Source: Candidatus Moanabacter tarae | GTDB taxonomy: Bacteria; Verrucomicrobiota; Verrucomicrobiia; Opitutales; UBA2987 | DNA length: 64,000 nt | NCBI GenBank assembly: GCA_003226295.1 | Contig: CP029803.1 | Coordinates: 1 to 64,000, forward strand | Direction: 5' to 3' | Part shown: positions 1 through 64,000 of the stretch, piece after piece | Layout: each line of letters begins with the position of its first letter | How positions within the stretch are numbered: the first letter of the stretch is position 1 | Program-made: the position numbers and the translations under genes | Notes under the pieces: generated by a model | The model's input: the letters and a program-made list of their open reading frames with translations, nothing else | Told to the model about the DNA's origin: nothing | The model's database searches: none

Positions 1-1592
1 CTAAGTTCACTAATCTGTTGAGTACGTTGGTTACTTTCCTCGGAGTTTTGCTTATTGAGTTCAGTAAGGTTATCTACCTGAAGTCCTCGAGCTTTCCGAT
101 CGTCCTCAGCTTCTTTTAGGAGGAGGTTAAGTTCACTAATCTGTTGAGAGCGTTGGTTACTTTCCTCGGAGTTTTGCTTATTGAGTTCAGTAAGGTTATC
201 TACCTGAAGTCCTCGAGCTTTCCGATCGTCCTCAGCTTCTTTTAGGAGGAGGTTAAGCTCATCGATTTGGCGCATGCGCTGGGCGTTTGCATCTGAATTC
301 TGTTTACTCAGTTCTTGTTTTTCAACTTTGAGATCCTTGAGTAGCTGAGTGAGTTTGTCGTTGTTTTCTAGACGTTTATTCCGGTCATTTTCGGACTTTT
401 GCAGAAGGAGATTTAGCTCATTAATTTGCTGAGTACGTTGGTTGCTCTCCTCGAAATTCTTCTTCCCCAATTCAGTAAGGTTATCTACCTGAAGTCCCCG
501 AGCTTTCCGATCATCCTCTGCTTCCCTGATCAGCTTATTGAGTTGCTCGATGTCACGAGTAAGGTCAATTCTATGTTGTTCGCTTTGAACGAGGACTTCG
601 GTAAGTCTTTCTATTTGTTTTCCGCGTTCTCGTCGATCCTCCTCAATGACACCAATGAATTTTCTTAGGCGTTCAGTTTCTGTATCCTTTTCCCCTTCGG
701 CATTGGAGGGAGGAATCTTAGAAAAGTTATCCGCGAGGTCTTTGCTCCATCCATTCAGCATCTTAAGTGAGTGCCCCGTTTGTTCCCAGAGTTCTAATGC
801 CTTTTCGGCTAGGAGTGGCGACGTTAATTCTGATAGTTCCGGATTGCTTAACTCCTTGTACAAGGTGCCCGCAAGGACATGAAGGGCCCCTGGTGTGAGG
901 TTGATCCCACTATACTTTTCGGCCACTTTCCTTATCTCTTCAAATCGGGCCCATCCCCCTTGGGCAGATTTTGTCTCTTCGTACTCCCTAAGCGTAGCAA
1001 TCGGTTTATTGATAAGAAGGGGTTCGCCAAGATCGGCTAACCGAATCCAAAGATCGGTATCGAGGGCATAGTGCAAGCCCGGGTCTAGTTGATTTCCAAT
1101 GGCTTTGAACTTACTTCGATTGATAAAAGTTGCGGGTTGTAGGATTTCATTCTCTCCGTACTTGAGAGCTTCTTTAGATATGTGGAAGCCTTTTGGATAA
1201 AAAAGCTTCCGATCTTTTCCGGTTTCATTCGATCGGTACCCATTGCCGGCGTAGAAGGGTCGATCGGGTGCCTGAGCGAATGCTTTTTTAATAGTTTCAA
1301 AGGCTTTCGGTTCAAAAAAGTCGTCGCAGTTCAGCCACGAAACGAGTGTGCCCCTGGCAAGAGAGAGACCCTTGTTCACTGCGTCTGATTGTCCATTGTC
1401 CGGTTCAGAAATAAAGTGCGAAAAGTGTTTCTGGTAGGTCTCCAGAATGTTCATCACTTCTTCACCTGATCCGCCATCGACAACGATCAACTCCCAGCTC
1501 GGTTCAGATTGAGATATAATACTTTTCAGACAGTGATCCAAAAAGCGAGGCTGGTTTAGACTCGGGACAATAATGGAAAAGAACTTAGGCAT
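1..1592 (-). CDS. Family 2 glycosyltransferase with long coiled-coil C-terminal tail (partial)
   Basis: Open reading frame on the minus strand, ATG at 1590-1592, still open at base 1, so the C-terminus lies outside the window; 530 residues are visible. The first ~230 residues are a GT-A glycosyltransferase: it starts with a FSIIVPSLNQ strand, has a VDGGS loop near residue 40, EPDNGQSDAVNKG near 63-75 and a metal-binding NCDD at 88-91. It probably transfers a sugar from a nucleotide sugar in surface polysaccharide synthesis. From about residue 300 onward it becomes a heptad-rich, highly charged coiled coil (repeated EDDRKARGLQVDNLTEL). The last 84 visible residues are two copies of a 42-residue unit encoded by nearly identical 126-bp repeats. 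The acceptor and sugar cannot be told. Confidence 0.85.
   Translation of the reverse strand, partial: MPKFFSIIVPSLNQPRFLDHCLKSIISQSEPSWELIVVDGGSGEEVMNILETYQKHFSHFISEPDNGQSDAVNKGLSLARGTLVSWLNCDDFFEPKAFETIKKAFAQAPDRPFYAGNGYRSNETGKDRKLFYPKGFHISKEALKYGENEILQPATFINRSKFKAIGNQLDPGLHYALDTDLWIRLADLGEPLLINKPIATLREYEETKSAQGGWARFEEIRKVAEKYSGINLTPGALHVLAGTLYKELSNPELSELTSPLLAEKALELWEQTGHSLKMLNGWSKDLADNFSKIPPSNAEGEKDTETERLRKFIGVIEEDRRERGKQIERLTEVLVQSEQHRIDLTRDIEQLNKLIREAEDDRKARGLQVDNLTELGKKNFEESNQRTQQINELNLLLQKSENDRNKRLENNDKLTQLLKDLKVEKQELSKQNSDANAQRMRQIDELNLLLKEAEDDRKARGLQVDNLTELNKQNSEESNQRSQQISELNLLLKEAEDDRKARGLQVDNLTELNKQNSEESNQRTQQISEL
3..254. repeat. Tandem 126-bp repeat inside the glycosyltransferase coiled coil
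   Basis: Two head-to-tail copies (about 3-128 and 129-254) differ at only two bases that I can see, near the gagtacg/gagagcg position. More diverged copies follow, with spacings of 159 and 117 bp (aagctc/tagctc landmarks at 257, 416, 533). 126 bp equals 42 codons, which is six heptads, so gain or loss of a unit keeps both reading frame and coiled-coil register. The array may continue beyond base 1. Confidence 0.85.
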
Positions 1593-2003
1593 GACTAAAC
1601 CTATTTAACAGTAATTCCATAAAATACCCGTTCGGTACAAAAATTGGATAAAGTTTGCCTATGAGGCAATTTCGAGTTTAAGGAGTGTTCGAACTTGGCT
1701 TTGATAAAAAAGCATCCTTTGCAGCTGCTTTCGATATCACCGATCGGTTGCCCTATTTTGAACGGTTGTATCGAGCATTGATGGAGCCCGATAACAATTT
1801 CTTATAAACTTACGCTAACGACTAGTTGCTTTAGTGTAAAGGGTGAAGTAAGAAATCGAAAATCGACAATTCCCTGTTGGTTAGAGATGTTTTAGGACAG
1901 GTTGGAGAAGCTGAAGGTTCCTAGGGTAGCAGGTGAAGTTCCAGCTGAAGATATTTTTCGTTTTACGGCCCCAAAGCCAGTGTCGTCAAGGAACAATCTA
2001 TAA
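1593..2003. other. 411-bp intergenic region with a possible 40-codon remnant
   Basis: No full gene is visible. A short plus-strand frame, GTG at 1685 to TAA at 1805-1807, encodes 40 residues with protein-like composition (FDITDRLPYFERLYRALMEP), and no ribosome-binding site was evident. It could be a remnant of a larger gene or chance. The rest carries nothing I recognise. Confidence 0.3.
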
Positions 2004-2771
2004 CTACATATCTTTATAAGAATCTATCAGGCTCCGAAATGCTGAGACTAAAACTTCTTGGTCATTGACTGTCTGAACAAAACGTCCGCCTTTCTCGAGC
2101 ATTGCCTCTGCCTCCTGACGATTGGCAATGGGGGCACCCCACCATTTCCCGTATTTTTCACAAGCCTGAGCTATCTTATCTGTGGCCTTCTTGATAAGAT
2201 GGTGGTCACTTTGTCCGAATATTCCATAGCTCTGCGAGAGGTCACCAGGGCCTAAAAGAAGAATATCAATTCCTTCAGTGGACGCAATTGCATCCACATC
2301 TTCAACGGCGGTTGGATTTTCGATCAAAGCTGCGACAAAGGTTTCGTTAATCGATTGGTTTATATATTCCTCTCGGCTTTGAGTGCCGAAACCTGCATCT
2401 GTGCTTCCCCCAGATCCGCGAAGCCCAATGGGGCTGTATTTTGCCTCGCGGACAATTGATTTGGCATCCTCCCCATCGATAATCTGGGGGACGATTATTC
2501 CGGTTGCTCCCGCCTCCAGAGGCTTAATGATACCAGTATAGCCGGAGCGCTCAACCCGGACAATCGAATCCATATCATTTGCTCTTGCGGCTAGAATCAT
2601 CTGTGAGATTTCGCCATAGCTAAAATCACTGTGTTCATTCTCGATCCATACGCCGTCGAATCCAATGGTTCCCATAATGTCCACAATCTTCCAATGTGGG
2701 AGAATCCATGATTGGGCTATGATGACATGTTCTCCCCGTTTTAGTTTCTTAAGGATCAAACTTCGTCTCAT
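2004..2771 (-). CDS. HpcH/HpaI family aldolase (class II, pyruvate-type)
   Basis: 255 residues, the usual length for the HpcH/HpaI aldolase family, which cleaves 4-hydroxy-2-oxo acids to pyruvate and an aldehyde using a divalent metal. Family features seen: GFDGVWIENEHSDF around residue 40 (the catalytic His lies in the EH pair), GATGIIVPQI in the middle with its conserved Pro-Gln, the GLRGSGGSTDAG loop, and ALIENPTAVE followed by DILLLGPGDLSQS, which carry the metal-binding Glu and Asp. In a region rich in sugar-acid dehydratases it would be the final retro-aldol step for a 2-keto-3-deoxy sugar acid. The exact substrate is inferred and unknown; 2,4-dihydroxyhept-2-enedioate or 2-keto-3-deoxy-rhamnonate are alternatives. 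Confidence 0.85.
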   Translation of the reverse strand: MRRSLILKKLKRGEHVIIAQSWILPHWKIVDIMGTIGFDGVWIENEHSDFSYGEISQMILAARANDMDSIVRVERSGYTGIIKPLEAGATGIIVPQIIDGEDAKSIVREAKYSPIGLRGSGGSTDAGFGTQSREEYINQSINETFVAALIENPTAVEDVDAIASTEGIDILLLGPGDLSQSYGIFGQSDHHLIKKATDKIAQACEKYGKWWGAPIANRQEAEAMLEKGGRFVQTVNDQEVLVSAFRSLIDSYKDM

Positions 2772-3001
2772 TGCTCTTTTCTTTTTATAGTAGTTTGCTG
2801 GAGCGCATTCGGAGTTAAGAAATTTAAAACGGTAGGGTTAATACAGGCCTTCCCTCTAGCAATCGCTTTCGAGTGGGACCAAACCTAGATATCGTATGGC
2901 TCTGAGTAAAGGGTCTGGAACTCTTTGGCGATTCTTTAAATCTGTTAGATTGCACTAATCCGGCTTTTTGACAGGATCAGCGACAAAAGATCATAATTAA
3001 A

Positions 3002-3937
3002 ATGCTTGAAATCGAAACACGTAGACTTGGCAAGACAGAGCTTAGACCGAAGGCTCTTGGGCTTGGTTGCGGGTTTATCGGGAACCCTTCGACGACGAGT
3101 GAACAAGAGGCTATCGCCACGATTCGTCACGCGATTGAGCATGGAGTCAATTTTATCGACACTGCCGCTGGATACGGAAAAGGCTTTTGTGAACATCGAG
3201 TTGGTCTCGCGCTCGAAAATGGATGGCGTGAGAAAGTGTACCTTCAGACGAAAGTGGGTTCGCATCCGAACTGGTGGCGGGATTATTCGGAAAAGGCATC
3301 GAGGTGGACTCTGGAAAACAGTTTTCGCCAGCTGAAGACCGATTACATAGATTCTGTTCTAATCCACGAAGGTTCGCCCGATATGGAGGCTCCCTTCAGG
3401 ACAGGCGCTTGCCTGGATGTACTTTTGGAGTGGAAAGAAAAAGGAAGAATAGGGCATGTAGGGATTGGGGTAAGAGAGCACGAGTATCACAAGCGAGCTA
3501 TCGAGACTGGTTGTATGGAGATTGTTCTGTCATATCTTGATTACACACTCCTAGCCCAGTCAGCTGCAGAGACTATTATTCCCTGGGCGAGGAGTCAGGA
3601 TATTGGGCTTATACTAGCTGGTGTTTTAGCAACGGGGCTCCTTGCAGGAATGGAGCCAGATTCTAATCTTGAAATCAAGGAATCCCCCGGACGGGAACCG
3701 AGATCTCGAAGAATGTGGGAATGGTGTCGGGAAAGAGGAGTCAATATTCGTGATCTAGCAATGCAATTCGTCCTTGCGGCCCCATTGGAGGGGAATGGTA
3801 TCGTACTAGTGGGACCCGCCAACCGGGAAGAGTTTGATGGAGTGTATGAAAGCGCAATCTCCGAAGTTTCCGAAGTTCATTGGCACGATTTCGAAGCGGA
3901 ATTTGGGATTGGATTAGAGAATACACATCACGACTGA
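3002..3937 (+). CDS. Aldo/keto reductase family oxidoreductase
   Basis: 311 residues with aldo/keto reductase landmarks: an N-terminal LGKTELRPKALGLGCGFIGNP, then GVNFIDTAAGYGKG holding the catalytic Asp and Tyr, LQTKVG with the catalytic Lys, and DSVLIHEG with the catalytic His. It closes with IVLVGPANREEFDGV, the NADP(H)-binding end of the barrel. It probably interconverts an aldehyde or lactol and its alcohol or lactone, as in L-fucose or galactose dehydrogenase relatives. It stands alone between two minus-strand genes. The substrate cannot be read from sequence. Confidence 0.88.
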   Translation: MLEIETRRLGKTELRPKALGLGCGFIGNPSTTSEQEAIATIRHAIEHGVNFIDTAAGYGKGFCEHRVGLALENGWREKVYLQTKVGSHPNWWRDYSEKASRWTLENSFRQLKTDYIDSVLIHEGSPDMEAPFRTGACLDVLLEWKEKGRIGHVGIGVREHEYHKRAIETGCMEIVLSYLDYTLLAQSAAETIIPWARSQDIGLILAGVLATGLLAGMEPDSNLEIKESPGREPRSRRMWEWCRERGVNIRDLAMQFVLAAPLEGNGIVLVGPANREEFDGVYESAISEVSEVHWHDFEAEFGIGLENTHHD

Positions 3938-4277
3938 TAGTGGGAATCAATCATCACCAAGGGAAGATAGATTTCAAAGGATTCGAAAAGGCTGGGCTTT
4001 AGGATGCGGACACAACGTTGACGAGACACCAAATAAGTGATGTCAGAGGTTAGGCCAACGACAATCCAACCTAGCACTTCTCTTGAAATGCCGTGATTTC
4101 TGCAAATGAATCCTGAGGGATTGTAATGGATTCACCACCTCTTTTTCAGCGATCAAGGATCCATCATGGCTTCGGAACTCTATGTTTCCGGTTTTCATGA
4201 TTGGAGGGAGGGCGATTTCTCCATGGTGGGTCCGAAAAATCGATTCAAGATACTGCCCGAGAGAGTGAAGTCTCAAC

Positions 4278-5414
4278 TTAGTGTTCTTCAACCGTCATTG
4301 CATTAAAGCGATCCCAGTCCCATTCTGCACCCCATCCGGGACCCTCGGGAGGAGCTATGTATCCATTGGCGATGGGGGGGGTATTGACCATGCCCCAGAC
4401 AGTTCCTTCATTGCCATTATTCAGAAGGCTATCGGTCCCCGCCTCATAAAATGTTGTGTTATCAATACAGCACCCGAGATGAGCGTGGAGAAGTCCGAAT
4501 AAGCCTCCTGCTGCGTTCATCTCGATGGTCGTATCGTAGATTTCGGCGAAGTGAGCCATTTTGAGCACCTGGGTCGTGCCGAACAAAGCGTTTGCCCCCA
4601 AGATATCAGTGGCCCCAGATATTAGCCACTGGGTAGTGATCCCAATATCGTGTTTTAGTCGCTCGGTTGCTCTTATCGGAAGCGTCAATTCTCGACAAAG
4701 TTGCTGATATTGTTGTTGTTTTTGTTCATGCATTGGTTCCTCGAGCCAAATGAAGTCCAGTTCTTCCATGACATGACCGACTTCTATCGCCTCCTCCAGC
4801 GAGTAGGAACAGACGGAGTCGCTGAGGAGTCCATACTCGGGCCCTACCGCCTCACGGATATGACGAAAGATTGGAATATCTACTTTTCCTCCTTTGTAAG
4901 TGTGAAACTTGTAAGCTGTGATTCCGTGTTGTTTCCCTAACTCAATATCTGCCAGATAATCTTCAACAGTTCCTTCCCCACCGGTGATGTAAACCGGGAA
5001 ACGCTGCCGAACTTTCCCGATCAGATCATAAACGGGGAGCCCCGCTACCTTACCGAGGATATCCCAAAGACAATTATCAAAATCGCCAAACCAGCCACAG
5101 TGTTGGTACAACCAACGCGTACCCTTATGAAGCATTTGGTAGAGCCGTTCACGCTGAAGAGGGTCTTCGCCCACAACTTGGTGCCTTAGAATCCCAACTT
5201 GATCTGACGTCATTACGGTTGTGCATAATCCATCCACACCCTCATCAGTCAGCACCTTAAGAAAAGCCTGACGTAGAGGCCTTTCGTCAGCTTGAGAGAC
5301 ACTTCCATGAGTATATTGAATGCGCCGTAGATTAGGGACCTCTCTTAGTTTGAAATATCCCTGAAACCGATTGGGATCTTCAAGAATAATGAGTTTCACA
5401 TCGGTTATTTTCAT
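4278..5414 (-). CDS. Enolase-superfamily sugar-acid dehydratase or racemase
   Basis: 378 residues, MLE/mandelate racemase type. After an N-terminal capping domain comes the barrel with AYKFHTYKGG (Lys-X-His on strand 2), LLSDSVCSYS (first metal Asp), FIWLEEPMHE (second metal Glu) and IRATERLKHD (third Glu). The acid sugar is likely dehydrated to a 2-keto-3-deoxy acid. A sugar-isomerase-like gene lies 75 bp upstream on the same strand and a further enolase-superfamily gene follows upstream at 6492, so 7655 to 4278 may be one operon. The KFH rather than KxK motif distinguishes it from the neighbour at 6492, suggesting a different stereochemistry. Confidence 0.88.
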   Translation of the reverse strand: MKITDVKLIILEDPNRFQGYFKLREVPNLRRIQYTHGSVSQADERPLRQAFLKVLTDEGVDGLCTTVMTSDQVGILRHQVVGEDPLQRERLYQMLHKGTRWLYQHCGWFGDFDNCLWDILGKVAGLPVYDLIGKVRQRFPVYITGGEGTVEDYLADIELGKQHGITAYKFHTYKGGKVDIPIFRHIREAVGPEYGLLSDSVCSYSLEEAIEVGHVMEELDFIWLEEPMHEQKQQQYQQLCRELTLPIRATERLKHDIGITTQWLISGATDILGANALFGTTQVLKMAHFAEIYDTTIEMNAAGGLFGLLHAHLGCCIDNTTFYEAGTDSLLNNGNEGTVWGMVNTPPIANGYIAPPEGPGWGAEWDWDRFNAMTVEEH

Positions 5415-5489
5415 CCTATTATTCCTTCAACCTTTAGCTGAGAGTTTCAGTTTTTAAAGAGATAGTTTTGCATGATGGCCTGTGGCGGA

Positions 5490-6395
5490 TCATATCTTGC
5501 TATGTAACCAACGTTGACGAGTCAACCTACGTTCTGACCACTTGTGTCCGAGTTGATGGGCCGCATTTTCAATGTAGCGGTAGCCTCGGTCGCGTTGCAC
5601 CATGGGATCAACGGTCGGATCGTTAAAGTGCTCAAGCGAAAAGAGCTTCCACGGTTCGAGACCTCTTGACGCCGTAATGACGGCTTCATGATCCAGCAGC
5701 CCTGTGCCCAAGGGGGCCTCATTGATTTGGGAGACAAGATGCGGTTCTACCTGAACATCTTTAACATGCAGTTGACCGATTCTGTCTCCAAGAAAATCGA
5801 TTGTTTCACGCATCCAAACTCCAGAATTATGGATTCGGCCAGGTTGCATGTGATTTACGGGATCAAAGGTTATTTGAACATTATCCGAAGCAACTCGGTC
5901 GACAAATTCTTTCATTCTCTGGGGAGAGTAGATGATACACCATTGGGTGGTCTCTGGACATATGCAGATACCGGAGTCTTCCGCATATGGTACGAGTTTC
6001 TTAGTCTCAGCCACTACATCATCTAGCGCTTCTTCGGTGAAGTTCTTTGGATGGTACCACCAACCAGTCCCATCATAGCTCCCTCCTGTAATATGGATCA
6101 GATCGCCTCCAATCATCTTCATCTTCCGTAAGATGCTTTTCAGACGATCATGCTCGATCTGCCTCTTCCGCGTGTCTGGATGAGCGGGTTGAGATCCGCA
6201 AGGCGACATAGCTACTGTGATACCATAGTGTTCTGCCAGGTCGCGGAATCGGAGAACCGTATCCTCAGTTGCTGTATCCACCCCATGAACCCCAATCACT
6301 TCGAAGCCGATCTCATGGAGGCGTTTCAATGCAGCCTCATTTTCGAACATATCCTTGTTCAGGTTGATTCCGGTGTCGTTGCAGCAAAATCTCAT
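5490..6395 (-). CDS. Sugar phosphate isomerase/epimerase-like TIM barrel (AP endonuclease 2 fold)
   Basis: 301 residues. The sequence has the xylose-isomerase-like barrel pattern: LKRLHEIGFEVIGVHG, then MKMIGGDLIHITGG, CICPETTQWC with a likely metal Glu, NVQITFDPVNHMQPG (metal Asp and His), and IGQLHVKDV (metal His). A final Glu appears in LFSLEHFNDPT. Enzymes of this family isomerise or epimerise sugars, or act as mannonate dehydratase-like enzymes, using a divalent metal. It sits between two enolase-superfamily genes on the same strand, so it probably prepares or converts an acid sugar for them. The precise reaction is not determinable. Confidence 0.8.
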   Translation of the reverse strand: MRFCCNDTGINLNKDMFENEAALKRLHEIGFEVIGVHGVDTATEDTVLRFRDLAEHYGITVAMSPCGSQPAHPDTRKRQIEHDRLKSILRKMKMIGGDLIHITGGSYDGTGWWYHPKNFTEEALDDVVAETKKLVPYAEDSGICICPETTQWCIIYSPQRMKEFVDRVASDNVQITFDPVNHMQPGRIHNSGVWMRETIDFLGDRIGQLHVKDVQVEPHLVSQINEAPLGTGLLDHEAVITASRGLEPWKLFSLEHFNDPTVDPMVQRDRGYRYIENAAHQLGHKWSERRLTRQRWLHSKI

Positions 6396-6491
6396 GGGTT
6401 ATATCTATATGGATGGGAGTATAATGAGTTTAACTGCCACCTTGTCAGAAATCAATCGCACGGTTTTAATTGGCTCCAAAACTGGTATTTT

Positions 6492-7655
6492 CTACTCGTA
6501 GTTTCTCTGACTCGGTTCTTCCAGCCCTGCGACGTACAGTCCTGCCCCCTGCCGGCGTCCCGAGTAGAAACCTTCTTCGCCCGGTGTGAAAGGGTGTGCT
6601 TTTAGCTTCTCTTGGTCAAAGGTAAATCCCAATCCAGGTTCATTGTTCAGGACAATCCAACCATCTTCAATTATATGGGTGTTCGTAAAGACGGCATCAC
6701 GACCGTTGTTGAGTACCTCCATTGTAATGTGATTGGGTAAGACTGCTGCAAGGTGAGCCATGAAACTTCCGGGGCAATTCATCATAGTGACAGGGGTTTC
6801 GTAGGCATAAGCAACATCAGAAACTTTCATGGCACCGGTGATTCCGGTGGCTCCCACACCGACGTTGACGATATCGACCGCTCGCGATTGAAGGAGTGGA
6901 ACGTAGTCATCTAAGGAGTCAAGGTTTTCGCCTGATGCAACTGCCGCTCTAATATTATCGGAGACTTTCCGCAATCCGTTCACATCCCATCTCCGAGCAG
7001 GTTCTTCGAGCCAGGTAATATCGTGCTCACTTTCAATTTCATGCATGTAACGGATGGATTGTTTTGGTGACCAATATTCATTTACATCGATCATCAGTTC
7101 GGGTTTCTTGCCTGTTGTTGCGAGAGCGTCGTGCATGATTCCGATCCGCCTTATGTCGGCTTCAAGGTCCAATCCGATTTTCAGTTTCCCTCCCTGTACC
7201 CCTTTTGCTGCCATTCCCTCGTAGTAGGACCGAACATCTCTATCGGACAATGGGTAATCGAGGCCGCTCGCGTAAGCTTTTACACGGTTAGAAGACGCGC
7301 CCAGTGTTTTCCAGAGCGGTTCGCCATTGAGACGCGCCTTGAGATCCCAAAGAGCGACATCAATGGCTCCAATTGCTGAACTTGCCTCACCGCGATTGCC
7401 TCCTTTAAACACGCGATCAATCATAGTGTTCCAATGTCCCAAAACTCCTCTGGGGTCCTTCCCAACGAGAAGTTCCTCAACGAGTGAACGAACCAGAGAC
7501 CCGCCCCCCATGGAAATTCCCGATACTCCTTCGTCTGTATCGATCCACATAGCAGTAGACCGCATCAGATTACTTCCAATTGGATTGTTAGCATCGCCTA
7601 TCGGACGATGCATTCTTATTTCATAAGCTTGGGTTCGTACGCCAGTGATCTTCAT
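6492..7655 (-). CDS. Enolase-superfamily (mandelate racemase type) dehydratase
   Basis: 387 residues. The catalytic Lys pair is visible as GGKLKIGLD (KxK), followed by ELMIDVNEYWS (metal Asp), DITWLEEPARRWD (metal Glu) and AVASGENLDS (metal Glu). An H-containing PNHITMEVLNN strand follows, then GLGFTFDQEKL typical of the C-terminal end. This is the classical KxK set-up of mandelate racemase and galactonate/gluconate-type dehydratases. First gene of a likely three-gene minus-strand run ending at 4278. Substrate unknown; a hexuronate- or aldonate-derived acid is inferred from context. Confidence 0.9.
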   Translation of the reverse strand: MKITGVRTQAYEIRMHRPIGDANNPIGSNLMRSTAMWIDTDEGVSGISMGGGSLVRSLVEELLVGKDPRGVLGHWNTMIDRVFKGGNRGEASSAIGAIDVALWDLKARLNGEPLWKTLGASSNRVKAYASGLDYPLSDRDVRSYYEGMAAKGVQGGKLKIGLDLEADIRRIGIMHDALATTGKKPELMIDVNEYWSPKQSIRYMHEIESEHDITWLEEPARRWDVNGLRKVSDNIRAAVASGENLDSLDDYVPLLQSRAVDIVNVGVGATGITGAMKVSDVAYAYETPVTMMNCPGSFMAHLAAVLPNHITMEVLNNGRDAVFTNTHIIEDGWIVLNNEPGLGFTFDQEKLKAHPFTPGEEGFYSGRRQGAGLYVAGLEEPSQRNYE

Positions 7656-7956
7656 ATTTATCCCAATTCTGAATCTTGCCGAAGGTTGATTTTATGACTC
7701 CTCGGATCGACTATGATGAGTATCGAAAAATGAGACAAGCTAGTATGTCTCCAATCTGCGAATCTTTTAAATAGAGTTAGAAATGAAGTGTTCGCATACT
7801 CCTATACCGTAGTTTTTATGAATCTCTTAGAAATCCTCTTGATCGATGCAAATAAATGAACAGCAATAGAACGGAGTAAGGGTCTAGTTTTCAAGGTATT
7901 GAGACTGGACCCGATGACTTATTTACTCGCTTTGATCCCTCAGGAATTTCCGGGAT
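7656..7956. other. 301-bp divergent intergenic region
   Basis: Lies between the start of the minus-strand enolase-superfamily gene and the plus-strand exostosin-like gene, so it should hold both promoters. A 26-codon frame (ATG 7694, TAG 7772-7774) is present, without visible support for being a gene. No clear operator or hairpin was recognised. Confidence 0.4.
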
Positions 7957-9030
7957 GTGTCCAAAACATCATACACAATTCTAATTAGCGACACTGGGAG
8001 CCATGATACTGGAATTCGTGGTACCCGCGCATTTTGGTGGATGGCTGATCGGATCGGTGCATATGCGGAACTAGGGCTCTACTGGTTCCTAAGCGAGTAT
8101 TTCGGCCGCTCGTCAGTGACCCTTATTCGCCCTTCGCAGTTGCTTACGAGTCCGTCCAAGTACAAGACGGACTGGCTTTTCGTTGGCTTACCGACCTCTT
8201 TGAGCAAGGAACACCTTAAAAGGATCGATTTTCGCCGGATCGTTCTGTACGATTCTAGTGATTTCAATGGCGTCAATTTCAGCTATTCCGATAAATCTTT
8301 ACTCCTATCGGAAACTAACCTCTGCCTCAAGAACTGGCGAGATCAAAGATGGGAATTTGATTATTCAATTGGACTGCTTCCAATCAAAAGGCCCCCTTTG
8401 AACAATTGGCTACCACTGGCTATCCGTGTCGCATCCGTCAAAGACAGATTAGGCTTTTTGTACAGAAAGCGCTACGACGTTGGATTTGTTGGGAGACCTT
8501 CAGGAGATTACGCAGGAAATCAACGTCTTAGCTGGCTTATCGATCTGAAGAAACACCGTCCCGATCTAAAATTTTGGGGAGGATTGGTAGCAGACAAAAA
8601 TCGGCAAACGACGCTTGAGCAATTATGGGATGCAAAGGCTTTGGATGGTTGCTGGCTAAGTCGACGAAGAATAGGGTTTCTTCAATATTTTTCAGGCCTT
8701 CTTAGATCGAAAGTGACTCTCGCTCCGGCCGGCTATGCGCCTTGGACTTATCGGCACTACGAGGCCATTTACGCCCGTTCTATTGTGGTTTCCAATGATT
8801 TGAGTTGTTACGAATTCTTAGTGCCTTTTCCCCGTGAAGGAATAATAGAAGTCTCGGAAGGAGAGTCTGTTGTCCGAGGAGTGGATGCCGCCCTTGCCTT
8901 GTGCGAAAGTTCGCCTGAGATACTGAACGCCAATATTGAGTATTTGGAAAGGTGGCTCGATATGGGAACCTATTCACGGGGAAAGCGCGATACATTAGAT
9001 CGATTTGTTGCAGAGCTTGATGGGTATTAG
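7957..9030 (+). CDS. Exostosin-like (GT47-type) glycosyltransferase
   Basis: 357 residues starting at a GTG (no closer ATG fits). No signal peptide is obvious. The C-terminal half reads VTLAPAGYAPWTYRHYEAIYARSIVVSND, which matches the exostosin pattern in which a transferase picks out Pro-x-Gly, then a Ser/Thr-Arg-x-x-Glu-Ala stretch and a following Pro/Val. The middle DVGFVGRPSGDYAGNQRLSWLI is also typical (FxG followed by R). It probably adds a sugar during surface glycan assembly. It stands alone upstream of the transporter operon. The assignment rests on the motif only, and a different GT-B family remains possible. Confidence 0.55.
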   Translation: MSKTSYTILISDTGSHDTGIRGTRAFWWMADRIGAYAELGLYWFLSEYFGRSSVTLIRPSQLLTSPSKYKTDWLFVGLPTSLSKEHLKRIDFRRIVLYDSSDFNGVNFSYSDKSLLLSETNLCLKNWRDQRWEFDYSIGLLPIKRPPLNNWLPLAIRVASVKDRLGFLYRKRYDVGFVGRPSGDYAGNQRLSWLIDLKKHRPDLKFWGGLVADKNRQTTLEQLWDAKALDGCWLSRRRIGFLQYFSGLLRSKVTLAPAGYAPWTYRHYEAIYARSIVVSNDLSCYEFLVPFPREGIIEVSEGESVVRGVDAALALCESSPEILNANIEYLERWLDMGTYSRGKRDTLDRFVAELDGY

Positions 9031-9419
9031 TTTCGTGGAAACGGAAGCCCTCTCCTGCTAATTTGAAACAGGATCTAAAGTTTTCGTCGCGGGTTGGATC
9101 AATTCCGGCTGAAAGCTCTTAGTTGACAGAAGTCTAATTCTTCCGCGCAATTGAAGCTTGAAGACGGTATTTGCTTGTCCTGGCCTCTCTAGCAGAATGG
9201 GCGTATGCCAGGACTAATGGGTGAACATGTCTCCAGGGCCTGGCTGTAGAGCATTCTGGAATATAGGCATAGATTAACAATATAGATTGAAGATCGAATT
9301 CCAGTCCATAGTATATTGGTCTTTCGAACGTGAATAGGAGAATCCCATGTTCGACTCATCAATCTGAATCAGATTCACCGGTTGCGATGTCCCATATAAA
9401 TACGAAAGGAGCGTCATCT
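9031..9419. other. 389-bp leader region of the first transporter operon, with inverted repeats
   Basis: No gene is seen here. Three inverted-repeat elements cluster near 9177-9258: GTCCTGGC (9177-9184) pairs with GCCAGGAC (9207-9214), CCAGGGCCTGG (9233-9243) is itself a near palindrome, and CAGAATG (9193-9199) can pair with CATTCTG (9252-9258). The pairings compete with one another, so a regulated leader RNA or an operator cluster is conceivable. In-frame start codons at 9330 (GTG) and 9387 (ATG) lie in this stretch but lack a ribosome-binding site. Confidence 0.4.
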
Positions 9420-9422
9420 GTG
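9405..9422 (+). promoter_or_regulatory. Ribosome-binding site deciding the start of the fused transporter gene
   Basis: AAAGGAG at 9405-9411 sits 8 bases before GTG 9420-9422. The upstream in-frame candidates (GTG 9330, ATG 9387) have none. From the GTG the protein begins directly with its membrane anchor (VSRFFLKLLFAFSSLF). Confidence 0.7.
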
Positions 9423-12400
9423 TCTCGCTTCTTCCTCAAGCTCCTTTTTGCCTTCAGCAGTTTGTTTGTCTTTCTCGCGGTTTGGGCTCTCGGATTGAAA
9501 CCTAAGGTCCATGATGAAGAGATAGTCGTTGATCCGGATGAGGCGGCTGAAGTGAAAAGAATGCGGGATTCTCGAATCGATCCGGAAAACCCTGTGGTGA
9601 TCTGGCGCGAAGCAGACTACTCTGAAGGGAAGAGTGGGGCTTGGTGGCCAAAGGGTGAATCCCCAGTTCTTTCCGATCTTGTTGCCGAGGGTGTTTTGCC
9701 TCCCGTAGAGGAACGTGTCGGGTCGGAGCCGGTTGTCCTGGAGGGGCCGGAAGGGATAGGACGTTACGGTGGAGCACTGATAAAAGTAGAAAACGCAACC
9801 TCAGGGGAGAACGTCTCCCTGTCATCTTCTTACAGTGGATGTTCCCTCGTTCGTTGGTCTCCCTACGGATATCCCATCGTTCCCCATTTGGCGAAAAGCT
9901 GGGAAATTAAGGATCAATTTCGTGAATATGTTTTTCATCTGCGCAAAGGGGTTCGTTGGTCAGATGGACATCCTCTCACCACTGAGGACATCCTCTATTT
10001 CTGGGAGAATGAAGCCAACGAGCCAGCAATCAGCCAACGGTTAACCCATATTTTTCGACATATGGGGAAACCAGCAAAAATGGCTGCTATTGACGAATAC
10101 ACGCTCAAAATCCGATTTGAAGATCCATACCGGGATTTCCTGGATCGAATGGCTACTTCCCATGGCCAGCAATTGCTGCGATCTCCTGCACATTACCTCA
10201 AAAGCTATCATCCAATAATCGGTGATCACGAATTTATTGCCGAAGAAATGGTACGGGTCGGCATGCCTAGCCCTCAGATGCTCTATTCGTATGTTAAACG
10301 GTGGAATAATCCACATCATCCGCGGCTCTGGCCTTGGGTGTATCGTACATACAAGCCCAACCCTCCGTACGTATTTGTCAGGAATCCTTATTATTTCGCC
10401 GTTGATCCTGCGGGCAATCAGCTCCCTTACATTGACCGATGTATCCTACAGGAGCGCCAAGGGGATATGGCTGAAGTTGCCGCAATCAACGGGGAAATTA
10501 GTTTGTACATGGGGTTCTTATTCAGCGGATACAGTCTAGCTATGGAGCAGCGGGAGCAGGGTGGTTACGAGGTATACCATTGGGCCCGGCTAAACGGCAC
10601 CGATTTTTTGATTTTCCCCAATCAGAACCTGAAACCGCTTTCCAATGATCCTGAGGTCATTAGAAAGCGGGAACTGATCCAAAATAAGACCTTTCGCCAA
10701 GCCCTTTCGCTGGCCATGGATCGAGAATTTATCAGTAATGTAGAATACAGCGGACTTCTTCAACCGGCTCAATTAGCACCGGCTCCCGAATCTAACTTCT
10801 TTCATGAAGGTTTGGTGAATTCACACATTGAGCACAATCCCGTTCTGGCTGACAAACTGCTTGATCAGATAGATCTCGATCGGCGTGACGATGAAGGATA
10901 TCGGACTTTCCCGGACGGATCGAAGTTGCTCATTTACTTCGACTTTCTTTCCTATAACAAACGGGATTTGGCCGAGGTCGTGGCCGCACAATGGCGGGAA
11001 GTAGGGTTACGTGTTATTGCGCGATATCGAGCCCCACGCATCTGGTACACAGCCCTAGACGCCCTCGAGTTAGAGCTTTCAGCGGGAGGCATGAGTGGGA
11101 AGATAAACCTTTTCGTAGAGTCCAAAAATTACATCGCTACAAAAGAAGCGCACTGGGCCCGCGGTTATGGGAATTGGTATTCACAAGGCTCACTATTCGG
11201 AAATCCTGATGCTACCGGAAGAGGTGCAATCGAGCCTCCTGAGGATTCAATCTACCGTAAGATGATGTACCTGCATGCCCGGGCTTCTAGCGCCCCGTCT
11301 TTGAAAGAACAACAGGCTATTATGAGGGAGGCTCTCGATATTAGTGCTGAACATCTTTGGGTGATCAGTACCGGTTTCGCACCGCCACTTCTGATCATTG
11401 TGAAGGACGGCCTCAAGAATGTTCCTGAAGTCTGTGTTCTCAACCATGATTTTCAGGCGCCTTCCAGTGCTGGCATCGAAACCTTTTACTGGGAGGAGTT
11501 CGATCGCGATCCTAAAGTGGACGCAAATATTCAATCCGCCCTAAGCAAAATCACATCTAAATCGGGTGCTGATCCAGGTACAGGTATTTCTCAAGAAGAT
11601 GGGTCATTGGCAAAATTTATCCGCCTTGCTCTTTGGACGATCGTTGGTTTGGGACTACTTCTATTTGCAGTCAGACATCCCTTTGTTGGCCGAAGATTAA
11701 TCATCATGTTCCCAACTTTGGTGGTAGTTTCGATTTGTTCATTTACCATTATCGAGTTGCCACCAGGAGATTTCCTTACCTCTTATATGGCCCTCCTTGA
11801 GTTGGGAGGAGATGAAGTTGACCAGGACCAGATCGAAGATCTGAGGGTTATGTTCGAATTGGATAAACCAGTATTTGTCCGCTACCTAAAGTGGGCAGGT
11901 TTGCTTTGGTTTACTACATTCAAGGAGGGAGACCGAGGGTTACTTCAAGGGGACATGGGATTGTCTATGGAGTCGCAAAATCCAGTCAATGATATTGTCG
12001 GCGACCGACTTATTCTGACTCTTTGCATCAGTGTGTTAGCCGTTATTTTCACCTGGTCGTTAGCAATCCCCATCGGGGTATATTCTGCCGTCCGACAGTA
12101 CTCTCCGGGTGACTATTTCGCAACTTTCATTGGTTTCATAGGGATGTCCGTGCCCAATTTTCTCCTTGCTTTAATCCTTATGTATTTCAGCAACCGTTTC
12201 TTTGGAGTTCCCATTACGGGACTCTTTTCGGCTGAGTTTGTGGCACAGCCTTACTGGGATGGGCCCAAGGTGTTCGACTTGCTCAAACACATCTGGGTTC
12301 CGGTAATAGTGGTTGGCTTTCAAGGAACAGCAGCAATGATCCGAATCATGCGGGGTAATTTGCTCGACGAATTGAACAAACCGTATGTTACCACTGCATA

Positions 12401-12710
12401 TGCTAAAGGGGTACGTCCTCTTAAACTACTATTTAAATATCCCGTCCGGTTGGCCCTTAATCCCTTCGTTTCCGGACTTGGGACTCTTTTCCCTCAGCTC
12501 GTCTCAGGTGGAGCGATCGTTGCTCTCATTCTTAGCCTGCCCACAGTTGGGCCTATGCTTTTAAAAGCGCTGCAAATGGAAGATATGTATTTGGCCGGTT
12601 CCATGCTCATGCTTCTGAGTATCCTTGGGATTATAGGAACCCTGGTCAGTGACGTACTATTGCTTATTCTTGACCCAAGGATCCGGATGGAGGGGGGGGG
12701 CTCTCGATGA
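9420..12710 (+). CDS. Fused family 5 solute-binding protein and DppB-type ABC permease
   Basis: 1096 residues from GTG 9420. Order: an N-terminal membrane anchor or uncleaved signal (residues 1-26); a linker; a family 5 peptide/oligosaccharide-binding domain from about 115 (RYGGALIKVEN) to about 695, with the hallmark FHLRKGVRWSDGHPLTTEDI; one extra transmembrane helix near 730-753; then a whole DppB-like permease with RRLIIMFPTLVVVS, GDRLILTLCIS and an EAA loop (DELNKPYVTTAYAKGV) that contacts the ATPase. The extra helix brings the chain back to the cytoplasm before the permease starts, so the topology is consistent. DppB and the binding protein are normally separate proteins. The ligand is unknown: a peptide, opine or oligosaccharide is possible. 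Confidence 0.9.
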   Translation: MSRFFLKLLFAFSSLFVFLAVWALGLKPKVHDEEIVVDPDEAAEVKRMRDSRIDPENPVVIWREADYSEGKSGAWWPKGESPVLSDLVAEGVLPPVEERVGSEPVVLEGPEGIGRYGGALIKVENATSGENVSLSSSYSGCSLVRWSPYGYPIVPHLAKSWEIKDQFREYVFHLRKGVRWSDGHPLTTEDILYFWENEANEPAISQRLTHIFRHMGKPAKMAAIDEYTLKIRFEDPYRDFLDRMATSHGQQLLRSPAHYLKSYHPIIGDHEFIAEEMVRVGMPSPQMLYSYVKRWNNPHHPRLWPWVYRTYKPNPPYVFVRNPYYFAVDPAGNQLPYIDRCILQERQGDMAEVAAINGEISLYMGFLFSGYSLAMEQREQGGYEVYHWARLNGTDFLIFPNQNLKPLSNDPEVIRKRELIQNKTFRQALSLAMDREFISNVEYSGLLQPAQLAPAPESNFFHEGLVNSHIEHNPVLADKLLDQIDLDRRDDEGYRTFPDGSKLLIYFDFLSYNKRDLAEVVAAQWREVGLRVIARYRAPRIWYTALDALELELSAGGMSGKINLFVESKNYIATKEAHWARGYGNWYSQGSLFGNPDATGRGAIEPPEDSIYRKMMYLHARASSAPSLKEQQAIMREALDISAEHLWVISTGFAPPLLIIVKDGLKNVPEVCVLNHDFQAPSSAGIETFYWEEFDRDPKVDANIQSALSKITSKSGADPGTGISQEDGSLAKFIRLALWTIVGLGLLLFAVRHPFVGRRLIIMFPTLVVVSICSFTIIELPPGDFLTSYMALLELGGDEVDQDQIEDLRVMFELDKPVFVRYLKWAGLLWFTTFKEGDRGLLQGDMGLSMESQNPVNDIVGDRLILTLCISVLAVIFTWSLAIPIGVYSAVRQYSPGDYFATFIGFIGMSVPNFLLALILMYFSNRFFGVPITGLFSAEFVAQPYWDGPKVFDLLKHIWVPVIVVGFQGTAAMIRIMRGNLLDELNKPYVTTAYAKGVRPLKLLFKYPVRLALNPFVSGLGTLFPQLVSGGAIVALILSLPTVGPMLLKALQMEDMYLAGSMLMLLSILGIIGTLVSDVLLLILDPRIRMEGGGSR

Positions 12711-12820
12711 GAGGAGGATCACCATCAGGGCTCTACTATGTTCACGACAAGTGGCGCCTCTCTCTTGGTAAAAAGGCGATGTTGTATGGAATGTTTTTCA
12801 TTGTTTACTGTTCGGAATGA
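12707..12820 (+). CDS. Micro-ORF overlapping the fused transporter gene (ATGA coupling)
   Basis: 37 codons, ATG at 12707-12709 overlapping the TGA stop (12708-12710) of the preceding gene, stop at 12818-12820. The ATGA overlap is the usual sign of translational coupling. The peptide contains DKWRLSLGKK followed by a hydrophobic AMLYGMFFIVYC stretch long enough to touch the membrane. The second transporter operon has a micro-ORF at exactly the same position (19382) with a similar KW-x-LS-x-x-L-x-KK start. It could be a small transporter subunit, a coupling leader, or a decayed N-terminus of the next gene. Confidence 0.4.
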   Translation: MRGGSPSGLYYVHDKWRLSLGKKAMLYGMFFIVYCSE

Positions 12821-12869
12821 ACTCATTTATTCTTACAGCGAGACTTACCTGAAGCAAAACTAATTGCCA

Positions 12870-14048
12870 ATGACTAAAGATGCAGACGGAGTGAGCGGGA
12901 GGAACCCTATAACTAAGCCGGGGGTAGCAGATGGCAGCGCCGGAGTAGGGTCCCTTTCGCAGTGGCAGTTGATTCGATTAAAATTTTCCAAGCATAAAGC
13001 GGCGGTTGCCTCTCTATATCTCATTGCGGTCCTTTACTTCGTAGCCTTGTTCGCGGAATTTTTCGCTCCCTATGCGAGAGATTGGAATAATATCGAGGCA
13101 ATTTATCATCCGCCTCAAGTGCCAAGGCTGAATTTCGAACATGGAATTCATGTAACTAAACTCCGCCTTCAAATGCATCCTATTACTCTAAGCAAGTACT
13201 ATATTCGCGATAAGGGACAGATCGTACCCTTAGGGTTTTTCGTCCGCGGTGAGCCCTACCGGCTTTTGGGAGTAATTCCTATGGAACGACGGTTTTTTGG
13301 AGTTGATCATGAAAGCTATCATGATACCTACGGAGAAGACGAACCAAAGGCTGTGTTTATGTTCCTTGGAGGTGATCGTTACGGTAGAGATATTATAAGC
13401 CGGCTCATTTACGGTGCTCGGATTAGTCTGTCAATCGGACTAGTTTCGATTGCCATTACTTTCGTTTTCGGCATCATAATGGGAGGTGTTTCCGGCTATT
13501 TTGGAGGCAAGATCGATTTAGTTATCCAGCGGCTTATTGAAATAATAAATTCGTTTCCCCACCTTCCTCTTTGGTTGGCTATTGGGGCTATTCTTCCCTC
13601 GGATTGGTCACCTCTTCGTATTTATTTTTCCATCACCCTTGTTCTCAGTTTTCTCAATTGGACCGGACTCGCTCGAGTTGTACGGGGAAAAATTCTCTCC
13701 TTACGAGAAGAAGACTATGTTACCGCGGCTAGGTTGATCGGTGCCAATCACCCTCGAATTCTTTTTCGGCATTTGGTTCCCGGCTTCACCAGTCATATTA
13801 TCGTTGTATTAACGCTAAGTATTCCTGCGATGATTTTGGGTGAAACAGCTCTTAGCTTCCTTGGTCTCGGATTACGCCCTCCAGTGGTTAGCTGGGGCGT
13901 GATGATGCAGGATTGTCTGAACCTCCAGGTACTTGACAATTACCCATGGCTTCTCATGCCGGTCATCCTTACCGTCCTGACGGTTCTCAGCTTCAACTTT
14001 CTGGGCGATGGGCTACGGGATGCCGCTGACCCTTACGCTTCCCAATAG
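12870..14048 (+). CDS. DppC-type ABC transporter permease with enlarged periplasmic loop
   Basis: 392 residues from ATG 12870 (a TTG lies at 12864 two codons earlier). N-terminal LSQWQLIRLKFSKHKAAVASLYLIAV is the cytoplasmic segment and first helix. A long external segment of roughly 100 residues precedes GGDRYGRDIISRLIYGARISLSIGL, the start of the conserved permease core. The EAA loop is EEDYVTAARLIGANHPRIL, and FLGLGLRPPVVSWGVM near the end is typical of DppC/OppC. The long loop resembles YejE-type permeases. It pairs with the fused upstream protein to form the channel. The ATP-hydrolysing subunits must be supplied from elsewhere. Confidence 0.92.
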   Translation: MTKDADGVSGRNPITKPGVADGSAGVGSLSQWQLIRLKFSKHKAAVASLYLIAVLYFVALFAEFFAPYARDWNNIEAIYHPPQVPRLNFEHGIHVTKLRLQMHPITLSKYYIRDKGQIVPLGFFVRGEPYRLLGVIPMERRFFGVDHESYHDTYGEDEPKAVFMFLGGDRYGRDIISRLIYGARISLSIGLVSIAITFVFGIIMGGVSGYFGGKIDLVIQRLIEIINSFPHLPLWLAIGAILPSDWSPLRIYFSITLVLSFLNWTGLARVVRGKILSLREEDYVTAARLIGANHPRILFRHLVPGFTSHIIVVLTLSIPAMILGETALSFLGLGLRPPVVSWGVMMQDCLNLQVLDNYPWLLMPVILTVLTVLSFNFLGDGLRDAADPYASQ

Positions 14049-14260
14049 CCTAGATTTCTACAAAATCCAGACTGAGTGATTGGTTTAATTAGATCAGTCC
14101 TTCCAATCTAGAATCAATACATTCCTTCCGAGAGGGGCTTTCGAGGACCTCTAAAGAAGGGTACAGCAAGTTTTGACGATACGAGTTAGTGGCTAATGAA
14201 AGCAAAGTGATGAACTAATCAGGGCGATTCGAACGATTTCAAACTGAACCGAAAAGGTTC

Positions 14261-15724
14261 CTAGCCGAAATACGTAACGATTGTTTTCAGGCCCAACCCA
14301 GTAAGGGCCAATCCGGAGATCAATACTATAGTTCTTAGTCCGAATCCCATACGAAGGCTCTTAGGTAATCGAATACCGTCGACCCATAGCATAGCAAAGC
14401 ACCATAACCCGCATGTGGTAGCTCCTCCAATTATCGTAGAAAAAGTTAATCGGTCGATGATATTGCCAGCGATCGAATGGGGGAGCCATACCAGAATCAA
14501 TCCGCCAATGAAACAGTAGCTGTAGACCCATCTTCGCCACAGAGGCGAAGATGCTCTGGGGACTCTGTTTTTGAAGATACTTATTAGGCATTCAGCCACG
14601 GTGTGGCGGTATATTAGAAAAGCTCCGTACAAAGTACCAATAAACGCAAGAAAGACACCTGTACGATAGAGAAGCGCTAGTTTAGGATGCAACGCGGTGA
14701 GGTAATTCTCTTGTACGGTCAAAAATTCGCCACCGTCTGGTATCAATTGCCTGGGATGAAGAATTAGTGCACCCAGAGTGGCAAAGAGAAGCGTCACCAG
14801 AATGACAAAGAAAAAAGAGATGCCCGTATCGAGCAAAGGAGCTCTGGTCCAGATTCTTGCCCGTTTCAAATCTTCCTTGTTTTTTGTTGCTTCTTCCAGC
14901 TTTTCCCGTGATGCGCTACCACGTCCAGCCAGACCCCATCCCTTCTCCCGAATGACTCCCACATATCCGATATAGTCGAAAGTCCCTCCCCCGACCGCAC
15001 CAAGATAAAGGGCAATTTCAAGCCAAGGACTTCGTTCAATCAACGGTCTGTAGGCGATATTTTCTGTGATCCAAGGCTCATAGTTCTGCACTTGAGGCAC
15101 AAGCATGCCCTGAAGGATTTTAACTAAATCCGGCCCAAAAATTACTGCTGATATGATGACAGCAAATACTAAAGCTCCGAGAATAATACTCGAAACTCGC
15201 TCAACCCAATCATACGAAGACCAAAGCGCTAAAGCCAGACAACCTACCAATGTCGTCGTCGCCCAAAGATTGAGCCAGAACTCTTCATGATTCCATGCTC
15301 CCACGGAGGGGCCTTCCAGCGGCATTTTCAGAAGTCGGTGAATAAAGGTTCCAAGAATCTCGGGTAGTGTTGAGAAGGCAATCGGCATAACACAAATTGT
15401 AGGAATAGTGAGCAGAATTGGAAACCAGAGAGGAGGTCCTGGAATCCTGCCCCAACTTACCATGGGATGTTCGCCGCTAAGAGTGTAGTGTCTTAGAGCA
15501 CAGTAAACCTGTGTTGCCTTGAAGATTCCGGCATAGAGAAAACACCACATCATGGTGTAGCCGAAAATGGCACCGCTTCTAGAGGCCATCACCAGTTCGC
15601 CGCTCCCGATTGTCACTGAAGCCACGATTAAACCAGGGCCCATATATTTGAGGGCGTGACGTATGCTTAGGCTGGATAATAGCTCGGGAGGAGCTGGATA
15701 AAGAAATTTCTTTGAGTCGGCCAT
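14261..15724 (-). CDS. Nramp-like multi-spanning carrier lacking the DPGN metal motif
   Basis: 487 residues from ATG 15724 (an in-frame TTG at 15739 is less likely), about 11 hydrophobic segments. YMGPGLIVASVTIGSGELVMA is the Nramp helix-1 region, but where transition-metal Nramps carry Asp-Pro-Gly-Asn this protein has GSGE at residues 40-43. The helix-6 Met-Pro-His is also absent (LYLGAVGGGTFDYIGYVG instead). It therefore probably carries something other than Mn/Fe, for instance Mg or an organic substrate; that is inference. It sits in opposite orientation between the two transporter operons. A second, differently organised member of the same type is at 31776. Confidence 0.8.
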   Translation of the reverse strand: MADSKKFLYPAPPELLSSLSIRHALKYMGPGLIVASVTIGSGELVMASRSGAIFGYTMMWCFLYAGIFKATQVYCALRHYTLSGEHPMVSWGRIPGPPLWFPILLTIPTICVMPIAFSTLPEILGTFIHRLLKMPLEGPSVGAWNHEEFWLNLWATTTLVGCLALALWSSYDWVERVSSIILGALVFAVIISAVIFGPDLVKILQGMLVPQVQNYEPWITENIAYRPLIERSPWLEIALYLGAVGGGTFDYIGYVGVIREKGWGLAGRGSASREKLEEATKNKEDLKRARIWTRAPLLDTGISFFFVILVTLLFATLGALILHPRQLIPDGGEFLTVQENYLTALHPKLALLYRTGVFLAFIGTLYGAFLIYRHTVAECLISIFKNRVPRASSPLWRRWVYSYCFIGGLILVWLPHSIAGNIIDRLTFSTIIGGATTCGLWCFAMLWVDGIRLPKSLRMGFGLRTIVLISGLALTGLGLKTIVTYFG

Positions 15725-15757
15725 AGTATGACAAGTCAACGCATCAAAACTAATACC

Positions 15758-15979
15758 TCAAGTCTCGACATAGTCTTTCGGTGTTTTGCGGAATAAATTT
15801 GTCTGAGTGTTATGATAAAAGATTCCTAACCGGGATCGGTCTTTATCTTCCGAGGACGGGTTGTACGGCGCAACAGGTGACCTGTGCCCCATAGCAATCA
15901 CGTCATATCTATCGTGTTTATGTGGTGACCATTTACAATCATGATCTTGCAATTCCTCTCTGTTTATAGCTTTCTGCAT
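15758..15979 (-). CDS. Possible small hypothetical protein upstream of the Nramp-like gene
   Basis: 73 codons with a polar, histidine-rich composition (HDCKWSPHKHDRYDVIAMGHR), ending 33 bp before the Nramp-like start on the same strand. Only a weak Shine-Dalgarno-like sequence precedes it, and no family is recognised. Codon usage is not unlike the neighbours, so it may be real and co-transcribed, but a chance frame is just as possible. Confidence 0.3.
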   Translation of the reverse strand: MQKAINREELQDHDCKWSPHKHDRYDVIAMGHRSPVAPYNPSSEDKDRSRLGIFYHNTQTNLFRKTPKDYVET

Positions 15980-16049
15980 GGGGTGACTTCTCGGAGTACG
16001 TATTGGTTTTTCAGTAGAATTGATCTTACTGGAGTCGGATAGAATCTCA

Positions 16050-19000
16050 ATGATTAGAAGAAAACTTAGGGCGTATCTCGAGACGGGTTTTGTTTTGCTT
16101 CTTTTCGTCGCATCATGGGTTTTGTTGGCGACACTTTTTTCTATAGGAGGAAATAAGGGAGCTCCACCTCTAGAAGACCTGTCGAGTAACGGGTGGGAGG
16201 CATCAGGTCTCGATCAAGTTGCTCAAGATAAGGGTCCTGTGATTTGGCAGGATGTAGACTATACCCTAGGGTCGAATGCAGATTGGTATCCGAGAAACGA
16301 GTCACCCCTGCTCGCGGAGCTTGTGGCTCGGGGTGAACTCCCCCATGTCGACGAGCGAGTAGGTGAAGAGCCGGTAGTTCTCAAAGGAGTCGAAGGTATT
16401 GGAAAATACGGAGGAACTTGGTACTCGGCAAGCACCAGCTTCAGGCGTATTGCAGGAATGTTGGAGGATACAATGTGTGGGCCCAATCTCTTGCGTTGGT
16501 CACCTATGGGTTATCCGTTAGTGCCTCATATTGCGAAGAAGGTGGAGGTAAATGATGGCAATCGGGAGTACATTATTCACCTGAGAAAGGGGATGCGGTG
16601 GTCGGATGGGCATCCCTACACAGCCGACGATATTCTCTTCTTTGTTGATCGGGAAGCGTATGAACCGGAAGTAGGAATGCAAAATTCTGCTCAGAACCTT
16701 CTCATTTATAGGGGGAAAAGAGCGGAGGTTGAAAAATTGGACGACCTTAAGGTGAGAATCAGATTTGATGCTCCTAATGGGCTCTTTAGGGAACGCCTGG
16801 CTACATGGAGAGGGCTTCCGTTTTGCAATACTCCTGCCCATTATCTTAAGCAATACCATCCCGTAGACGGGAATGCAAAGGTGATTGAGACAACTATGAA
16901 GAGGTATGGTATGCCGAGTCGTCGAGCGCTCTACTTTTTCATGAAAGATCCCCATAACACGGAACACCCTCGCTTGTGGCCATGGCTCTTCCGGGGCTAC
17001 AAAGCTAATCCTCCACTGTCCTTTGTGCGAAATCCATACTATTTTGCGGTCGATACGAATGGAAATCAGCTCCCCTATATCGATCGTCTTTTCTTTGATC
17101 AGAAACAGAAGGATCTAATTGGCGTAGCAGCTGCTCATGGTGAGTTCTCGTACCAGTCAACTAATATAGGATTTGGCCAATTTACTCTCCTTATGTCGGA
17201 TAGAAACCGTGGGGGTTACAAAGTTCGACAATGGTTTTCCACGGCTGGAGGCTCTTTTGTAATCTGCTTTAATTTGAATCATCGGATTGAGGAATCTAAG
17301 CCTGAGTCTCGGTTCAAGAAGAAGTATCTCAATAATAAGATCTTCAGAAGGGCACTGTCCGTAGCCATAAATAGGCCGGCGATTATTCATTCCCTTTATG
17401 CTGGGATCACTGAACCTTCACAAGCTGCGCCTCCTCCCGACTCACCGTTCTTCGAGCCTTCTCTTAACCACGCCTTCATAAAATATGATCCATCCGTTGC
17501 TAATCGGTTACTTGACGAAATTGGTCTGGATAAGAGGGACGTCGATGGTTTCCGTACCTTTCCTGATGGTTCATCGATGCATTTTTTTCTTGATTCCCCT
17601 GATCATGCCGCTTTCCCGCGCGGTCTCCTGGAATTCGTAGCGGAAGACTGGGCCGAAGTAGGAGTCCGAGTTACTCCACGCCAGCGTGCCCAGCGACTCT
17701 TCACACTAACTTATTACTCCTCTCTTGGTGATATGCTCTTAGGCGGAGGACCAATTGATTTCCTGCCTCTGATTAATCCCCAGAATTACGTTCCAGTTTT
17801 GACCTCTAGCTTTGCACCAAATTACGGAAAGTGGATGGGCCGTGGTGGTCTCTTCGGAAGTGCCGAAGCACTACTTCCTGGAGCTGAAGAACCACCCCCG
17901 GGGCACCCGGTGAGAAGAGCTATGGAACTTTATGATGAAGCTCTTCAGAAAAGCAGCTTGCTTGAACAGGTCGAGATATTTCGGGACGTCCTAAAGATCG
18001 CGGCGGATAACCTGTGGTCGATCAATATCTCGACGCCTGCACCCGTATTGGCAGTGGTGAGTAATGACATGAAGAACGTACCTCACCGTATGCGTGCAGG
18101 CTGGGAATTTCTTTCTCCATCCAATGCAGGCGTTGAAACTTTCTATTTCTCTCGTTCCAGAGATTCCCCTGGGGCGATTAAGCAGATACAACAGGATATT
18201 TTGGATCCGACTCCGATCTACGGTAAAAGCGACGATAGCCAGACTAGAGTTGGTGATGGGGGAAGTAATGGCGGACGCATCATCGCATGGATAATTAAAT
18301 TCCTCTTTATTACTATCATTGCAGGATTTGTATTGATGGTCTGCTTCCGTCATCCATTTGTTGTGCGACGGCTCGCCCTCATAGTGCCGACTTTATTGGT
18401 TATATCGGTTTTGATCTTCGTTGTTATTGAGCTCCCACCTGGGGATCTCCTCGATACCTATATCGCCAATGTTGAGGAATCGGGTCGGGTTACAGGAGAA
18501 CAGGAAATTCAGGACATAAAAGAGATGTTTCTTTTAGATCAGCCCGCCTATTATCGCTATTTGCACTGGTTTGGATTTCGTTGGTTCCTCACGTTTAAAG
18601 GTGAAGATCGAGGTCTTCTTCAGGGAAATCTGGGACGGTCTATGTACAATTTCTCCTCCGTTAACGACCTCGTGGGCGATCGCCTGCTCCTAACCCTCTG
18701 CATCGGCTTGAGTACTGTGCTCTTTACTTGGTTAATGGCGCTTCCAATCGGAACCTATTCAGCGGTACGCCAGTATTCTTTAGGAGACTATTTTGCATCA
18801 CTGATCGTATTTTTTGGCATGTCTATGCCCAACTTTCTCCTCGCCCTTCTTCTTATGTACGCCGGAACCAAATTTTTTGGAATTCAGGTCACAGGGCTCT
18901 TCTCTCCGGAATTTGCCGGTCAACCGGAATGGACAATCTCCAAGGCGAAAGATCTCCTTATGCACCTTTGGCTCCCTGTGCTCGTGGTTGGTATCGGGGG

Positions 19001-19385
19001 AACAGGACAAATGATTCGAATAATGCGAGCTAATCTACTCGATGAGCTGAAAAAACCCTATGTTATGACAGCCCGTGCCAAGGGGGTTCGTCCCATAAAG
19101 TTGATTCTCAAATATCCAGTACGGCTCGCTCTAAATCCTTTTGTTTCCGGGCTAGGAACGCTTTTCCCTCAACTGATCTCTGGAGGGACTATCGTCGCTC
19201 TTGTTTTAAGCCTTCCCACCGTTGGACCGTTGTTGTTGGAAGGCCTCATGCGGGAGGATATGTATCTTGCTGGTTCAATGCTCTTGATTCTTAGTTTGTT
19301 GTCTGTGGTAGGTACACTTATCAGTGACTTGCTGCTCTTGGTTCTTGATCCCCGAATACGTATGGAGGAGGCCGGCTCGCGATGA
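16050..19385 (+). CDS. Second fused family 5 solute-binding protein and DppB-type permease
   Basis: 1111 residues from ATG 16050; an upstream in-frame TTG at 16020 is the other option. It has the same layout as the protein at 9420: an N-terminal hydrophobic anchor (VLLLFVASWVLLATLF), a family 5 binding domain (IIHLRKGMRWSDGHPYTADDI; YFAVDTNGNQLPYIDRLFF), an additional transmembrane helix near residue 745-770, and a permease with EAA loop DELKKPYVMTARAKGV. The binding halves have diverged more than the permease halves, whose helices and EAA loop are close to identical in pattern, suggesting the same ATPase but a different ligand. It is followed by a micro-ORF and a DppC gene. Confidence 0.9.
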   Translation: MIRRKLRAYLETGFVLLLFVASWVLLATLFSIGGNKGAPPLEDLSSNGWEASGLDQVAQDKGPVIWQDVDYTLGSNADWYPRNESPLLAELVARGELPHVDERVGEEPVVLKGVEGIGKYGGTWYSASTSFRRIAGMLEDTMCGPNLLRWSPMGYPLVPHIAKKVEVNDGNREYIIHLRKGMRWSDGHPYTADDILFFVDREAYEPEVGMQNSAQNLLIYRGKRAEVEKLDDLKVRIRFDAPNGLFRERLATWRGLPFCNTPAHYLKQYHPVDGNAKVIETTMKRYGMPSRRALYFFMKDPHNTEHPRLWPWLFRGYKANPPLSFVRNPYYFAVDTNGNQLPYIDRLFFDQKQKDLIGVAAAHGEFSYQSTNIGFGQFTLLMSDRNRGGYKVRQWFSTAGGSFVICFNLNHRIEESKPESRFKKKYLNNKIFRRALSVAINRPAIIHSLYAGITEPSQAAPPPDSPFFEPSLNHAFIKYDPSVANRLLDEIGLDKRDVDGFRTFPDGSSMHFFLDSPDHAAFPRGLLEFVAEDWAEVGVRVTPRQRAQRLFTLTYYSSLGDMLLGGGPIDFLPLINPQNYVPVLTSSFAPNYGKWMGRGGLFGSAEALLPGAEEPPPGHPVRRAMELYDEALQKSSLLEQVEIFRDVLKIAADNLWSINISTPAPVLAVVSNDMKNVPHRMRAGWEFLSPSNAGVETFYFSRSRDSPGAIKQIQQDILDPTPIYGKSDDSQTRVGDGGSNGGRIIAWIIKFLFITIIAGFVLMVCFRHPFVVRRLALIVPTLLVISVLIFVVIELPPGDLLDTYIANVEESGRVTGEQEIQDIKEMFLLDQPAYYRYLHWFGFRWFLTFKGEDRGLLQGNLGRSMYNFSSVNDLVGDRLLLTLCIGLSTVLFTWLMALPIGTYSAVRQYSLGDYFASLIVFFGMSMPNFLLALLLMYAGTKFFGIQVTGLFSPEFAGQPEWTISKAKDLLMHLWLPVLVVGIGGTGQMIRIMRANLLDELKKPYVMTARAKGVRPIKLILKYPVRLALNPFVSGLGTLFPQLISGGTIVALVLSLPTVGPLLLEGLMREDMYLAGSMLLILSLLSVVGTLISDLLLLVLDPRIRMEEAGSR

Positions 19386-19477
19386 AGTGGTTTCTATCCA
19401 GTCTACTCAAAAAGAGGCAACTTGGAGTTGCTCCTCTCAAATGGGTTACCGCCGTTCCCCCGATGGTTCGAATTTAG
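19382..19477 (+). CDS. Micro-ORF overlapping the second fused transporter gene (ATGA coupling)
   Basis: 31 codons, ATG 19382-19384 overlapping the TGA stop 19383-19385, stop TAG 19475-19477. The peptide starts MKWFLSSLLKKRQLGVAPLK, amphipathic and basic. It occupies the same position as the micro-ORF at 12707 and shares a KW-x-LS...L-x-KK pattern with it. No family is recognised. Confidence 0.4.
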   Translation: MKWFLSSLLKKRQLGVAPLKWVTAVPPMVRI

Positions 19478-19553
19478 AAACTCGAGATCCTTTAATGATA
19501 ACTAATTATGAAAGTGTACGCGACTTACAGATGATTGGCGGAGCAAAAACCCT

Positions 19554-20690
19554 ATGACGGCTGCAGAATCATCATCTAACGCTCGCGAGGAGGGTGGTCT
19601 TTCGCAATGGCAGCTTATAGGTTTGCGATTTCATCGTCACCGGATGGCCGTTTGGTTTCTTTATATTTTACTTTTTCTCTACGTTTTGGTCTCCGTTGCC
19701 GAGTTTGTCTCTCCATATTCAAAATCACGACGTAATGTTCAGTATTCCTACGCTCCACCTCAAGTGCCTCGTTTCAGCTTTACCCATGGATTCTACGTTT
19801 ATGAACAGGTCCAGAAAACTAATAAAGTGACATTGGCTCGTTACTATGAGGTCAACCACGAAGTTAGGATTCCTCTTGGATTCTTCGTAAGGGGAGAGCC
19901 CTATCGGCTTTTTGGTTTAATCCCGAGCGAGAGTCATTTTTTCGGTATTCAAGAGGAGGTATTTAAGAGGAAGTACCCTGACAGAGCAGTTCCTGATTTT
20001 CATTTTTTCGGTTCAGACCAATTTGGGCGCGATATTTTCAGCCGCATCATTTTTGGATCACGCATAAGTCTGTCGATCGGACTTGTTTCTATCTTTTTCA
20101 CCTTCGTCTTGGGAGTCTCGATGGGAGGAATCTCTGGCTATTGGGGAGGGAATGTGGATGTCATAATTCAACGACTTATTGAGGTTCTGAATTCTTTTCC
20201 CCATCTACCTCTCTGGTTGGCTCTTGGGGCCATTCTCCCCGCTGAATGGAGCTCCCTTAAAATGTATTTTAGCATTACCCTTATTTTCAGCTTACTGAAC
20301 TGGACAGGCTTGGCGCGCATAGTTCGGGGAAAAATTTTATCTTTACGCGAGGAAGACTATGCTGTGGCCGCTCGTCTTCTTGGGGCGAATGATATTCGCA
20401 TCCTCTTTCGCCATCTTATTCCCGGATTCACGAGTCATATCATCGTCGCGCTTACTCTAAGTGTTCCGGTTATGATTTTGGCCGAAACTTCGCTCAGTTT
20501 TCTTGGTTTGGGCTTACGTCCTCCAATTGTCAGTTGGGGAGTGATGCTACAAGACTGTCTCGATCTTCAGGTTGTTGCCAACTACCCGTGGCTCTTGATT
20601 CCTATCTATTTTGTCGTCATGGCGGTGCTCGCTTTCAACTTTATAGGGGACGGGTTGCGGGATGCTTCCGATCCTTACAGCGCAAATTAG
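19554..20690 (+). CDS. DppC-type ABC transporter permease, second operon
   Basis: 378 residues from ATG 19554, with GGAG 12 bases upstream. It is a clear paralogue of the permease at 12870: GGLSQWQLIGLRFHRHRMAV at the N-terminus, a ~100-residue external loop (FFVRGEPYRLFGLIPSE shared), GSDQFGRDIFSRIIFGSRISL, and EAA loop EEDYAVAARLLGANDIRIL. It converges with the TPP enzyme, only 23 bp away. It should form a heterodimeric channel with the fused protein upstream. Confidence 0.92.
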   Translation: MTAAESSSNAREEGGLSQWQLIGLRFHRHRMAVWFLYILLFLYVLVSVAEFVSPYSKSRRNVQYSYAPPQVPRFSFTHGFYVYEQVQKTNKVTLARYYEVNHEVRIPLGFFVRGEPYRLFGLIPSESHFFGIQEEVFKRKYPDRAVPDFHFFGSDQFGRDIFSRIIFGSRISLSIGLVSIFFTFVLGVSMGGISGYWGGNVDVIIQRLIEVLNSFPHLPLWLALGAILPAEWSSLKMYFSITLIFSLLNWTGLARIVRGKILSLREEDYAVAARLLGANDIRILFRHLIPGFTSHIIVALTLSVPVMILAETSLSFLGLGLRPPIVSWGVMLQDCLDLQVVANYPWLLIPIYFVVMAVLAFNFIGDGLRDASDPYSAN

Positions 20691-20713
20691 AATTAGATAG
20701 CCTCTGGATTGTA

Positions 20714-22354
20714 CTACCAGAACTTTGGGACTTCCTCCTCCACCTTTGTCATCATTTCGAGCAGCGCGGGTCTTCCTTCTGCGTTGGCGGAAATTCCTCG
20801 GAGAATCGCCTTACCTATCTGATCAGGTGTTGCAACCCTTTCTGCGTAAGCGCCCAACCCTTCTGCCACTTTGGTATAATCGCCTCCGAGTTTATTGCTG
20901 CCCCAATGCTTGCTGGCAAAAGACATGTGATGATCGTAATGGGTCATCACCCCGTTGTTCAGCACAATCGTTAAGATAGGAATTTTCGACCTCACAGCCG
21001 TTTCAACATCCATCCCGGCCATGCCGAATGCGGCGTCTCCCATGACATTAACAACGTGCTTCTCAGGTGCTGCAAGCTTCGCTCCCATAGCTAGGCCAAG
21101 GCCGTATCCCAGTTGGGTTGATTTTCCCCAACCAATATATCCTCTTGGAGTTTCGGTCTGCCAAAAGGGAACAAGCTGATCACGGGGATAACCAGAATCG
21201 TGGGTGATAATTGTATTTGCCACACCAATCGTTTTTGCCAGCTCTGAGAATACTCGATAGGGGCTTATTGGAACCTCGTCCGAATTCAACCTGGGACTCC
21301 ATTCTTGCATGAAAACTGCTTTGACTTTACCTATTTCATCGGCAGTGCCTAAAATATCCTCTCGCCCTTGTGTCCCCAACTGTCGTTTCACTTCGTCTAT
21401 GACTTGCCGAATCACGATTCGGGCGTCGCCAATCGCCCCGTAGTCGATCGTATAGGCCTTGTTCACATCTTCAGAACAGTTAGTAATCTGTGCAAGAGGC
21501 ACATCGTTTGGTAATGGAGCATTAAAGGTGGAAATCGAAAAGCTGGATCCAATTCCAAGGACAAAGTCGGTTTTTTTTATAAAATGGTCTACCATCAGCG
21601 TACCCGTGTGTCCCCCAGTACCCAGCGCCAGCCGGTGGTTTTCGGGGAATGCACTTTTGCCTGCCAGAGTGGTCATCACTGGAATATGGATAAGTTCAGC
21701 TAGTTCTAAAAGTTCTTCAGACGCTTCTGCCCAGAGAACACCTTGTCCCACATATGCAATCGGACATGAGGCTTTCAGGAGCTTGCTAACAAGTTCCCGT
21801 ACATCTGATGGATCGGCTCCTGACTTGTACGGTTTTCCCGGCCGGTAGTCTATGGTCTTACTCGGAAACTCCTCTGGGCCTACATCGCTCGGAATCTCTA
21901 ATAAGACTGGACCTGGTCTCCCATGTTTGAGCTGACTATAGGCACGGCGCATTAGCTCAGGAATTCGACTAACCAGGTTGATTTCGGCAGTCCATTTGGT
22001 CACGCCTCTATAGTTTTCAACTGATTCAAAATTAGGATGTACTTGAGTGCGATCCCGTGATTGTCCACCAGGGAGGAGCAGAATTGGAATGGAATCGGCA
22101 AAAGCCTGAGCCACTCCACCATAGGCGTTTTCCGCCCCCGGTCCCGTTTGCATTGTAAAAACGCCAATTCTCTTACCGTTGCTAACACGGCTAAAACCGT
22201 CCGCCATGTTCACTCCAGTACGTTCGGTTCGACTTAATATTGGTCTGATACCTTCTATAGCCGCTGCGTCAATTAGTGGTTGGTGTGGGAAAGCTCCAAT
22301 CCATTCCACACCCTCCTTCTTAAGGATTTTTGCTATAGTTTGATCTCCATTCAT
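20714..22354 (-). CDS. Thiamine-diphosphate-dependent decarboxylase/synthase (acetolactate synthase-like)
   Basis: 546 residues from ATG 22354, preceded by AAAAGGG at good spacing; a GTG at 22387 would add 11 residues. N-terminal PYR domain carries the catalytic Glu in RTERTGVNMADGFSR. The central domain is LLKASCPIAYVGQGVLWAEA, and the C-terminal PP domain has the ThDP/Mg site beginning VMGDAAFGMAGMDVETAV and closing with Asn-Asn (IVLNN). It probably acts on a 2-oxo acid by decarboxylation or carboligation. It is divergent from an AcoX-like gene, which is suggestive because AcoX genes cluster with a TPP enzyme in acetoin operons. The substrate is unknown. Confidence 0.87.
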   Translation of the reverse strand: MNGDQTIAKILKKEGVEWIGAFPHQPLIDAAAIEGIRPILSRTERTGVNMADGFSRVSNGKRIGVFTMQTGPGAENAYGGVAQAFADSIPILLLPGGQSRDRTQVHPNFESVENYRGVTKWTAEINLVSRIPELMRRAYSQLKHGRPGPVLLEIPSDVGPEEFPSKTIDYRPGKPYKSGADPSDVRELVSKLLKASCPIAYVGQGVLWAEASEELLELAELIHIPVMTTLAGKSAFPENHRLALGTGGHTGTLMVDHFIKKTDFVLGIGSSFSISTFNAPLPNDVPLAQITNCSEDVNKAYTIDYGAIGDARIVIRQVIDEVKRQLGTQGREDILGTADEIGKVKAVFMQEWSPRLNSDEVPISPYRVFSELAKTIGVANTIITHDSGYPRDQLVPFWQTETPRGYIGWGKSTQLGYGLGLAMGAKLAAPEKHVVNVMGDAAFGMAGMDVETAVRSKIPILTIVLNNGVMTHYDHHMSFASKHWGSNKLGGDYTKVAEGLGAYAERVATPDQIGKAILRGISANAEGRPALLEMMTKVEEEVPKFW

Positions 22355-22677
22355 GGCAATTACCCTTTTCAGGGATGCTCCTTCCACAGTAATTTAATAG
22401 TTCATTTTTGTCCAATTACTCTTTGTAAGAAACGGACTAAGTCTTTGGGATATCTTTAAAGTTTGGCAGGACAACTCTTCCGAATCACCCTTCATCCTTT
22501 TTTGCTGTATAATGTTCAACGAATAAACCGACAGGCATTGATTTGATTGTCAAAATGAAATCCTATCAGATGGAATGTTCGGTGGCGGGTGAATTTCATT
22601 CCTAAAGTCTTTTATCCTTTTCTTTATATTAAGAATTGACACACAATTGGTCGTTTTAACGAACTTTTTCCGCCTGA
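22355..22677. other. 323-bp divergent promoter region
   Basis: AT-rich stretch between the TPP enzyme and the AcoX-like gene that should contain both promoters. I saw no clear inverted repeat or short gene. Confidence 0.4.
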
Positions 22678-23724
22678 ATGACTTCTGTTGGTATCGTGGC
22701 GAATCCGGCATCGGGAACGGATATTCGGCGTCTTGTGGCGCACGGCACCCCTTTGGATAACGGAGAGAAAGCAAACATTGTCCGCCGGGTGCTTCTCGGT
22801 CTCGAGTCGGTAGGTGTAGAGCAGGCATGGATTATGCCTGAATTTTATGGTATCGGGCGACGGGCTCTTGACGGTCTTAGTATTAAGATGCCGGTCTCTC
22901 TGTTTCCCATGCGGGTGAGTTTTTCTCAAGAGGATTCAATACGAGCAGCAGGGCTAATGGTTGCCAAAGGAGTCGGATGCATTGTTACCATAGGGGGTGA
23001 CGGTACCAACCGTGTTGTAGCCAAGGCGAGTCGTGGGGTTCCCCTTATGGCTATTTCTACGGGGACAAACAACGTTTTCCCAAACATGGTCGAGGGGACT
23101 ATCGCAGGTATGGCTGCTGGTCTCGCCGCACAAGGATTGGTCAATAGTGCTGTACATCAAATGCCGCGTTTGGAGATTTTTCACGGACAGGATAGCGAGG
23201 ATTTTGAAGGATCTTCCTCCTTGGAAAATCGACCTCCGAGCGATATTGCCTTAATAGACGCTACTGTTTACGACGAGAGGTTTGTTGCTTCCCGGGCAAT
23301 CTGGGATGTGTCTAAGATTCTGGAGCTATTTTTGACCCGACCTGAACCGGGAAATATCGGACTGTCTGCGATTGGCGCTCATCTCCCAAGGGAGAATCTA
23401 TTAGGCTTTGATGAAACCCTTTCCAGCTATGGTAATGGATTGTATCTTCGTATGAGTCCTGAAGGTAAAGAAGTCACGGCACCCATTGCCCCAGGCTTGA
23501 TTCGCAGAGTGCATGTAGCCGAATCGCGAATCATCCATCCAGGAGATTGGCTTACCGTTAATGCCAAGCGTCCCTGTGTCCTCGCTCTGGATGGTGAACG
23601 TGAAATTCAACTGCGTTCTGATTCACGTGTGCTGATCCGTATGAGTTCTGAAGGCCCCAAGATTGTATGCGCACAACAGGCAATGGAAGTAGCAGCGCGA
23701 AAGGGGCTATTTGTTCGCAATTAG
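22678..23724 (+). CDS. AcoX/ATP-NAD kinase-like protein
   Basis: 348 residues. The opening SVGIVANPASGTDIRRLV and the GGDGTNRVVAK loop (around residues 104-114) are those of the NAD kinase/diacylglycerol kinase fold, and the rest fits AcoX of acetoin clusters (GTNNVFPNMVEGTIAGMAAG follows). AcoX is a predicted ATP- or NAD-dependent kinase with no settled function. It could supply or repair a phosphorylated cofactor for the divergent TPP enzyme. It begins at ATG 22678 with little leader. Confidence 0.8.
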   Translation: MTSVGIVANPASGTDIRRLVAHGTPLDNGEKANIVRRVLLGLESVGVEQAWIMPEFYGIGRRALDGLSIKMPVSLFPMRVSFSQEDSIRAAGLMVAKGVGCIVTIGGDGTNRVVAKASRGVPLMAISTGTNNVFPNMVEGTIAGMAAGLAAQGLVNSAVHQMPRLEIFHGQDSEDFEGSSSLENRPPSDIALIDATVYDERFVASRAIWDVSKILELFLTRPEPGNIGLSAIGAHLPRENLLGFDETLSSYGNGLYLRMSPEGKEVTAPIAPGLIRRVHVAESRIIHPGDWLTVNAKRPCVLALDGEREIQLRSDSRVLIRMSSEGPKIVCAQQAMEVAARKGLFVRN

Positions 23725-24042
23725 GAATTGGAATAAACCTAAATACGACCCCTATACTCCAGTAAAATCAATTGCCGATAATTTTAATAGGCGTCTTGCT
23801 TACAGAACGAAAAATTAACGAAGGAGGAAGCAAGCTCGAGATGACGCTTGGATGAGATTTAGGTGATCAAGTTTTGGTACCTCAACCGAATCTGGGATGT
23901 TCTTCTTTACAGAAGATTAAGCGCCAAAATGCTTACGAGATGCCAGGATTTGTGAGAGGTAGTGGAACGGGCCTGCGATTCTCAACTTCTCTGTGTTTCA
24001 AGAATAAGGTCCGCGATATATGGTAGCTTTCCCGAAACCCCG
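23725..24042. other. 318-bp convergent intergenic region
   Basis: Between the 3' ends of the AcoX-like gene and the enolase-superfamily gene. No gene, hairpin or repeat recognised; no clear terminator. Confidence 0.4.
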
Positions 24043-25197
24043 TCACTCATCCACCAAGTTATCGTTGATATAGTCCCAATTAAATTCCATTCCTAGACCC
24101 GGAGTTTGCGGTAGGTGGACATAGCCTTCGGCATCCATTGGGTCGCAGGGATTAAGAAGGTAGGAAGGCGTTTCATCGTAATCCTCTCCGGGGGTAAGCA
24201 GCCCTCGCTCAAAGAATTCACACAGTTCATTTGTGGTTGTTCCCAGGATCTGGGAGTTCGCAAAGCCGCCGACATGAATTTCACAAGGGATGCCAAACCC
24301 TTCATACATCGCAACCGCCTTCTTACAGCCGGTGATACCACCGTAGTTGACATCAATGCGGCCAATATCAGTTGCCTCTTGCAGGGCCCACTCGGCGCGA
24401 CTGTAGTAACTACCGGTCGCATGTTCGGGCCCACATATATTAATGTCTAGCTCCCGACACAACCTTCTATAAGGCTCTAATCTGCGTTCATCCATTGGAT
24501 GCTCGAGCCAGTAAAAATCAAGCTTTTCCAGCTCACGCCCAACGTAGAGCGATTCCTCATAGGTGTAGATGCCCCAAGGATCTAGCATAAGCGTCATATC
24601 ATCACCCACGGCCTCTCGAACCGCCTTGCATACGGCCACATCTTCTTTTGGAAAGGCAGGCAACCCAGGTGCGGGTTGCTTAGTATGTGGATTCCAGTAG
24701 ATATAGGAATGAATCTTGTAGGCTTGGTAACCTCGTTGCTGGCATTCCAAAGCGTAATTAGCGTAGAGTTCCGGCGATCCCAGATTGGGAGCGGTGCTGG
24801 CATAGGCTTTGACCTTTTCCCTAGCACCCCCTAGCAACTTGGAAACAGGTAGGCCTGTCATGCGCCCAAGCAGGTCCCAAAGAGCACTGTCGACGCATCC
24901 CTGAAGCCCCTCGGAAATGCCCTTGTGTTTCATCATCCATTGCCAAATCCGCTCCCGGTCCATAGGGTTTTCTCCGAGGAGAAGGGGCTTTACTGTTCGT
25001 TCGACTTCAGCCGTTGATGCGCAATAGGAATAGCCATGGGGGCCTGTAGTGTATCCCTCAAAGCCCTCATCCGTAACAATCTTCATGATACGTTGCACCA
25101 TGTCGTATTCCTTGCCCACAACACCGTAACCCCACCTCGATGGATGGCTTTTTGAGGTTAAGCGGAATGATATGACTTCAATGTCTGTTATCTTCAT
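24043..25197 (-). CDS. Enolase-superfamily dehydratase, group similar to the 50.8-53.1 kb pair
   Basis: 384 residues. The barrel shows AYKIHSYIYWNPHTK (Lys-X-His), LMLDPWGIYTYEE (metal Asp), FYWLEHPMDE (metal Glu) and ICGPEHATG (third Glu), and CEIHVGGFANS supplies a candidate catalytic His. The same sequence pattern recurs in the tandem genes at 50790 and 52019 (KIHAYMYWDPFK, CGPEGVENL), so the three form a paralogous subgroup distinct from the KxK group. The capping domain at the N-terminus (VVGKEYDMVQRIMKIVTDEGFEGY) should set substrate specificity. Substrate unknown. Confidence 0.87.
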   Translation of the reverse strand: MKITDIEVISFRLTSKSHPSRWGYGVVGKEYDMVQRIMKIVTDEGFEGYTTGPHGYSYCASTAEVERTVKPLLLGENPMDRERIWQWMMKHKGISEGLQGCVDSALWDLLGRMTGLPVSKLLGGAREKVKAYASTAPNLGSPELYANYALECQQRGYQAYKIHSYIYWNPHTKQPAPGLPAFPKEDVAVCKAVREAVGDDMTLMLDPWGIYTYEESLYVGRELEKLDFYWLEHPMDERRLEPYRRLCRELDINICGPEHATGSYYSRAEWALQEATDIGRIDVNYGGITGCKKAVAMYEGFGIPCEIHVGGFANSQILGTTTNELCEFFERGLLTPGEDYDETPSYLLNPCDPMDAEGYVHLPQTPGLGMEFNWDYINDNLVDE

Positions 25198-25636
25198 TTT
25201 GATTTTTTCTCCCTGTGGGTTTTCAACGCCTCACGATTTAAATGACCAGAAAAATATGGTTGTAAAAGTCGGTCCAAAACAAGCAACTACGTGTAGAGCG
25301 GGCACTTTGTAGTATACTGTCTATTTAACTCGAGAATATGGTCGAGTTTTAATTTCGTCGGAGGCTCAGGATCTGCCATGGTATTCGAAGTTTTTTTGAA
25401 TCGCTGTTTTCTAAAGTGTTTCTCAAGACCGGGAAACCCGAATACCCCAAGTGTTTACTGAAAGTAAAACTCAGGGAGACTGATTTACAAGCGAGGTTTG
25501 ACTCCCTTTAATCGGTTTGACCTAATGGAGGACTGATTTCTTGTCTTAAAGCGACAGCTGGGCAAGTTCGTCAGAATTCTGGGTTAAGGTTGAATTCACG
25601 GGATAACCTTTAATATGACCTTCTAATCCAAACTCT
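25198..25636. other. 439-bp divergent intergenic region with a compact hairpin
   Basis: Divergent promoters of two enolase-superfamily genes. A near-perfect stem-loop lies at 25450-25471: AGTGTTTACT pairs with AGTAAAACT around a GAA loop, with one bulged G. It could be an operator or a structured leader. No small gene is recognised. Confidence 0.4.
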
Positions 25637-26731
25637 ATGAAGATTTCCCAGGTCATGTCTCACCATCTCGTCGCGCCAATCGAGAGACCATATCGGAACT
25701 GCTGTTCAGGTTGGATCCAGACAAGAGAGATGAATTTAGTCGAGATCAGGACAGATAGCGGACTAGTGGGGTGGGGTGAAGGTGATGGGATGCCCTCTCT
25801 AGAAGCGATCGATAAATTCGTGATCGGTTGGTCCCCCTTTGATTTTGAAATGATCTCCGATAACCTTACGCGTAACGGGTGCAACAGGCGACTTTCCAGT
25901 GGTATCGAGATAGCCTTATGGGATCTAATGGGCAAGAAATGCGGTGTGCCTGTATATGAGTTACTCGGAGTTCCCAGACGGAAGAAAGTTTCAGCCTATG
26001 CGAGTGGATTTTTTGAGCGGGCAGGAGTAGACCATGTTGCGGACCTTACCGAAACAGCAAATTGTTGTATGAATTCAGGATTTGATGCTCTCAAGATTCG
26101 AATCGGATTTGGGCTCAGTCAAGATGAACGAGTTGTTGAAGCGGTTCGGACGGCAATTGGATCTAATGTTGCAGTCTCGGTTGATGCGAACACAGGCTAC
26201 GATTTGGCTAATGCAATCGACGTAGGAAAGCGGTTGGAGAAATATGATCTTATGTGGTTCGAGGAACCAATCGACAGTCAAAACCTCGAAGGGTATTATA
26301 AAATCAGGGAAGCGCTTAGCCTTCGAATTTCAGGAGGAGAAAGTTTTTCTGATTTCAGCTCTTTCGGGGATCTAGTAGGGGGGCGGGTGGTAGACGTCCT
26401 CCAGCCTGACATAGGGCGAGTTGGTGGATTCATGGAGGGACGACGGATCTGTGATTTGGCCTTCGCCCATGGCATTCACGTTATTCCGCATATGTTCGGA
26501 GGGGTAGTCCGCTTAGCAGCGACGCTTCAGTGGTTAGCGACGATCCCGGATGATCCCTTTGTTGAGGACAAAATACCCACTTACCTGGAATGGGATATAA
26601 TGGAAAACGGACTCCGAACCGATCTTGCCATTTTGCCTTTCAAGCCAGAGGACGGAATTTTGGCAATACCAGATCGTCCGGGGCTTGGAGTCGAGATAGA
26701 TGAGGAAGCACTGCGAAGATTTTCAGTGTAG
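25637..26731 (+). CDS. Enolase-superfamily dehydratase/cycloisomerase (KxR type)
   Basis: 364 residues. N-terminal cap IRTDSGLVGWGEGDGMPS. Barrel motifs: ALKIRIGFGLS (Lys-X-Arg), VAVSVDANTGYD (metal Asp), LMWFEEPIDS (metal Glu), RISGGESFSDF (metal Glu), then VLQPDIGRVGGFMEG and HVIPHMFGG with a His in the mandelate racemase position. Galactarolactone cycloisomerase and related dehydratases share this layout. It is transcribed divergently from the gene at 24043. Substrate unknown. Confidence 0.87.
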   Translation: MKISQVMSHHLVAPIERPYRNCCSGWIQTREMNLVEIRTDSGLVGWGEGDGMPSLEAIDKFVIGWSPFDFEMISDNLTRNGCNRRLSSGIEIALWDLMGKKCGVPVYELLGVPRRKKVSAYASGFFERAGVDHVADLTETANCCMNSGFDALKIRIGFGLSQDERVVEAVRTAIGSNVAVSVDANTGYDLANAIDVGKRLEKYDLMWFEEPIDSQNLEGYYKIREALSLRISGGESFSDFSSFGDLVGGRVVDVLQPDIGRVGGFMEGRRICDLAFAHGIHVIPHMFGGVVRLAATLQWLATIPDDPFVEDKIPTYLEWDIMENGLRTDLAILPFKPEDGILAIPDRPGLGVEIDEEALRRFSV

Positions 26732-26933
26732 TCAGTTAACCGTTTACTGATAAGATAACACCGAATAAATCAAGATATTTTAAAGGGAGTGCAGTTGAGT
26801 CTATTTCTCTTCTCTTCCCATACGAGGTTTCTTCAATTCCTATGGGTTTAGACAGGACCAATCTGGGGCATGAATTCGCCAAAAAACTTCCTCAAATTCA
26901 CTTAATCCGCAATTTAAGGAGTACGGTCACAAT

Positions 26934-27803
26934 TCAAACTGGTTCCTCTCCGATCACCGTGGTACGATGCATATATCTATCGTCGGTGTAATCCACGATA
27001 GCGTAATGCATAGTACAGCGATTATCCCAGATGAGCAGATCGTTCGTTTCCCAACGATGTCGGAAAACAAACTCTGGCTGGGTACAATGGTTGTAAAGAA
27101 AATCCAGTAGGTGCCTGCTTTCTTTTGGACTGAGTTCAATTATATTTGAGGTATTGCCCGGATTAACGAAGAGACTTTTACGGCCAGACTTTGGATGAGT
27201 ACGGACTACCGGATGAACGGTTGTGTTTTGACCCGAGAGGTCTTTTTCACTTATCGTCTCATGCGAGAATCCGACAGTTGTATTAACCGCAAAATCATGC
27301 CGAGCGGAAAGCGAAAATAAGAAATCCTGAAGCGAATTAGAAAGCGCTTCAAAAGCTGCATTCATATTGCAAAAAAGAGTATCGCCACCGATTTCGGGAA
27401 TTTCAATAGCGTAGAGTAGCGAAAAAGAAGCGGGGTGTTTTCGAAAGGAAACATCGGAATGCCAGTAATTGCCAGCGCGCGATCGGCCCTGCTGTTCCCC
27501 TCCGACGATTTTGTTGGAAACCCTGAATATCTGCGGATGGCCGGGTAGGAGATACTTCTTCACAGTATCTTGGAATTGGTACTTAAGATGTTCTTGGTCT
27601 CCAAAAAGTTCACCGAAACGGCGACTGAATTGAATGTGTTGAGCGGGGCTTAAATGCTGATCACGGAGTACCAATACACCGCCGTGTTGGCGCAGTCCAT
27701 GGCGGATCTGGGTAAAGATGTCCCTACTCATAGGCTCTGTCACTTCAAGGCCAGTGATCTCAGCACCTAATACGGGAGATAACCGATTAATTCTTAATTT
27801 CAT
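26934..27803 (-). CDS. TauD/TfdA-type Fe(II)/2-oxoglutarate dioxygenase
   Basis: 289 residues, typical length for TauD/TfdA. The iron ligands are visible: His115-Ser-Asp117 in YWHSDVSF and distal His266 in NRCTMHYAIV, with Arg280 available for 2-oxoglutarate. Other family signs are GAEITGLEV at the start and EIGGDTLFCNMNAAFEAL. It should hydroxylate a small organic molecule, as taurine or 2,4-D enzymes do. The substrate is unknown. On the same strand downstream lies the PanE-like pseudogene. Confidence 0.9.
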   Translation of the reverse strand: MKLRINRLSPVLGAEITGLEVTEPMSRDIFTQIRHGLRQHGGVLVLRDQHLSPAQHIQFSRRFGELFGDQEHLKYQFQDTVKKYLLPGHPQIFRVSNKIVGGEQQGRSRAGNYWHSDVSFRKHPASFSLLYAIEIPEIGGDTLFCNMNAAFEALSNSLQDFLFSLSARHDFAVNTTVGFSHETISEKDLSGQNTTVHPVVRTHPKSGRKSLFVNPGNTSNIIELSPKESRHLLDFLYNHCTQPEFVFRHRWETNDLLIWDNRCTMHYAIVDYTDDRYMHRTTVIGEEPV

Positions 27804-27820
27804 TTGAGGCTAGATCATGC

Positions 27821-28116
27821 TTACAATTGCGGGGCTACATTCGCAGAGATAGGAGGTCGAATGCTCGTCTCATAGAACTTTACAGTTAGAATTGCGATAT
27901 CGATGGCTTGGTTAGCCTTTGAAGTCTCCTTCATGTGTAGGGCTCGTGGCGCACTATGAACTCTTCTTCCACAGCTGTAACTTTCAGTCCTTCTGCTTTG
28001 ATACGATCGACATTTTATTCCCATGAATCAATCAGACTGTCGGTCATATCCGCAGGACAAAGATAATTTCCGATAACTCCCCTAATCGCACCGACGCCTA
28101 AGAGACAAACATGCAT
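27821..28116 (-). pseudogene. Decayed fragment of a 2-dehydropantoate 2-reductase (PanE/ApbA-like)
   Basis: Reading from ATG 28116: MHVCLLGVGAIRGVIGNYLC is a Rossmann start with the GxGxxG pattern of ketopantoate reductases, then LIDSWE followed by an in-frame stop. Past the stop the same frame continues NVDRIKAEGLKVTAVEEEF, the usual next segment of PanE, and then a +1 shift gives APRALHMKETSKANQAIDIAILTVKFYET, which is the following one (compare AVKSYDT). No further PanE sequence is seen before 27821, so the gene has a stop, a frameshift and a truncation. The enzyme would have reduced a 2-oxo acid with NADPH. It is not functional unless the sequence is erroneous. Confidence 0.75.
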
Positions 28117-28223
28117 TTTCTGGGATTTATCTTTGGTTTCTAGGTTTCGATCATTCTCTCTGACTAGATTTTCAGAGAATTCCCCCGTTCGGGAATCTAG
28201 GCAATAGTCTAAAGCAACCGGCC

Positions 28224-29783
28224 CTAAGTATAGATACTTCTCATTTGCCAGGCATCTACGGATTGCAGAATAGAGTCTCCTCCCAAAGCGCACATCGAGA
28301 CTCCAACGCTGTCTTCTCGTTCGGGGTAAACTCGTAAACCCATTGCCTGACGACCGTTGGCAAACAGTTCCAAGACGCTCTTGTCGATAAAGATTCGGAG
28401 GTCGAGCGATTCCCCTTTTTTCAATTTAAATGGAGCGGTTTCGGGTGGACGTGCAAGAAGATTGTCTGAAAGGGATCCATGCGAATTATCGATGACTAGA
28501 GAGTCATCCTTGTCTTGATAGTCCTCGGGGCTCGTGGCTAAACCGCCGGCCTTGAGGAACCGGATTGAAGTGTATTCCTCGCGGTTGGGTGAACGCAACA
28601 GATCGATGCGGATTTCGCGAGCGTTTCCACAGTCTAATTTAGCCGAGAGTTCCATCGTGTTTCCTTCGATTCCATCAAGTAAAATCTCCTTGTTTGCGGG
28701 AAGGGATATATTGCTCATATGCTTATGGTCGCCACGCTGATCCTCGATTGCTGATACCGGTTCGATTTGTAGCAGGCCCTCGTCAACAAGTGTGAGCCGG
28801 CGAGCTAGGGACATGACGTGATTCCAACCTTCAGTATTTTTGCCCTGATTGATGTTGTGAATTACTAAGATACCTCCCTTCCCGTCTGGGAAAGCTGATG
28901 GGGCGTGCACCCCACCATTACGGAGGGGTCCGAAGTTGAATCGACCGTGATGGGTAACATGGAAACGGTGATGGACCTTGTTGTAATCGCCAATCAGATA
29001 CTGGGACCCGCGCTGATGGCTGGCGAAGAGAAGAATGTGTCTATGGCCGATTGGCCAAAAATAGGGGACAGCCCCGTCCTCGCCTGGTAACGTAAAAATG
29101 TCATTCTCAATGAAGCTACCAAGAAATATCCATCGTTCCAAATCTTGAGAGTAAAATAGAAACTCCGCCATGCGACAATCGTCGAAAATAGAACCGTCTG
29201 TAAAGCCACCTGAGAGTGAGTAATAGCCATCCTCCTCGCGCCAGATGCATGGATCACCCACCCGGTAGGGGCGGCCTTTATCATCGGGAATTATATCTGG
29301 TATGACAGTTTTACCTGTGATCTTTTCCCAGTTCAGAAGAAGAGGGTCGGAGCTAACAGCAACCATTTGCCCCTCCTCGATTCCATGATACATCGCTATC
29401 ACCCGGTTTTCTTCGACGAATATGCTACCACTGTAGCACTTGTCCTCTGGGTCAGGATATATTGCTAAGGGCAAATCATGCCAGTGGACTAAATCTTCGC
29501 TATAGACGTGGCCCCAGTGCTGCCGTGTGTCTTCAGGAGGATAAGCCTGGTAGAATAAATGGTATCGTCCTTGCCAGAAACAGAGACCGTTGGGGTCGTT
29601 CAGGTTCCCCTCCGGATTGACGTAGTGGTAGATGGGTCGATGAGGGTCAGTGGAAAGCTTTTTTCGGGAAGCACGAAATCGGTTGAGCAGCTCGTCAGAT
29701 TCTAGCTGCACGATTTGCTCTTTTAAAGTTGTCGCGTAAGTGCGATATGGTGCTCTCGATTTGCGATTCACAGATGTGTTCAT
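28224..29783 (-). CDS. GH32 family glycosidase (fructan/sucrose hydrolase-like)
   Basis: 519 residues. ATG 29783 is favoured because GGAG precedes it by 6 bases; ATGs upstream lack one. The nucleophile motif is clear: HYVNPEGNLNDPNGLCFWQG matches the WMNDPNG box. The second motif is RVGDPCIWREEDGYY (usually RDP). The acid/base box, usually ECP, is less clear; a GEDGAVPYFWPIG stretch occupies that place. The C-terminal KSVLELFANGRQAMGLRVYP is the GH32C beta-sandwich. It would hydrolyse fructose-containing oligosaccharides, inside the cell because no signal peptide is seen. The substrate is unproven. Confidence 0.85.
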   Translation of the reverse strand: MNTSVNRKSRAPYRTYATTLKEQIVQLESDELLNRFRASRKKLSTDPHRPIYHYVNPEGNLNDPNGLCFWQGRYHLFYQAYPPEDTRQHWGHVYSEDLVHWHDLPLAIYPDPEDKCYSGSIFVEENRVIAMYHGIEEGQMVAVSSDPLLLNWEKITGKTVIPDIIPDDKGRPYRVGDPCIWREEDGYYSLSGGFTDGSIFDDCRMAEFLFYSQDLERWIFLGSFIENDIFTLPGEDGAVPYFWPIGHRHILLFASHQRGSQYLIGDYNKVHHRFHVTHHGRFNFGPLRNGGVHAPSAFPDGKGGILVIHNINQGKNTEGWNHVMSLARRLTLVDEGLLQIEPVSAIEDQRGDHKHMSNISLPANKEILLDGIEGNTMELSAKLDCGNAREIRIDLLRSPNREEYTSIRFLKAGGLATSPEDYQDKDDSLVIDNSHGSLSDNLLARPPETAPFKLKKGESLDLRIFIDKSVLELFANGRQAMGLRVYPEREDSVGVSMCALGGDSILQSVDAWQMRSIYT

Positions 29784-30099
29784 GATAGACTCCGACATAT
29801 TAAAGCAGACCACGGCGTCGACTGTTTGGAAGTCTCAAGTGTTCTCACCGTGACAAGACATTTAGCCGCCGTCAACTTCTCATACTCTCTACCATCATCT
29901 GGAGAGTTGTGTAATGAGGTTCGTCATTCTTTGCTAAGAAGGTTCCACGAATTCTCGAGCTGGATTTGGGGAAACCATTGTAAAGAACTATAAAACGGGT
30001 ATCAAACAAATGGATAATTCTTTTCTTTGAAGGTTGTTTGATGCGGGCGATTATGCTATGAAGGTCTTTTCACGCGTTACATCTAATGAAAGGCTGTTC
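29784..30099. other. 316-bp divergent intergenic region
   Basis: Between the GH32 start and the RidA start. A 22-codon N-terminal extension of the RidA frame (from TTG/ATG codons at 30034-30060) lies here but has no support. No other feature is recognised. Confidence 0.4.
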
Positions 30100-30483
30100 A
30101 TGAAAAAAGAAGCGATTTATCCGGATACTGGGAACAAGTCGAGTGCCCCCTTATCACCAGGTATCAAAGCTGGTGGATTCATCTTCGTTTCAGGTCAAGT
30201 TCCTGTTGATCCAAAGACAGGCGAGATCGTCGAAGGAGGTATTGAACAGCAAACGCTTCAAACCATCGAAAACATTAGTGAAATTCTTGAAGCAGCGGGA
30301 TCATCGTTGGATAAAGTTGTTAAATGTACTGTTTTCCTAACTGATATCAGTGAGTTTTCGCGGATGAATGAAGTTTATAGTAGTTTCTTTTGCAATGTTC
30401 CACCGGCTAGATCCACCATAGAGGTTAGCAAATTGGCGATCGACATAAAGGTTGAGATCGAGGCCGTAGCGCTAGTCGATTGA
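30100..30483 (+). CDS. RidA family enamine/imine deaminase
   Basis: 127 residues from ATG 30100, preceded by GAAAGG at 6 bases; a start at 30034 would add 22 unlikely residues. The RidA signature is complete: GGFIFVSGQVPVDPKTGEIV, LDKVVKCTVFLTDISEFSRMNEVY and PPARSTIEVSKL with the conserved Arg. RidA trimers hydrolyse reactive 2-aminoacrylate-type intermediates made by PLP enzymes. Not in an operon with its neighbours, so its partner enzyme is not evident. Confidence 0.92.
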   Translation: MKKEAIYPDTGNKSSAPLSPGIKAGGFIFVSGQVPVDPKTGEIVEGGIEQQTLQTIENISEILEAAGSSLDKVVKCTVFLTDISEFSRMNEVYSSFFCNVPPARSTIEVSKLAIDIKVEIEAVALVD

Positions 30484-30581
30484 GAAGAAGTGATATTCAG
30501 GGTTAAGTGAAAGAAGTTTGAAAGGATAGCCCGAAGTCCGATCGAAAGATTATTTTCTACGGGGATACAGTTAACAGCCGT

Positions 30582-31427
30582 CTAGGTCGTTCTCGCCGCT
30601 GACTTAGGTACAGTGTTTGTCGCAGTCTCAGTCTCATCGATATTGCGGAATCCGCTGACGATGATGTTATCTTTGCGGTCGAGAATATTATCCTTGTCGA
30701 TCCTGTGGGCATCGTTAGCTGCCCTACCAATTGGTCGAAGAGTTGCATCGTGGTAGCCGAAACGGACCGACTTACGCCATGAATCCGTTCGATTACAGTT
30801 TGACCAGTGGATCGTATGATAGCTAAAAAAAATCACATCGCCCGAGTTTGCTGGTATCTCAACGTAATCTAATGCGTCGGGGTGAAATTTTTCCGTTGGA
30901 AGATGGGGAGCTGTTTCCGGACCCATGATATGCTCAAGTGGCCCTAGTTTGTGACTTTCGGGGACCACACACAGACACCCACTTTCCCTAGGGGTGTCAT
31001 CCAGATGAAGAAGGCAGTCGACAAAATTTGGGCCATTGTATGGATAAAAGGGATAGTCCTGATGCATGGGAAAGGGGGTTCCGAGTTCCGGCGGTTTCGC
31101 GTGCAGAACGGTATGGTGCCATTGAACGGTGTCGCCGATGAGGTCTTCAACACATCCAACCAGCTTGGGATGCAATATCACACGGGACCATGCTGCAGAA
31201 TAATAATGTGGGTTGTGCATTAAAATAGCTTTCGTATTCAGTTGTTCATCTTCTGATAGATAACGATTTCGCCAAGGGCCTTTCCACCCTATTGTTTCCT
31301 GGCCCCATTGCTCGATGATACGGATCATATCGGTTGCTAGCTGCTCTGTCTCTTCATCTGTGAACAAATCTTTAACCTTGAGAAACCCATCTCGGTTATA
31401 AGCATATATCTCTTCTTTTTTTAGCAT
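30582..31427 (-). CDS. PhyH-type Fe(II)/2-oxoglutarate dioxygenase
   Basis: 281 residues. The facial triad is visible as His122-Gln-Asp124 (MHQDYPFYPY) and His207 (YHTIHWSN), with Arg218 (DSWRKSVRFGY) available for 2-oxoglutarate. SGCLCVVPESHKLGPLEH is the PhyH strand that follows. Ectoine hydroxylase and other PhyH relatives share the plan, so a small soluble substrate is likely, but which one is unknown. Confidence 0.9.
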   Translation of the reverse strand: MLKKEEIYAYNRDGFLKVKDLFTDEETEQLATDMIRIIEQWGQETIGWKGPWRNRYLSEDEQLNTKAILMHNPHYYSAAWSRVILHPKLVGCVEDLIGDTVQWHHTVLHAKPPELGTPFPMHQDYPFYPYNGPNFVDCLLHLDDTPRESGCLCVVPESHKLGPLEHIMGPETAPHLPTEKFHPDALDYVEIPANSGDVIFFSYHTIHWSNCNRTDSWRKSVRFGYHDATLRPIGRAANDAHRIDKDNILDRKDNIIVSGFRNIDETETATNTVPKSAARTT

Positions 31428-31775
31428 CTTAGTTTACTTTGCTAGGGGTTGAGTTTACACAGGCAGAAATTGACTACAATGCACAGAGTGTTTCGTGAGC
31501 CCAATTGATGGTTATCCTATCTAGCGCTTGGCCTGGCAGTCAAGATTTCGGGAGTCAAAAGAGAATTCAAAATTGAGTAGTTTTCAAATTTAGTCCATGA
31601 AGAGCTCTATGAATCTGAGTAATGGAGCCAAAGAGACAGATTTCCAATCTACCTCTTTAGTTTTTCCGGATAAGAATTTACCATCCCTTTGCTCTTTTGT
31701 TTTGTGACCGAATAGGGTTATATTTCAGCTGCCGCCCTTATCTTTATACAATTGTGAAGCCTTTCAATATAGATC
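31428..31775. other. 348-bp divergent intergenic region
   Basis: Holds the promoters of the PhyH gene (minus) and the second Nramp-like gene (plus). Nothing further recognised. Confidence 0.4.
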
Positions 31776-33137
31776 ATGGACAACGAAGTTAAGAATCCTC
31801 CCAGAGGGATTTTCCCAATGCTTCTAACCTTGGGGCCGGGAATTGTAATAACGGGCGGTGTTATCGGTTCGGGAGAGCTCATCATTACCCCACTTCAGGC
31901 TGCAAAGTTTGGATTCGTGCTGCTTTGGGCAGTGGTTATCTCCTGCCTTATTAAATACTTCTTACAGGTCGAAGTGGGGAGGCACTGTATTGTTCATCAG
32001 CGTACTATCTTTGAATCCCTCAATGCATGTACTGGCCCAAAGTTTCGTGGGACTTCATGGATTGTGCTGCTTTTCATGTTAGCGTGGACTCTGGCCCAGA
32101 TCGGAGCCGTAGGAATGGTGGGAGCATTAGCCGGGCTGTTGCACGGATTACTACCGTTGAAGGAAGGCTGGTCTATCCCCATCTGGGCAGTGATCGTGGT
32201 CTGTGCGATTCAGGCTGTGCTTTGGAAGGGTCTGTACCGCCATTTGGAACGGGCAATTATAACTCTCGTCTTGGGTTTCAGTTTTTCGGTTTTCATTGCC
32301 CTAGCTATGTTGCAGGGCACGGATTATGCTCTAAATGCGGGTGATATTCTATCCGGACTCACATTTTCCCTAGGTGACGCGCCTCAGTTAGCGGCTTATG
32401 CAGTAATCAGTTTGATGGGAGCTCTGGGGGTTGCTGCAACTGAACTTTTTGTCTATTCCTACTGGGTCCTGGAGAAGGGCTATGCTAAAAACGTGGGACC
32501 TCCAGATTCGGAGGGCTGGCAGCAACGAGCCCGTGGCTGGATACGAACGCTGCAAATTGATGCCGGCTTAGCCACCCTCCTCACAACCACAGTGACAGTT
32601 TCTTACTTTTTGCTGGGTTGTGCCATTTTATTTCGGCAGGGAAAGACACCAGAAGGGATGGGGGTGGTCGAGCAGATGGCCCTGATTTACACGGACACCT
32701 ATGGGACCTGGTCGCATTCGCTATTTCTTTTTGGAGCTTTTTGCACTCTTACTTCGACTGTGATGTCAGGGGCCGCAGCCAACGGTAGGGCGTTTGCCGA
32801 TCTTTTCTGTAGCTTGGGATTTCTGGATCGAAATAGACCAAAAGACATCCAGCGATCGCATCGGATCGTCCAAAGTGTGTTTCTTGGAAGTTTGCTGATT
32901 CTGTTTCTTTGGATTCAGAAACCTCCCGCTACCCTTGTAGTTCTGAGCGGATACTTGATTGCGATGTTCGGAACCCCCTTGGCCATAATCGGTATCTGCT
33001 GGCTTGCATTTAAGACTGATCTAAGAGTACGAATGAGTCGTATAACGGCGGCCCTCCTTCTCTGCTCGGTGACCGTGATCTTGGCATGTTTGCTTTTCGC
33101 ACTTCTGGTGCAAATCGGTGTTCTCAAGGGGGCCTAA
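31776..33137 (+). CDS. Second Nramp-like carrier lacking the DPGN motif
   Basis: 453 residues, about 11 membrane segments. TLGPGIVITGGVIGSGELIITP shows GSGE (residues 31-34) in the place of the Nramp Asp-Pro-Gly-Asn metal site, as in the gene at 14261. The helix-6 site is SLMGALGVAATELFVYS with no Met-Pro-His. The two carriers are otherwise clearly divergent, so this is not a recent duplicate. Proteins with this substitution lie outside transition-metal Nramps; the cargo could be another ion or organic solute. Convergent with the ferritin-like gene. Confidence 0.8.
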   Translation: MDNEVKNPPRGIFPMLLTLGPGIVITGGVIGSGELIITPLQAAKFGFVLLWAVVISCLIKYFLQVEVGRHCIVHQRTIFESLNACTGPKFRGTSWIVLLFMLAWTLAQIGAVGMVGALAGLLHGLLPLKEGWSIPIWAVIVVCAIQAVLWKGLYRHLERAIITLVLGFSFSVFIALAMLQGTDYALNAGDILSGLTFSLGDAPQLAAYAVISLMGALGVAATELFVYSYWVLEKGYAKNVGPPDSEGWQQRARGWIRTLQIDAGLATLLTTTVTVSYFLLGCAILFRQGKTPEGMGVVEQMALIYTDTYGTWSHSLFLFGAFCTLTSTVMSGAAANGRAFADLFCSLGFLDRNRPKDIQRSHRIVQSVFLGSLLILFLWIQKPPATLVVLSGYLIAMFGTPLAIIGICWLAFKTDLRVRMSRITAALLLCSVTVILACLLFALLVQIGVLKGA

Positions 33138-33176
33138 TTAGCAGATCCAATTTTGGAGCAAAACCGCAATTGTGCC

Positions 33177-34607
33177 TCATGCAAATGTCAATGGCACGTC
33201 ATCCGGGGTATTGTAAGGGGGTATAGCAGTCAGCGCTCTAATCTTCACGGGATCATCCTGAGCAGCTACACGATTGGTGCGATAGCGGAATTGCTGAATC
33301 TCGAATGCTGTATTTCGCGACCAGTCAGCTAGTTCCTGTCTGCGATGGAGGTCATTTTCAGTGAGTTCACGAATCCAACGTGTGGCCCATTCAACATGGA
33401 CTAACTCATCAGCTAGAATGAAATCCAAGAGCTCCGCGAGTTTGTGTTTTTTCGCCTCAAGGGCCAACTTGATCCATACATTTAAGGTACCACAAAGCAA
33501 GGACTCTCCCCAGCAGTTGTTGACTGAGATGCGGCTCAGAGGATCTTCCCCGTATTGGGTCAACCGCCAAATTATGCCAGACCATGGGAACTGGCCTAAT
33601 CTAGCGCCCTGATCTTGCGTTGCTTTCACTACAATCTGTATGTGGCGTGCTTCGTCCCAAATTTGGTGAGCGATATCCATTCTCATTTTCCAAGGGAGAT
33701 CCGGAAAATCCGCGAGCATCTTTCCCAGACGATCTACCGTGTCGATTTCACCATAAATAAGGGTGTGAAGCCTGTAAGCAAAAAATTCCCGCGAGCCGAG
33801 TTCACATATCGGAGCGGTCGATCGAAAGACTTCTTCGTCCTCGGAGTACCAAAATGGTTCTTCGACGATTGGGTAGTCTACCGGCTTGGATTTCTTTGAA
33901 TAGGAGTAGGTTCCCTTACTCACCCTTGTCCTTTTTGATGTATCCCCGTTTCTCTGTTGTCGAAGCTCGGCATCAATCGTCTTATCCGCGACAAAGCTCT
34001 CGGAGGGCTCAGCATACGGAAGCCAATGAGCTTCTACGCCTGATCCGGTGACTCCCCCGCATTCAAGAAGGTCCTGTTCGAGCTCGCCTTGCCAGGCGAC
34101 AGCTCGAGACCGGTCTTCTACAGTTGTGGTAAAGGACTCGATTACTGCTTGGCCCCAAAGGACATGAGCTTGCTCAGATGCGGCCATTTGTGTAAGCAGT
34201 TTACACGTTGGTTCGTCAGCGAGCGGATCTGTAGTGTCAGTGTGGTAAGTGTAAGCACTAACCAGGTGTGGTTTAAGGACCTTATAAACGCCTACCAACC
34301 GTTCCAAAGTCAGTGGAGCCAGCCATATTTTCTCGCAAAGATGTGCAAATTTATCGTTGGGCGGTTCCTGGCGATCCGATGATGAGCGCAGCTGGGCGAT
34401 TCGAGTACCAACTTGGTCGGAATGCTGCGCATCTTCCCAGAGATGGGAGCCGAAAGCTGCTCGGACAACGAGTGAAGGAGTGGTGTGACACCACCCCCCA
34501 AGCATCTCCATTATTTGGATTTCAGTGTAACGGTAGCAGCGCAATCTACGTGAGGTCTCCCTAACTGTAAATCTTCCTCCAAATTCCCTACGGTCGACTA
34601 TTGGCAT
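33177..34607 (-). CDS. Tandem ferritin-like (DUF455-like) diiron protein
   Basis: 476 residues. Four E/D-x-x-H helix pairs are visible in two halves: WEDAQHSDQV and ASEQAHVLWGQ in the N-terminal half, DEARHIQIVV and ADELVHVEWATRWI in the C-terminal half. That is the pattern of two ferritin-like four-helix bundles, each able to bind a diiron or mixed metal centre. A charged, low-complexity linker lies around residues 210-250. The C-terminal part resembles DUF455-type proteins related to MiaE. It is divergent from a ferredoxin gene 33 bp away, which suggests an oxygenase or oxidase fed by that ferredoxin. The substrate is unknown. Confidence 0.7.
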   Translation of the reverse strand: MPIVDRREFGGRFTVRETSRRLRCYRYTEIQIMEMLGGWCHTTPSLVVRAAFGSHLWEDAQHSDQVGTRIAQLRSSSDRQEPPNDKFAHLCEKIWLAPLTLERLVGVYKVLKPHLVSAYTYHTDTTDPLADEPTCKLLTQMAASEQAHVLWGQAVIESFTTTVEDRSRAVAWQGELEQDLLECGGVTGSGVEAHWLPYAEPSESFVADKTIDAELRQQRNGDTSKRTRVSKGTYSYSKKSKPVDYPIVEEPFWYSEDEEVFRSTAPICELGSREFFAYRLHTLIYGEIDTVDRLGKMLADFPDLPWKMRMDIAHQIWDEARHIQIVVKATQDQGARLGQFPWSGIIWRLTQYGEDPLSRISVNNCWGESLLCGTLNVWIKLALEAKKHKLAELLDFILADELVHVEWATRWIRELTENDLHRRQELADWSRNTAFEIQQFRYRTNRVAAQDDPVKIRALTAIPPYNTPDDVPLTFA

Positions 34608-34613
34608 GACAAT

Positions 34614-34625
34614 ATTATAATTATA
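34614..34625. promoter_or_regulatory. Overlapping divergent -10 elements in a 33-bp intergenic region
   Basis: The sequence attataattata reads TATAAT on both strands. For the ferredoxin, TATAAT at 34616-34621 puts transcription start near 34628. For the ferritin-like gene, TATAAT at 34619-34614 or 34625-34620 on the other strand places the start within a few bases of its ATG (34607), so that mRNA would be nearly leaderless. The -35 regions would lie inside the opposite coding sequences. Confidence 0.45.
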
Positions 34626-34640
34626 TCCTAAGATTCGTTA

Positions 34641-34964
34641 ATGGCCTTTATTGTAACAGGACGCTGTCGCAATTGTAAACACACTGATTGTGTGGATGTT
34701 TGTCCAGTTGATTGCTTCTCCGAAGATGACCAAATGCTTTACATAGATCCGGACAGTTGCATCGACTGCGCTGCTTGTGTTCCGGAATGTCCAGTGGAAG
34801 CCATTTTCGAGGAATCCGAGGTTCCTGAGATTCATCAGAGATGGATAGCCATCAATGCAGATAGAGCACCTGCTGCTGAGAATATAACGGAAAAAAAGGA
34901 TCCCTTGCCAACGGCGCGGACGCTTGATGAGATTTTATCCCAAGAAGAGGTCGGAGGGCAGTAG
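34641..34964 (+). CDS. fdxA: 7Fe-type (3Fe-4S/4Fe-4S) ferredoxin, FdxA-like
   Basis: 107 residues. CRNCKHTDCVDVCPVDCF followed by CIDCAACVPECPVEAIF is the FdxA/7Fe-ferredoxin arrangement, with a long acidic tail (EESEVPEIHQRW). It should carry electrons at low potential in the cytoplasm. Its only gene neighbour in the divergent direction is the tandem ferritin-like protein, pointing to an electron-transfer partnership. Start is ATG 34641, with only a weak Shine-Dalgarno-like sequence. Confidence 0.9.
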   Translation: MAFIVTGRCRNCKHTDCVDVCPVDCFSEDDQMLYIDPDSCIDCAACVPECPVEAIFEESEVPEIHQRWIAINADRAPAAENITEKKDPLPTARTLDEILSQEEVGGQ

Positions 34965-34999
34965 TATACAAGCCTCCTGAACCTTTCTTCCATCTCTGG

Positions 35000-36388
35000 T
35001 TACCAAAACCTTGTCCTCTCAAAGTTCCCTCTTATCGCGTAAAGATTTCCCTCTGAGAGCTCGATGTCGATGAAAACTTGTTTCCCCACAACTTCAGCAA
35101 GGTCCTTGCCGGAGTTCCATTGTGGTTCGTAAAATAATTCATCTCCGGTAAAAGGCACTGATTCATCGAAGCTTAGACCTGGGATTGGGGCTCCGGTTTC
35201 ATCCAGAATCTGCACCCGGGCCGAGCCATACGGCACCTTAAGATTAATCTGTAATTCTGGTCCCTTGATATCCAAGCCCCTTAGCGTAATCCGACCTTGA
35301 GTCGCATAGGATTCGAGATAAACAAAGCCATCCAGGCGAAGCGTGTGGAGCATCAGTGCAGCATCATTCAGTTTCTGGTTGCTAAAATGTTCTGCTTTGG
35401 AACCGCCTGAGTAGAATCTTATAGTATTATCCGGGGCAACGACCATCGAGCTAGCATAGACACTGCCACCGCCATGTTCGCCGCGTTCGTTCCGTTTAAT
35501 AAATGGTTGGTGGAAGGCTCGATTGAAGCCGTCGCCAGTATAGCTGTAAGTTAGGGCAGAGTCAATTGGGCCGAACCATTTAATATGCCCAATTTCACTA
35601 GGATCCGTGTGGAGATACCAAAGAAGTCCGACAAACATGCCTTCATATTGGAATATAGGCATTCCATAGAACTGAACCATGGGCGGGTCTTCGGAGTCTG
35701 GGAAAACTATTAGACGTGGCTCAGAGAATTCCTTGAAGTCTTTGGTCTCGATCAAAGCGACTCGGCGTTCGCCCACTCTGAGACGATTGGCAATTCCGTA
35801 GGTTTTTTTCTGCTCATTGTAGAAGACACAAATAGGAGTATCCAAGTGGACTCTTTTGCCCCATCCTTGGTCCTGAAATTTCCATGTGATTCCGTCGCCA
35901 GAAGTCAAAATGCGTTGCTCTGATTCTTCCCATGCGCCGTAGGTACAAAGGTACTTTAAGCGACGTTCCGGATCGGGGTCTTCCCGGTCAACGAATACCG
36001 GCGCACCATTTATGTGAACACCACTTTCCAAGACCTGGTTTTTCCGATGGCGAACCTTAAGGTCGACTCGGTCAGTGAGATCAGGCCTATTCCAGATTAT
36101 TCCATCATTGCTTTCGGCGTAGAGCAGCACTTGTGTCTTAGGCTCAACGTTGCGTCGAAGCGCTTCTTGATAACGTTCCCGGGGAAAAGGATACTCGGCA
36201 GCACCGCAGTAAATCGCCTTCCATAACGCATTCTCCTTGTCGTACCAGACCGTTGGGAAATTCCATGTTCCTTCAGTTAAATCGTCCTCAAGCGTTGCTT
36301 CTGGGCGCCACTCAGGCTCGCCAAGCCTTCTGACGCAATTATCACGGCGCTGTAGCGCCCAATCATCGAAGAATAGGATTGTTTCCAT
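35000..36388 (-). CDS. Beta-propeller glycosidase-like protein (GH32/43/68 fold)
   Basis: 462 residues with no signal peptide. Repeating strand patterns of a five-bladed propeller are seen: TWNFPTVWYDKENALWKAIYCG, VLLYAESNDGIIWNRPDL, and YGMPIFQYEGMFVGLLWYLH. The C-terminal VNLKVPYGSARVQILDETG resembles a beta-sandwich module. It is probably an exo-acting glycosidase or a binding protein, but the acidic triad is not obvious. Located 3 bp downstream of an M55 peptidase gene, with which it is co-transcribed. Confidence 0.6.
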   Translation of the reverse strand: METILFFDDWALQRRDNCVRRLGEPEWRPEATLEDDLTEGTWNFPTVWYDKENALWKAIYCGAAEYPFPRERYQEALRRNVEPKTQVLLYAESNDGIIWNRPDLTDRVDLKVRHRKNQVLESGVHINGAPVFVDREDPDPERRLKYLCTYGAWEESEQRILTSGDGITWKFQDQGWGKRVHLDTPICVFYNEQKKTYGIANRLRVGERRVALIETKDFKEFSEPRLIVFPDSEDPPMVQFYGMPIFQYEGMFVGLLWYLHTDPSEIGHIKWFGPIDSALTYSYTGDGFNRAFHQPFIKRNERGEHGGGSVYASSMVVAPDNTIRFYSGGSKAEHFSNQKLNDAALMLHTLRLDGFVYLESYATQGRITLRGLDIKGPELQINLKVPYGSARVQILDETGAPIPGLSFDESVPFTGDELFYEPQWNSGKDLAEVVGKQVFIDIELSEGNLYAIRGNFERTRFW

Positions 36389-36391
36389 AGT

Positions 36392-37276
36392 TCAACTCTC
36401 CTTGTTGCTGAGTCCGGCTCCTGTTGTCACACTCACCCCGCCTCCGGTTTCAATGGGATAAGTATAGGAATCAATTTCGTTTCGCCCGAACTCGGCCCAA
36501 GTGGCATTTTGGCCCTTCCACATAGCGGTTTCTAGGTCATCATCTATTACAACTCGATCCTTTAGTTCGGATTCATCGTAAGCAGCGATTCCGATTTTGT
36601 AAGGACCAGGAAAATCTGGCCGAAAGGGTTCGAATTCGTGGCGCCGCTCAATTGCTCGCTTGACACCTTTTCTGATCAAATCCTGAGCTCCCTTAGGTGT
36701 CAGATGGCGTGCGAACCATTTTCCCAATCCTTCTTTCACTACCGCAACTTCGATGTTGGGGATCAGCTCTTTAATCTGCGCCGTGCCGATTTGGTCTCCA
36801 CTCATAAATATTAGGGGCACTCCTTTGCATCCAGCTTCAACAGCAAGGACTCCCGTCCTTCCTATGCGAAGTTTCCCGTCGTTGAATTCCCACATCGCAT
36901 GGCCCATGGGACTCATCTCTGAACCTTTCCCAGAAAGCATACCGTAACCGCAGCCGACCCCAAGAACAGCGGCAAAACTATCATCCAAACAGGGCAAGAA
37001 TGTCGGTCGTCGCTTCCCACGCCCTTGGAGCAATTCAACCGGAGGTTCGAATTCCTCGATAGCGAGGTTGGAACCTGAATGATGGTTGTCATTAATGTAA
37101 ATCTTCTCTGCTCCTGCATCTAGCGCTCCTTGCACTGCCGCTTTGACCTCGCCGGTCATCAGTTGTCGCATTCTTTCCCAGAAATGATACATTTCGGTTG
37201 AACCAGTTTTTGCATGCGGCTCGAAAAAGCTTACGCCTGCAATGGCTTCCATATCAGCATCAATGTATATTTTCAT
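36392..37276 (-). CDS. M55 family D-aminopeptidase (DppA-like)
   Basis: 294 residues. MKIYIDADMEAIAGVSFFEP matches the zinc-binding Asp-x-Glu start of M55 enzymes, and YINDNHHSGSNLA carries the metal His. GSEMSPMGHAMWEFNDGKLRIG fits the rest of the metal site. M55 enzymes are decameric zinc aminopeptidases that release D-amino acids, and DppA is encoded with dipeptide transporters in Bacillus. Here it precedes the propeller gene by 3 bp. Given the nearby family 5 transporters, scavenging of cell-wall-like peptides is conceivable. Confidence 0.85.
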   Translation of the reverse strand: MKIYIDADMEAIAGVSFFEPHAKTGSTEMYHFWERMRQLMTGEVKAAVQGALDAGAEKIYINDNHHSGSNLAIEEFEPPVELLQGRGKRRPTFLPCLDDSFAAVLGVGCGYGMLSGKGSEMSPMGHAMWEFNDGKLRIGRTGVLAVEAGCKGVPLIFMSGDQIGTAQIKELIPNIEVAVVKEGLGKWFARHLTPKGAQDLIRKGVKRAIERRHEFEPFRPDFPGPYKIGIAAYDESELKDRVVIDDDLETAMWKGQNATWAEFGRNEIDSYTYPIETGGGVSVTTGAGLSNKES

Positions 37277-37475
37277 TTTATAATTTATGTATGATTCATC
37301 CCTACGGAATTACAGCAAAAAGAAAGAGTACTGAAATTAAACTCAAGTCAAGAGCCTCTCCCTAAATAGCGGGATACGCATCGAGGAGCTAAAATTCTTC
37401 TTTTCAATTGTCGATCTCAAAATGGTGCAGGTCAAAATCTGCTCAGGCGGTTTTCTTTTCTTTTTAAAACAGGTC

Positions 37476-38288
37476 CTAGTATTCAACGATCTCACAAAAT
37501 TCGAAAAGCTTCTTCGCTCGTTCTGAGAATCCGGCATAGACTTCAGGTGGAACTTTAACCTTTTGTCGGATGCTCATCCACTCCAGACCATAGCAAACGA
37601 CAATTTCAGGGCGAGGTCCTACAGACGTATTCGGAGTCCCTCGGTGTAGTGTACGGACGTCCTGTATCCACATTGTACCTTTCTTCATGTTGAGTCGATG
37701 AGTCGATGGGAAATGCCCACGATTCAGGATTTCGTCATAGCGGGTCTCTAAGCTGGTATTGGCCACGTACTGGGTTGAAGGAAGGACTTCGATGCTGCCG
37801 TTTTCTTCAGATGTATCGACCAACGGGAATTTAACTCCCAGAATAGGACAGGTGTCTAGGCCGACATGAGGAATTTCCCTGGCAATGAGGGTGTCTCGGT
37901 GCCAGTGTTGATATTCACTCCCGGGGTAGGGATTGTTTGAGTGAAAACACCGAATATAGAATTCTTCTCGTTTCCAATAACGCTTTAGGAATTCGAGAAT
38001 AACCGGGTTTGCATAGACTTCCGGATCGGCAAATGGTGGGACCCAAGGAATGGTCAGGGTGTAGCGGTTAACATTTTGTTGGCGTCCGAAGCCGGTACGC
38101 AGTTCCCCCCACTCTTTAAGGGCGATTTTCGATTCACGACTTTTCACGTGCTCCAAAAGCGGCAGAAACGCTTCATAGATCCGATCTACAGTCTCAACCG
38201 ATAAAACGTCTTCTAAGACGGCGTAACCGTTGATTCTGAACTCATCGATCTTTAAATCGAGGTCTATGTCTTCACATTGCTTTGTCAT
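37476..38288 (-). CDS. PhyH-type Fe(II)/2-oxoglutarate dioxygenase
   Basis: 270 residues. His130-Arg-Asp132 (HWHRDTLIARE) and His215 (VRTLHRGTPN) form the iron triad, and Arg226 is available for 2-oxoglutarate. The double His-Trp-His before the Asp is unusual but still leaves HxD intact. EENGSIEVLPSTQYV is the PhyH strand. The gene lies 57 bp downstream of the large protein gene ending at 38346 and is probably co-transcribed with it, so the two may act on the same carbohydrate. Substrate unknown. Confidence 0.88.
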   Translation of the reverse strand: MTKQCEDIDLDLKIDEFRINGYAVLEDVLSVETVDRIYEAFLPLLEHVKSRESKIALKEWGELRTGFGRQQNVNRYTLTIPWVPPFADPEVYANPVILEFLKRYWKREEFYIRCFHSNNPYPGSEYQHWHRDTLIAREIPHVGLDTCPILGVKFPLVDTSEENGSIEVLPSTQYVANTSLETRYDEILNRGHFPSTHRLNMKKGTMWIQDVRTLHRGTPNTSVGPRPEIVVCYGLEWMSIRQKVKVPPEVYAGFSERAKKLFEFCEIVEY

Positions 38289-38345
38289 TAATCTCCTGCT
38301 TACGCCTGATCGTATTGTAGTGAGATTGAGTACTCGACTTTGCCA

Positions 38346-40256
38346 TCAAAACAGGCTGCCGTATGAGGGCTCATTAACGTACCGGTCCATTGCCAAGTCT
38401 AAGGTGATCTCGGTTGCCGCTGGAAGTTCTACCCTTAAGTAAACCCCAGACAGGTCTGTTTTTTGGGAGAGGGTTTTGATAGGGGGGGCAGCATAGCCGA
38501 AATGGTGGCCTGGGAATTCACTATCGAGGGAGTTGTAAGTTGCACCAGTAAAAGTGTGTTCGCCGAAGGCACCAGCTTGGATGACAAGAGAACGATCTTC
38601 AACAGGGTTAAGATTGAGTAGTCTCAAAATCGTTCGCTTTGCTTCCAGTTTTTCGACTAATGCGGCGACATCGGGCGGCAGTCCTGCACGACGGGCATGG
38701 ACGTCGTAATAGCGTAATCTAACATGGAGCAGTCCGCCATTGTATATAGGTTGTGGTCCGCCCAAAGTTTGTTGGATCAAGGCCTCCGAGCTTACCGGAT
38801 TTACCGACTGCCATAAGTGAATATTATGATGTGTTCCGACGCTCTGTTCTGCACCGATAAGGGCAATGCGCCGTGACATTTCCTTGTAGCTGGCTTGGAG
38901 CATGCGTTCGGGGAATTCAGGGTTTTCCCCCGCCAAAAAACGCAGCCAGGGCTGGTCGTGACAAGCGTCTTCCTTATTATGGAAACCAACAATATCTCGC
39001 CAGTCGTAGGATTCCTGGTGACGCAAATTTTCAATGCGTTCCCAATCTTCATTGGCCATTGATAGGTTCCAAAGAGCCGCTGGAAAGGTTGGGGACATTG
39101 GTTGCCAATCGAACCATCCGGCATCTCCGTAACGGTAGGGAACAAGAAAGGTCTCAGTGCGTTCTCCCATAGCCGTGAATTGCCCGTACCAGTGCTCCTG
39201 GAGGCTCATGTGTTCGTTACGGATGTCGCGCTTTTCTCCCATCTCAAAGATGCGGTCCTGTTGACGCCGTGGTAGCTCAAGATAGTCGCTGTCCCGAGTT
39301 ATTAGATAGGCGTTAGCAGCAGCGTCGAGAGCGGTCATTTGGATATTGTACCAACCGTGCCAGGCAGTCCATCCGTACATTCCGCCGTACCAATTGCCTT
39401 CGATATACTCACCAACTTTCCCAGAATGACCCACGTTGTCGGGAATCATCCAATCGTTAGCTTTAGCGCGCTCGATCCAAGCATCCGTGTACTCAACAAC
39501 CCAGTCCCGATATTTCTCTTCGCCAGTAAGCAGAAAAGCGTTGGTGACTAGACTGGATTGGGCTAGGTTGGCGATTACGTCCCCCTTGCCCCAACGCTCG
39601 TAGACCCGACGACCCATCTCCCGGGCTTTCTCGGGGTTATTAGCAGTGTCCTTCCAGGATTTGGCGCCTGGTACATCGTAAAAGGGCAGGCCGTAACGTT
39701 CGCCGCCACCGGAGGGTTTGTCCCTATCTGATTCAGGAAGATAGTGGGGACCCCCAGAGCCGTTGCGAGGAGAGAGGATGATTTTGTGTTTAGGATCATA
39801 GTTCCTGACTTCGGGATCATCGCCGTTGTAGAAGCCGGCAAACTTGCGCGCTCGACGATGGAGATCTCCATTGTTTGGATCGGCTAGGCACAGGTGGTAG
39901 AAGAAAACGTCACTTTCGGAATTATGGAAAACATCCTCTGCTCGGTGATAGTCATTATGGACCGTGCCGCACCGGGTGAGCTGTCTTGTGATACCTTCCC
40001 AACCTCTATGAGCTAAATCAACTAGATGCTTGCCACCACCCATGATGTAGAGCAGAGGCCAGTTGAAGTAGGGTTCGTAATAATCGTCTGGGCTCCCGCC
40101 ACCCCAGGTATCGTCCCAAATGAATTCGCCGTCGGGACGCACGTAACGGTTGATAAAGGGATGGACGCTTTGTTCCATAGCATGGAACAGGTGGCGTTGC
40201 TGAACGGCCCACGAACGTGGTTGGGTGATGGGAACTGTGGCGCGGATTGTTTTCAT
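38346..40256 (-). CDS. Large protein of unknown function, likely alpha/alpha-toroid carbohydrate enzyme
   Basis: 636 residues from ATG 40256, with GAGG 6 bases upstream; the TTG at 40268 is less likely. No signal peptide. The sequence has many aromatic and acidic residues with alternating helices (HPFINRYVRPDGEFIWDDTW, FFYHLCLADPNNGDLHRRA, YNIQMTALDAAANAYLIT, FHNKEDACHDQPWLRFLAG). That pattern is like six-hairpin glycosidases and lyases. A beta-rich tail follows (VYLRVELPAATEITLDLAM). I cannot assign a family. It is co-directional with a PhyH gene 57 bp downstream. Confidence 0.5.
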   Translation of the reverse strand: MKTIRATVPITQPRSWAVQQRHLFHAMEQSVHPFINRYVRPDGEFIWDDTWGGGSPDDYYEPYFNWPLLYIMGGGKHLVDLAHRGWEGITRQLTRCGTVHNDYHRAEDVFHNSESDVFFYHLCLADPNNGDLHRRARKFAGFYNGDDPEVRNYDPKHKIILSPRNGSGGPHYLPESDRDKPSGGGERYGLPFYDVPGAKSWKDTANNPEKAREMGRRVYERWGKGDVIANLAQSSLVTNAFLLTGEEKYRDWVVEYTDAWIERAKANDWMIPDNVGHSGKVGEYIEGNWYGGMYGWTAWHGWYNIQMTALDAAANAYLITRDSDYLELPRRQQDRIFEMGEKRDIRNEHMSLQEHWYGQFTAMGERTETFLVPYRYGDAGWFDWQPMSPTFPAALWNLSMANEDWERIENLRHQESYDWRDIVGFHNKEDACHDQPWLRFLAGENPEFPERMLQASYKEMSRRIALIGAEQSVGTHHNIHLWQSVNPVSSEALIQQTLGGPQPIYNGGLLHVRLRYYDVHARRAGLPPDVAALVEKLEAKRTILRLLNLNPVEDRSLVIQAGAFGEHTFTGATYNSLDSEFPGHHFGYAAPPIKTLSQKTDLSGVYLRVELPAATEITLDLAMDRYVNEPSYGSLF

Positions 40257-40649
40257 ATGAGTCCTCAACGTTAATGACAGAAGAATCTTCAGGATTGTGA
40301 GATTTTTAAGCTATCGATCTATGGAGTTTATAGAAACGCGTAGACAGTTCTCCACAAGAAAAATCATGGAATAAGAATTTATAATTGTGAACACAGTTTT
40401 GTGTTCAAGACTTCGACTAATGATAGTATGGAAATAGATGCTCACAGAGCCCAGATTTTTCAAGAATGATTAATGAACTTGCAAAAATTTTGTGTTTTGA
40501 GGTTCCCTAATTCTAGAATGTATGCTGTCTTTATGGAGGAAGGAACGGCTCAGCTCATGAGCCTAAAAAGGATTACCAGTAAGGCCAAGGCAGCAAAGTA
40601 TATCAACCCGCTATCGGGAAGACCACTGTAACTTTAGAAAAGACAATCG
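40257..40649. other. 393-bp divergent intergenic region with a perfect inverted repeat
   Basis: Contains an operator-like palindrome at 40388-40407 (see separate entry). A 37-codon frame (ATG 40518, TAA 40629-40631) with GGAGGAAGGA inside it is present but has no recognised family. The region should contain promoters for the large gene at 38346 and the oxidoreductase at 40650. Confidence 0.4.
40388..40407. promoter_or_regulatory. Perfect 8+4+8 inverted repeat, candidate operator
   Basis: TGAACACA - GTTT - TGTGTTCA, exact on both arms. It lies in the divergent region between an unknown carbohydrate protein gene and a Gfo/Idh/MocA gene. The symmetric spacing suits a dimeric transcription factor. 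No T-run follows, so a terminator is less likely. No regulator gene is nearby. Confidence 0.45.
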
Positions 40650-41780
40650 ATGTCGAACGAAACAGAAAAAATCATGGGATTCGATGAAACGGATCCTGGT
40701 AAGCTAGAAAACAAAAGCTGGGAGCCTGTGTCCGATCGAAAAATTCGGGTAGGTATTGCGGGATATGGCATCTGCCAATTCGGAGCAAGTTTCGGGTTTC
40801 AGAGTCATCCAAATGTGGATGTTGTCGCGGTGACGGATCTGGATCCGGAAGGGTGTCGAAAACTAGCCGAAGCCACTCATTGCCAAAATACCTATTCCTG
40901 CTTCGAGGATATGATCGGCAATGATCAAGTTGAAGCCGTATTCATTGCTACAGATGCTCCAAGCCATGCACGATTGAGTATTCTGGCTCTAGAGCGTGGA
41001 AAACACGTCGGCTGCGCCGTCCCTGCAACTTTTGGATCACTGGAAGAAGCGGATGCCCTTTACGAAGCGGTGAAAACAACTGGAATGCGGTACATGATGT
41101 TCGAAACTTCAGCCTTCCGGCCTGATTGTTACATAATGAGGAAGGCCTTTGATACCGGGCTCTTGGGGCGCATTGTGTATTCTCAAGGAGAGTACTATCA
41201 TTATTTCAGAGAAGCGCTTGGCTCGCACGAAAAATGGCGAACAGGTATGCCTCCAATGTGGTACCCGACTCACTCTACTGCTTACTACATAGCGGTAACG
41301 GGTGGTTATTACACCGATGTTTCCTGTTTGGGGTTTAGGGGTAATATTGGCCATTACCAGATGGGCGAAAATCGATATCATAACCTGTTCGATAGCGAAA
41401 CGGCTCTGCTCAAAACAGATCAAGGAGGAATGTCGCGTATGAATGTTACTTTTGGTGCAGCTGGGTCCGGCGGAGAACGTGGTGAAGTTCATGGCGAATT
41501 TGGGACGGTGGTTGGGACCGAATTCTCTCCAAAAGACAAGATCAAGAACCCCGATCTGTTTACCAAGCCGCAATTGCCGCCGGGAATGGAAGCTGGTGGA
41601 CATGGAGGATCCCACGGTTATTTGACCGATGAATTTATAACTTCTATTCTCGAGGATCGAGACCCCCTCATAAACATTGCCTGGTCGTTGAATATGACGG
41701 TGCCCGGAATCATTGCTCATGAATCGGCTCTTCGGGATGGGGAGTGGATGAAAGTTCCTTACTACAGTTGGCCGAAATGA
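40650..41780 (+). CDS. Gfo/Idh/MocA family oxidoreductase with altered EKP motif
   Basis: 376 residues. The Rossmann start IRVGIAGYGICQFGASFGFQ and DVVAVTDLDPEGCRKLAE fit the family. After VFIATDAPSHARLSILALERGKHVGC, where most members read EKP, this protein has AVPATFG, so the usual catalytic Lys is missing. The C-terminal domain is HSTAYYIAVTGGYYTDVSCLG. It may be non-catalytic, use a different residue, or bind cofactor for another reaction. Nearby TIM-barrel isomerases suggest carbohydrate work. Confidence 0.82.
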   Translation: MSNETEKIMGFDETDPGKLENKSWEPVSDRKIRVGIAGYGICQFGASFGFQSHPNVDVVAVTDLDPEGCRKLAEATHCQNTYSCFEDMIGNDQVEAVFIATDAPSHARLSILALERGKHVGCAVPATFGSLEEADALYEAVKTTGMRYMMFETSAFRPDCYIMRKAFDTGLLGRIVYSQGEYYHYFREALGSHEKWRTGMPPMWYPTHSTAYYIAVTGGYYTDVSCLGFRGNIGHYQMGENRYHNLFDSETALLKTDQGGMSRMNVTFGAAGSGGERGEVHGEFGTVVGTEFSPKDKIKNPDLFTKPQLPPGMEAGGHGGSHGYLTDEFITSILEDRDPLINIAWSLNMTVPGIIAHESALRDGEWMKVPYYSWPK

Positions 41781-42003
41781 TTGATCGTAACTTCTTTGTC
41801 TCTATCCTCCCGGTTCCTATTCTTGGCCATAATTCACTTAACAAGAGAGGATCCGGCAGGTTGTTCAGGAGTCAGTCGATGAGTGGACGGTACCGTTGAT
41901 CTTGGTCTAATTAACGTTATAGTGTAAGGAGAGAGTAGGAGGTGCGGCCGTTCTATTTCATCGCAATAGTAGAAATTTCCACCAACAAAAAAATTGTATC
42001 GAA

Positions 42004-42873
42004 ATGGGGAAAAATTGGAAATGGGCGACAACAGGATTCGGGCTAACAAGTAAAACTCATGACCAAATCATCGAGCTTTGTGGTGTGGCGGGCTTAGATG
42101 GCATCGAAGGGACAGTACCTCTGTTTAAGGGATTGAATGATTCCCAGTTAGGAGCTGTTGCGATAAAGTACCAGAACGCCGGAATCAAGATAGAAACTTT
42201 TCATCTCCCCTTCTCTCTGGAGGATGATATTACTTCGTTCTATGAGACGATACGACGGCGAGCTGTGGAAACTTGCAGGACTTGGATGGAGCGGAGCACG
42301 ATACTAGGGGCAACGATTGGCATCCAACATCCAGGAACGAATCGGCTGAATGTTGATTTAGAAGGGATTGATAATTACATGAGGCAACTGGAGAAGAGCC
42401 TGAAGGAGTTACTGCCTGCAGCCGAGCAACTGAATCTCACCCTAGCTTTGGAGAATCTTCCTCCCGGGGAGAATGGTCCTAGACTCGGCTCTCGTCCGGA
42501 ACATTTTGAACGCTTTTCCAAAGCCTTTCGTCATCCGAATTTAGGCTTCGTACTCGATACTGGCCATGCTTTGATGTCCGGCGATTCTGACGCGGTGGAT
42601 GAATTTCACAAAGTTATGGCTCCCTACATGGTGGCCTATCATCTGGCCGATAATGCTGGTGACCGGGATTCACACCTTGCCCCAGGACATGGGCTGGTTG
42701 ATTGGGGCATGGTGTTTAAACGTGCGGCAGAAATCGGATACTCCGGATGTATGTGTATCGAAACCGCACCATTTGCTCCTGGACCAAACGGAACTTACAG
42801 CGATGATGCCTGGAAACAGATGGTGGAGGATACAGAAGTTTTGGTGGTGGAAGCTTTAGGTTCGGAGAGTTGA
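42004..42873 (+). CDS. Sugar phosphate isomerase/epimerase-like TIM barrel
   Basis: 289 residues. Family pattern: IIELCGVAGLDGIEG, IKIETFHLPFSLED, ATIGIQHPGTNRLN, LTLALENLPPGENG (metal Glu), LGFVLDTGHALMSGD (metal Asp and His) and MVAYHLADNAGDRDSHLAPGHG (metal His). It should isomerise or epimerise a sugar or polyol. Same direction as the oxidoreductase at 40650, 223 bp downstream of it. Product not determinable. Confidence 0.85.
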   Translation: MGKNWKWATTGFGLTSKTHDQIIELCGVAGLDGIEGTVPLFKGLNDSQLGAVAIKYQNAGIKIETFHLPFSLEDDITSFYETIRRRAVETCRTWMERSTILGATIGIQHPGTNRLNVDLEGIDNYMRQLEKSLKELLPAAEQLNLTLALENLPPGENGPRLGSRPEHFERFSKAFRHPNLGFVLDTGHALMSGDSDAVDEFHKVMAPYMVAYHLADNAGDRDSHLAPGHGLVDWGMVFKRAAEIGYSGCMCIETAPFAPGPNGTYSDDAWKQMVEDTEVLVVEALGSES

Positions 42874-43042
42874 TAGGTCTTATGCTAGAAATGGAGAGTT
42901 TGACGGCACTCAGTTTTGGTAAAGAGGGTATGGGGTGAAAATCATTGATTTTACTTTTAGTTGATCTAGATTCCTGCTGGACCATTTTGGTCTACTTCTC
43001 CAACGAAGATCTAGGAACTACAAGACACTAACGAAGAAGAAA

Positions 43043-43861
43043 ATGAGGGAGCCTGTATCAAGATTTGATGGCCTGGAAGAATGGCTGACAACAAATATGG
43101 GACGTGAAATTGAGTCTGGGGTTTTTGGAACACCCGAGTGTTCTCATCCCGAACGCTTGCTGGCTTATCGTATTGGAGATTTGGCAATGATAAGAGTTGT
43201 GGAATCTTTAGCCAAAGGAGTGGAGGGTGTTGTGAATCGGCTCTCGCAAGACGAGTTGTTCTCAATTTTCGGTTCCTACGAATTAGCTCGGGTCACGCTT
43301 GGGCAAGGTATGAGTATTTGGGGTCCGAGTCTCTACTATTTTGGTGATGCTACTTCCTTTCGGTCCAGTAATCGAGAAATCGCGGTACCAATGACTTCGG
43401 AAGAAGTAGCACGGGTCGTGGATGCCAAAGTTTTTTGGCACTGTGACTGGGAGAAAGCGGTGGCAAACTTTGGTGTCGTTGAGGGTGATAGATTGGTTGC
43501 CCTGACAACGGTTTTGCCGCGCGGAGGCTCTGTTTTCGAGATAGGGGTCGACGTTGCCCCGGGCTCTGGCCTTTACGGGTTAGGGCGCTCAGTAATGAGT
43601 GCCGCTTGCCGGTGGATTCTCGATCAAGATGGGTTAATCTTGGCAAGTTCGGCGCAGTGGAACATCCCTTCTGTTCGCCTGTTGCGTTCTGTTGGATTGC
43701 GGTATGTCCTGTCCGAATTATCGGGAAGACCGCCACCATTTAAAGTACCGCCTCAACCACTGGGTAAACCCATTCCTGAGGCAGAAATCTATGATATCTA
43801 CCCGACTTGGGCGCAGAACAAGGAAATTATTCGAGTGGAATATTCTAAACACTCGAGATAA
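43043..43861 (+). CDS. GNAT-like N-acetyltransferase domain protein
   Basis: 272 residues. The C-terminal half reads EIGVDVAPGSGLYGLGRSVMSAACRW then SSAQWNIPSVRLLRSVGLRYV, the pattern of the GNAT fold (acyl-CoA loop, then an Asn-x-x-S-x-R-L strand and helix). The N-terminal ~120 residues have no recognised family and are helix-rich. It would transfer an acyl group to an amine. Convergent with the oxidoreductase at 43982. Substrate unknown. Confidence 0.6.
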   Translation: MREPVSRFDGLEEWLTTNMGREIESGVFGTPECSHPERLLAYRIGDLAMIRVVESLAKGVEGVVNRLSQDELFSIFGSYELARVTLGQGMSIWGPSLYYFGDATSFRSSNREIAVPMTSEEVARVVDAKVFWHCDWEKAVANFGVVEGDRLVALTTVLPRGGSVFEIGVDVAPGSGLYGLGRSVMSAACRWILDQDGLILASSAQWNIPSVRLLRSVGLRYVLSELSGRPPPFKVPPQPLGKPIPEAEIYDIYPTWAQNKEIIRVEYSKHSR

Positions 43862-43981
43862 AAAATGACGTGGCAGCAAAAAGAGTTTAAAATCAAAAAA
43901 CGATAGAAATAAGGAAGAAAGAATATTGTGGCTTACGCTAAAATTCAGATTTCCTCAAGTTTGCAACGCAACCCCTTGAAG

Positions 43982-45034
43982 TCAGTCTGTTGTGGTCCCT
44001 AGTCCTAGCCCTTTCAGATTAGCAATCTCGTTTCTCGCTTCTGCCTCATATAGTTTCCAAATTACTTTCAGTCCTTCTAGGCTGCTGACTGGATCTGTCA
44101 GCGGTTTTGCCCCCGTTTCGATGCAGTCGATAAAATGTGCCAACTCGATTTCTGTCGGTTTAGTGTTCTCGGACTCAAGCAAAACCTTTTCTTGCTGACT
44201 GACGATCAGTTTGCCGGAGTTATGTTCTTCAGCTCTTGTATGTGCGATTAGCTGACCATCTCGGAGGGCGATTTCGAGCATACCATTTTCACAGTGGGCG
44301 TGGAATGAATACTTAAGACGGGTGCCACGGGCACCCCAAGTTCCAAAATGGTATCCGAGAACGCCGTTCTCGAACTCAATGGTAAGATTGCTAGTTCCTT
44401 CTCTCTCCATCCAAGGGGTGCCTCGTCTGGTCCCATAGTGACTACCACGTATCGGCTGTCCGGCTATCCACAACATTAGGTCGACGTAATGACAGCCGTG
44501 ACTGAAGAATTGACCGCCGCCTAAAGTTGCTGCGCTGCTTCTCCAGTGGCCCTTAGGTGCTAGCGTTAGCTGCTCCGTCCAAATCGAGAGCTGAAAGAGC
44601 TCGCCGTAGGTCTTTGTGTCAATCAGTTCTTTCATCCGAATGATCAAGGGATGGAATCGCATGCAGTAGGCGACCATGAGAATGCGGTTTTGATTTTTTG
44701 ATTCTTTAATCAATTCCAAACATTCTGTCTCGTTCAGTGCCATCGGCTTCTCCACAAGAACATGCTTCCCCGCTCGAAGGCAGTCGATCGAAACGGAATG
44801 GTGAAGATGGTGAGGTACGACGACGAGGGCAGCATCAATATGAGCATAGATCGCCTGGAAATTTGTTTCTACAATAGGTTTATTGGGCAGGAGATCAGCA
44901 ACAGACTGTGCCCTCTCTTTATTGATATCAACGACCGCTGTTACTTCAATGCGATCTAGTATATCCAGGAATCTTGATGTGTGGGATTGAGCCATTCCTC
45001 CACATCCGATTATTCCTACCCTAGTCTTTTTCAT
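43982..45034 (-). CDS. Gfo/Idh/MocA family dehydrogenase
   Basis: 350 residues with the complete family set: RVGIIGCGGMAQSHTSRFLD Rossmann start, TAVVDINKERAQSVAD, and KHVLVEKPMALNETE, in which the EKP Lys is present (compare the altered gene at 40650). HGCHYVDLMLWIAGQPI is the substrate-domain His motif. It should oxidise a hydroxyl of a sugar, inositol or amino sugar with NAD(P). Substrate unknown. Confidence 0.92.
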   Translation of the reverse strand: MKKTRVGIIGCGGMAQSHTSRFLDILDRIEVTAVVDINKERAQSVADLLPNKPIVETNFQAIYAHIDAALVVVPHHLHHSVSIDCLRAGKHVLVEKPMALNETECLELIKESKNQNRILMVAYCMRFHPLIIRMKELIDTKTYGELFQLSIWTEQLTLAPKGHWRSSAATLGGGQFFSHGCHYVDLMLWIAGQPIRGSHYGTRRGTPWMEREGTSNLTIEFENGVLGYHFGTWGARGTRLKYSFHAHCENGMLEIALRDGQLIAHTRAEEHNSGKLIVSQQEKVLLESENTKPTEIELAHFIDCIETGAKPLTDPVSSLEGLKVIWKLYEAEARNEIANLKGLGLGTTTD

Positions 45035-45160
45035 TAAAAGTCTGCAAAAAACGAGAATCTATGAACGCTGAGGCTCCCATGCTTTTAAGGAGGCCCCGAT
45101 ATCCAGAATAGCGGCCTTTCAGCGGATTACTAACTAACCGTGATTCCTCCTCGATCCTGA

Positions 45161-45964
45161 TCAGTTCTGCTCATGGGTCATAAACCCTGGCTTTGGTTCG
45201 CCCTTCTCTCGGTCCCATTGCCAGTGCTCGAGGTAAGGAGCACGCGAGTTCAATCCGAAAATAATCCGCCCCTCATCACCAGCTCGTTCCAGTACATCCG
45301 GTTTAACGATGCGACAAAGATCGTAGGATCCTTTAGACCAACTTCGTCCCCATGGAGCAACCACCGCATAACGGTTGTCCGATGAAATATTCTTAGAAGT
45401 CCCATGCCAGATAGTAGAAATGAAAACAATCACAGATCCTCGATCTGCTTCAATAATCCGTGCCTTATTGATCGCTGTTTCTGGAATTCCGATTGACTCG
45501 ATGCGATGGCTACCCGGTACGACTTGAGTAGCGCCATTTGTCTTGGTGAATTTGCTAATGCAGAAAATTGTATTAACCGACATGGTATGACTGATAATAC
45601 GCCGGCCTTTATCAATGGGTGCCTGAGATTCCTGGCGCAAATGGCCGGAAACTTCGCCATCGGCATGCAAATTCCCATCGCCTTGTCCCGGTTCCAATAT
45701 GCGGCCGTGCGCCGTGGAAAGGCGCGCGTCAGCCCCTAAGAAGTGCTGGATTAACTGCAGTAGATCCGGTAGCTGATAGATCCTCTCGAAGATACGACCT
45801 TTATTGAATATACACTCAAGCCCGCCCCTTTCCTTGTCTTTTGCGAGCCGTTCCAATTCGATTGTTGCGGCATCGCATTCCTTTTCTGTAAGAACGCCTG
45901 GAAGGACAGTATAGCCATCTTCCTTCAACTGCTTCACATAGGCCTCAAATTCGACATTCGTCAT
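45161..45964 (-). CDS. PhyH-type Fe(II)/2-oxoglutarate dioxygenase
   Basis: 267 residues. Triad: His100-Ala-Asp102 (GNLHADGEVS) and His187 (TIWHGTSKN), with Arg198 (DNRYAVVAPW) for 2-oxoglutarate. TNGATQVVPGSHRIES is the PhyH strand. It is the most downstream of three tandem PhyH genes (48319 to 45161) on the same strand. Divergent in sequence from the other two, so functionally distinct. Confidence 0.9.
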   Translation of the reverse strand: MTNVEFEAYVKQLKEDGYTVLPGVLTEKECDAATIELERLAKDKERGGLECIFNKGRIFERIYQLPDLLQLIQHFLGADARLSTAHGRILEPGQGDGNLHADGEVSGHLRQESQAPIDKGRRIISHTMSVNTIFCISKFTKTNGATQVVPGSHRIESIGIPETAINKARIIEADRGSVIVFISTIWHGTSKNISSDNRYAVVAPWGRSWSKGSYDLCRIVKPDVLERAGDEGRIIFGLNSRAPYLEHWQWDREKGEPKPGFMTHEQN

Positions 45965-46225
45965 AGTGGCCTCCTACTTACCCGTAAAATCCGACTAGAA
46001 TCGGGATGGGTTGGTAATTCATTTTTATATCGTGCTCGAACTGAAAGGAGAAAGCGATAAAAAGGTGAAATCCCCTTTTCAATCTATGTTTAAATATGAA
46101 GTTGCTGGGTGTTAGCAAAAGGAGTGTTCCTTGACTCAAGCTTGTATTTGATTCCCGCGTAATTTCAGTTCTCCTGATGCGGGGTCTTGCGGTGGTAGTT
46201 TACGTCACCGATTATTGCAGATGAC

Positions 46226-47020
46226 TTAATCGAGCGCAACGACGTTGGTTTTACCAATACCTTTGCTGATACGATGGGAGCCAGCATCACTAATGAGTTC
46301 GACCAAAGCCGGATGCAACTGAGATTTTAGCTTGTCCGAAAATCGATGTTTCCAGCCGCTCTCCTGAGTTTTGTAACGGTAATTTACCATTCTTCGTTCG
46401 CGGTCCAATGGCTGCCAGGGAATAACTCCGTGGGTTGTAAGCTCTGAAAAAATTACCACGTCCCCGGCCTTCGGCGTGATGTTGACAACCCCCGGAGGGA
46501 TATCATCACCAATAAGCCCACCACTGTACATTTGCTCTGGGCGGTCGAATGAAGCTTTATGCGATCCTGGGAGAAGAACCAACCCTCCGTCGCCGGGGTT
46601 GACATCCGTAAGATAGAAGAAAACAACGCAGTTGTTGCAAAATATGTGACCTTCTTTGACTGCGTAACTCGTGGTATGGGAGGCGTAGCTTTCCCTCGCG
46701 CAGTGGAGGGGGAGTCCCCCTTCCCCTTTTTTATTACAGATCACCTCACTGCCGGACATTTGAGGTCTTCCGCCCGTGAACTCCCTGATGATTGACCATA
46801 TTCCAGGATGAACGGCGAGGGCATCCATGGCTGGATCGAAGCCAATAGCGTGATAGTAGGTCTTTTCCCCGATTTTATATTTACCCAGTCTTTGATCAGG
46901 GGGAGTATGCAGGAACCGGGCAACCGCTTCTCGTACTCGGGCTAGAGCATCACCTTGCAAGACGCATTTGAGATGAAGGTAGCCAGTAAGGTCGAAGAAA
47001 TAACGCTGTTCTGGAGTCAT
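46226..47020 (-). CDS. PhyH-like protein with His-Cys-Ala in place of His-X-Asp
   Basis: 264 residues with PhyH framing: LTDVNPGDGGLVLLPGSHKASF, and distal His197 (ELTTHGVIPW) followed by Arg207/209/210. At the first metal position the sequence is GGLPLHCARESYASH, so the carboxylate (expected at residue 108) is Ala. In iron halogenases related to SyrB2 an Ala or Gly replaces that Asp so chloride can bind iron. A sizeable group of PhyH-like proteins also reads LHGG, so loss of the carboxylate is not proof of halogenation. It lies between two PhyH genes with intact or near-intact motifs. A halogenase, a different oxygenase or a non-catalytic protein are all possible. Confidence 0.8.
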   Translation of the reverse strand: MTPEQRYFFDLTGYLHLKCVLQGDALARVREAVARFLHTPPDQRLGKYKIGEKTYYHAIGFDPAMDALAVHPGIWSIIREFTGGRPQMSGSEVICNKKGEGGLPLHCARESYASHTTSYAVKEGHIFCNNCVVFFYLTDVNPGDGGLVLLPGSHKASFDRPEQMYSGGLIGDDIPPGVVNITPKAGDVVIFSELTTHGVIPWQPLDRERRMVNYRYKTQESGWKHRFSDKLKSQLHPALVELISDAGSHRISKGIGKTNVVALD

Positions 47021-47242
47021 TATGGGTTTTTAAAGAAGTTTAAAACATACACTGAATGCGATGTTCCACGTTTTATTTATCAAATCGGAAACTAATTACC
47101 GACATCGTCAATGAACAGACAGGTTTTGATGTGTTCGGTGCAGGTTAATACAATATGGAACCGTTTTGTTATCGGAGCAATAATAGATTCAAGCTGCACT
47201 GCCTAAATTCAGGGCCTAGAAGTTATCGACAAGACGTAGGGG

Positions 47243-48319
47243 CTAAATTCTGTGAGCCTGCTTCACGATCTCCCGCATTCCTTCCCATTCCATCCAAATA
47301 TCACACAAAGCTTCTGGTCTCGAGCGCTGAAACCTTCCATCACACATGTATTTTTCCGAACGAGATGCAGGAGTCACTCGGTAATACACCATAAATCGAG
47401 GTTCGGAGCCGATTACGCGGGTGACGCCGTGAGGAACCGCATGCAGGACGATAACGGCGTCACCTGGTGCAAGTTTCACAAGCGTTGGTTTTGGCCAGAT
47501 CTGTCCATCGGGAGATGTGACGGATCCTTCACGAAAAGCCTCCCGCACAGCATCTGGGTAATGTCGAAGTCCATACCCGTTAGGTGACTCTACATGCTCG
47601 CGCGGCCAACCTGGGCCTTCGGGTCCCAGTGGACCCCCGGCAGCACGTTGGGATTGAAAAAAACGCTCGATTTCGTGATGGGCGCCCCTTAGCAAACCAA
47701 GATTTCCGCTACCTTCGATTGTCTGATCAGAAAGAGCGATCCCAACCAGTCCTGCAAAATTCGCTATGGTGCTGCCATTTTCATATTGTCGGGGGCAACC
47801 GTTTCTACTTGGGTCGCGATACCACTGCGCTTCTTCCTCTTTAGTCATCCGTTCTCCGATTCGCTGAAAGACCGGTCCTCCTCCGTTCCACAGTCCATCC
47901 AGGTGCCCCAACCAGCCATTGAAAGGGATCTGGTCTTCCGGGTATCCTGATTCGCCAATTTCACTAGTCGGATCGCTTGGAAAGCGTGTTGCGATCTGGG
48001 CATTCCGAATTGGCTGAGTTGGCCCGCCCATTAGCTCTCTGACCAATGGCTTAACACTGGTCTTTTCGAAGAGATTGAGGATAAGCGGATCCGATCCTGC
48101 TATGGGAGTGGGTTTTAACATATCGCGCAAGCGATCGGACAACGGATCAGACTCAACATCTTTATTCGACATAGTTGCAATTGCCGCGTCACTTAGCTTG
48201 CCGAGGTGGGTATGGATGAGACGGCGGGCTTCGAGTACTTTATGTTTAGGAACCGCGCCACGAAAAATGACAAATCCGTCTTGGTAAAAGGACTGTTTCT
48301 GGGTTTCTGAGACATTCAT
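47243..48319 (-). CDS. PhyH-type Fe(II)/2-oxoglutarate dioxygenase, long form
   Basis: 358 residues from ATG 48319 (an upstream TTG at 48343 is less likely). His139-Leu-Asp141 (WLGHLDGLWNGG) and a distal His in VIVLHAVPHGVTRV are seen. An insertion of roughly 60 residues (GERMTKEEEAQWYRDPSRNG and following) separates motif and distal parts, and GSGNLGLLRGAHHEIERFF is the corresponding PhyH strand. First gene of the three-gene PhyH run. Substrate unknown. Confidence 0.85.
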   Translation of the reverse strand: MNVSETQKQSFYQDGFVIFRGAVPKHKVLEARRLIHTHLGKLSDAAIATMSNKDVESDPLSDRLRDMLKPTPIAGSDPLILNLFEKTSVKPLVRELMGGPTQPIRNAQIATRFPSDPTSEIGESGYPEDQIPFNGWLGHLDGLWNGGGPVFQRIGERMTKEEEAQWYRDPSRNGCPRQYENGSTIANFAGLVGIALSDQTIEGSGNLGLLRGAHHEIERFFQSQRAAGGPLGPEGPGWPREHVESPNGYGLRHYPDAVREAFREGSVTSPDGQIWPKPTLVKLAPGDAVIVLHAVPHGVTRVIGSEPRFMVYYRVTPASRSEKYMCDGRFQRSRPEALCDIWMEWEGMREIVKQAHRI

Positions 48320-48415
48320 TTTGGTATCAGAGCATCTTCCCAATAAAATTCAATCCTCATCCTCATCAACCGGTCTGGGAGATGTTATTGTTGCGGGGCA
48401 ACCCATACACGTGTA

Positions 48416-48425
48416 GGTGCAATAA
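48416..48425. promoter_or_regulatory. 10-bp palindrome TACACGTGTA in a divergent promoter region
   Basis: Exact palindrome between the PhyH gene (minus, start 48319) and the isomerase gene (plus, start 48642). It is short and may be chance, but its position in a divergent promoter makes it a candidate operator. Confidence 0.25.
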
Positions 48426-48641
48426 TTTCCTGATATGAAATTTGATGGGGAGAATGAATGTATTCCGTAATTTACATTTGCACGAAGGATTAAACTATAA
48501 TATCTTTGGTCTACTCGTCGTTGATGCCCCTACCCCTTATACGCTTCCTTCCAGCATAAAGCATCGACTTTGGTGCTCATTATGGTGGATGATTCCAATT
48601 ATTTACTAAGAGTCTCTGGATTTTTTAAAACCTCTTAACCA

Positions 48642-49430
48642 ATGCGATTGGGAATAGCCGATATTTGCATGTACGAACACTTTAGAGTGGGTCGTATGAC
48701 TAAAGGAGAATTTGTCAGATTGGCGGCGAAGTTAGGAGCAGAAACCGTATCTGTCACTCTTGGGACCGAAACTGATTGGCAGGAATTGCGGTCGGTTGCT
48801 GATGAAACAGGGATCGAGTTAGAGTTTCGTACTAATGGTACGGATATCGGGACATTATCCGAAGATATCCGACGCGCTCATCGACTCGGAGGGTCGTTCA
48901 TTCGCACTCTTGTGAGTGGGAATTACAATTATAAGGATTCCCAGCAACAGAGACAGATTTTGGAATCCGCAGTTTCTGGGTTGAAGGCAATGATCCCTGT
49001 GCTTGATGAATTAGGGATGACACTTGGGGTAGAGAACCACGCAGATATAAAGAGTCTTGAGTTGATTGAACTAATTGAGCGTGTTGGTTCCGAACGAATT
49101 CGCGTTCTCTTGGATCTCTGCAATTCAGTTGTAGTCTTCGAGGATCCGAGCGACACGATTAAGATGTTGTCTCCCTATACGGTCGCTGTTCACGTAAAAG
49201 ACATTGTTATCGGGCGCCATCATTTCGTGGATTTTTGTCATTTGTGTGTACCTCTTGGCGAAGGGATTATTGACTTTGAGTATACTATGGAGCAACTCCA
49301 TGCCAACAGCCCGGAAGCGCGGTTTGTGATTGAAGCAGTTCATCCACCGCTGCCGGATCTAGAGGAAAGCCTGAAAGGAGAATTGGAAATGCTTGAGAGA
49401 AGTGTTACCTTTGCCAAGGGTCTCCTATAG
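48642..49430 (+). CDS. Sugar phosphate isomerase/epimerase-like TIM barrel
   Basis: 262 residues. MRLGIADICMYEHFRVGRM, AAKLGAETVSVTLG, LGMTLGVENHADIKS (metal Glu), RIRVLLDLCNSVVV (metal Asp), YTVAVHVKDIVIGRHHF (metal His) and FVIEAVHPPLPD (metal Glu) trace the barrel. It is shorter than the two other barrels in this window and clearly diverged from them. Probably isomerises or epimerises a sugar acid. Followed by a short stem at 49435-49449. Confidence 0.85.
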   Translation: MRLGIADICMYEHFRVGRMTKGEFVRLAAKLGAETVSVTLGTETDWQELRSVADETGIELEFRTNGTDIGTLSEDIRRAHRLGGSFIRTLVSGNYNYKDSQQQRQILESAVSGLKAMIPVLDELGMTLGVENHADIKSLELIELIERVGSERIRVLLDLCNSVVVFEDPSDTIKMLSPYTVAVHVKDIVIGRHHFVDFCHLCVPLGEGIIDFEYTMEQLHANSPEARFVIEAVHPPLPDLEESLKGELEMLERSVTFAKGLL

Positions 49431-49434
49431 AAAA

Positions 49435-49449
49435 CCACCCTCGAGGTGG
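49435..49449. terminator. Short stem-loop after the isomerase stop
   Basis: CCACC - CTCGA - GGTGG, 4 bases after the stop codon at 49430, with no downstream T-run. A weak terminator or a transcript-stabilising hairpin. Confidence 0.3.
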
Positions 49450-49724
49450 CCACGGTCCTGATTTGGAAGCTTCTCGCTTTGGTTTGAGTGCCGTGCTGAC
49501 ATGGGACTCAATATGTATATTGGGTCTTGGAAAATACGGAAGGTATCTTAGCTATTTCAAACTAGCGGGTCCCAATTTTTCTGTTGCATGACTTAAGGTT
49601 ATTGACAGAAAACGAAGAGGCCTAAGAGCTTCTGATTCGAATACATTTTCAATCTCAATCGATCCCATTCGGGTTTGCAACCCGATGTCTGAAATTGATC
49701 CGGGCTTATTAATTTTAACAACTG

Positions 49725-50636
49725 ATGATCGATGCACACAGTCATATGTTGATGGATGGCGACAATCTTGGCATCAAGCGACGTTCCGTCAATGACCTCA
49801 CCGAAATCGATATTCCGAAGTTGTTCGATCGGATGGACGAGCTTGGAATCGAACGGTTTGTTTCTGTCGTACAGGAGACACGACGTATCTGGAATAAGTG
49901 GACGGGAACGAACGAATTAATCGTTGATCTTCAGGAGAAGTACCCTGAACGGTTCAACGGGATCTTCGGGGCCGAACCGATGGATGAGCAAAATGTATTT
50001 AATCGTCAACGATTGATTGAATTCCGGGCAGCAGCCCGGGATCACAATATTCGAGGTTTATGGTTCGGTCCTCCCTATGGACACTTTTATGCTAACGACA
50101 AGAGCGCTTATCCATTTTATGAAGTCTGCGTTGAATTCGATGCCGTCGTTTATTTTCATCATGGAGGTGGAATTGGCGGTGGGGGTGGACGCCCAGCTTC
50201 ATCCCCGATGAAATACGCTCAGCCGATTCATCTTGATGATGTTGTAATCGATTTTCCCGACTTGCGGATTAATATTGAGCATATGGCCTACCCGTGGACT
50301 GAAGAGACTTTCGCGCTCATGAAACGGGCAAAAAATGTTTACGCTGATGTCTCTGAGCTCTTTACGCGACCAATCATGCTTGCCTGGAACTTGATGATGG
50401 CGAACGAATACGGAGTCTTGGATCGGATCGTGTGGGGATCAGACACTGATCTTTACTGGCATGATGACTGGAATTTTACATATTACTCAGCCAAGGTCGA
50501 ACGAGAAACGTCATGGATCAAGCATAGCTTGAATAGACAGCTAGAAAACTCTGGATGGCCGATTCTTTCGCAAGAAAAAATCGATGGGATCCTAGGAGAA
50601 AACGCCAAACGGTTGCTCAATATTGATTCTTCCTGA
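49725..50636 (+). CDS. Amidohydrolase-2 family metal-dependent hydrolase
   Basis: 303 residues. MIDAHSHMLMDG is the His-x-His metal motif at the N-terminus, VVYFHHGGG carries another metal His, INIEHMAYPW the next, and RIVWGSDTDLYWHDD the closing Asp. This is the amidohydrolase-2 group, including decarboxylases such as ACMSD and 4-oxalomesaconate-type hydrolases. It lies between an isomerase and two enolase-superfamily genes, so it may act on a lactone or 2-oxo acid made by them. Substrate inferred only. Confidence 0.85.
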   Translation: MIDAHSHMLMDGDNLGIKRRSVNDLTEIDIPKLFDRMDELGIERFVSVVQETRRIWNKWTGTNELIVDLQEKYPERFNGIFGAEPMDEQNVFNRQRLIEFRAAARDHNIRGLWFGPPYGHFYANDKSAYPFYEVCVEFDAVVYFHHGGGIGGGGGRPASSPMKYAQPIHLDDVVIDFPDLRINIEHMAYPWTEETFALMKRAKNVYADVSELFTRPIMLAWNLMMANEYGVLDRIVWGSDTDLYWHDDWNFTYYSAKVERETSWIKHSLNRQLENSGWPILSQEKIDGILGENAKRLLNIDSS

Positions 50637-50771
50637 TTACCTGAATTGCCAAGCCCTTGTGGCGCCTATTTGGTCAAGAAGAACTTAAGCCAACTAAGGG
50701 TTCCATTACCCAGATCCATAAGTAAGCTTGGTAAGCTATGGACAGAGATTAGCCTAAGAAAGAAATATGAA

Positions 50772-51641
50772 TAAATTTTAGGGGTTTGGCTAGACCCTGT
50801 TATTCTCGATATAGTCCCAATCGATTTCAAAGCCGAGACCGGGTTTTTGGGGAATGAGAACATTACCCTGACCGTCTAAGGGATCGGCAATTTCCTTCAG
50901 ATAGGGCGGGGGCTCTTCGTAGGCTTCGTCGTGCCCGGGAGCGAAGAGGCCGCGCTCATAGTACTCTATGGTATTGTGATTAGTGGCACCGTAAATAGGC
51001 ATATTGCCCCAATTTCCCCCATGGATGGTGCATCGCATTCCGAAGGATTCGTAGAGGGCCACTGTTTTCATGCACCCTGTGATCCCGTTGTATTTGAATT
51101 CCGAGCGACCCATATCACAGGCTTTTCTTAAAATCCAAGAGGTACGGCTGTAGGGAAGGTTTTCGACTCCTTCCGGGCCGCATACTGGCACCCCGACATT
51201 TTCCACCAGCCGAATGTAGGGCTCAATGATATTCTCGGGCATTGGGCTCTCGAACCAAAAAAAGTTTAATTCTTCGATAGCTTTCCCCACGTAAAGAGCT
51301 TCCTCGTAGTTATAGATGCAGGCTTGATCGAGCATTAGAACAATGTCATCGCCCACGCGCTCCCTTACTGCCTTACAGACCTCTACATCCATTTTAGGGA
51401 AAGCGGGACTGCGAGGAGCGGGTTCCATCTTAAAGGGATCCCAATACATATAGGCGTGAATCTTGTAGGCCAGGTATCCTTTCTTAACACATTCTTCTGC
51501 GTGATCTGCAAATACTTCTGGTGATCCCATGTTGGGGAACGAGCTGGCGTAACACTTTATTTTGTCACGATAGCCTCCAAGAAGTTTGTGAACAGGTGTT
51601 TCGAAATAGCGACCGGCGAAATCCCAAAGCAGCATGTCTAA
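50772..51641. repeat. 870-bp direct repeat, copy 1 (second copy 52001-52870)
   Basis: From taaattttag just beyond the stop codon to gcatgtctaa in codons for the start of the barrel, the two copies appear identical across all parts I compared. Upstream of that point (toward the genes' 5' ends) they differ abruptly. The offset is 1229 bp. Confidence 0.85.
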
Positions 51642-51941
51642 CTCCGTGTTGCCCCGACTCTGGTGCCACAGCCACTCTCGATTCATAGGGTCTTCCCCAA
51701 TCGCTAGCTGGTTAATGTATTCTGGTAGATTCCCGTCATCGAAACCCATCCCTACGGTCTTGGAGCTAGGCCAGAACCCGCTGATCCCCGTATCGGTAAC
51801 CATTTCCAAGATGACTGTGTTGATCTCACGTGTCCCCATTTTGAGCATCTCGATGGGGTAGATCCAATAGCCGTACTTAAAATTATCGTACTGCCGGGTG
51901 GGGATTTTAAATTTGTGTGTTTTTATTTCTGTGATCTTCAT
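50790..51941 (-). CDS. Enolase-superfamily dehydratase, tandem copy 1
   Basis: 383 residues. Barrel motifs: AYKIHAYMYWDPFK (Lys-X-His), LMLDQACIYNYEE (metal Asp), FFWFESPMPEN (metal Glu) and VCGPEGVENL (third Glu). The 282 or so C-terminal residues are identical to those of the next gene (52019), while the N-terminal ~100 residues (capping domain, including IYPIEMLKMGTREINTVI) differ, with about half the positions identical by eye. The shared part is a near-exact 870-bp DNA repeat. The capping domain contributes the substrate-facing loops in this superfamily, so the two proteins may act on different substrates. Confidence 0.88.
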   Translation of the reverse strand: MKITEIKTHKFKIPTRQYDNFKYGYWIYPIEMLKMGTREINTVILEMVTDTGISGFWPSSKTVGMGFDDGNLPEYINQLAIGEDPMNREWLWHQSRGNTELDMLLWDFAGRYFETPVHKLLGGYRDKIKCYASSFPNMGSPEVFADHAEECVKKGYLAYKIHAYMYWDPFKMEPAPRSPAFPKMDVEVCKAVRERVGDDIVLMLDQACIYNYEEALYVGKAIEELNFFWFESPMPENIIEPYIRLVENVGVPVCGPEGVENLPYSRTSWILRKACDMGRSEFKYNGITGCMKTVALYESFGMRCTIHGGNWGNMPIYGATNHNTIEYYERGLFAPGHDEAYEEPPPYLKEIADPLDGQGNVLIPQKPGLGFEIDWDYIENNRV

Positions 51942-52000
51942 GGTATAGGAATCGGGTGTCTTTGGTCATCTAGATGGATGGCTCGGTATTTTGAAACCAC

Positions 52001-52870
52001 TAAATTTTAGGGGTTTGGCTAGACCCTGTTATTCTCGATATAGTCCCAATCGATTTCAAAGCCGAGACCGGGTTTTTGGGGAATGAGAACATTACCCTGA
52101 CCGTCTAAGGGATCGGCAATTTCCTTCAGATAGGGCGGGGGCTCTTCGTAGGCTTCGTCGTGCCCGGGAGCGAAGAGGCCGCGCTCATAGTACTCTATGG
52201 TATTGTGATTAGTGGCACCGTAAATAGGCATATTGCCCCAATTTCCCCCATGGATGGTGCATCGCATTCCGAAGGATTCGTAGAGGGCCACTGTTTTCAT
52301 GCACCCTGTGATCCCGTTGTATTTGAATTCCGAGCGACCCATATCACAGGCTTTTCTTAAAATCCAAGAGGTACGGCTGTAGGGAAGGTTTTCGACTCCT
52401 TCCGGGCCGCATACTGGCACCCCGACATTTTCCACCAGCCGAATGTAGGGCTCAATGATATTCTCGGGCATTGGGCTCTCGAACCAAAAAAAGTTTAATT
52501 CTTCGATAGCTTTCCCCACGTAAAGAGCTTCCTCGTAGTTATAGATGCAGGCTTGATCGAGCATTAGAACAATGTCATCGCCCACGCGCTCCCTTACTGC
52601 CTTACAGACCTCTACATCCATTTTAGGGAAAGCGGGACTGCGAGGAGCGGGTTCCATCTTAAAGGGATCCCAATACATATAGGCGTGAATCTTGTAGGCC
52701 AGGTATCCTTTCTTAACACATTCTTCTGCGTGATCTGCAAATACTTCTGGTGATCCCATGTTGGGGAACGAGCTGGCGTAACACTTTATTTTGTCACGAT
52801 AGCCTCCAAGAAGTTTGTGAACAGGTGTTTCGAAATAGCGACCGGCGAAATCCCAAAGCAGCATGTCTAA
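52001..52870. repeat. 870-bp direct repeat, copy 2
   Basis: Second copy of the repeat described at 50772-51641. It covers the 3' part of the gene at 52019 and 18 bp beyond its stop. Confidence 0.85.
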
Positions 52871-53137
52871 ATCCGAGTTTCCTCGACTCTGGTGCCACAG
52901 CCACTCTCGATTTATCGGGTCTTCCCCAATCGCTAGTTGGTTAATCCACGGAGTCAGGGGTGGACCCATCCAGTAGCCGCTGGTCCCAGTGTCAGTAACA
53001 AGTTCCTGGATCTGGACGGAGATCTCGCGCGGTTCAGACTGCAGCATCTCTATGGGATATGCACTGTAACCGTACTTCGAGGACATGCGCCGTGTTGTGG
53101 CGGTGAATTCGTGAGATTTGATCTCGGTAATTTTCAT
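52019..53137 (-). CDS. Enolase-superfamily dehydratase, tandem copy 2
   Basis: 372 residues. Same barrel as the gene at 50790 (KIHAYMYWDPFK, LMLDQACIYNYEE, FFWFESPMPEN, VCGPEGVENL) but a different N-terminal cap: YSAYPIEMLQSEPREISVQ and WMGPPLTPWINQLAIGEDP, shorter by about 11 residues in the loop before INQLAIGEDP. It is upstream of copy 1 and separated by 77 bp, so they are likely co-transcribed. Divergent from the cupin gene. Confidence 0.88.
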   Translation of the reverse strand: MKITEIKSHEFTATTRRMSSKYGYSAYPIEMLQSEPREISVQIQELVTDTGTSGYWMGPPLTPWINQLAIGEDPINREWLWHQSRGNSDLDMLLWDFAGRYFETPVHKLLGGYRDKIKCYASSFPNMGSPEVFADHAEECVKKGYLAYKIHAYMYWDPFKMEPAPRSPAFPKMDVEVCKAVRERVGDDIVLMLDQACIYNYEEALYVGKAIEELNFFWFESPMPENIIEPYIRLVENVGVPVCGPEGVENLPYSRTSWILRKACDMGRSEFKYNGITGCMKTVALYESFGMRCTIHGGNWGNMPIYGATNHNTIEYYERGLFAPGHDEAYEEPPPYLKEIADPLDGQGNVLIPQKPGLGFEIDWDYIENNRV

Positions 53138-53295
53138 GGTTTTTTTCTAGGCTATATGACAGATTTGTCGATCAGAACATTGCAGAGCAAAAATTTTTAA
53201 TCGATGTGGAGGATGTATGGGATGTTGTTATCCTTGGCCGGTTCTAATTATAAAATCATTCTCCCGACGATAAACAATAACACTCAACACTTTAT

Positions 53296-53960
53296 ATGGT
53301 TTATAAAATGATTATTTCGAAAGACCATTACCAGATCCGATCTAAAAAATTTAATTCTAATCTTAATTATTTTGACCAAGACACATACCCTTCTTGGACC
53401 AAAAAATTGCAACCGGTGTCGAGCCGCATTACCATGACAACGATGAATTTTGGCTTTTTACTGATGGGGTGGGCGAAGTATGGCTTGATAAAACCTGTTA
53501 CGATATTACTCCCAATACCCTAGTCTACACTCCGATGGGCTGTATCCATCGATTTCAAATGTTTAGCTCCTACGAGAACAATGCAATTGTAACCCGTTTG
53601 GAACGGGAACAGCGCCCGATTCACGTCACAGTAGACAATTATGGATGGCCGGAAAAGACTGTTCAAGGATTTGTTATATCAGGTTCTGACAATAAGAGTC
53701 CGATCGACAATCCAGGTCCACGCTGTCCCCTGAGTGAATGGCGACAGATGGCCTTGGAAGATGGGGAAACTATAGAGGAATTAGAGCTACATAAAAACGA
53801 ACACTGGATGCTCATAAAAGGGAAGATTGGACTGGAATTAGATGGGGTAATATTTGAATCAGATCCACAGGATGTTGCACTCTTAAGCCTCCGGCACCCG
53901 GAGGCGATTGACGGCTTTGGGTGGAGCGCGGATAATAGGAGCACGAAAAAGATAAATTAA
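53296..53960 (+). pseudogene. Two-domain cupin gene with an apparent frameshift
   Basis: A frame starting ATG 53296 (or ATG 53308) runs DHYQIRSKKF to YPSWTKK, then changes frame. The other frame continues IATGVEPHYHDNDEFWLFTDG to the stop at 53960. Read together, the protein is a bicupin with metal-binding PHYHDNDEFW (His-x-His...Glu) and MGCIHRFQM (later His). A missing A in the A6 run at 53401-53406 (A7 expected) explains the shift. It could be a real mutation, a sequencing error, or slippage during translation. A downstream ATG/TTG start at 53394 alone would drop the N-terminus. Possible job: sugar or mannose-type isomerase, or binding. Confidence 0.6.
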
Positions 53961-54337
53961 ATTTCGAGATACTGGCTTTACGCAGTATGGGATTCCTCAG
54001 TGCGGCGGGGACTTGTTGCTTGGGGCGAAGCACTTATCCCCGTTTGAGGTGAGGACCTCATGGGCAGTCTTTTGCCCCATTATTTGCAGTTTTCTGGATT
54101 CGGCATTGAAACTTTATCGTAGGAACATTATTCATTCCTCGGCAGTCGTCTTCACAAGAACATGTGGGATCTCATTGCTCTATTCCTACATTGGGCTATG
54201 CCGTTTCGATCGGTTCGCACTCTAATAGTGTCGCTTTTCTGCAATCCATGTATTCAACATATGACTGCGGGGTTAGGAGATTTAAGAGACCAAGTATTTC
54301 TAGGTACATGCCTTAGGGATTTAAAAAAAAATTTCAG
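53961..54337. other. 377-bp intergenic region
   Basis: A 70-codon frame at 54013-54225 has a cysteine- and serine-rich composition without any family sign and is probably not a gene. The region should hold the promoter of the isochorismatase-SDR operon. Nothing else recognised. Confidence 0.4.
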
Positions 54338-55036
54338 ATGAAAATCATCAACGATGTCGAAGTTCTAACCACGATTCATGAACTCGTAGAACCATCACGT
54401 ACTGCGGTCCTAGTCGTTGACGTGCAAAACAGTGGTTTAAAATCGCTGGCCTATGAGGAACCCGGTTTTGAAAGAAGAGGTACCGAGATTTCGAATTTAG
54501 CTGCCGTCATTCCTCACATCCAACGCCTTCTGGCCGCTGCGAGGAGTGCCAGCCTCTTCGTGGCTTATGCGCAATGGATCGACCGGACGAAGGGTGGGGT
54601 TTCCCTGGTAAATGGTCCCCACCTGTACTGTCACCGGGACGACGCGGAGCCAAATAATGTAGTTGAAGGTAGCCATGAGGCGCAGACTATTGAAGAACTA
54701 AAACCTCAGCCTGGGGATTACGTTTTCAACAAAAGTTGGTCTAGTACCTTCCATCACACAGGTTTGGACGATGTTTTACGGGGACGGGACATCCGGAGCG
54801 TGATTATGGTAGGTTGTCTTACGGGAGGCTGCGTTCTCAAGAGTGCGATCGATGCTTCGCATCATAACTACTATCCCGTTCTCGTTAGAGATTGTGTAGC
54901 TTCGTACAATCAGGAGAGTCATGATCTGGCACTCAGATGGCTGGAAACCAAGTTTCCAGTTTTCGGCTCCGAGGAGATTGAAACTGTCTGGAATGAGATG
55001 ACAAGTGAAAGGGAGAAGCCTTTGACTAAGGCTTGA
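54338..55036 (+). CDS. Isochorismatase-family cysteine hydrolase
   Basis: 232 residues. The catalytic triad is visible: Asp in AVLVVDVQNSGLKS, Lys in GDYVFNKSWSSTFHHTGLDD, and Cys in MVGCLTGGCVLKSAIDA. Such enzymes hydrolyse amides or carbamates (nicotinamide, N-carbamoyl compounds, biuret) in the cytoplasm. It precedes a dehydrogenase gene by 48 bp on the same strand and is probably in an operon with it. The substrate is not determinable. Confidence 0.9.
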   Translation: MKIINDVEVLTTIHELVEPSRTAVLVVDVQNSGLKSLAYEEPGFERRGTEISNLAAVIPHIQRLLAAARSASLFVAYAQWIDRTKGGVSLVNGPHLYCHRDDAEPNNVVEGSHEAQTIEELKPQPGDYVFNKSWSSTFHHTGLDDVLRGRDIRSVIMVGCLTGGCVLKSAIDASHHNYYPVLVRDCVASYNQESHDLALRWLETKFPVFGSEEIETVWNEMTSEREKPLTKA

Positions 55037-55084
55037 TTTTTAGTACTGGGAATTGGCATTATTTAGCGGAAGGGAGTTCAAAAA

Positions 55085-55879
55085 ATGGAAGTAAAAAACC
55101 GAGTAGCAATTGTGACTGGTGCCGGCCAAGGCATCGGAGAAGCAACCGCTCAGTGTTTAGCCCGAGAAGGCGCTGCGGTTGTTGTCGTAGACTTGAACTC
55201 GGACGCAGGTTCTGCCACAGCCAATGCTATTGTCAGATCTGGAGGTCGCGCAAAATTTGTCGGAGCAGACGTGACTTGTGCTGACGAAGTTCGGACCATG
55301 ATCGAAGCGGGAATGGATGCATTTGGTAGAATAGATATCCTGGCCAATGTAGCTGGAATACAAGGTATGGTGTCTGATGTTGTCGAATTGCCTGAGGATG
55401 AATGGCACCGCGTTCTAGACGCTAATATCACCAGCGTCTACCTGTGTTCGAAGTACTGTATCCCCGCAATGGGAAAGGGCGGGGGCGGAGCCATTGTTAA
55501 CGTAGCTTCAATGCAGAGCTACTTCAATATGCCTGGCTCCTCTGCTTACGCAGCGGCCAAGGGTGGTATCGTATCTCTGACCCGATGTATGGCCCTGGAT
55601 TTTGCCCATCGAAAAATCCGTGTTAATGCAGTTGCTCCAGGTTATATCGATACCCCACTGTTGCGTGGCTTTGCCCAAGCTACGGGAGATGAAAAGGGGA
55701 CGATTGACCACTGGAACAGTCGCATACCTATTGGCCGACTTCAGACACCAGACGAAGTAGCTCAGGTGATCCTCTTTCTGGCCTCTGCCCGGGCAGAGGC
55801 AGTAACTGGTGTAACCTATCCAGTTGACGGTGGCATGATGACTGCTCAGCCGACTTGGGGAGGCGTCCCCTCTTCGTAG
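55085..55879 (+). CDS. Short-chain dehydrogenase/reductase
   Basis: 264 residues from ATG 55085, with a purine-rich AAGGGAG upstream. Cofactor loop VAIVTGAGQGIGEATAQ (GxxxGxG) and VVVVDLNSDAG (Asp favouring NAD), then NVAGIQG, the active-site Ser (ASMQSYF), and Tyr-x-x-x-Lys in SSAYAAAKGGIVSL. Closes with VTGVTYPVDGGM. Operon partner of the isochorismatase. The substrate could be an alcohol, polyol or keto acid. Confidence 0.93.
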   Translation: MEVKNRVAIVTGAGQGIGEATAQCLAREGAAVVVVDLNSDAGSATANAIVRSGGRAKFVGADVTCADEVRTMIEAGMDAFGRIDILANVAGIQGMVSDVVELPEDEWHRVLDANITSVYLCSKYCIPAMGKGGGGAIVNVASMQSYFNMPGSSAYAAAKGGIVSLTRCMALDFAHRKIRVNAVAPGYIDTPLLRGFAQATGDEKGTIDHWNSRIPIGRLQTPDEVAQVILFLASARAEAVTGVTYPVDGGMMTAQPTWGGVPSS

Positions 55880-56041
55880 CTCGAATTATTGCAAAGTTAG
55901 GCTTGATCTAGCAATATGTCCCAACAGAGCTGATAGTTAGGTAAAGCTTATACCCTAAATTTTTCTCGATGTTTTCTCGCTAAATTGGATAGGGGACAAC
56001 TCGAAGAAAACACAATGTAAAGAAATTAGGAAAGTTTGACC

Positions 56042-56944
56042 ATGTTTATCGATGTGCCTGTAGCCGCTATATCCTTTAGACCAGAGAAATTCAATCTCCA
56101 GGAGAATGTAGATCGGTTGGAGCAGAGGTTTGAACAGGCTGCTGATGGTGGAGCGCAGTTGGCAGTAGCCCCCGAAGGGATTTTAGAGGGCTATATCGTC
56201 AGCGAGATTCTTGTCGGCCGGGCCCCAGCTGAGAGGATGAACGACGTGGCACTGACTATGCGTAGTCCTCTCATTCGACGTTTCCGAAACTTGGCGATTA
56301 ATAGGGGGATTTGTCTCGCTTTTGGGCTGGCTGAGCGATGCGAAAATGGGGTTTTCAACTGTGCCGTCTTTATCGATCACAAGGGGCGGACAAGAGGTAA
56401 GTACCACAAGATGCAACTGGCAGAAGGGTATTGTGATGCCTGGTGGTTTAATCGTCTTGGAAAACGCAGCCGGGCCTTTAGTACCCCCTTCGGGCGGGCT
56501 GGGTTTCTGATATGTAATGATCGATGGAACGAAGACATTGCACGCATTTCGGTCCTGGATGGAGCGCGTTACTTGCTGATTCCCTCGTATGGCGATCGAT
56601 CTCGTGCTCAGGACCAAGCTGTACTCAGGCGAGCCCGTGAAAACGGAGTGCCAATAGTTGAGGCTAACGTTGGAGTTACAATGATTGTTAGTAAAGGAGA
56701 AATCGTTGCAGTTTCACGCAAAATCGATGGCATTACATTTGGTGACATTTCAATTCCAGCCACCCCCTCTCAGTCAAATCGGAATCGCCACGAGAATGCT
56801 TTCCTTGACTGGCGAAAAAAGGAAATGCCCAAGCGTTACCGTAACCACATGAAGGCTTCACGAAAGGACAAAAAGAAGAGCGGTTTAGTATCGCAGATAC
56901 CGGTGAAGCATGATTCCAAGGGTCGTCTTTTATTCGAAATGTAG
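56042..56944 (+). CDS. Carbon-nitrogen hydrolase (nitrilase superfamily)
   Basis: 300 residues from ATG 56042 (TTG 56036 is the alternative); AGGAAAG precedes it by 8 bases. The Glu-Lys-Cys triad is present: VAPEGILEGY (Glu), RGKYHKMQLAEG (Lys) and FLICNDRWNEDIA (Cys). It should hydrolyse an amide, carbamate or nitrile. The C-terminal ~40 residues are basic and disordered in look (RKKEMPKRYRNHMK), an addition relative to the core family. It follows the SDR with 162 bp between; the hairpin downstream separates it from the DsbD gene. Confidence 0.88.
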   Translation: MFIDVPVAAISFRPEKFNLQENVDRLEQRFEQAADGGAQLAVAPEGILEGYIVSEILVGRAPAERMNDVALTMRSPLIRRFRNLAINRGICLAFGLAERCENGVFNCAVFIDHKGRTRGKYHKMQLAEGYCDAWWFNRLGKRSRAFSTPFGRAGFLICNDRWNEDIARISVLDGARYLLIPSYGDRSRAQDQAVLRRARENGVPIVEANVGVTMIVSKGEIVAVSRKIDGITFGDISIPATPSQSNRNRHENAFLDWRKKEMPKRYRNHMKASRKDKKKSGLVSQIPVKHDSKGRLLFEM

Positions 56945-56992
56945 CTCGCTTGAGATTGAAATCTTAGAGGACCGAATTGGGAGGCGCGGAGA

Positions 56993-57046
56993 TTGCAAAC
57001 TTTTAACAGAAGTCGACGTCCTATTCTTTCTGTAAAAGGTTTGCGA
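56993..57046. terminator. Long imperfect inverted repeat between convergent genes
   Basis: Left arm gcaaacttttaacagaa (56995-57011) pairs with ttctgtaaaaggtttgc (57028-57044): 17 positions with one wobble and one mismatch, 16-base loop. It sits between the nitrilase stop (56944) and the DsbD-like stop (57048) and would serve both directions. AT-rich stem sections replace a classical T-run. Confidence 0.5.
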
Positions 57047-57047
57047 A

Positions 57048-59153
57048 TTACAATGTCCTAATTTTTTTGAGAACGATCCTCGGTGTAAGGATCTCCGGAA
57101 AAATCCAGGGTTCATCAAGGCCTGGAACGTAGAGCACATTAAATGGAACCGCAGCTCTGCCGAAATCGGCAAGTGCAGCGGTAATTTCGGGGTCCTGGTT
57201 GGTCCAATCCGCCTTTAAAGCCGCGATCTCTTTTTCCTGAAAGACTTGCTGAACCTTTTTCGAAGAAAAAACTAATCTTTTGTTGGTAAGGCAAGTAGCG
57301 CACCAGCGGGCTGTAAAGTCGACAAAAACCGGCCTCCCCTCGGATCGTAATAAGTTCAATCTCTCTGGGGTCCATTCTAACCAAGTTATCGCTTCTGGAG
57401 AACTGTCAGGAAATCCGGAATATAGACCCACGACTAGGATCGAGGCAGTTGTTACAGCCCCAATTTTTTTTGTTATAGGGCGAACAATCGGTGTGACCCA
57501 TCGGCCGAATATCCAACAAGCCAAAGCAATCAGAACAAATGAGAATATTGCTTCGAGCATTTCGGATTCTCGCAGTTGTCCATTTAGTACCCAGATGAGG
57601 TAGCCGACAACGCCATAAAGGGGAAAAGCAAGAAATTGCTTAACGGTTTCCATCCAACGTCCCGGTCTAGGAAGAAGCGAGACTGATTTGGGGAAGATGG
57701 AAAGGAGTAGGAAAGGCATTGCGAGACCGAGACCAATGAGGGTAAATACGGACAAGGAGAGTAAGGGTTTTAATGTTAAAGCAGCGCCGAGAGCGGAAGC
57801 GAGAAACGGGGCTGCGCAGGGAGTAGCGACAAGAGTAGCGAGTGCTCCGCTTAAAAAGGATCCGCTGAGGCCATCTCTGGATCTGAGCCGATTCCCCAAG
57901 AATATTAAGCTAGGTGCTACTTCAAAGAGACCGCTTAAGTTTAGGGCAAAAACAAAGAGAAAGGTCGCGATGCAGAAAACGAACGAAGGAGACTGCAGCT
58001 GAAAACCCCATCCAAGTTCCTTACCTCCTGCCCGAAGGAGTATTAGGAGAAGGGAGAGAAGCCAAAACGAGACTAAGATTCCAAGAGTATAAACGATCCC
58101 ATGCTGAACCACTGTCCCTCGATCTTTTCCTGTTTGTTTGACGAAGCTAAGAATTTTGAGGCCTAGAACGGGAAAGACACACGGCATAAGATTGAGAACG
58201 AGTCCCCCAAGAAAGGCCAAACCAAGGGTAGCAGTGAAGGTTGGGGAGTTAAATCCGGTGTGAGTTGGAATAGCCCCAGCTGATGTTTTTAGCCCCGCGG
58301 GAGGTGCAATCCCTTGCTGGAGCGGGGTCTCCACAAAAATAGCTTTCGAAACGCCTTGTGAAAATAAACCATCCTTTGAAAAAAGCACTCCTCGAAGGGT
58401 TTCTAGAGGCTCAGTATACTTGGCTCGAGTAACTTTTAGGAGAACCTTGTCCTTCTTAATTGAGAAACTCTGTGGTTCGCTTGGGTCAACTTGTCCATCC
58501 ATAGAAAAAAAATACAGGTGCTCTATGGCATCATTGACCTTTCCTTGAGTATGGATCAGGAGTTCAATCGTATCCTCACTTCCGAAGGAAAAAAATTGCC
58601 ATGGATCCGGGTCTTTAGGAAGAGCAGTTCGCGCCTTCGTCAAGGCAGTTCGCCACTCCTCATTTGCCCTAGCTGTGGAATCGCTGATTAAAAGATCAAG
58701 TTGAAGATCTGCACTGCCTTGTATGCAGATATCACTACACATCAGAAAAGTTGTTTTGGCTGCGATTCTAACTGAATTCCCTCTTTTAAGATCTAGGGGC
58801 GGTGTGATTTCAACCAAATGGTAAACTTCGTCCTCATAACCGTAGTTAATCAATTCATTAAGGTTGAAGATCTTTGGCACGGGCCACTGGATCGGTCCTG
58901 CTTCGAAACCTTGTGGGAGCACCCATTCGATTGCGGTAGGCAGGCCGGCGACGCCTGGATTTACCCAGTAGGTATGCCATTGTGGGTCAATCTTAAATAA
59001 CAAGGCTACGGTAAAGGGAATCCCAGGCTGTATCGCAGTTACTTCCGATATAAGCTCTGCTGTTACATGTTTGTCACGGACTTGGATTGCTTCCAAATTC
59101 GTAACTGCGAGAAGATAAACGAATAAGGAAAATATTGTTCTGAATATCCTCAT
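57048..59153 (-). CDS. DsbD-like thiol:disulfide interchange protein
   Basis: 701 residues from ATG 59153, which starts at a signal peptide (RTIFSLFVYLLAVTNLEA); TTG 59213 upstream would add 20 polar residues. Order: signal, N-terminal beta domain (about 25-290; the DsbC-like part), eight transmembrane segments from about 320 with two conserved cysteines in NLMPCVFPVLGLK and TPCAAPFLASALG, and a C-terminal thioredoxin domain with FTARWCATCLTNKR (CATC). It passes electrons from the cytoplasm to periplasmic thiols, cytochrome maturation or disulfide isomerases. Not linked to its catabolic neighbours. Confidence 0.92.
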   Translation of the reverse strand: MRIFRTIFSLFVYLLAVTNLEAIQVRDKHVTAELISEVTAIQPGIPFTVALLFKIDPQWHTYWVNPGVAGLPTAIEWVLPQGFEAGPIQWPVPKIFNLNELINYGYEDEVYHLVEITPPLDLKRGNSVRIAAKTTFLMCSDICIQGSADLQLDLLISDSTARANEEWRTALTKARTALPKDPDPWQFFSFGSEDTIELLIHTQGKVNDAIEHLYFFSMDGQVDPSEPQSFSIKKDKVLLKVTRAKYTEPLETLRGVLFSKDGLFSQGVSKAIFVETPLQQGIAPPAGLKTSAGAIPTHTGFNSPTFTATLGLAFLGGLVLNLMPCVFPVLGLKILSFVKQTGKDRGTVVQHGIVYTLGILVSFWLLSLLLILLRAGGKELGWGFQLQSPSFVFCIATFLFVFALNLSGLFEVAPSLIFLGNRLRSRDGLSGSFLSGALATLVATPCAAPFLASALGAALTLKPLLSLSVFTLIGLGLAMPFLLLSIFPKSVSLLPRPGRWMETVKQFLAFPLYGVVGYLIWVLNGQLRESEMLEAIFSFVLIALACWIFGRWVTPIVRPITKKIGAVTTASILVVGLYSGFPDSSPEAITWLEWTPERLNLLRSEGRPVFVDFTARWCATCLTNKRLVFSSKKVQQVFQEKEIAALKADWTNQDPEITAALADFGRAAVPFNVLYVPGLDEPWIFPEILTPRIVLKKIRTL

Positions 59154-59531
59154 CGAATTGAAGTTGGATTCCTTAGGAGTTTTTCGTGCTTCAAGGCCTT
59201 GGGTGCTCGTCAAGAGAATGAGTGCGTGTGCAAATTTTTAATAATGTTTTAAGTCTCTGTATCGAAAGATACTCCCGAGTCGTTTAGACTAATTCTATGG
59301 TCTCAGAAGTTCAAAAAATTATTAAACGCAGCACGATAAAAATGATGGACTCTGATTCCCCTGTAAGCCAAAAAGCATAGGATGTTTCAACGATTGACTA
59401 GTTCTTCATTTTAACGAGCGATCCAAAACAAGGGTTTAAAATACTTGCTTGATGTCAATCTGTTGTAGCCATATACGATCTGGCTGGTGTTCCAGAGAGA
59501 GGAACCGACGGATTCATAGGGAGAAGTTAGG
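59154..59531. other. 378-bp divergent intergenic region
   Basis: Contains the promoters of the DsbD-like and efflux genes. A 27-codon frame (ATG 59297, TAG 59378-59380) is present but has no support. Nothing else recognised. Confidence 0.4.
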
Positions 59532-60965
59532 ATGAAAGAGGTGGTGCTCACGATTATGGTAGTGGCATTTGCAGGTGGTTGTGTCACTCCTTTGATAGAT
59601 CGAAACAATGGCGTTCCAGTGGAACCTCCATCCACATGGACGGTTGATCAGGAAAAGGTTCTTTTCCCCTTCGAGGACGGATGGATCGATGATTTTGAAG
59701 GGGGGGATCTAGTCGGATTAGTGAGGAAATCGTTGCTTCACAACTTGGATCTGAGGGCAGCGGCAGGACGTTTGGAGGCGGCACGAGCAACAGCCTCAAT
59801 ATCGAGAGCGGATCGATGGCCCCAGGCTACTGGAAGACAAGATAATATTCGCCGACAGCGAACAGGTACCACGGGATTTGCAATTACTAGTAGTCGTAAT
59901 AACAACTTCTCCCTTTCTCTTTCTCTCAATTGGGAGCTGGACATTTGGGGAAAGCTGCGTGATGCGCATCAGGCAGCGCTTGCGGATTGGCAGGCAGCCC
60001 AAGAAGATTACCGGGCAGCTCGTCTCTCGTTGGCTGCGAGGACTGTACAGACGTGGTTTGATGTGGTTGAAGCGGGGTTGCAGGTCCGTCTGGCTGAAGA
60101 TACGGTGAGGAGTTTTGAGGCGAATCTCTTGACCATCGAACAACGGTTTCGCAGTGGGATCAGCCGAGCTTTGGATCTTCGGCTGACGCGGGCCAACGTA
60201 TCTGTAGCGAGAAGTAGACTGGAGGCACGAAAAGAGCAACTAGATGCCGTTGTGAGACGGTTGGAAGTTTTCATGGGACAATATCCGGCATATAAATTGT
60301 CAGTCGCCGATCGGCTCCCTCAAATCCGACATCCGGTACCGGCAGGCCTCCCTTCCGAGCTCCTGGCACGTCGTCCCGATATTGCTGCAGCCGAAAGACG
60401 GTTGGCAGCTGCTGGAGAAAGAGTTAAAGTGTCGAAAAAGAGCCGATTGCCGACGATCCGATTGACCGGAGGTGGAGGAACTAGTACAGACGATTTTAAT
60501 CAGTTGCTCAATATGGATTTTAAGGTCTGGAATATTGGCAGTGGTATAATTCAGCCGTTATTTCAGGGTGGTCGATTGCTTGCTAATGTAAAGCGCCGGC
60601 AGGCTCAGTACCAGATCGCTTTAGCCGATTACGGGCAGATCGCGCTCACGGCATTTCGGGAAGTTGAGAGTGCGCTCGCCTCCGAATCGTATCTTGCTGG
60701 TCAAGAGGAGGAGTTGCGAGTTGCGGCAGAGGAGTCGATGAGTGCCGCAGATTTGGCATGGGACCAGTACCAAAGGGGACTAAACGATATCATGACGGTT
60801 CTTGAATCTCAGAGGCGGTCCTTCGATTCGCAAAGACAGCTTCTTCAAATCTCAAATGCGCGCTTGCAAAATAGGGTTGATCTGTATCTTGCATTGGGTG
60901 GTGATTTTGAGTTAGGAGAAATCAAAGAAGACGCAGATCCAAACGTCCGTTTAGAATTGCCCTAG
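59532..60965 (+). CDS. NodT/TolC-type outer-membrane efflux lipoprotein
   Basis: 477 residues. The N-terminus has a lipoprotein signal with the lipobox FAGGC (residues 13-17). The body is the TolC-like double repeat: LRAAAGRLEAARATASISRA, YRAARLSLAARTVQTWFDVVEAGLQVR, LPSELLARRPDIAAAERRL and DYGQIALTAFREVESALAS. It exports drugs or metabolites across the outer membrane together with an RND or MFS pump, but neither a pump nor an adaptor gene is in this window. Convergent with the iron alcohol dehydrogenase. Confidence 0.95.
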   Translation: MKEVVLTIMVVAFAGGCVTPLIDRNNGVPVEPPSTWTVDQEKVLFPFEDGWIDDFEGGDLVGLVRKSLLHNLDLRAAAGRLEAARATASISRADRWPQATGRQDNIRRQRTGTTGFAITSSRNNNFSLSLSLNWELDIWGKLRDAHQAALADWQAAQEDYRAARLSLAARTVQTWFDVVEAGLQVRLAEDTVRSFEANLLTIEQRFRSGISRALDLRLTRANVSVARSRLEARKEQLDAVVRRLEVFMGQYPAYKLSVADRLPQIRHPVPAGLPSELLARRPDIAAAERRLAAAGERVKVSKKSRLPTIRLTGGGGTSTDDFNQLLNMDFKVWNIGSGIIQPLFQGGRLLANVKRRQAQYQIALADYGQIALTAFREVESALASESYLAGQEEELRVAAEESMSAADLAWDQYQRGLNDIMTVLESQRRSFDSQRQLLQISNARLQNRVDLYLALGGDFELGEIKEDADPNVRLELP

Positions 60966-61035
60966 TGTTGCCCATTTGAAAAGGGGAGAAAATCAGGTCC
61001 TTTCAAGTTTGGATTTCTGAGCACGCTATTGAGTC

Positions 61036-61052
61036 GAAGAAGGCCCTTCTTC
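61036..61052. other. Tight palindrome GAAGAAGG-C-CCTTCTTC
   Basis: Eight-base arms around one base, between convergent genes. The small spacer limits hairpin formation, so a protein-binding site or a terminator core are both possible. Confidence 0.3.
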
Positions 61053-61168
61053 CCAAAGTTAAATGTTCGAGAAACAAGAGGTTTGGGATGGGAAATAACG
61101 GGTGTTCGACACCAAAGTCCAAATACGGATAAGCGCCCTTAGAGGGTTAAAAAGGGACTAACTCTCGC

Positions 61169-62446
61169 TTATAGAATTCTAAGTGATTGGCGGAAGAGTT
61201 CTCTAAGGTCTTCAGCAGTGGCCGGTCTTGGAGAGAGTTTAGTTACCCGATGTTGAGGAAGAGTTCCGGCCACGAGATTATCGATGTCGGTTTCATTGTA
61301 GCCTAGGGCTTCGAGGCCGTTAGGCATTCCGGTTTTTTCCATCATGGTTACGATTGCGCCAGAAAGGGCCTGGCCTGCGTCGCTCGGAGAGAAGTCGGAT
61401 GTATCCACTCCCAATAGGTGAGCAGCCAGAAGATGTGCTTCTGGATTGGCAGGGGCAGTGAATCGGAATACGGCTGGTGCGTTGAGGATTACGGAAATAC
61501 CATGTGGAACGATGGGATGATCGACAACATAGCCATTAGGGACATAGTCCTTAACAAGTCCGGCAATTGGATAAGACATCCCATGAGGCAGATGGACGCC
61601 TGCGTTGCCGAATCCTATTCCGGCAAAGGTAGAAGCTAGTAGCATTTCGCCACGCGCTTTATCATTCGATGGATCGTCAATCACGCGAAGGAGATTTTTC
61701 GAGACCATCTCAATGGCCCGAGAAGCCCATATTTGACTGATTGGGTTTGCTCCTTGATAGGCGGGCCGCAACTTGGGATCATCTGGTGCTGGTCGGTCGT
61801 TGTAAGGTAGGGCTGTGAGAGATTCAATAGCATGACTAAGAACATCCAATCCGCAAGATGCGGCGACCATTCTGGGAAGCGACTTTGTGTTGTTTGGGTC
61901 AATGATTCCTTTTGAGGGACGCAAGTAGCGATGGGCAATCCCGGTTTTTGCTTTTATTTCTTCAAAGTCGAAAATGGCGACGCCTGTGGTCTCACTTCCG
62001 GTGCCAGCGGTCGTGGGTACTGCGACGAGAGGCTTAAGCGGACCAGGAACAGGACGTCCTTCGCCAATTGGTGGATTGACATAATCGAGGAAATTAGATG
62101 GGTAGCTCGAGTAAAGATTTGCCGCCTTGGCTGTGTCGATGGTGGAACCACCGCCAACAGCGATGAAACCTTCGAAACCACCATTGGTAGCTACGGCGAT
62201 CGCTTCTTTAAAGGAGGAATCGCTGGGTTCCACTCGGACTTGATCGTATAATACGGAATCGATGCCTTCGTCCCTCAATGATTTCAGAGTAATCTCGACG
62301 GCATCGCTTTGGCTTAGATTGGGATCGGTCAGAACCATTACCCGGCTGGCTCCCAGTTCCGCCACGTCAGATCCGACTTCTTTAGTTACCCCCGGTCCAA
62401 ATTTAATGGAGGATGTGTCGAGTGTGAATGCAAACTCTCGTCTCAT
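61169..62446 (-). CDS. Iron-containing alcohol dehydrogenase, hydroxyacid-oxoacid transhydrogenase-like
   Basis: 425 residues. Fe-ADH landmarks: IAVGGGSTIDTAKAANLY cofactor loop, VPTTAGTGSETTGVAIF, and the metal ligands in GLDVLSHAIESL (Asp, His) and VHLPHGMSYPIAG (His, His), with one further His (VDHPIVPHGISV). It is longer than typical Fe-ADHs and has the extra insert (YNDRPAPDDPKLRPAYQG) found in ADHFE1-type 4-hydroxybutyrate transhydrogenases. Likely converts a hydroxy acid or alcohol. Located next to housekeeping genes. Confidence 0.9.
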   Translation of the reverse strand: MRREFAFTLDTSSIKFGPGVTKEVGSDVAELGASRVMVLTDPNLSQSDAVEITLKSLRDEGIDSVLYDQVRVEPSDSSFKEAIAVATNGGFEGFIAVGGGSTIDTAKAANLYSSYPSNFLDYVNPPIGEGRPVPGPLKPLVAVPTTAGTGSETTGVAIFDFEEIKAKTGIAHRYLRPSKGIIDPNNTKSLPRMVAASCGLDVLSHAIESLTALPYNDRPAPDDPKLRPAYQGANPISQIWASRAIEMVSKNLLRVIDDPSNDKARGEMLLASTFAGIGFGNAGVHLPHGMSYPIAGLVKDYVPNGYVVDHPIVPHGISVILNAPAVFRFTAPANPEAHLLAAHLLGVDTSDFSPSDAGQALSGAIVTMMEKTGMPNGLEALGYNETDIDNLVAGTLPQHRVTKLSPRPATAEDLRELFRQSLRIL

Positions 62447-62466
62447 GGAGCAACCAAAATTTCTAG

Positions 62467-63069
62467 TTATACAAGGAACTTATCGATAAACTCTCTCAGT
62501 GCGGTATGATCTTTTGCTACGGGATACTCAGTGTGCTTTTTTATTAAAGAATCAGGAGGGCAAAATAAAATCCCATGATCGGCTGTGTGGAGCATTTGCA
62601 CGTCATTGTAGGAGTCGCCCGCGGCGATGACGGTGAAGTTTAGTTTTTTTAGGGCTTCGACTGTTCTTTGCTTGTGGTCATTTTGGCGAAGCTTATAGTC
62701 GACGATTTTCCCTTTGCTGTTGATCACCAGGCTATGACAGAAAAGGGTGGGGAATCCGAGCTTCTCCAACAAAGGATCGGCGAATTCGATAAAGGTATCG
62801 GAAAGAATAATCAGCCGAGTTTTCGAAACCAGCCACTGCGTGAATTCAACGGCACCTGGAAGAGGATCAAGGGTCTCGATTATTTTTCGAATATCTTCAA
62901 TGCCAATATTATTCTTTGAGAGTAGAGCGAGGCGTGAGTGCATGAGTTTCTCGTAGTCTGGTTCATCTCTTGTGGTACACCGCAATTCCCTGATCCCGGT
63001 TGAATCGGAAATCGCAATCCAGATCTCAGGAAGGAGAACGCCTTCCAAGTCGAGGCATACTAAATGCAT
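62467..63069 (-). CDS. thrH: ThrH-like HAD phosphatase (phosphoserine/homoserine)
   Basis: 200 residues, length and sequence as in ThrH. HAD motifs: LVCLDLEGVLLPEIW (catalytic Asp with a Glu in place of the second Asp), ILSDTFIEFADPLL (Ser/Thr motif), LRQNDHKQRTVEALKKL (Lys) and VIAAGDSYNDVQML (metal Asp pair). It dephosphorylates phosphoserine and can transfer phosphate to homoserine. Located between the alcohol dehydrogenase and cmk. The functional split between serine and threonine roles is not decided here. Confidence 0.85.
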   Translation of the reverse strand: MHLVCLDLEGVLLPEIWIAISDSTGIRELRCTTRDEPDYEKLMHSRLALLSKNNIGIEDIRKIIETLDPLPGAVEFTQWLVSKTRLIILSDTFIEFADPLLEKLGFPTLFCHSLVINSKGKIVDYKLRQNDHKQRTVEALKKLNFTVIAAGDSYNDVQMLHTADHGILFCPPDSLIKKHTEYPVAKDHTALREFIDKFLV

Positions 63070-63202
63070 AGGGCTTAGTCGATCTCTGGGAGTTTAGAAA
63101 AGTCAAGTGCTAAGGATTTGGGATCCGCAGTTTAGACCAATAGCGGGAATGGACTATCTGTCCACGTCCAATAAATCGCGAAGATTCTGGATGGCCGAAT
63201 TT

Positions 63203-63853
63203 CTACAATCCGATCTGCTGGCAGATTAGGTTGACGACTTCCTCAAGTGAGATCGTAGTGTTGTTGATGCGGATTGCATCTGGAGGGCATACGAGAGGGG
63301 AGTGTTGCCGTGTTTTGTCTGTATGATCCCGAACTTCAATGGCATCATCAAGCCCCTCTTTTATGCGCCGAAGGGTTCGTGCGTTACTGTTGGCTTCTAG
63401 GAAGAACTTGTAATCGGCTTTTGGGAAAATGACGGAGCCGATATCACGTCCCTCCATAATGATTCCGTTAAATCTGTTTTCTCTGGCAACTTTGGGAAGT
63501 CTGCGTTGATATGATAGAAGTACTTTTCGCAGGCCCGGGAGGGCAGCAAAGCGTGAGACCATACGATTTACTTCAGCACTTTTAAGCTGAGATTGTTCTA
63601 AGACCCCTCGAGGGAGGCTAAGATGGGACTGGTAACCTCTAATTTCGGTTTTTAGTGGAAGGCTGACAAGCTCTGATTCCAATTTCTCCGGCTCCGTTGG
63701 GTTTATCCCAAGATTGAGGCAATGGTGGGTGAGGGCACGATATTGAGAGCCACTGTCGACGTAAAGTAGTTTGCACTCCTCCGCGACCATGCGAGCAGTG
63801 GAGGATTTTCCAGATGCGGCCTCGCCGTCGATTGCGACAATGATAAAATCCAT
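63203..63853 (-). CDS. cmk: Cytidylate kinase
   Basis: 216 residues. The P-loop is VAIDGEAASGKSSTARMVAEE, the CMP-binding DSGSQYRALTHH follows, and IIMEGRDIGSVIFPKADYKFFL plus RRIKEGLDDAIEVRDHTDKTR are the family's lid and nucleotide region. Phosphorylates CMP/dCMP. It lies 4 bp downstream of the 3' end of aroA, the aroA-cmk pairing seen in many bacteria. Confidence 0.95.
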   Translation of the reverse strand: MDFIIVAIDGEAASGKSSTARMVAEECKLLYVDSGSQYRALTHHCLNLGINPTEPEKLESELVSLPLKTEIRGYQSHLSLPRGVLEQSQLKSAEVNRMVSRFAALPGLRKVLLSYQRRLPKVARENRFNGIIMEGRDIGSVIFPKADYKFFLEANSNARTLRRIKEGLDDAIEVRDHTDKTRQHSPLVCPPDAIRINNTTISLEEVVNLICQQIGL

Positions 63854-63857
63854 AAAA

Positions 63858-64000
63858 TTAGTAAACTTGGTGAATTCCGCTTAAGACTTCGAAGAATTTC
63901 GGAAAAGTTTTCTCAACAGAGTTCGGATTTTTTATGGAGAGCCAGGGCTGCCCATTACCAAGTATGTCATTAGAGCCAAGGATCGAGAAACTCATCGCGA
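63858..64000 (-). CDS. aroA: 3' end of EPSP synthase (partial)
   Basis: The reverse frame from base 64000 reads AMSFSILGSND, then QPWLSIKNPNSVEKTFPKFF, EVLSGIHQVY and stop at 63858-63860. This is the C-terminal end of 3-phosphoshikimate 1-carboxyvinyltransferase (pattern: AMxFA...D...VxKTFPxFF). The rest is beyond the window. It is four bases upstream of the cmk start, so the two are transcribed together. Confidence 0.88.
   Translation of the reverse strand, partial: AMSFSILGSNDILGNGQPWLSIKNPNSVEKTFPKFFEVLSGIHQVY

What the first reader, a model, noticed from the sequence alone, without database searches (positions are those of the whole stretch)
50772..52870. Tandem dehydratases with identical barrel DNA but different capping domains
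The genes at 50790 and 52019 appear identical over 870 bp covering the catalytic barrel, then diverge sharply in the N-terminal cap (about half the residues the same). In this superfamily the cap contributes substrate specificity and the barrel supplies catalysis. The pattern fits gene conversion spreading one barrel between two caps, giving paired enzymes with different substrates. It also fits an assembly artefact.
Basis: partly seen in the sequence, partly recalled or inferred. Interest (0 to 1): 0.7.

Follow-up and report, generated by a model that had tools for sequence, protein, structure and literature searches.

The report
Tandem enolase-family genes, homogenised barrels
Two neighbouring sugar-acid-type enzyme genes in an uncultured ocean bacterium have very different front ends but letter-for-letter identical back ends, most likely because DNA copying between the neighbours kept the back ends alike, although the perfect identity may be exaggerated by the short-read assembly.

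Summary
The repeat is real in the deposited sequence: 870 bp exact (50772-51641 = 52001-52870), then 75 bp at 91%, then caps at 57% DNA / 55% protein identity. The barrels show 0 synonymous differences in 283 codons; the caps are near saturation. Among 3,240 homologue pairs this is a unique outlier: caps this different normally go with barrels of about 72% identity (maximum 88%). The two caps are each other's closest relatives, so the genes are old tandem duplicates whose barrels were homogenised later, most simply by gene conversion. The genome matches "Candidatus Moanabacter tarae" (2,633,965 bp, one contig), a short-read metaSPAdes consensus with k at most 77. No read spans 870 bp, and the assembler merges near-identical copies. 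Three more tandem gene pairs in 35% of the genome show the same pattern: perfect cores of 811-1098 bp, differences only near one edge. So exact identity is not trustworthy. A simulation suggests merging alone does not make this edge clustering and puts true barrel divergence at a few percent, so real homogenisation is still favoured. Different substrates are plausible but untested. The paralogue at 24043 belongs to a different, SAR202-like clade.

The parts
50790..51941 (-). copy 1, enolase-superfamily (MR/MLE) gene, 383 aa; longer cap with an extra 11-residue loop
52019..53137 (-). copy 2, enolase-superfamily gene, 372 aa; shorter cap
50772..51641 (.). 870-bp exact repeat, copy 1 (barrel, residues 101-383, plus 18 bp past the stop)
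52001..52870 (.). 870-bp exact repeat, copy 2
51642..51716 (.). transition zone, 7 differences in 75 bp to 52871-52945 (residues 76-100)
52871..52945 (.). transition zone of copy 2
51717..51941 (-). diverged cap of copy 1 (residues 1-75)
   Evidence: 55% aa identity to the copy 2 cap
52946..53137 (-). diverged cap of copy 2 (residues 1-64)
51942..52018 (.). 77-bp spacer between the tandem genes; no detectable similarity to the region upstream of copy 2

Best explanation
The two genes arose by an old tandem duplication of one enolase-superfamily enzyme. The N-terminal caps drifted apart to 55% identity. The 3' part encoding the barrel stayed alike because recombination between the adjacent copies (gene conversion) kept overwriting it, with tracts ending at different points: an older one near residue 76 and a younger one near residue 101. 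Conversion stops where the caps no longer share enough homology, so one catalytic barrel is maintained under two caps. Shown: sister caps, near-saturated synonymous divergence in caps, none in barrels, outlier status. Inferred: conversion as the mechanism, and different substrates. The last step to literally 100% identity may be the metaSPAdes consensus merging the few remaining differences.
For: Cap of copy 1 is 55% identical to cap of copy 2; neither cap exceeds 40% identity to any other sequence compared, and the cap tree groups them (support 0.925). In 3,240 pairs, all 30 others with barrels at or above 95% have caps at or above 72%, and 334 pairs with caps at 50-60% have mean barrel identity 72%, maximum 88%. 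Third-position identity 36% in caps, 76% in the transition zone, 100% in the core; synonymous differences 18/35, 4/22, 0/283. Pairs 2 and 3 elsewhere show the same edge-only divergence. Uniform divergence plus k=77 merging reproduces the edge clustering of pairs 1-3 in at most about 0.2% of simulations each, so a real core-to-edge gradient is favoured. Both proteins model as intact enolase folds (mean pLDDT 88 and 92).
Against: All data come from one short-read consensus assembly, and no read spans the repeat. No orthologue closer than about 51% was found, so conversion cannot be shown by comparison with a relative. Zero differences in 3,595 bp over four tandem cores is more perfect than I would expect from biology alone. 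The simulation is a simplified model of the assembler, not a run of it.
Confidence: 0.6

Rival explanations
1. Assembly artefact: two tandem paralogues with clearly different barrels were merged by metaSPAdes into one consensus barrel traversed twice as a graph loop, so the identity says little about the organism.
For: Illumina reads, metaSPAdes 3.7.0, k = 21-77; metaSPAdes collapses larger bulges than SPAdes and outputs consensus (PMC8021871). All four large repeats in 914 kb are tandem, with perfect cores and differences only where no shared run of 77 nt lies outside.
Against: Merging at k=77 needs shared 78-mers: at 8% divergence only about 10% of simulated pairs share any, and uniform divergence does not reproduce the observed edges. 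The junctions needed for the tandem loop must be present in reads (own knowledge of de Bruijn graphs).
Confidence: 0.2
2. Recent tandem duplication of one gene, followed by replacement of one copy's cap by recombination with a diverged relative.
For: Would also give identical barrels with different caps. Devosia/Kaistia homologues show cap and barrel trees that disagree, so caps can move separately in this family.
Against: The two caps are each other's closest known relatives, and the three-step gradient 57/91/100% would need the donor to carry it already. No donor was found in the own genome or in the other genomes searched by protein.
Confidence: 0.12
3. Literal identity in the cell: a very recent conversion event copied 870 bp, and the assembly is right as printed (a stricter form of the best explanation).
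For: Sequence as deposited; recent tandem duplication is frequent in this genome.
Against: Four of four cores are perfectly identical in the output of an assembler that masks small differences.
Confidence: 0.3

Closest known systems
Agrobacterium tumefaciens AGR_L_2751 (1RVK; 4HCH, titled D-glucarate dehydratase), enolase superfamily
   Same: Best sequence match of both copies (E 1e-62 to 1e-65) and best fold match of copy 2 (TM 0.88); metal-ligand and Lys/His positions align
   Different: 36% identity in the structural alignment; shorter cap, missing residues after the WLWH helix, Glu281 where most homologues of this set have Asp; function of the pair unknown
Partial gene conversion / concerted evolution of prokaryotic paralogues (e.g. 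PMC6053082)
   Same: Paralogues kept alike, here at silent sites in one part of the gene and not in the other
   Different: The boundary lies near the cap/barrel domain border; no relative is available for the formal test; the assembly is a consensus
Enolase-superfamily paralogue expansions of SAR202 (PMC6946804, 4-75 per group I genome)
   Same: About 64 MR_MLE genes in this 2.6-Mb genome; the paralogue at 24043 is 71% identical to a SAR202 protein
   Different: Host is a verrucomicrobium, not Chloroflexota; the pair itself has no close SAR202 relative

Membership tests
Enolase superfamily, mandelate-racemase-like | C-terminal barrel domain (PF13378) | tested here: met
   109 bits in both, cut-off 29.4
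Enolase superfamily, mandelate-racemase-like | N-terminal capping domain (PF02746) | tested here: inconclusive
   Copy 1 21.7 bits against cut-off 22, copy 2 no match; both models have the three-strand plus helices cap
Enolase superfamily, mandelate-racemase-like | Three metal-binding acidic residues and barrel Lys and His | tested here: met
   D205, E231, K160, H162 in 86/86, E257 in 84 of 86 (2 gaps), H307 in 83 of 86 (3 gaps); residue roles by own knowledge
Enolase superfamily, mandelate-racemase-like | Asp partner of the catalytic His (His-Asp dyad) | tested here: not met
   Glu281 in the pair; Asp in 77 of 86 sequences; a conservative change that does not exclude superfamily membership, since 1RVK itself has Gly aligned there (my alignment by eye); dyad assignment from own knowledge
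Named dehydratases (gluconate/galactonate, arabinonate and others) | NCBIfam equivalog cut-off | tested here: not met
   Best 100.7 and 102.4 bits against cut-off 750
D-glucarate dehydratase of A. tumefaciens type | Activity on the substrate | not testable with these tools
   needs enzyme assay
Gene conversion between paralogues | Silent-site identity confined to a tract with sharp ends | tested here: met
   0/283 against 18/35 synonymous differences, on a consensus assembly
Gene conversion between paralogues | Orthologues in a relative show that the duplication predates the identity | tested here: inconclusive
   No orthologue found; cap divergence and cap tree used instead

The most novel reading that the evidence does not exclude
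In this genome, which carries about 64 enolase-superfamily genes, tandem duplication plus recurrent conversion works as a diversification engine: catalytic barrels are kept common while caps diverge, producing enzyme pairs with shared chemistry and new substrates.
Probability: 0.1. Interest if true: 0.65.

Novelty: new member of a known kind. Interest (0 to 1): 0.33.

Why it matters
If the reads support it, this is a natural cap-diversification experiment on one barrel in a superfamily used to study how substrate specificity evolves. It is also a caution: perfect identity between tandem paralogues in metaSPAdes genomes should be checked on reads before it is read as gene conversion.

Tried and rejected
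Looked for close orthologues in 52 relatives, 388 genomes of the phylum, 85 of the phylum of L014 (Poribacteria), 393 of the class of L020 (SAR202), GTDB contigs and viral contigs: nothing above about 51% identity over most of the length. The single GTDB-contig scan used patterns shared with the paralogues, so closer relatives of the pair could have been missed there. Chance similarity is rejected. Purifying selection on the barrel is rejected because silent sites are identical. Collapse at small k (47 or less) is unlikely because a run of 48 nt outside a core was kept. A recent plain duplication is rejected for pair 1 because the caps are near-saturated. The metaSPAdes paper itself was not held. 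A literature search for the cap loops found nothing held.

Full report
Observation. The window holds two tandem minus-strand genes, 50790-51941 (383 aa) and 52019-53137 (372 aa). They share an exact 870-bp repeat, 50772-51641 and 52001-52870, offset 1229. It covers residues 101-383 of copy 1 plus 18 bp after the stop. Then come 75 bp with 7 differences, then caps at 57% nt and 55% aa identity. Flanks beyond the genes show no similarity.

What the genes are. Both carry the enolase-superfamily barrel domain; the cap domain is only marginally recognised in copy 1 and not in copy 2. The best solved relative is the A. tumefaciens enzyme 1RVK/4HCH, also the best fold match of the copy 2 model. Predicted structures are confident (mean pLDDT 91.6 for copy 2; 88.4 for copy 1). 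The extra residues of copy 1 form a low-confidence loop at 62-70. Metal ligands and barrel Lys/His are conserved, but the pair has Glu at position 281 where 77 of 86 sequences have Asp. No NCBIfam equivalog cut-off is met, so "dehydratase" is only a likely chemistry and the substrate is unknown.

History. The caps are each other's nearest relatives (55% against at most 40% to any other; cap-tree support 0.925), so both descend from one duplication. Across 3,240 homologue pairs, caps at 50-60% identity go with barrels averaging 72% (maximum 88%), and the 30 other pairs with barrels at or above 95% have caps at or above 72%. In the barrel 0 of 283 shared-residue codons differ synonymously; in the cap 18 of 35; in the transition zone 4 of 22. 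Selection on protein sequence cannot do this. Homogenisation of the 3' part must be invoked, or merging by the assembler. The paralogue at 24043 is a different clade, 71% identical to a SAR202 protein and 47% to the pair.

Where the sequence comes from. The single contig of 2,633,965 bp has exactly the length of "Candidatus Moanabacter tarae", CP029803, assembled by metaSPAdes 3.7.0 from Illumina HiSeq reads with k-mers 21, 33, 55, 77 (PMC6256433); I take them to be the same. No short read spans 870 bp. metaSPAdes collapses small differences by bulge projection and reports consensus contigs (PMC8021871). A tandem repeat is a simple loop in the assembly graph, so the layout follows from junction reads even without spanning reads (own knowledge).

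Genome-wide control. In 914 kb (35%) of the contig the only exact repeats of 50 bp or more are six tandem ones. Four are gene pairs: this one; enolase-superfamily genes at 790,308-792,654 (1098 bp core); short-chain dehydrogenases near 1,742,985 (811 bp); PhyH-family dioxygenases near 847,650 (816 bp). Cores total 3,595 bp with no difference. Differences lie only within 28-103 bp of one edge; for pairs 1-3 the chance of this under uniform scatter is below 1e-7. Both gene conversion and graph merging need homology on both sides, so both give this geometry.

Separating the two. In a simulation of k=77 merging with uniform divergence, the patterns of pairs 1-3 (no differences at one end, many at the other) arise in at most about 0.2% of runs at any divergence tested. 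At 8% divergence only about 10% of pairs share any 78-mer. So the cores were probably already within a few percent, and a real core-to-edge gradient exists. This is a model, not a rerun of the assembler. I conclude that homogenised barrels are likely, and literal identity is unproven.

Function. [quoted passage not shown] The diverged residues fall in that domain, including its loops. That two substrates are served is an inference.

Supporting side observation. In Devosia/Kaistia homologues the caps of L050 and L060 group with L037/L039 (0.97) while the barrels group with L051/L053/L054/L055 (0.895), so cap and barrel can have separate histories elsewhere in this family.

Noticed in passing
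G000:C1:790308-792654 (L091:6308-8654): Second tandem enolase-superfamily pair, unit 1201 bp, 1098 bp identical, 7 differences in the last 103 bp.
   Followed up: yes
L094:4986-6701 and L139:7654-9320: Two further tandem pairs (SDR, 811 bp core; PhyH, 816 bp core) with the same edge-only differences.
   Followed up: yes
whole genome G000: 66 MR_MLE_C matches (about 64 genes) in 2.6 Mb, a SAR202-like expansion in a verrucomicrobium; relatives searched have 0-23 (the latter used a stricter threshold and scored only 45 candidates in G000).
   Followed up: partly
window 9330-12710 and 16020-19385: Two paralogous ORFs of about 1,120 aa fuse a family-5 solute-binding domain to an ABC permease, each followed by a second permease-like ORF.
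   Followed up: partly
L045, L069: A Spirochaetaceae MAG from the same Tara run (ERR599156) carries relatives of these enzymes at about 45-50% identity.
   Followed up: no
L050, L060 against L037, L039, L051, L053-L055: Cap and barrel trees disagree in Devosia/Kaistia homologues, suggesting cap exchange.
   Followed up: partly
window 1-257: The contig starts in a 126-bp tandem repeat, as expected where a graph loop ends a contig.
   Followed up: no
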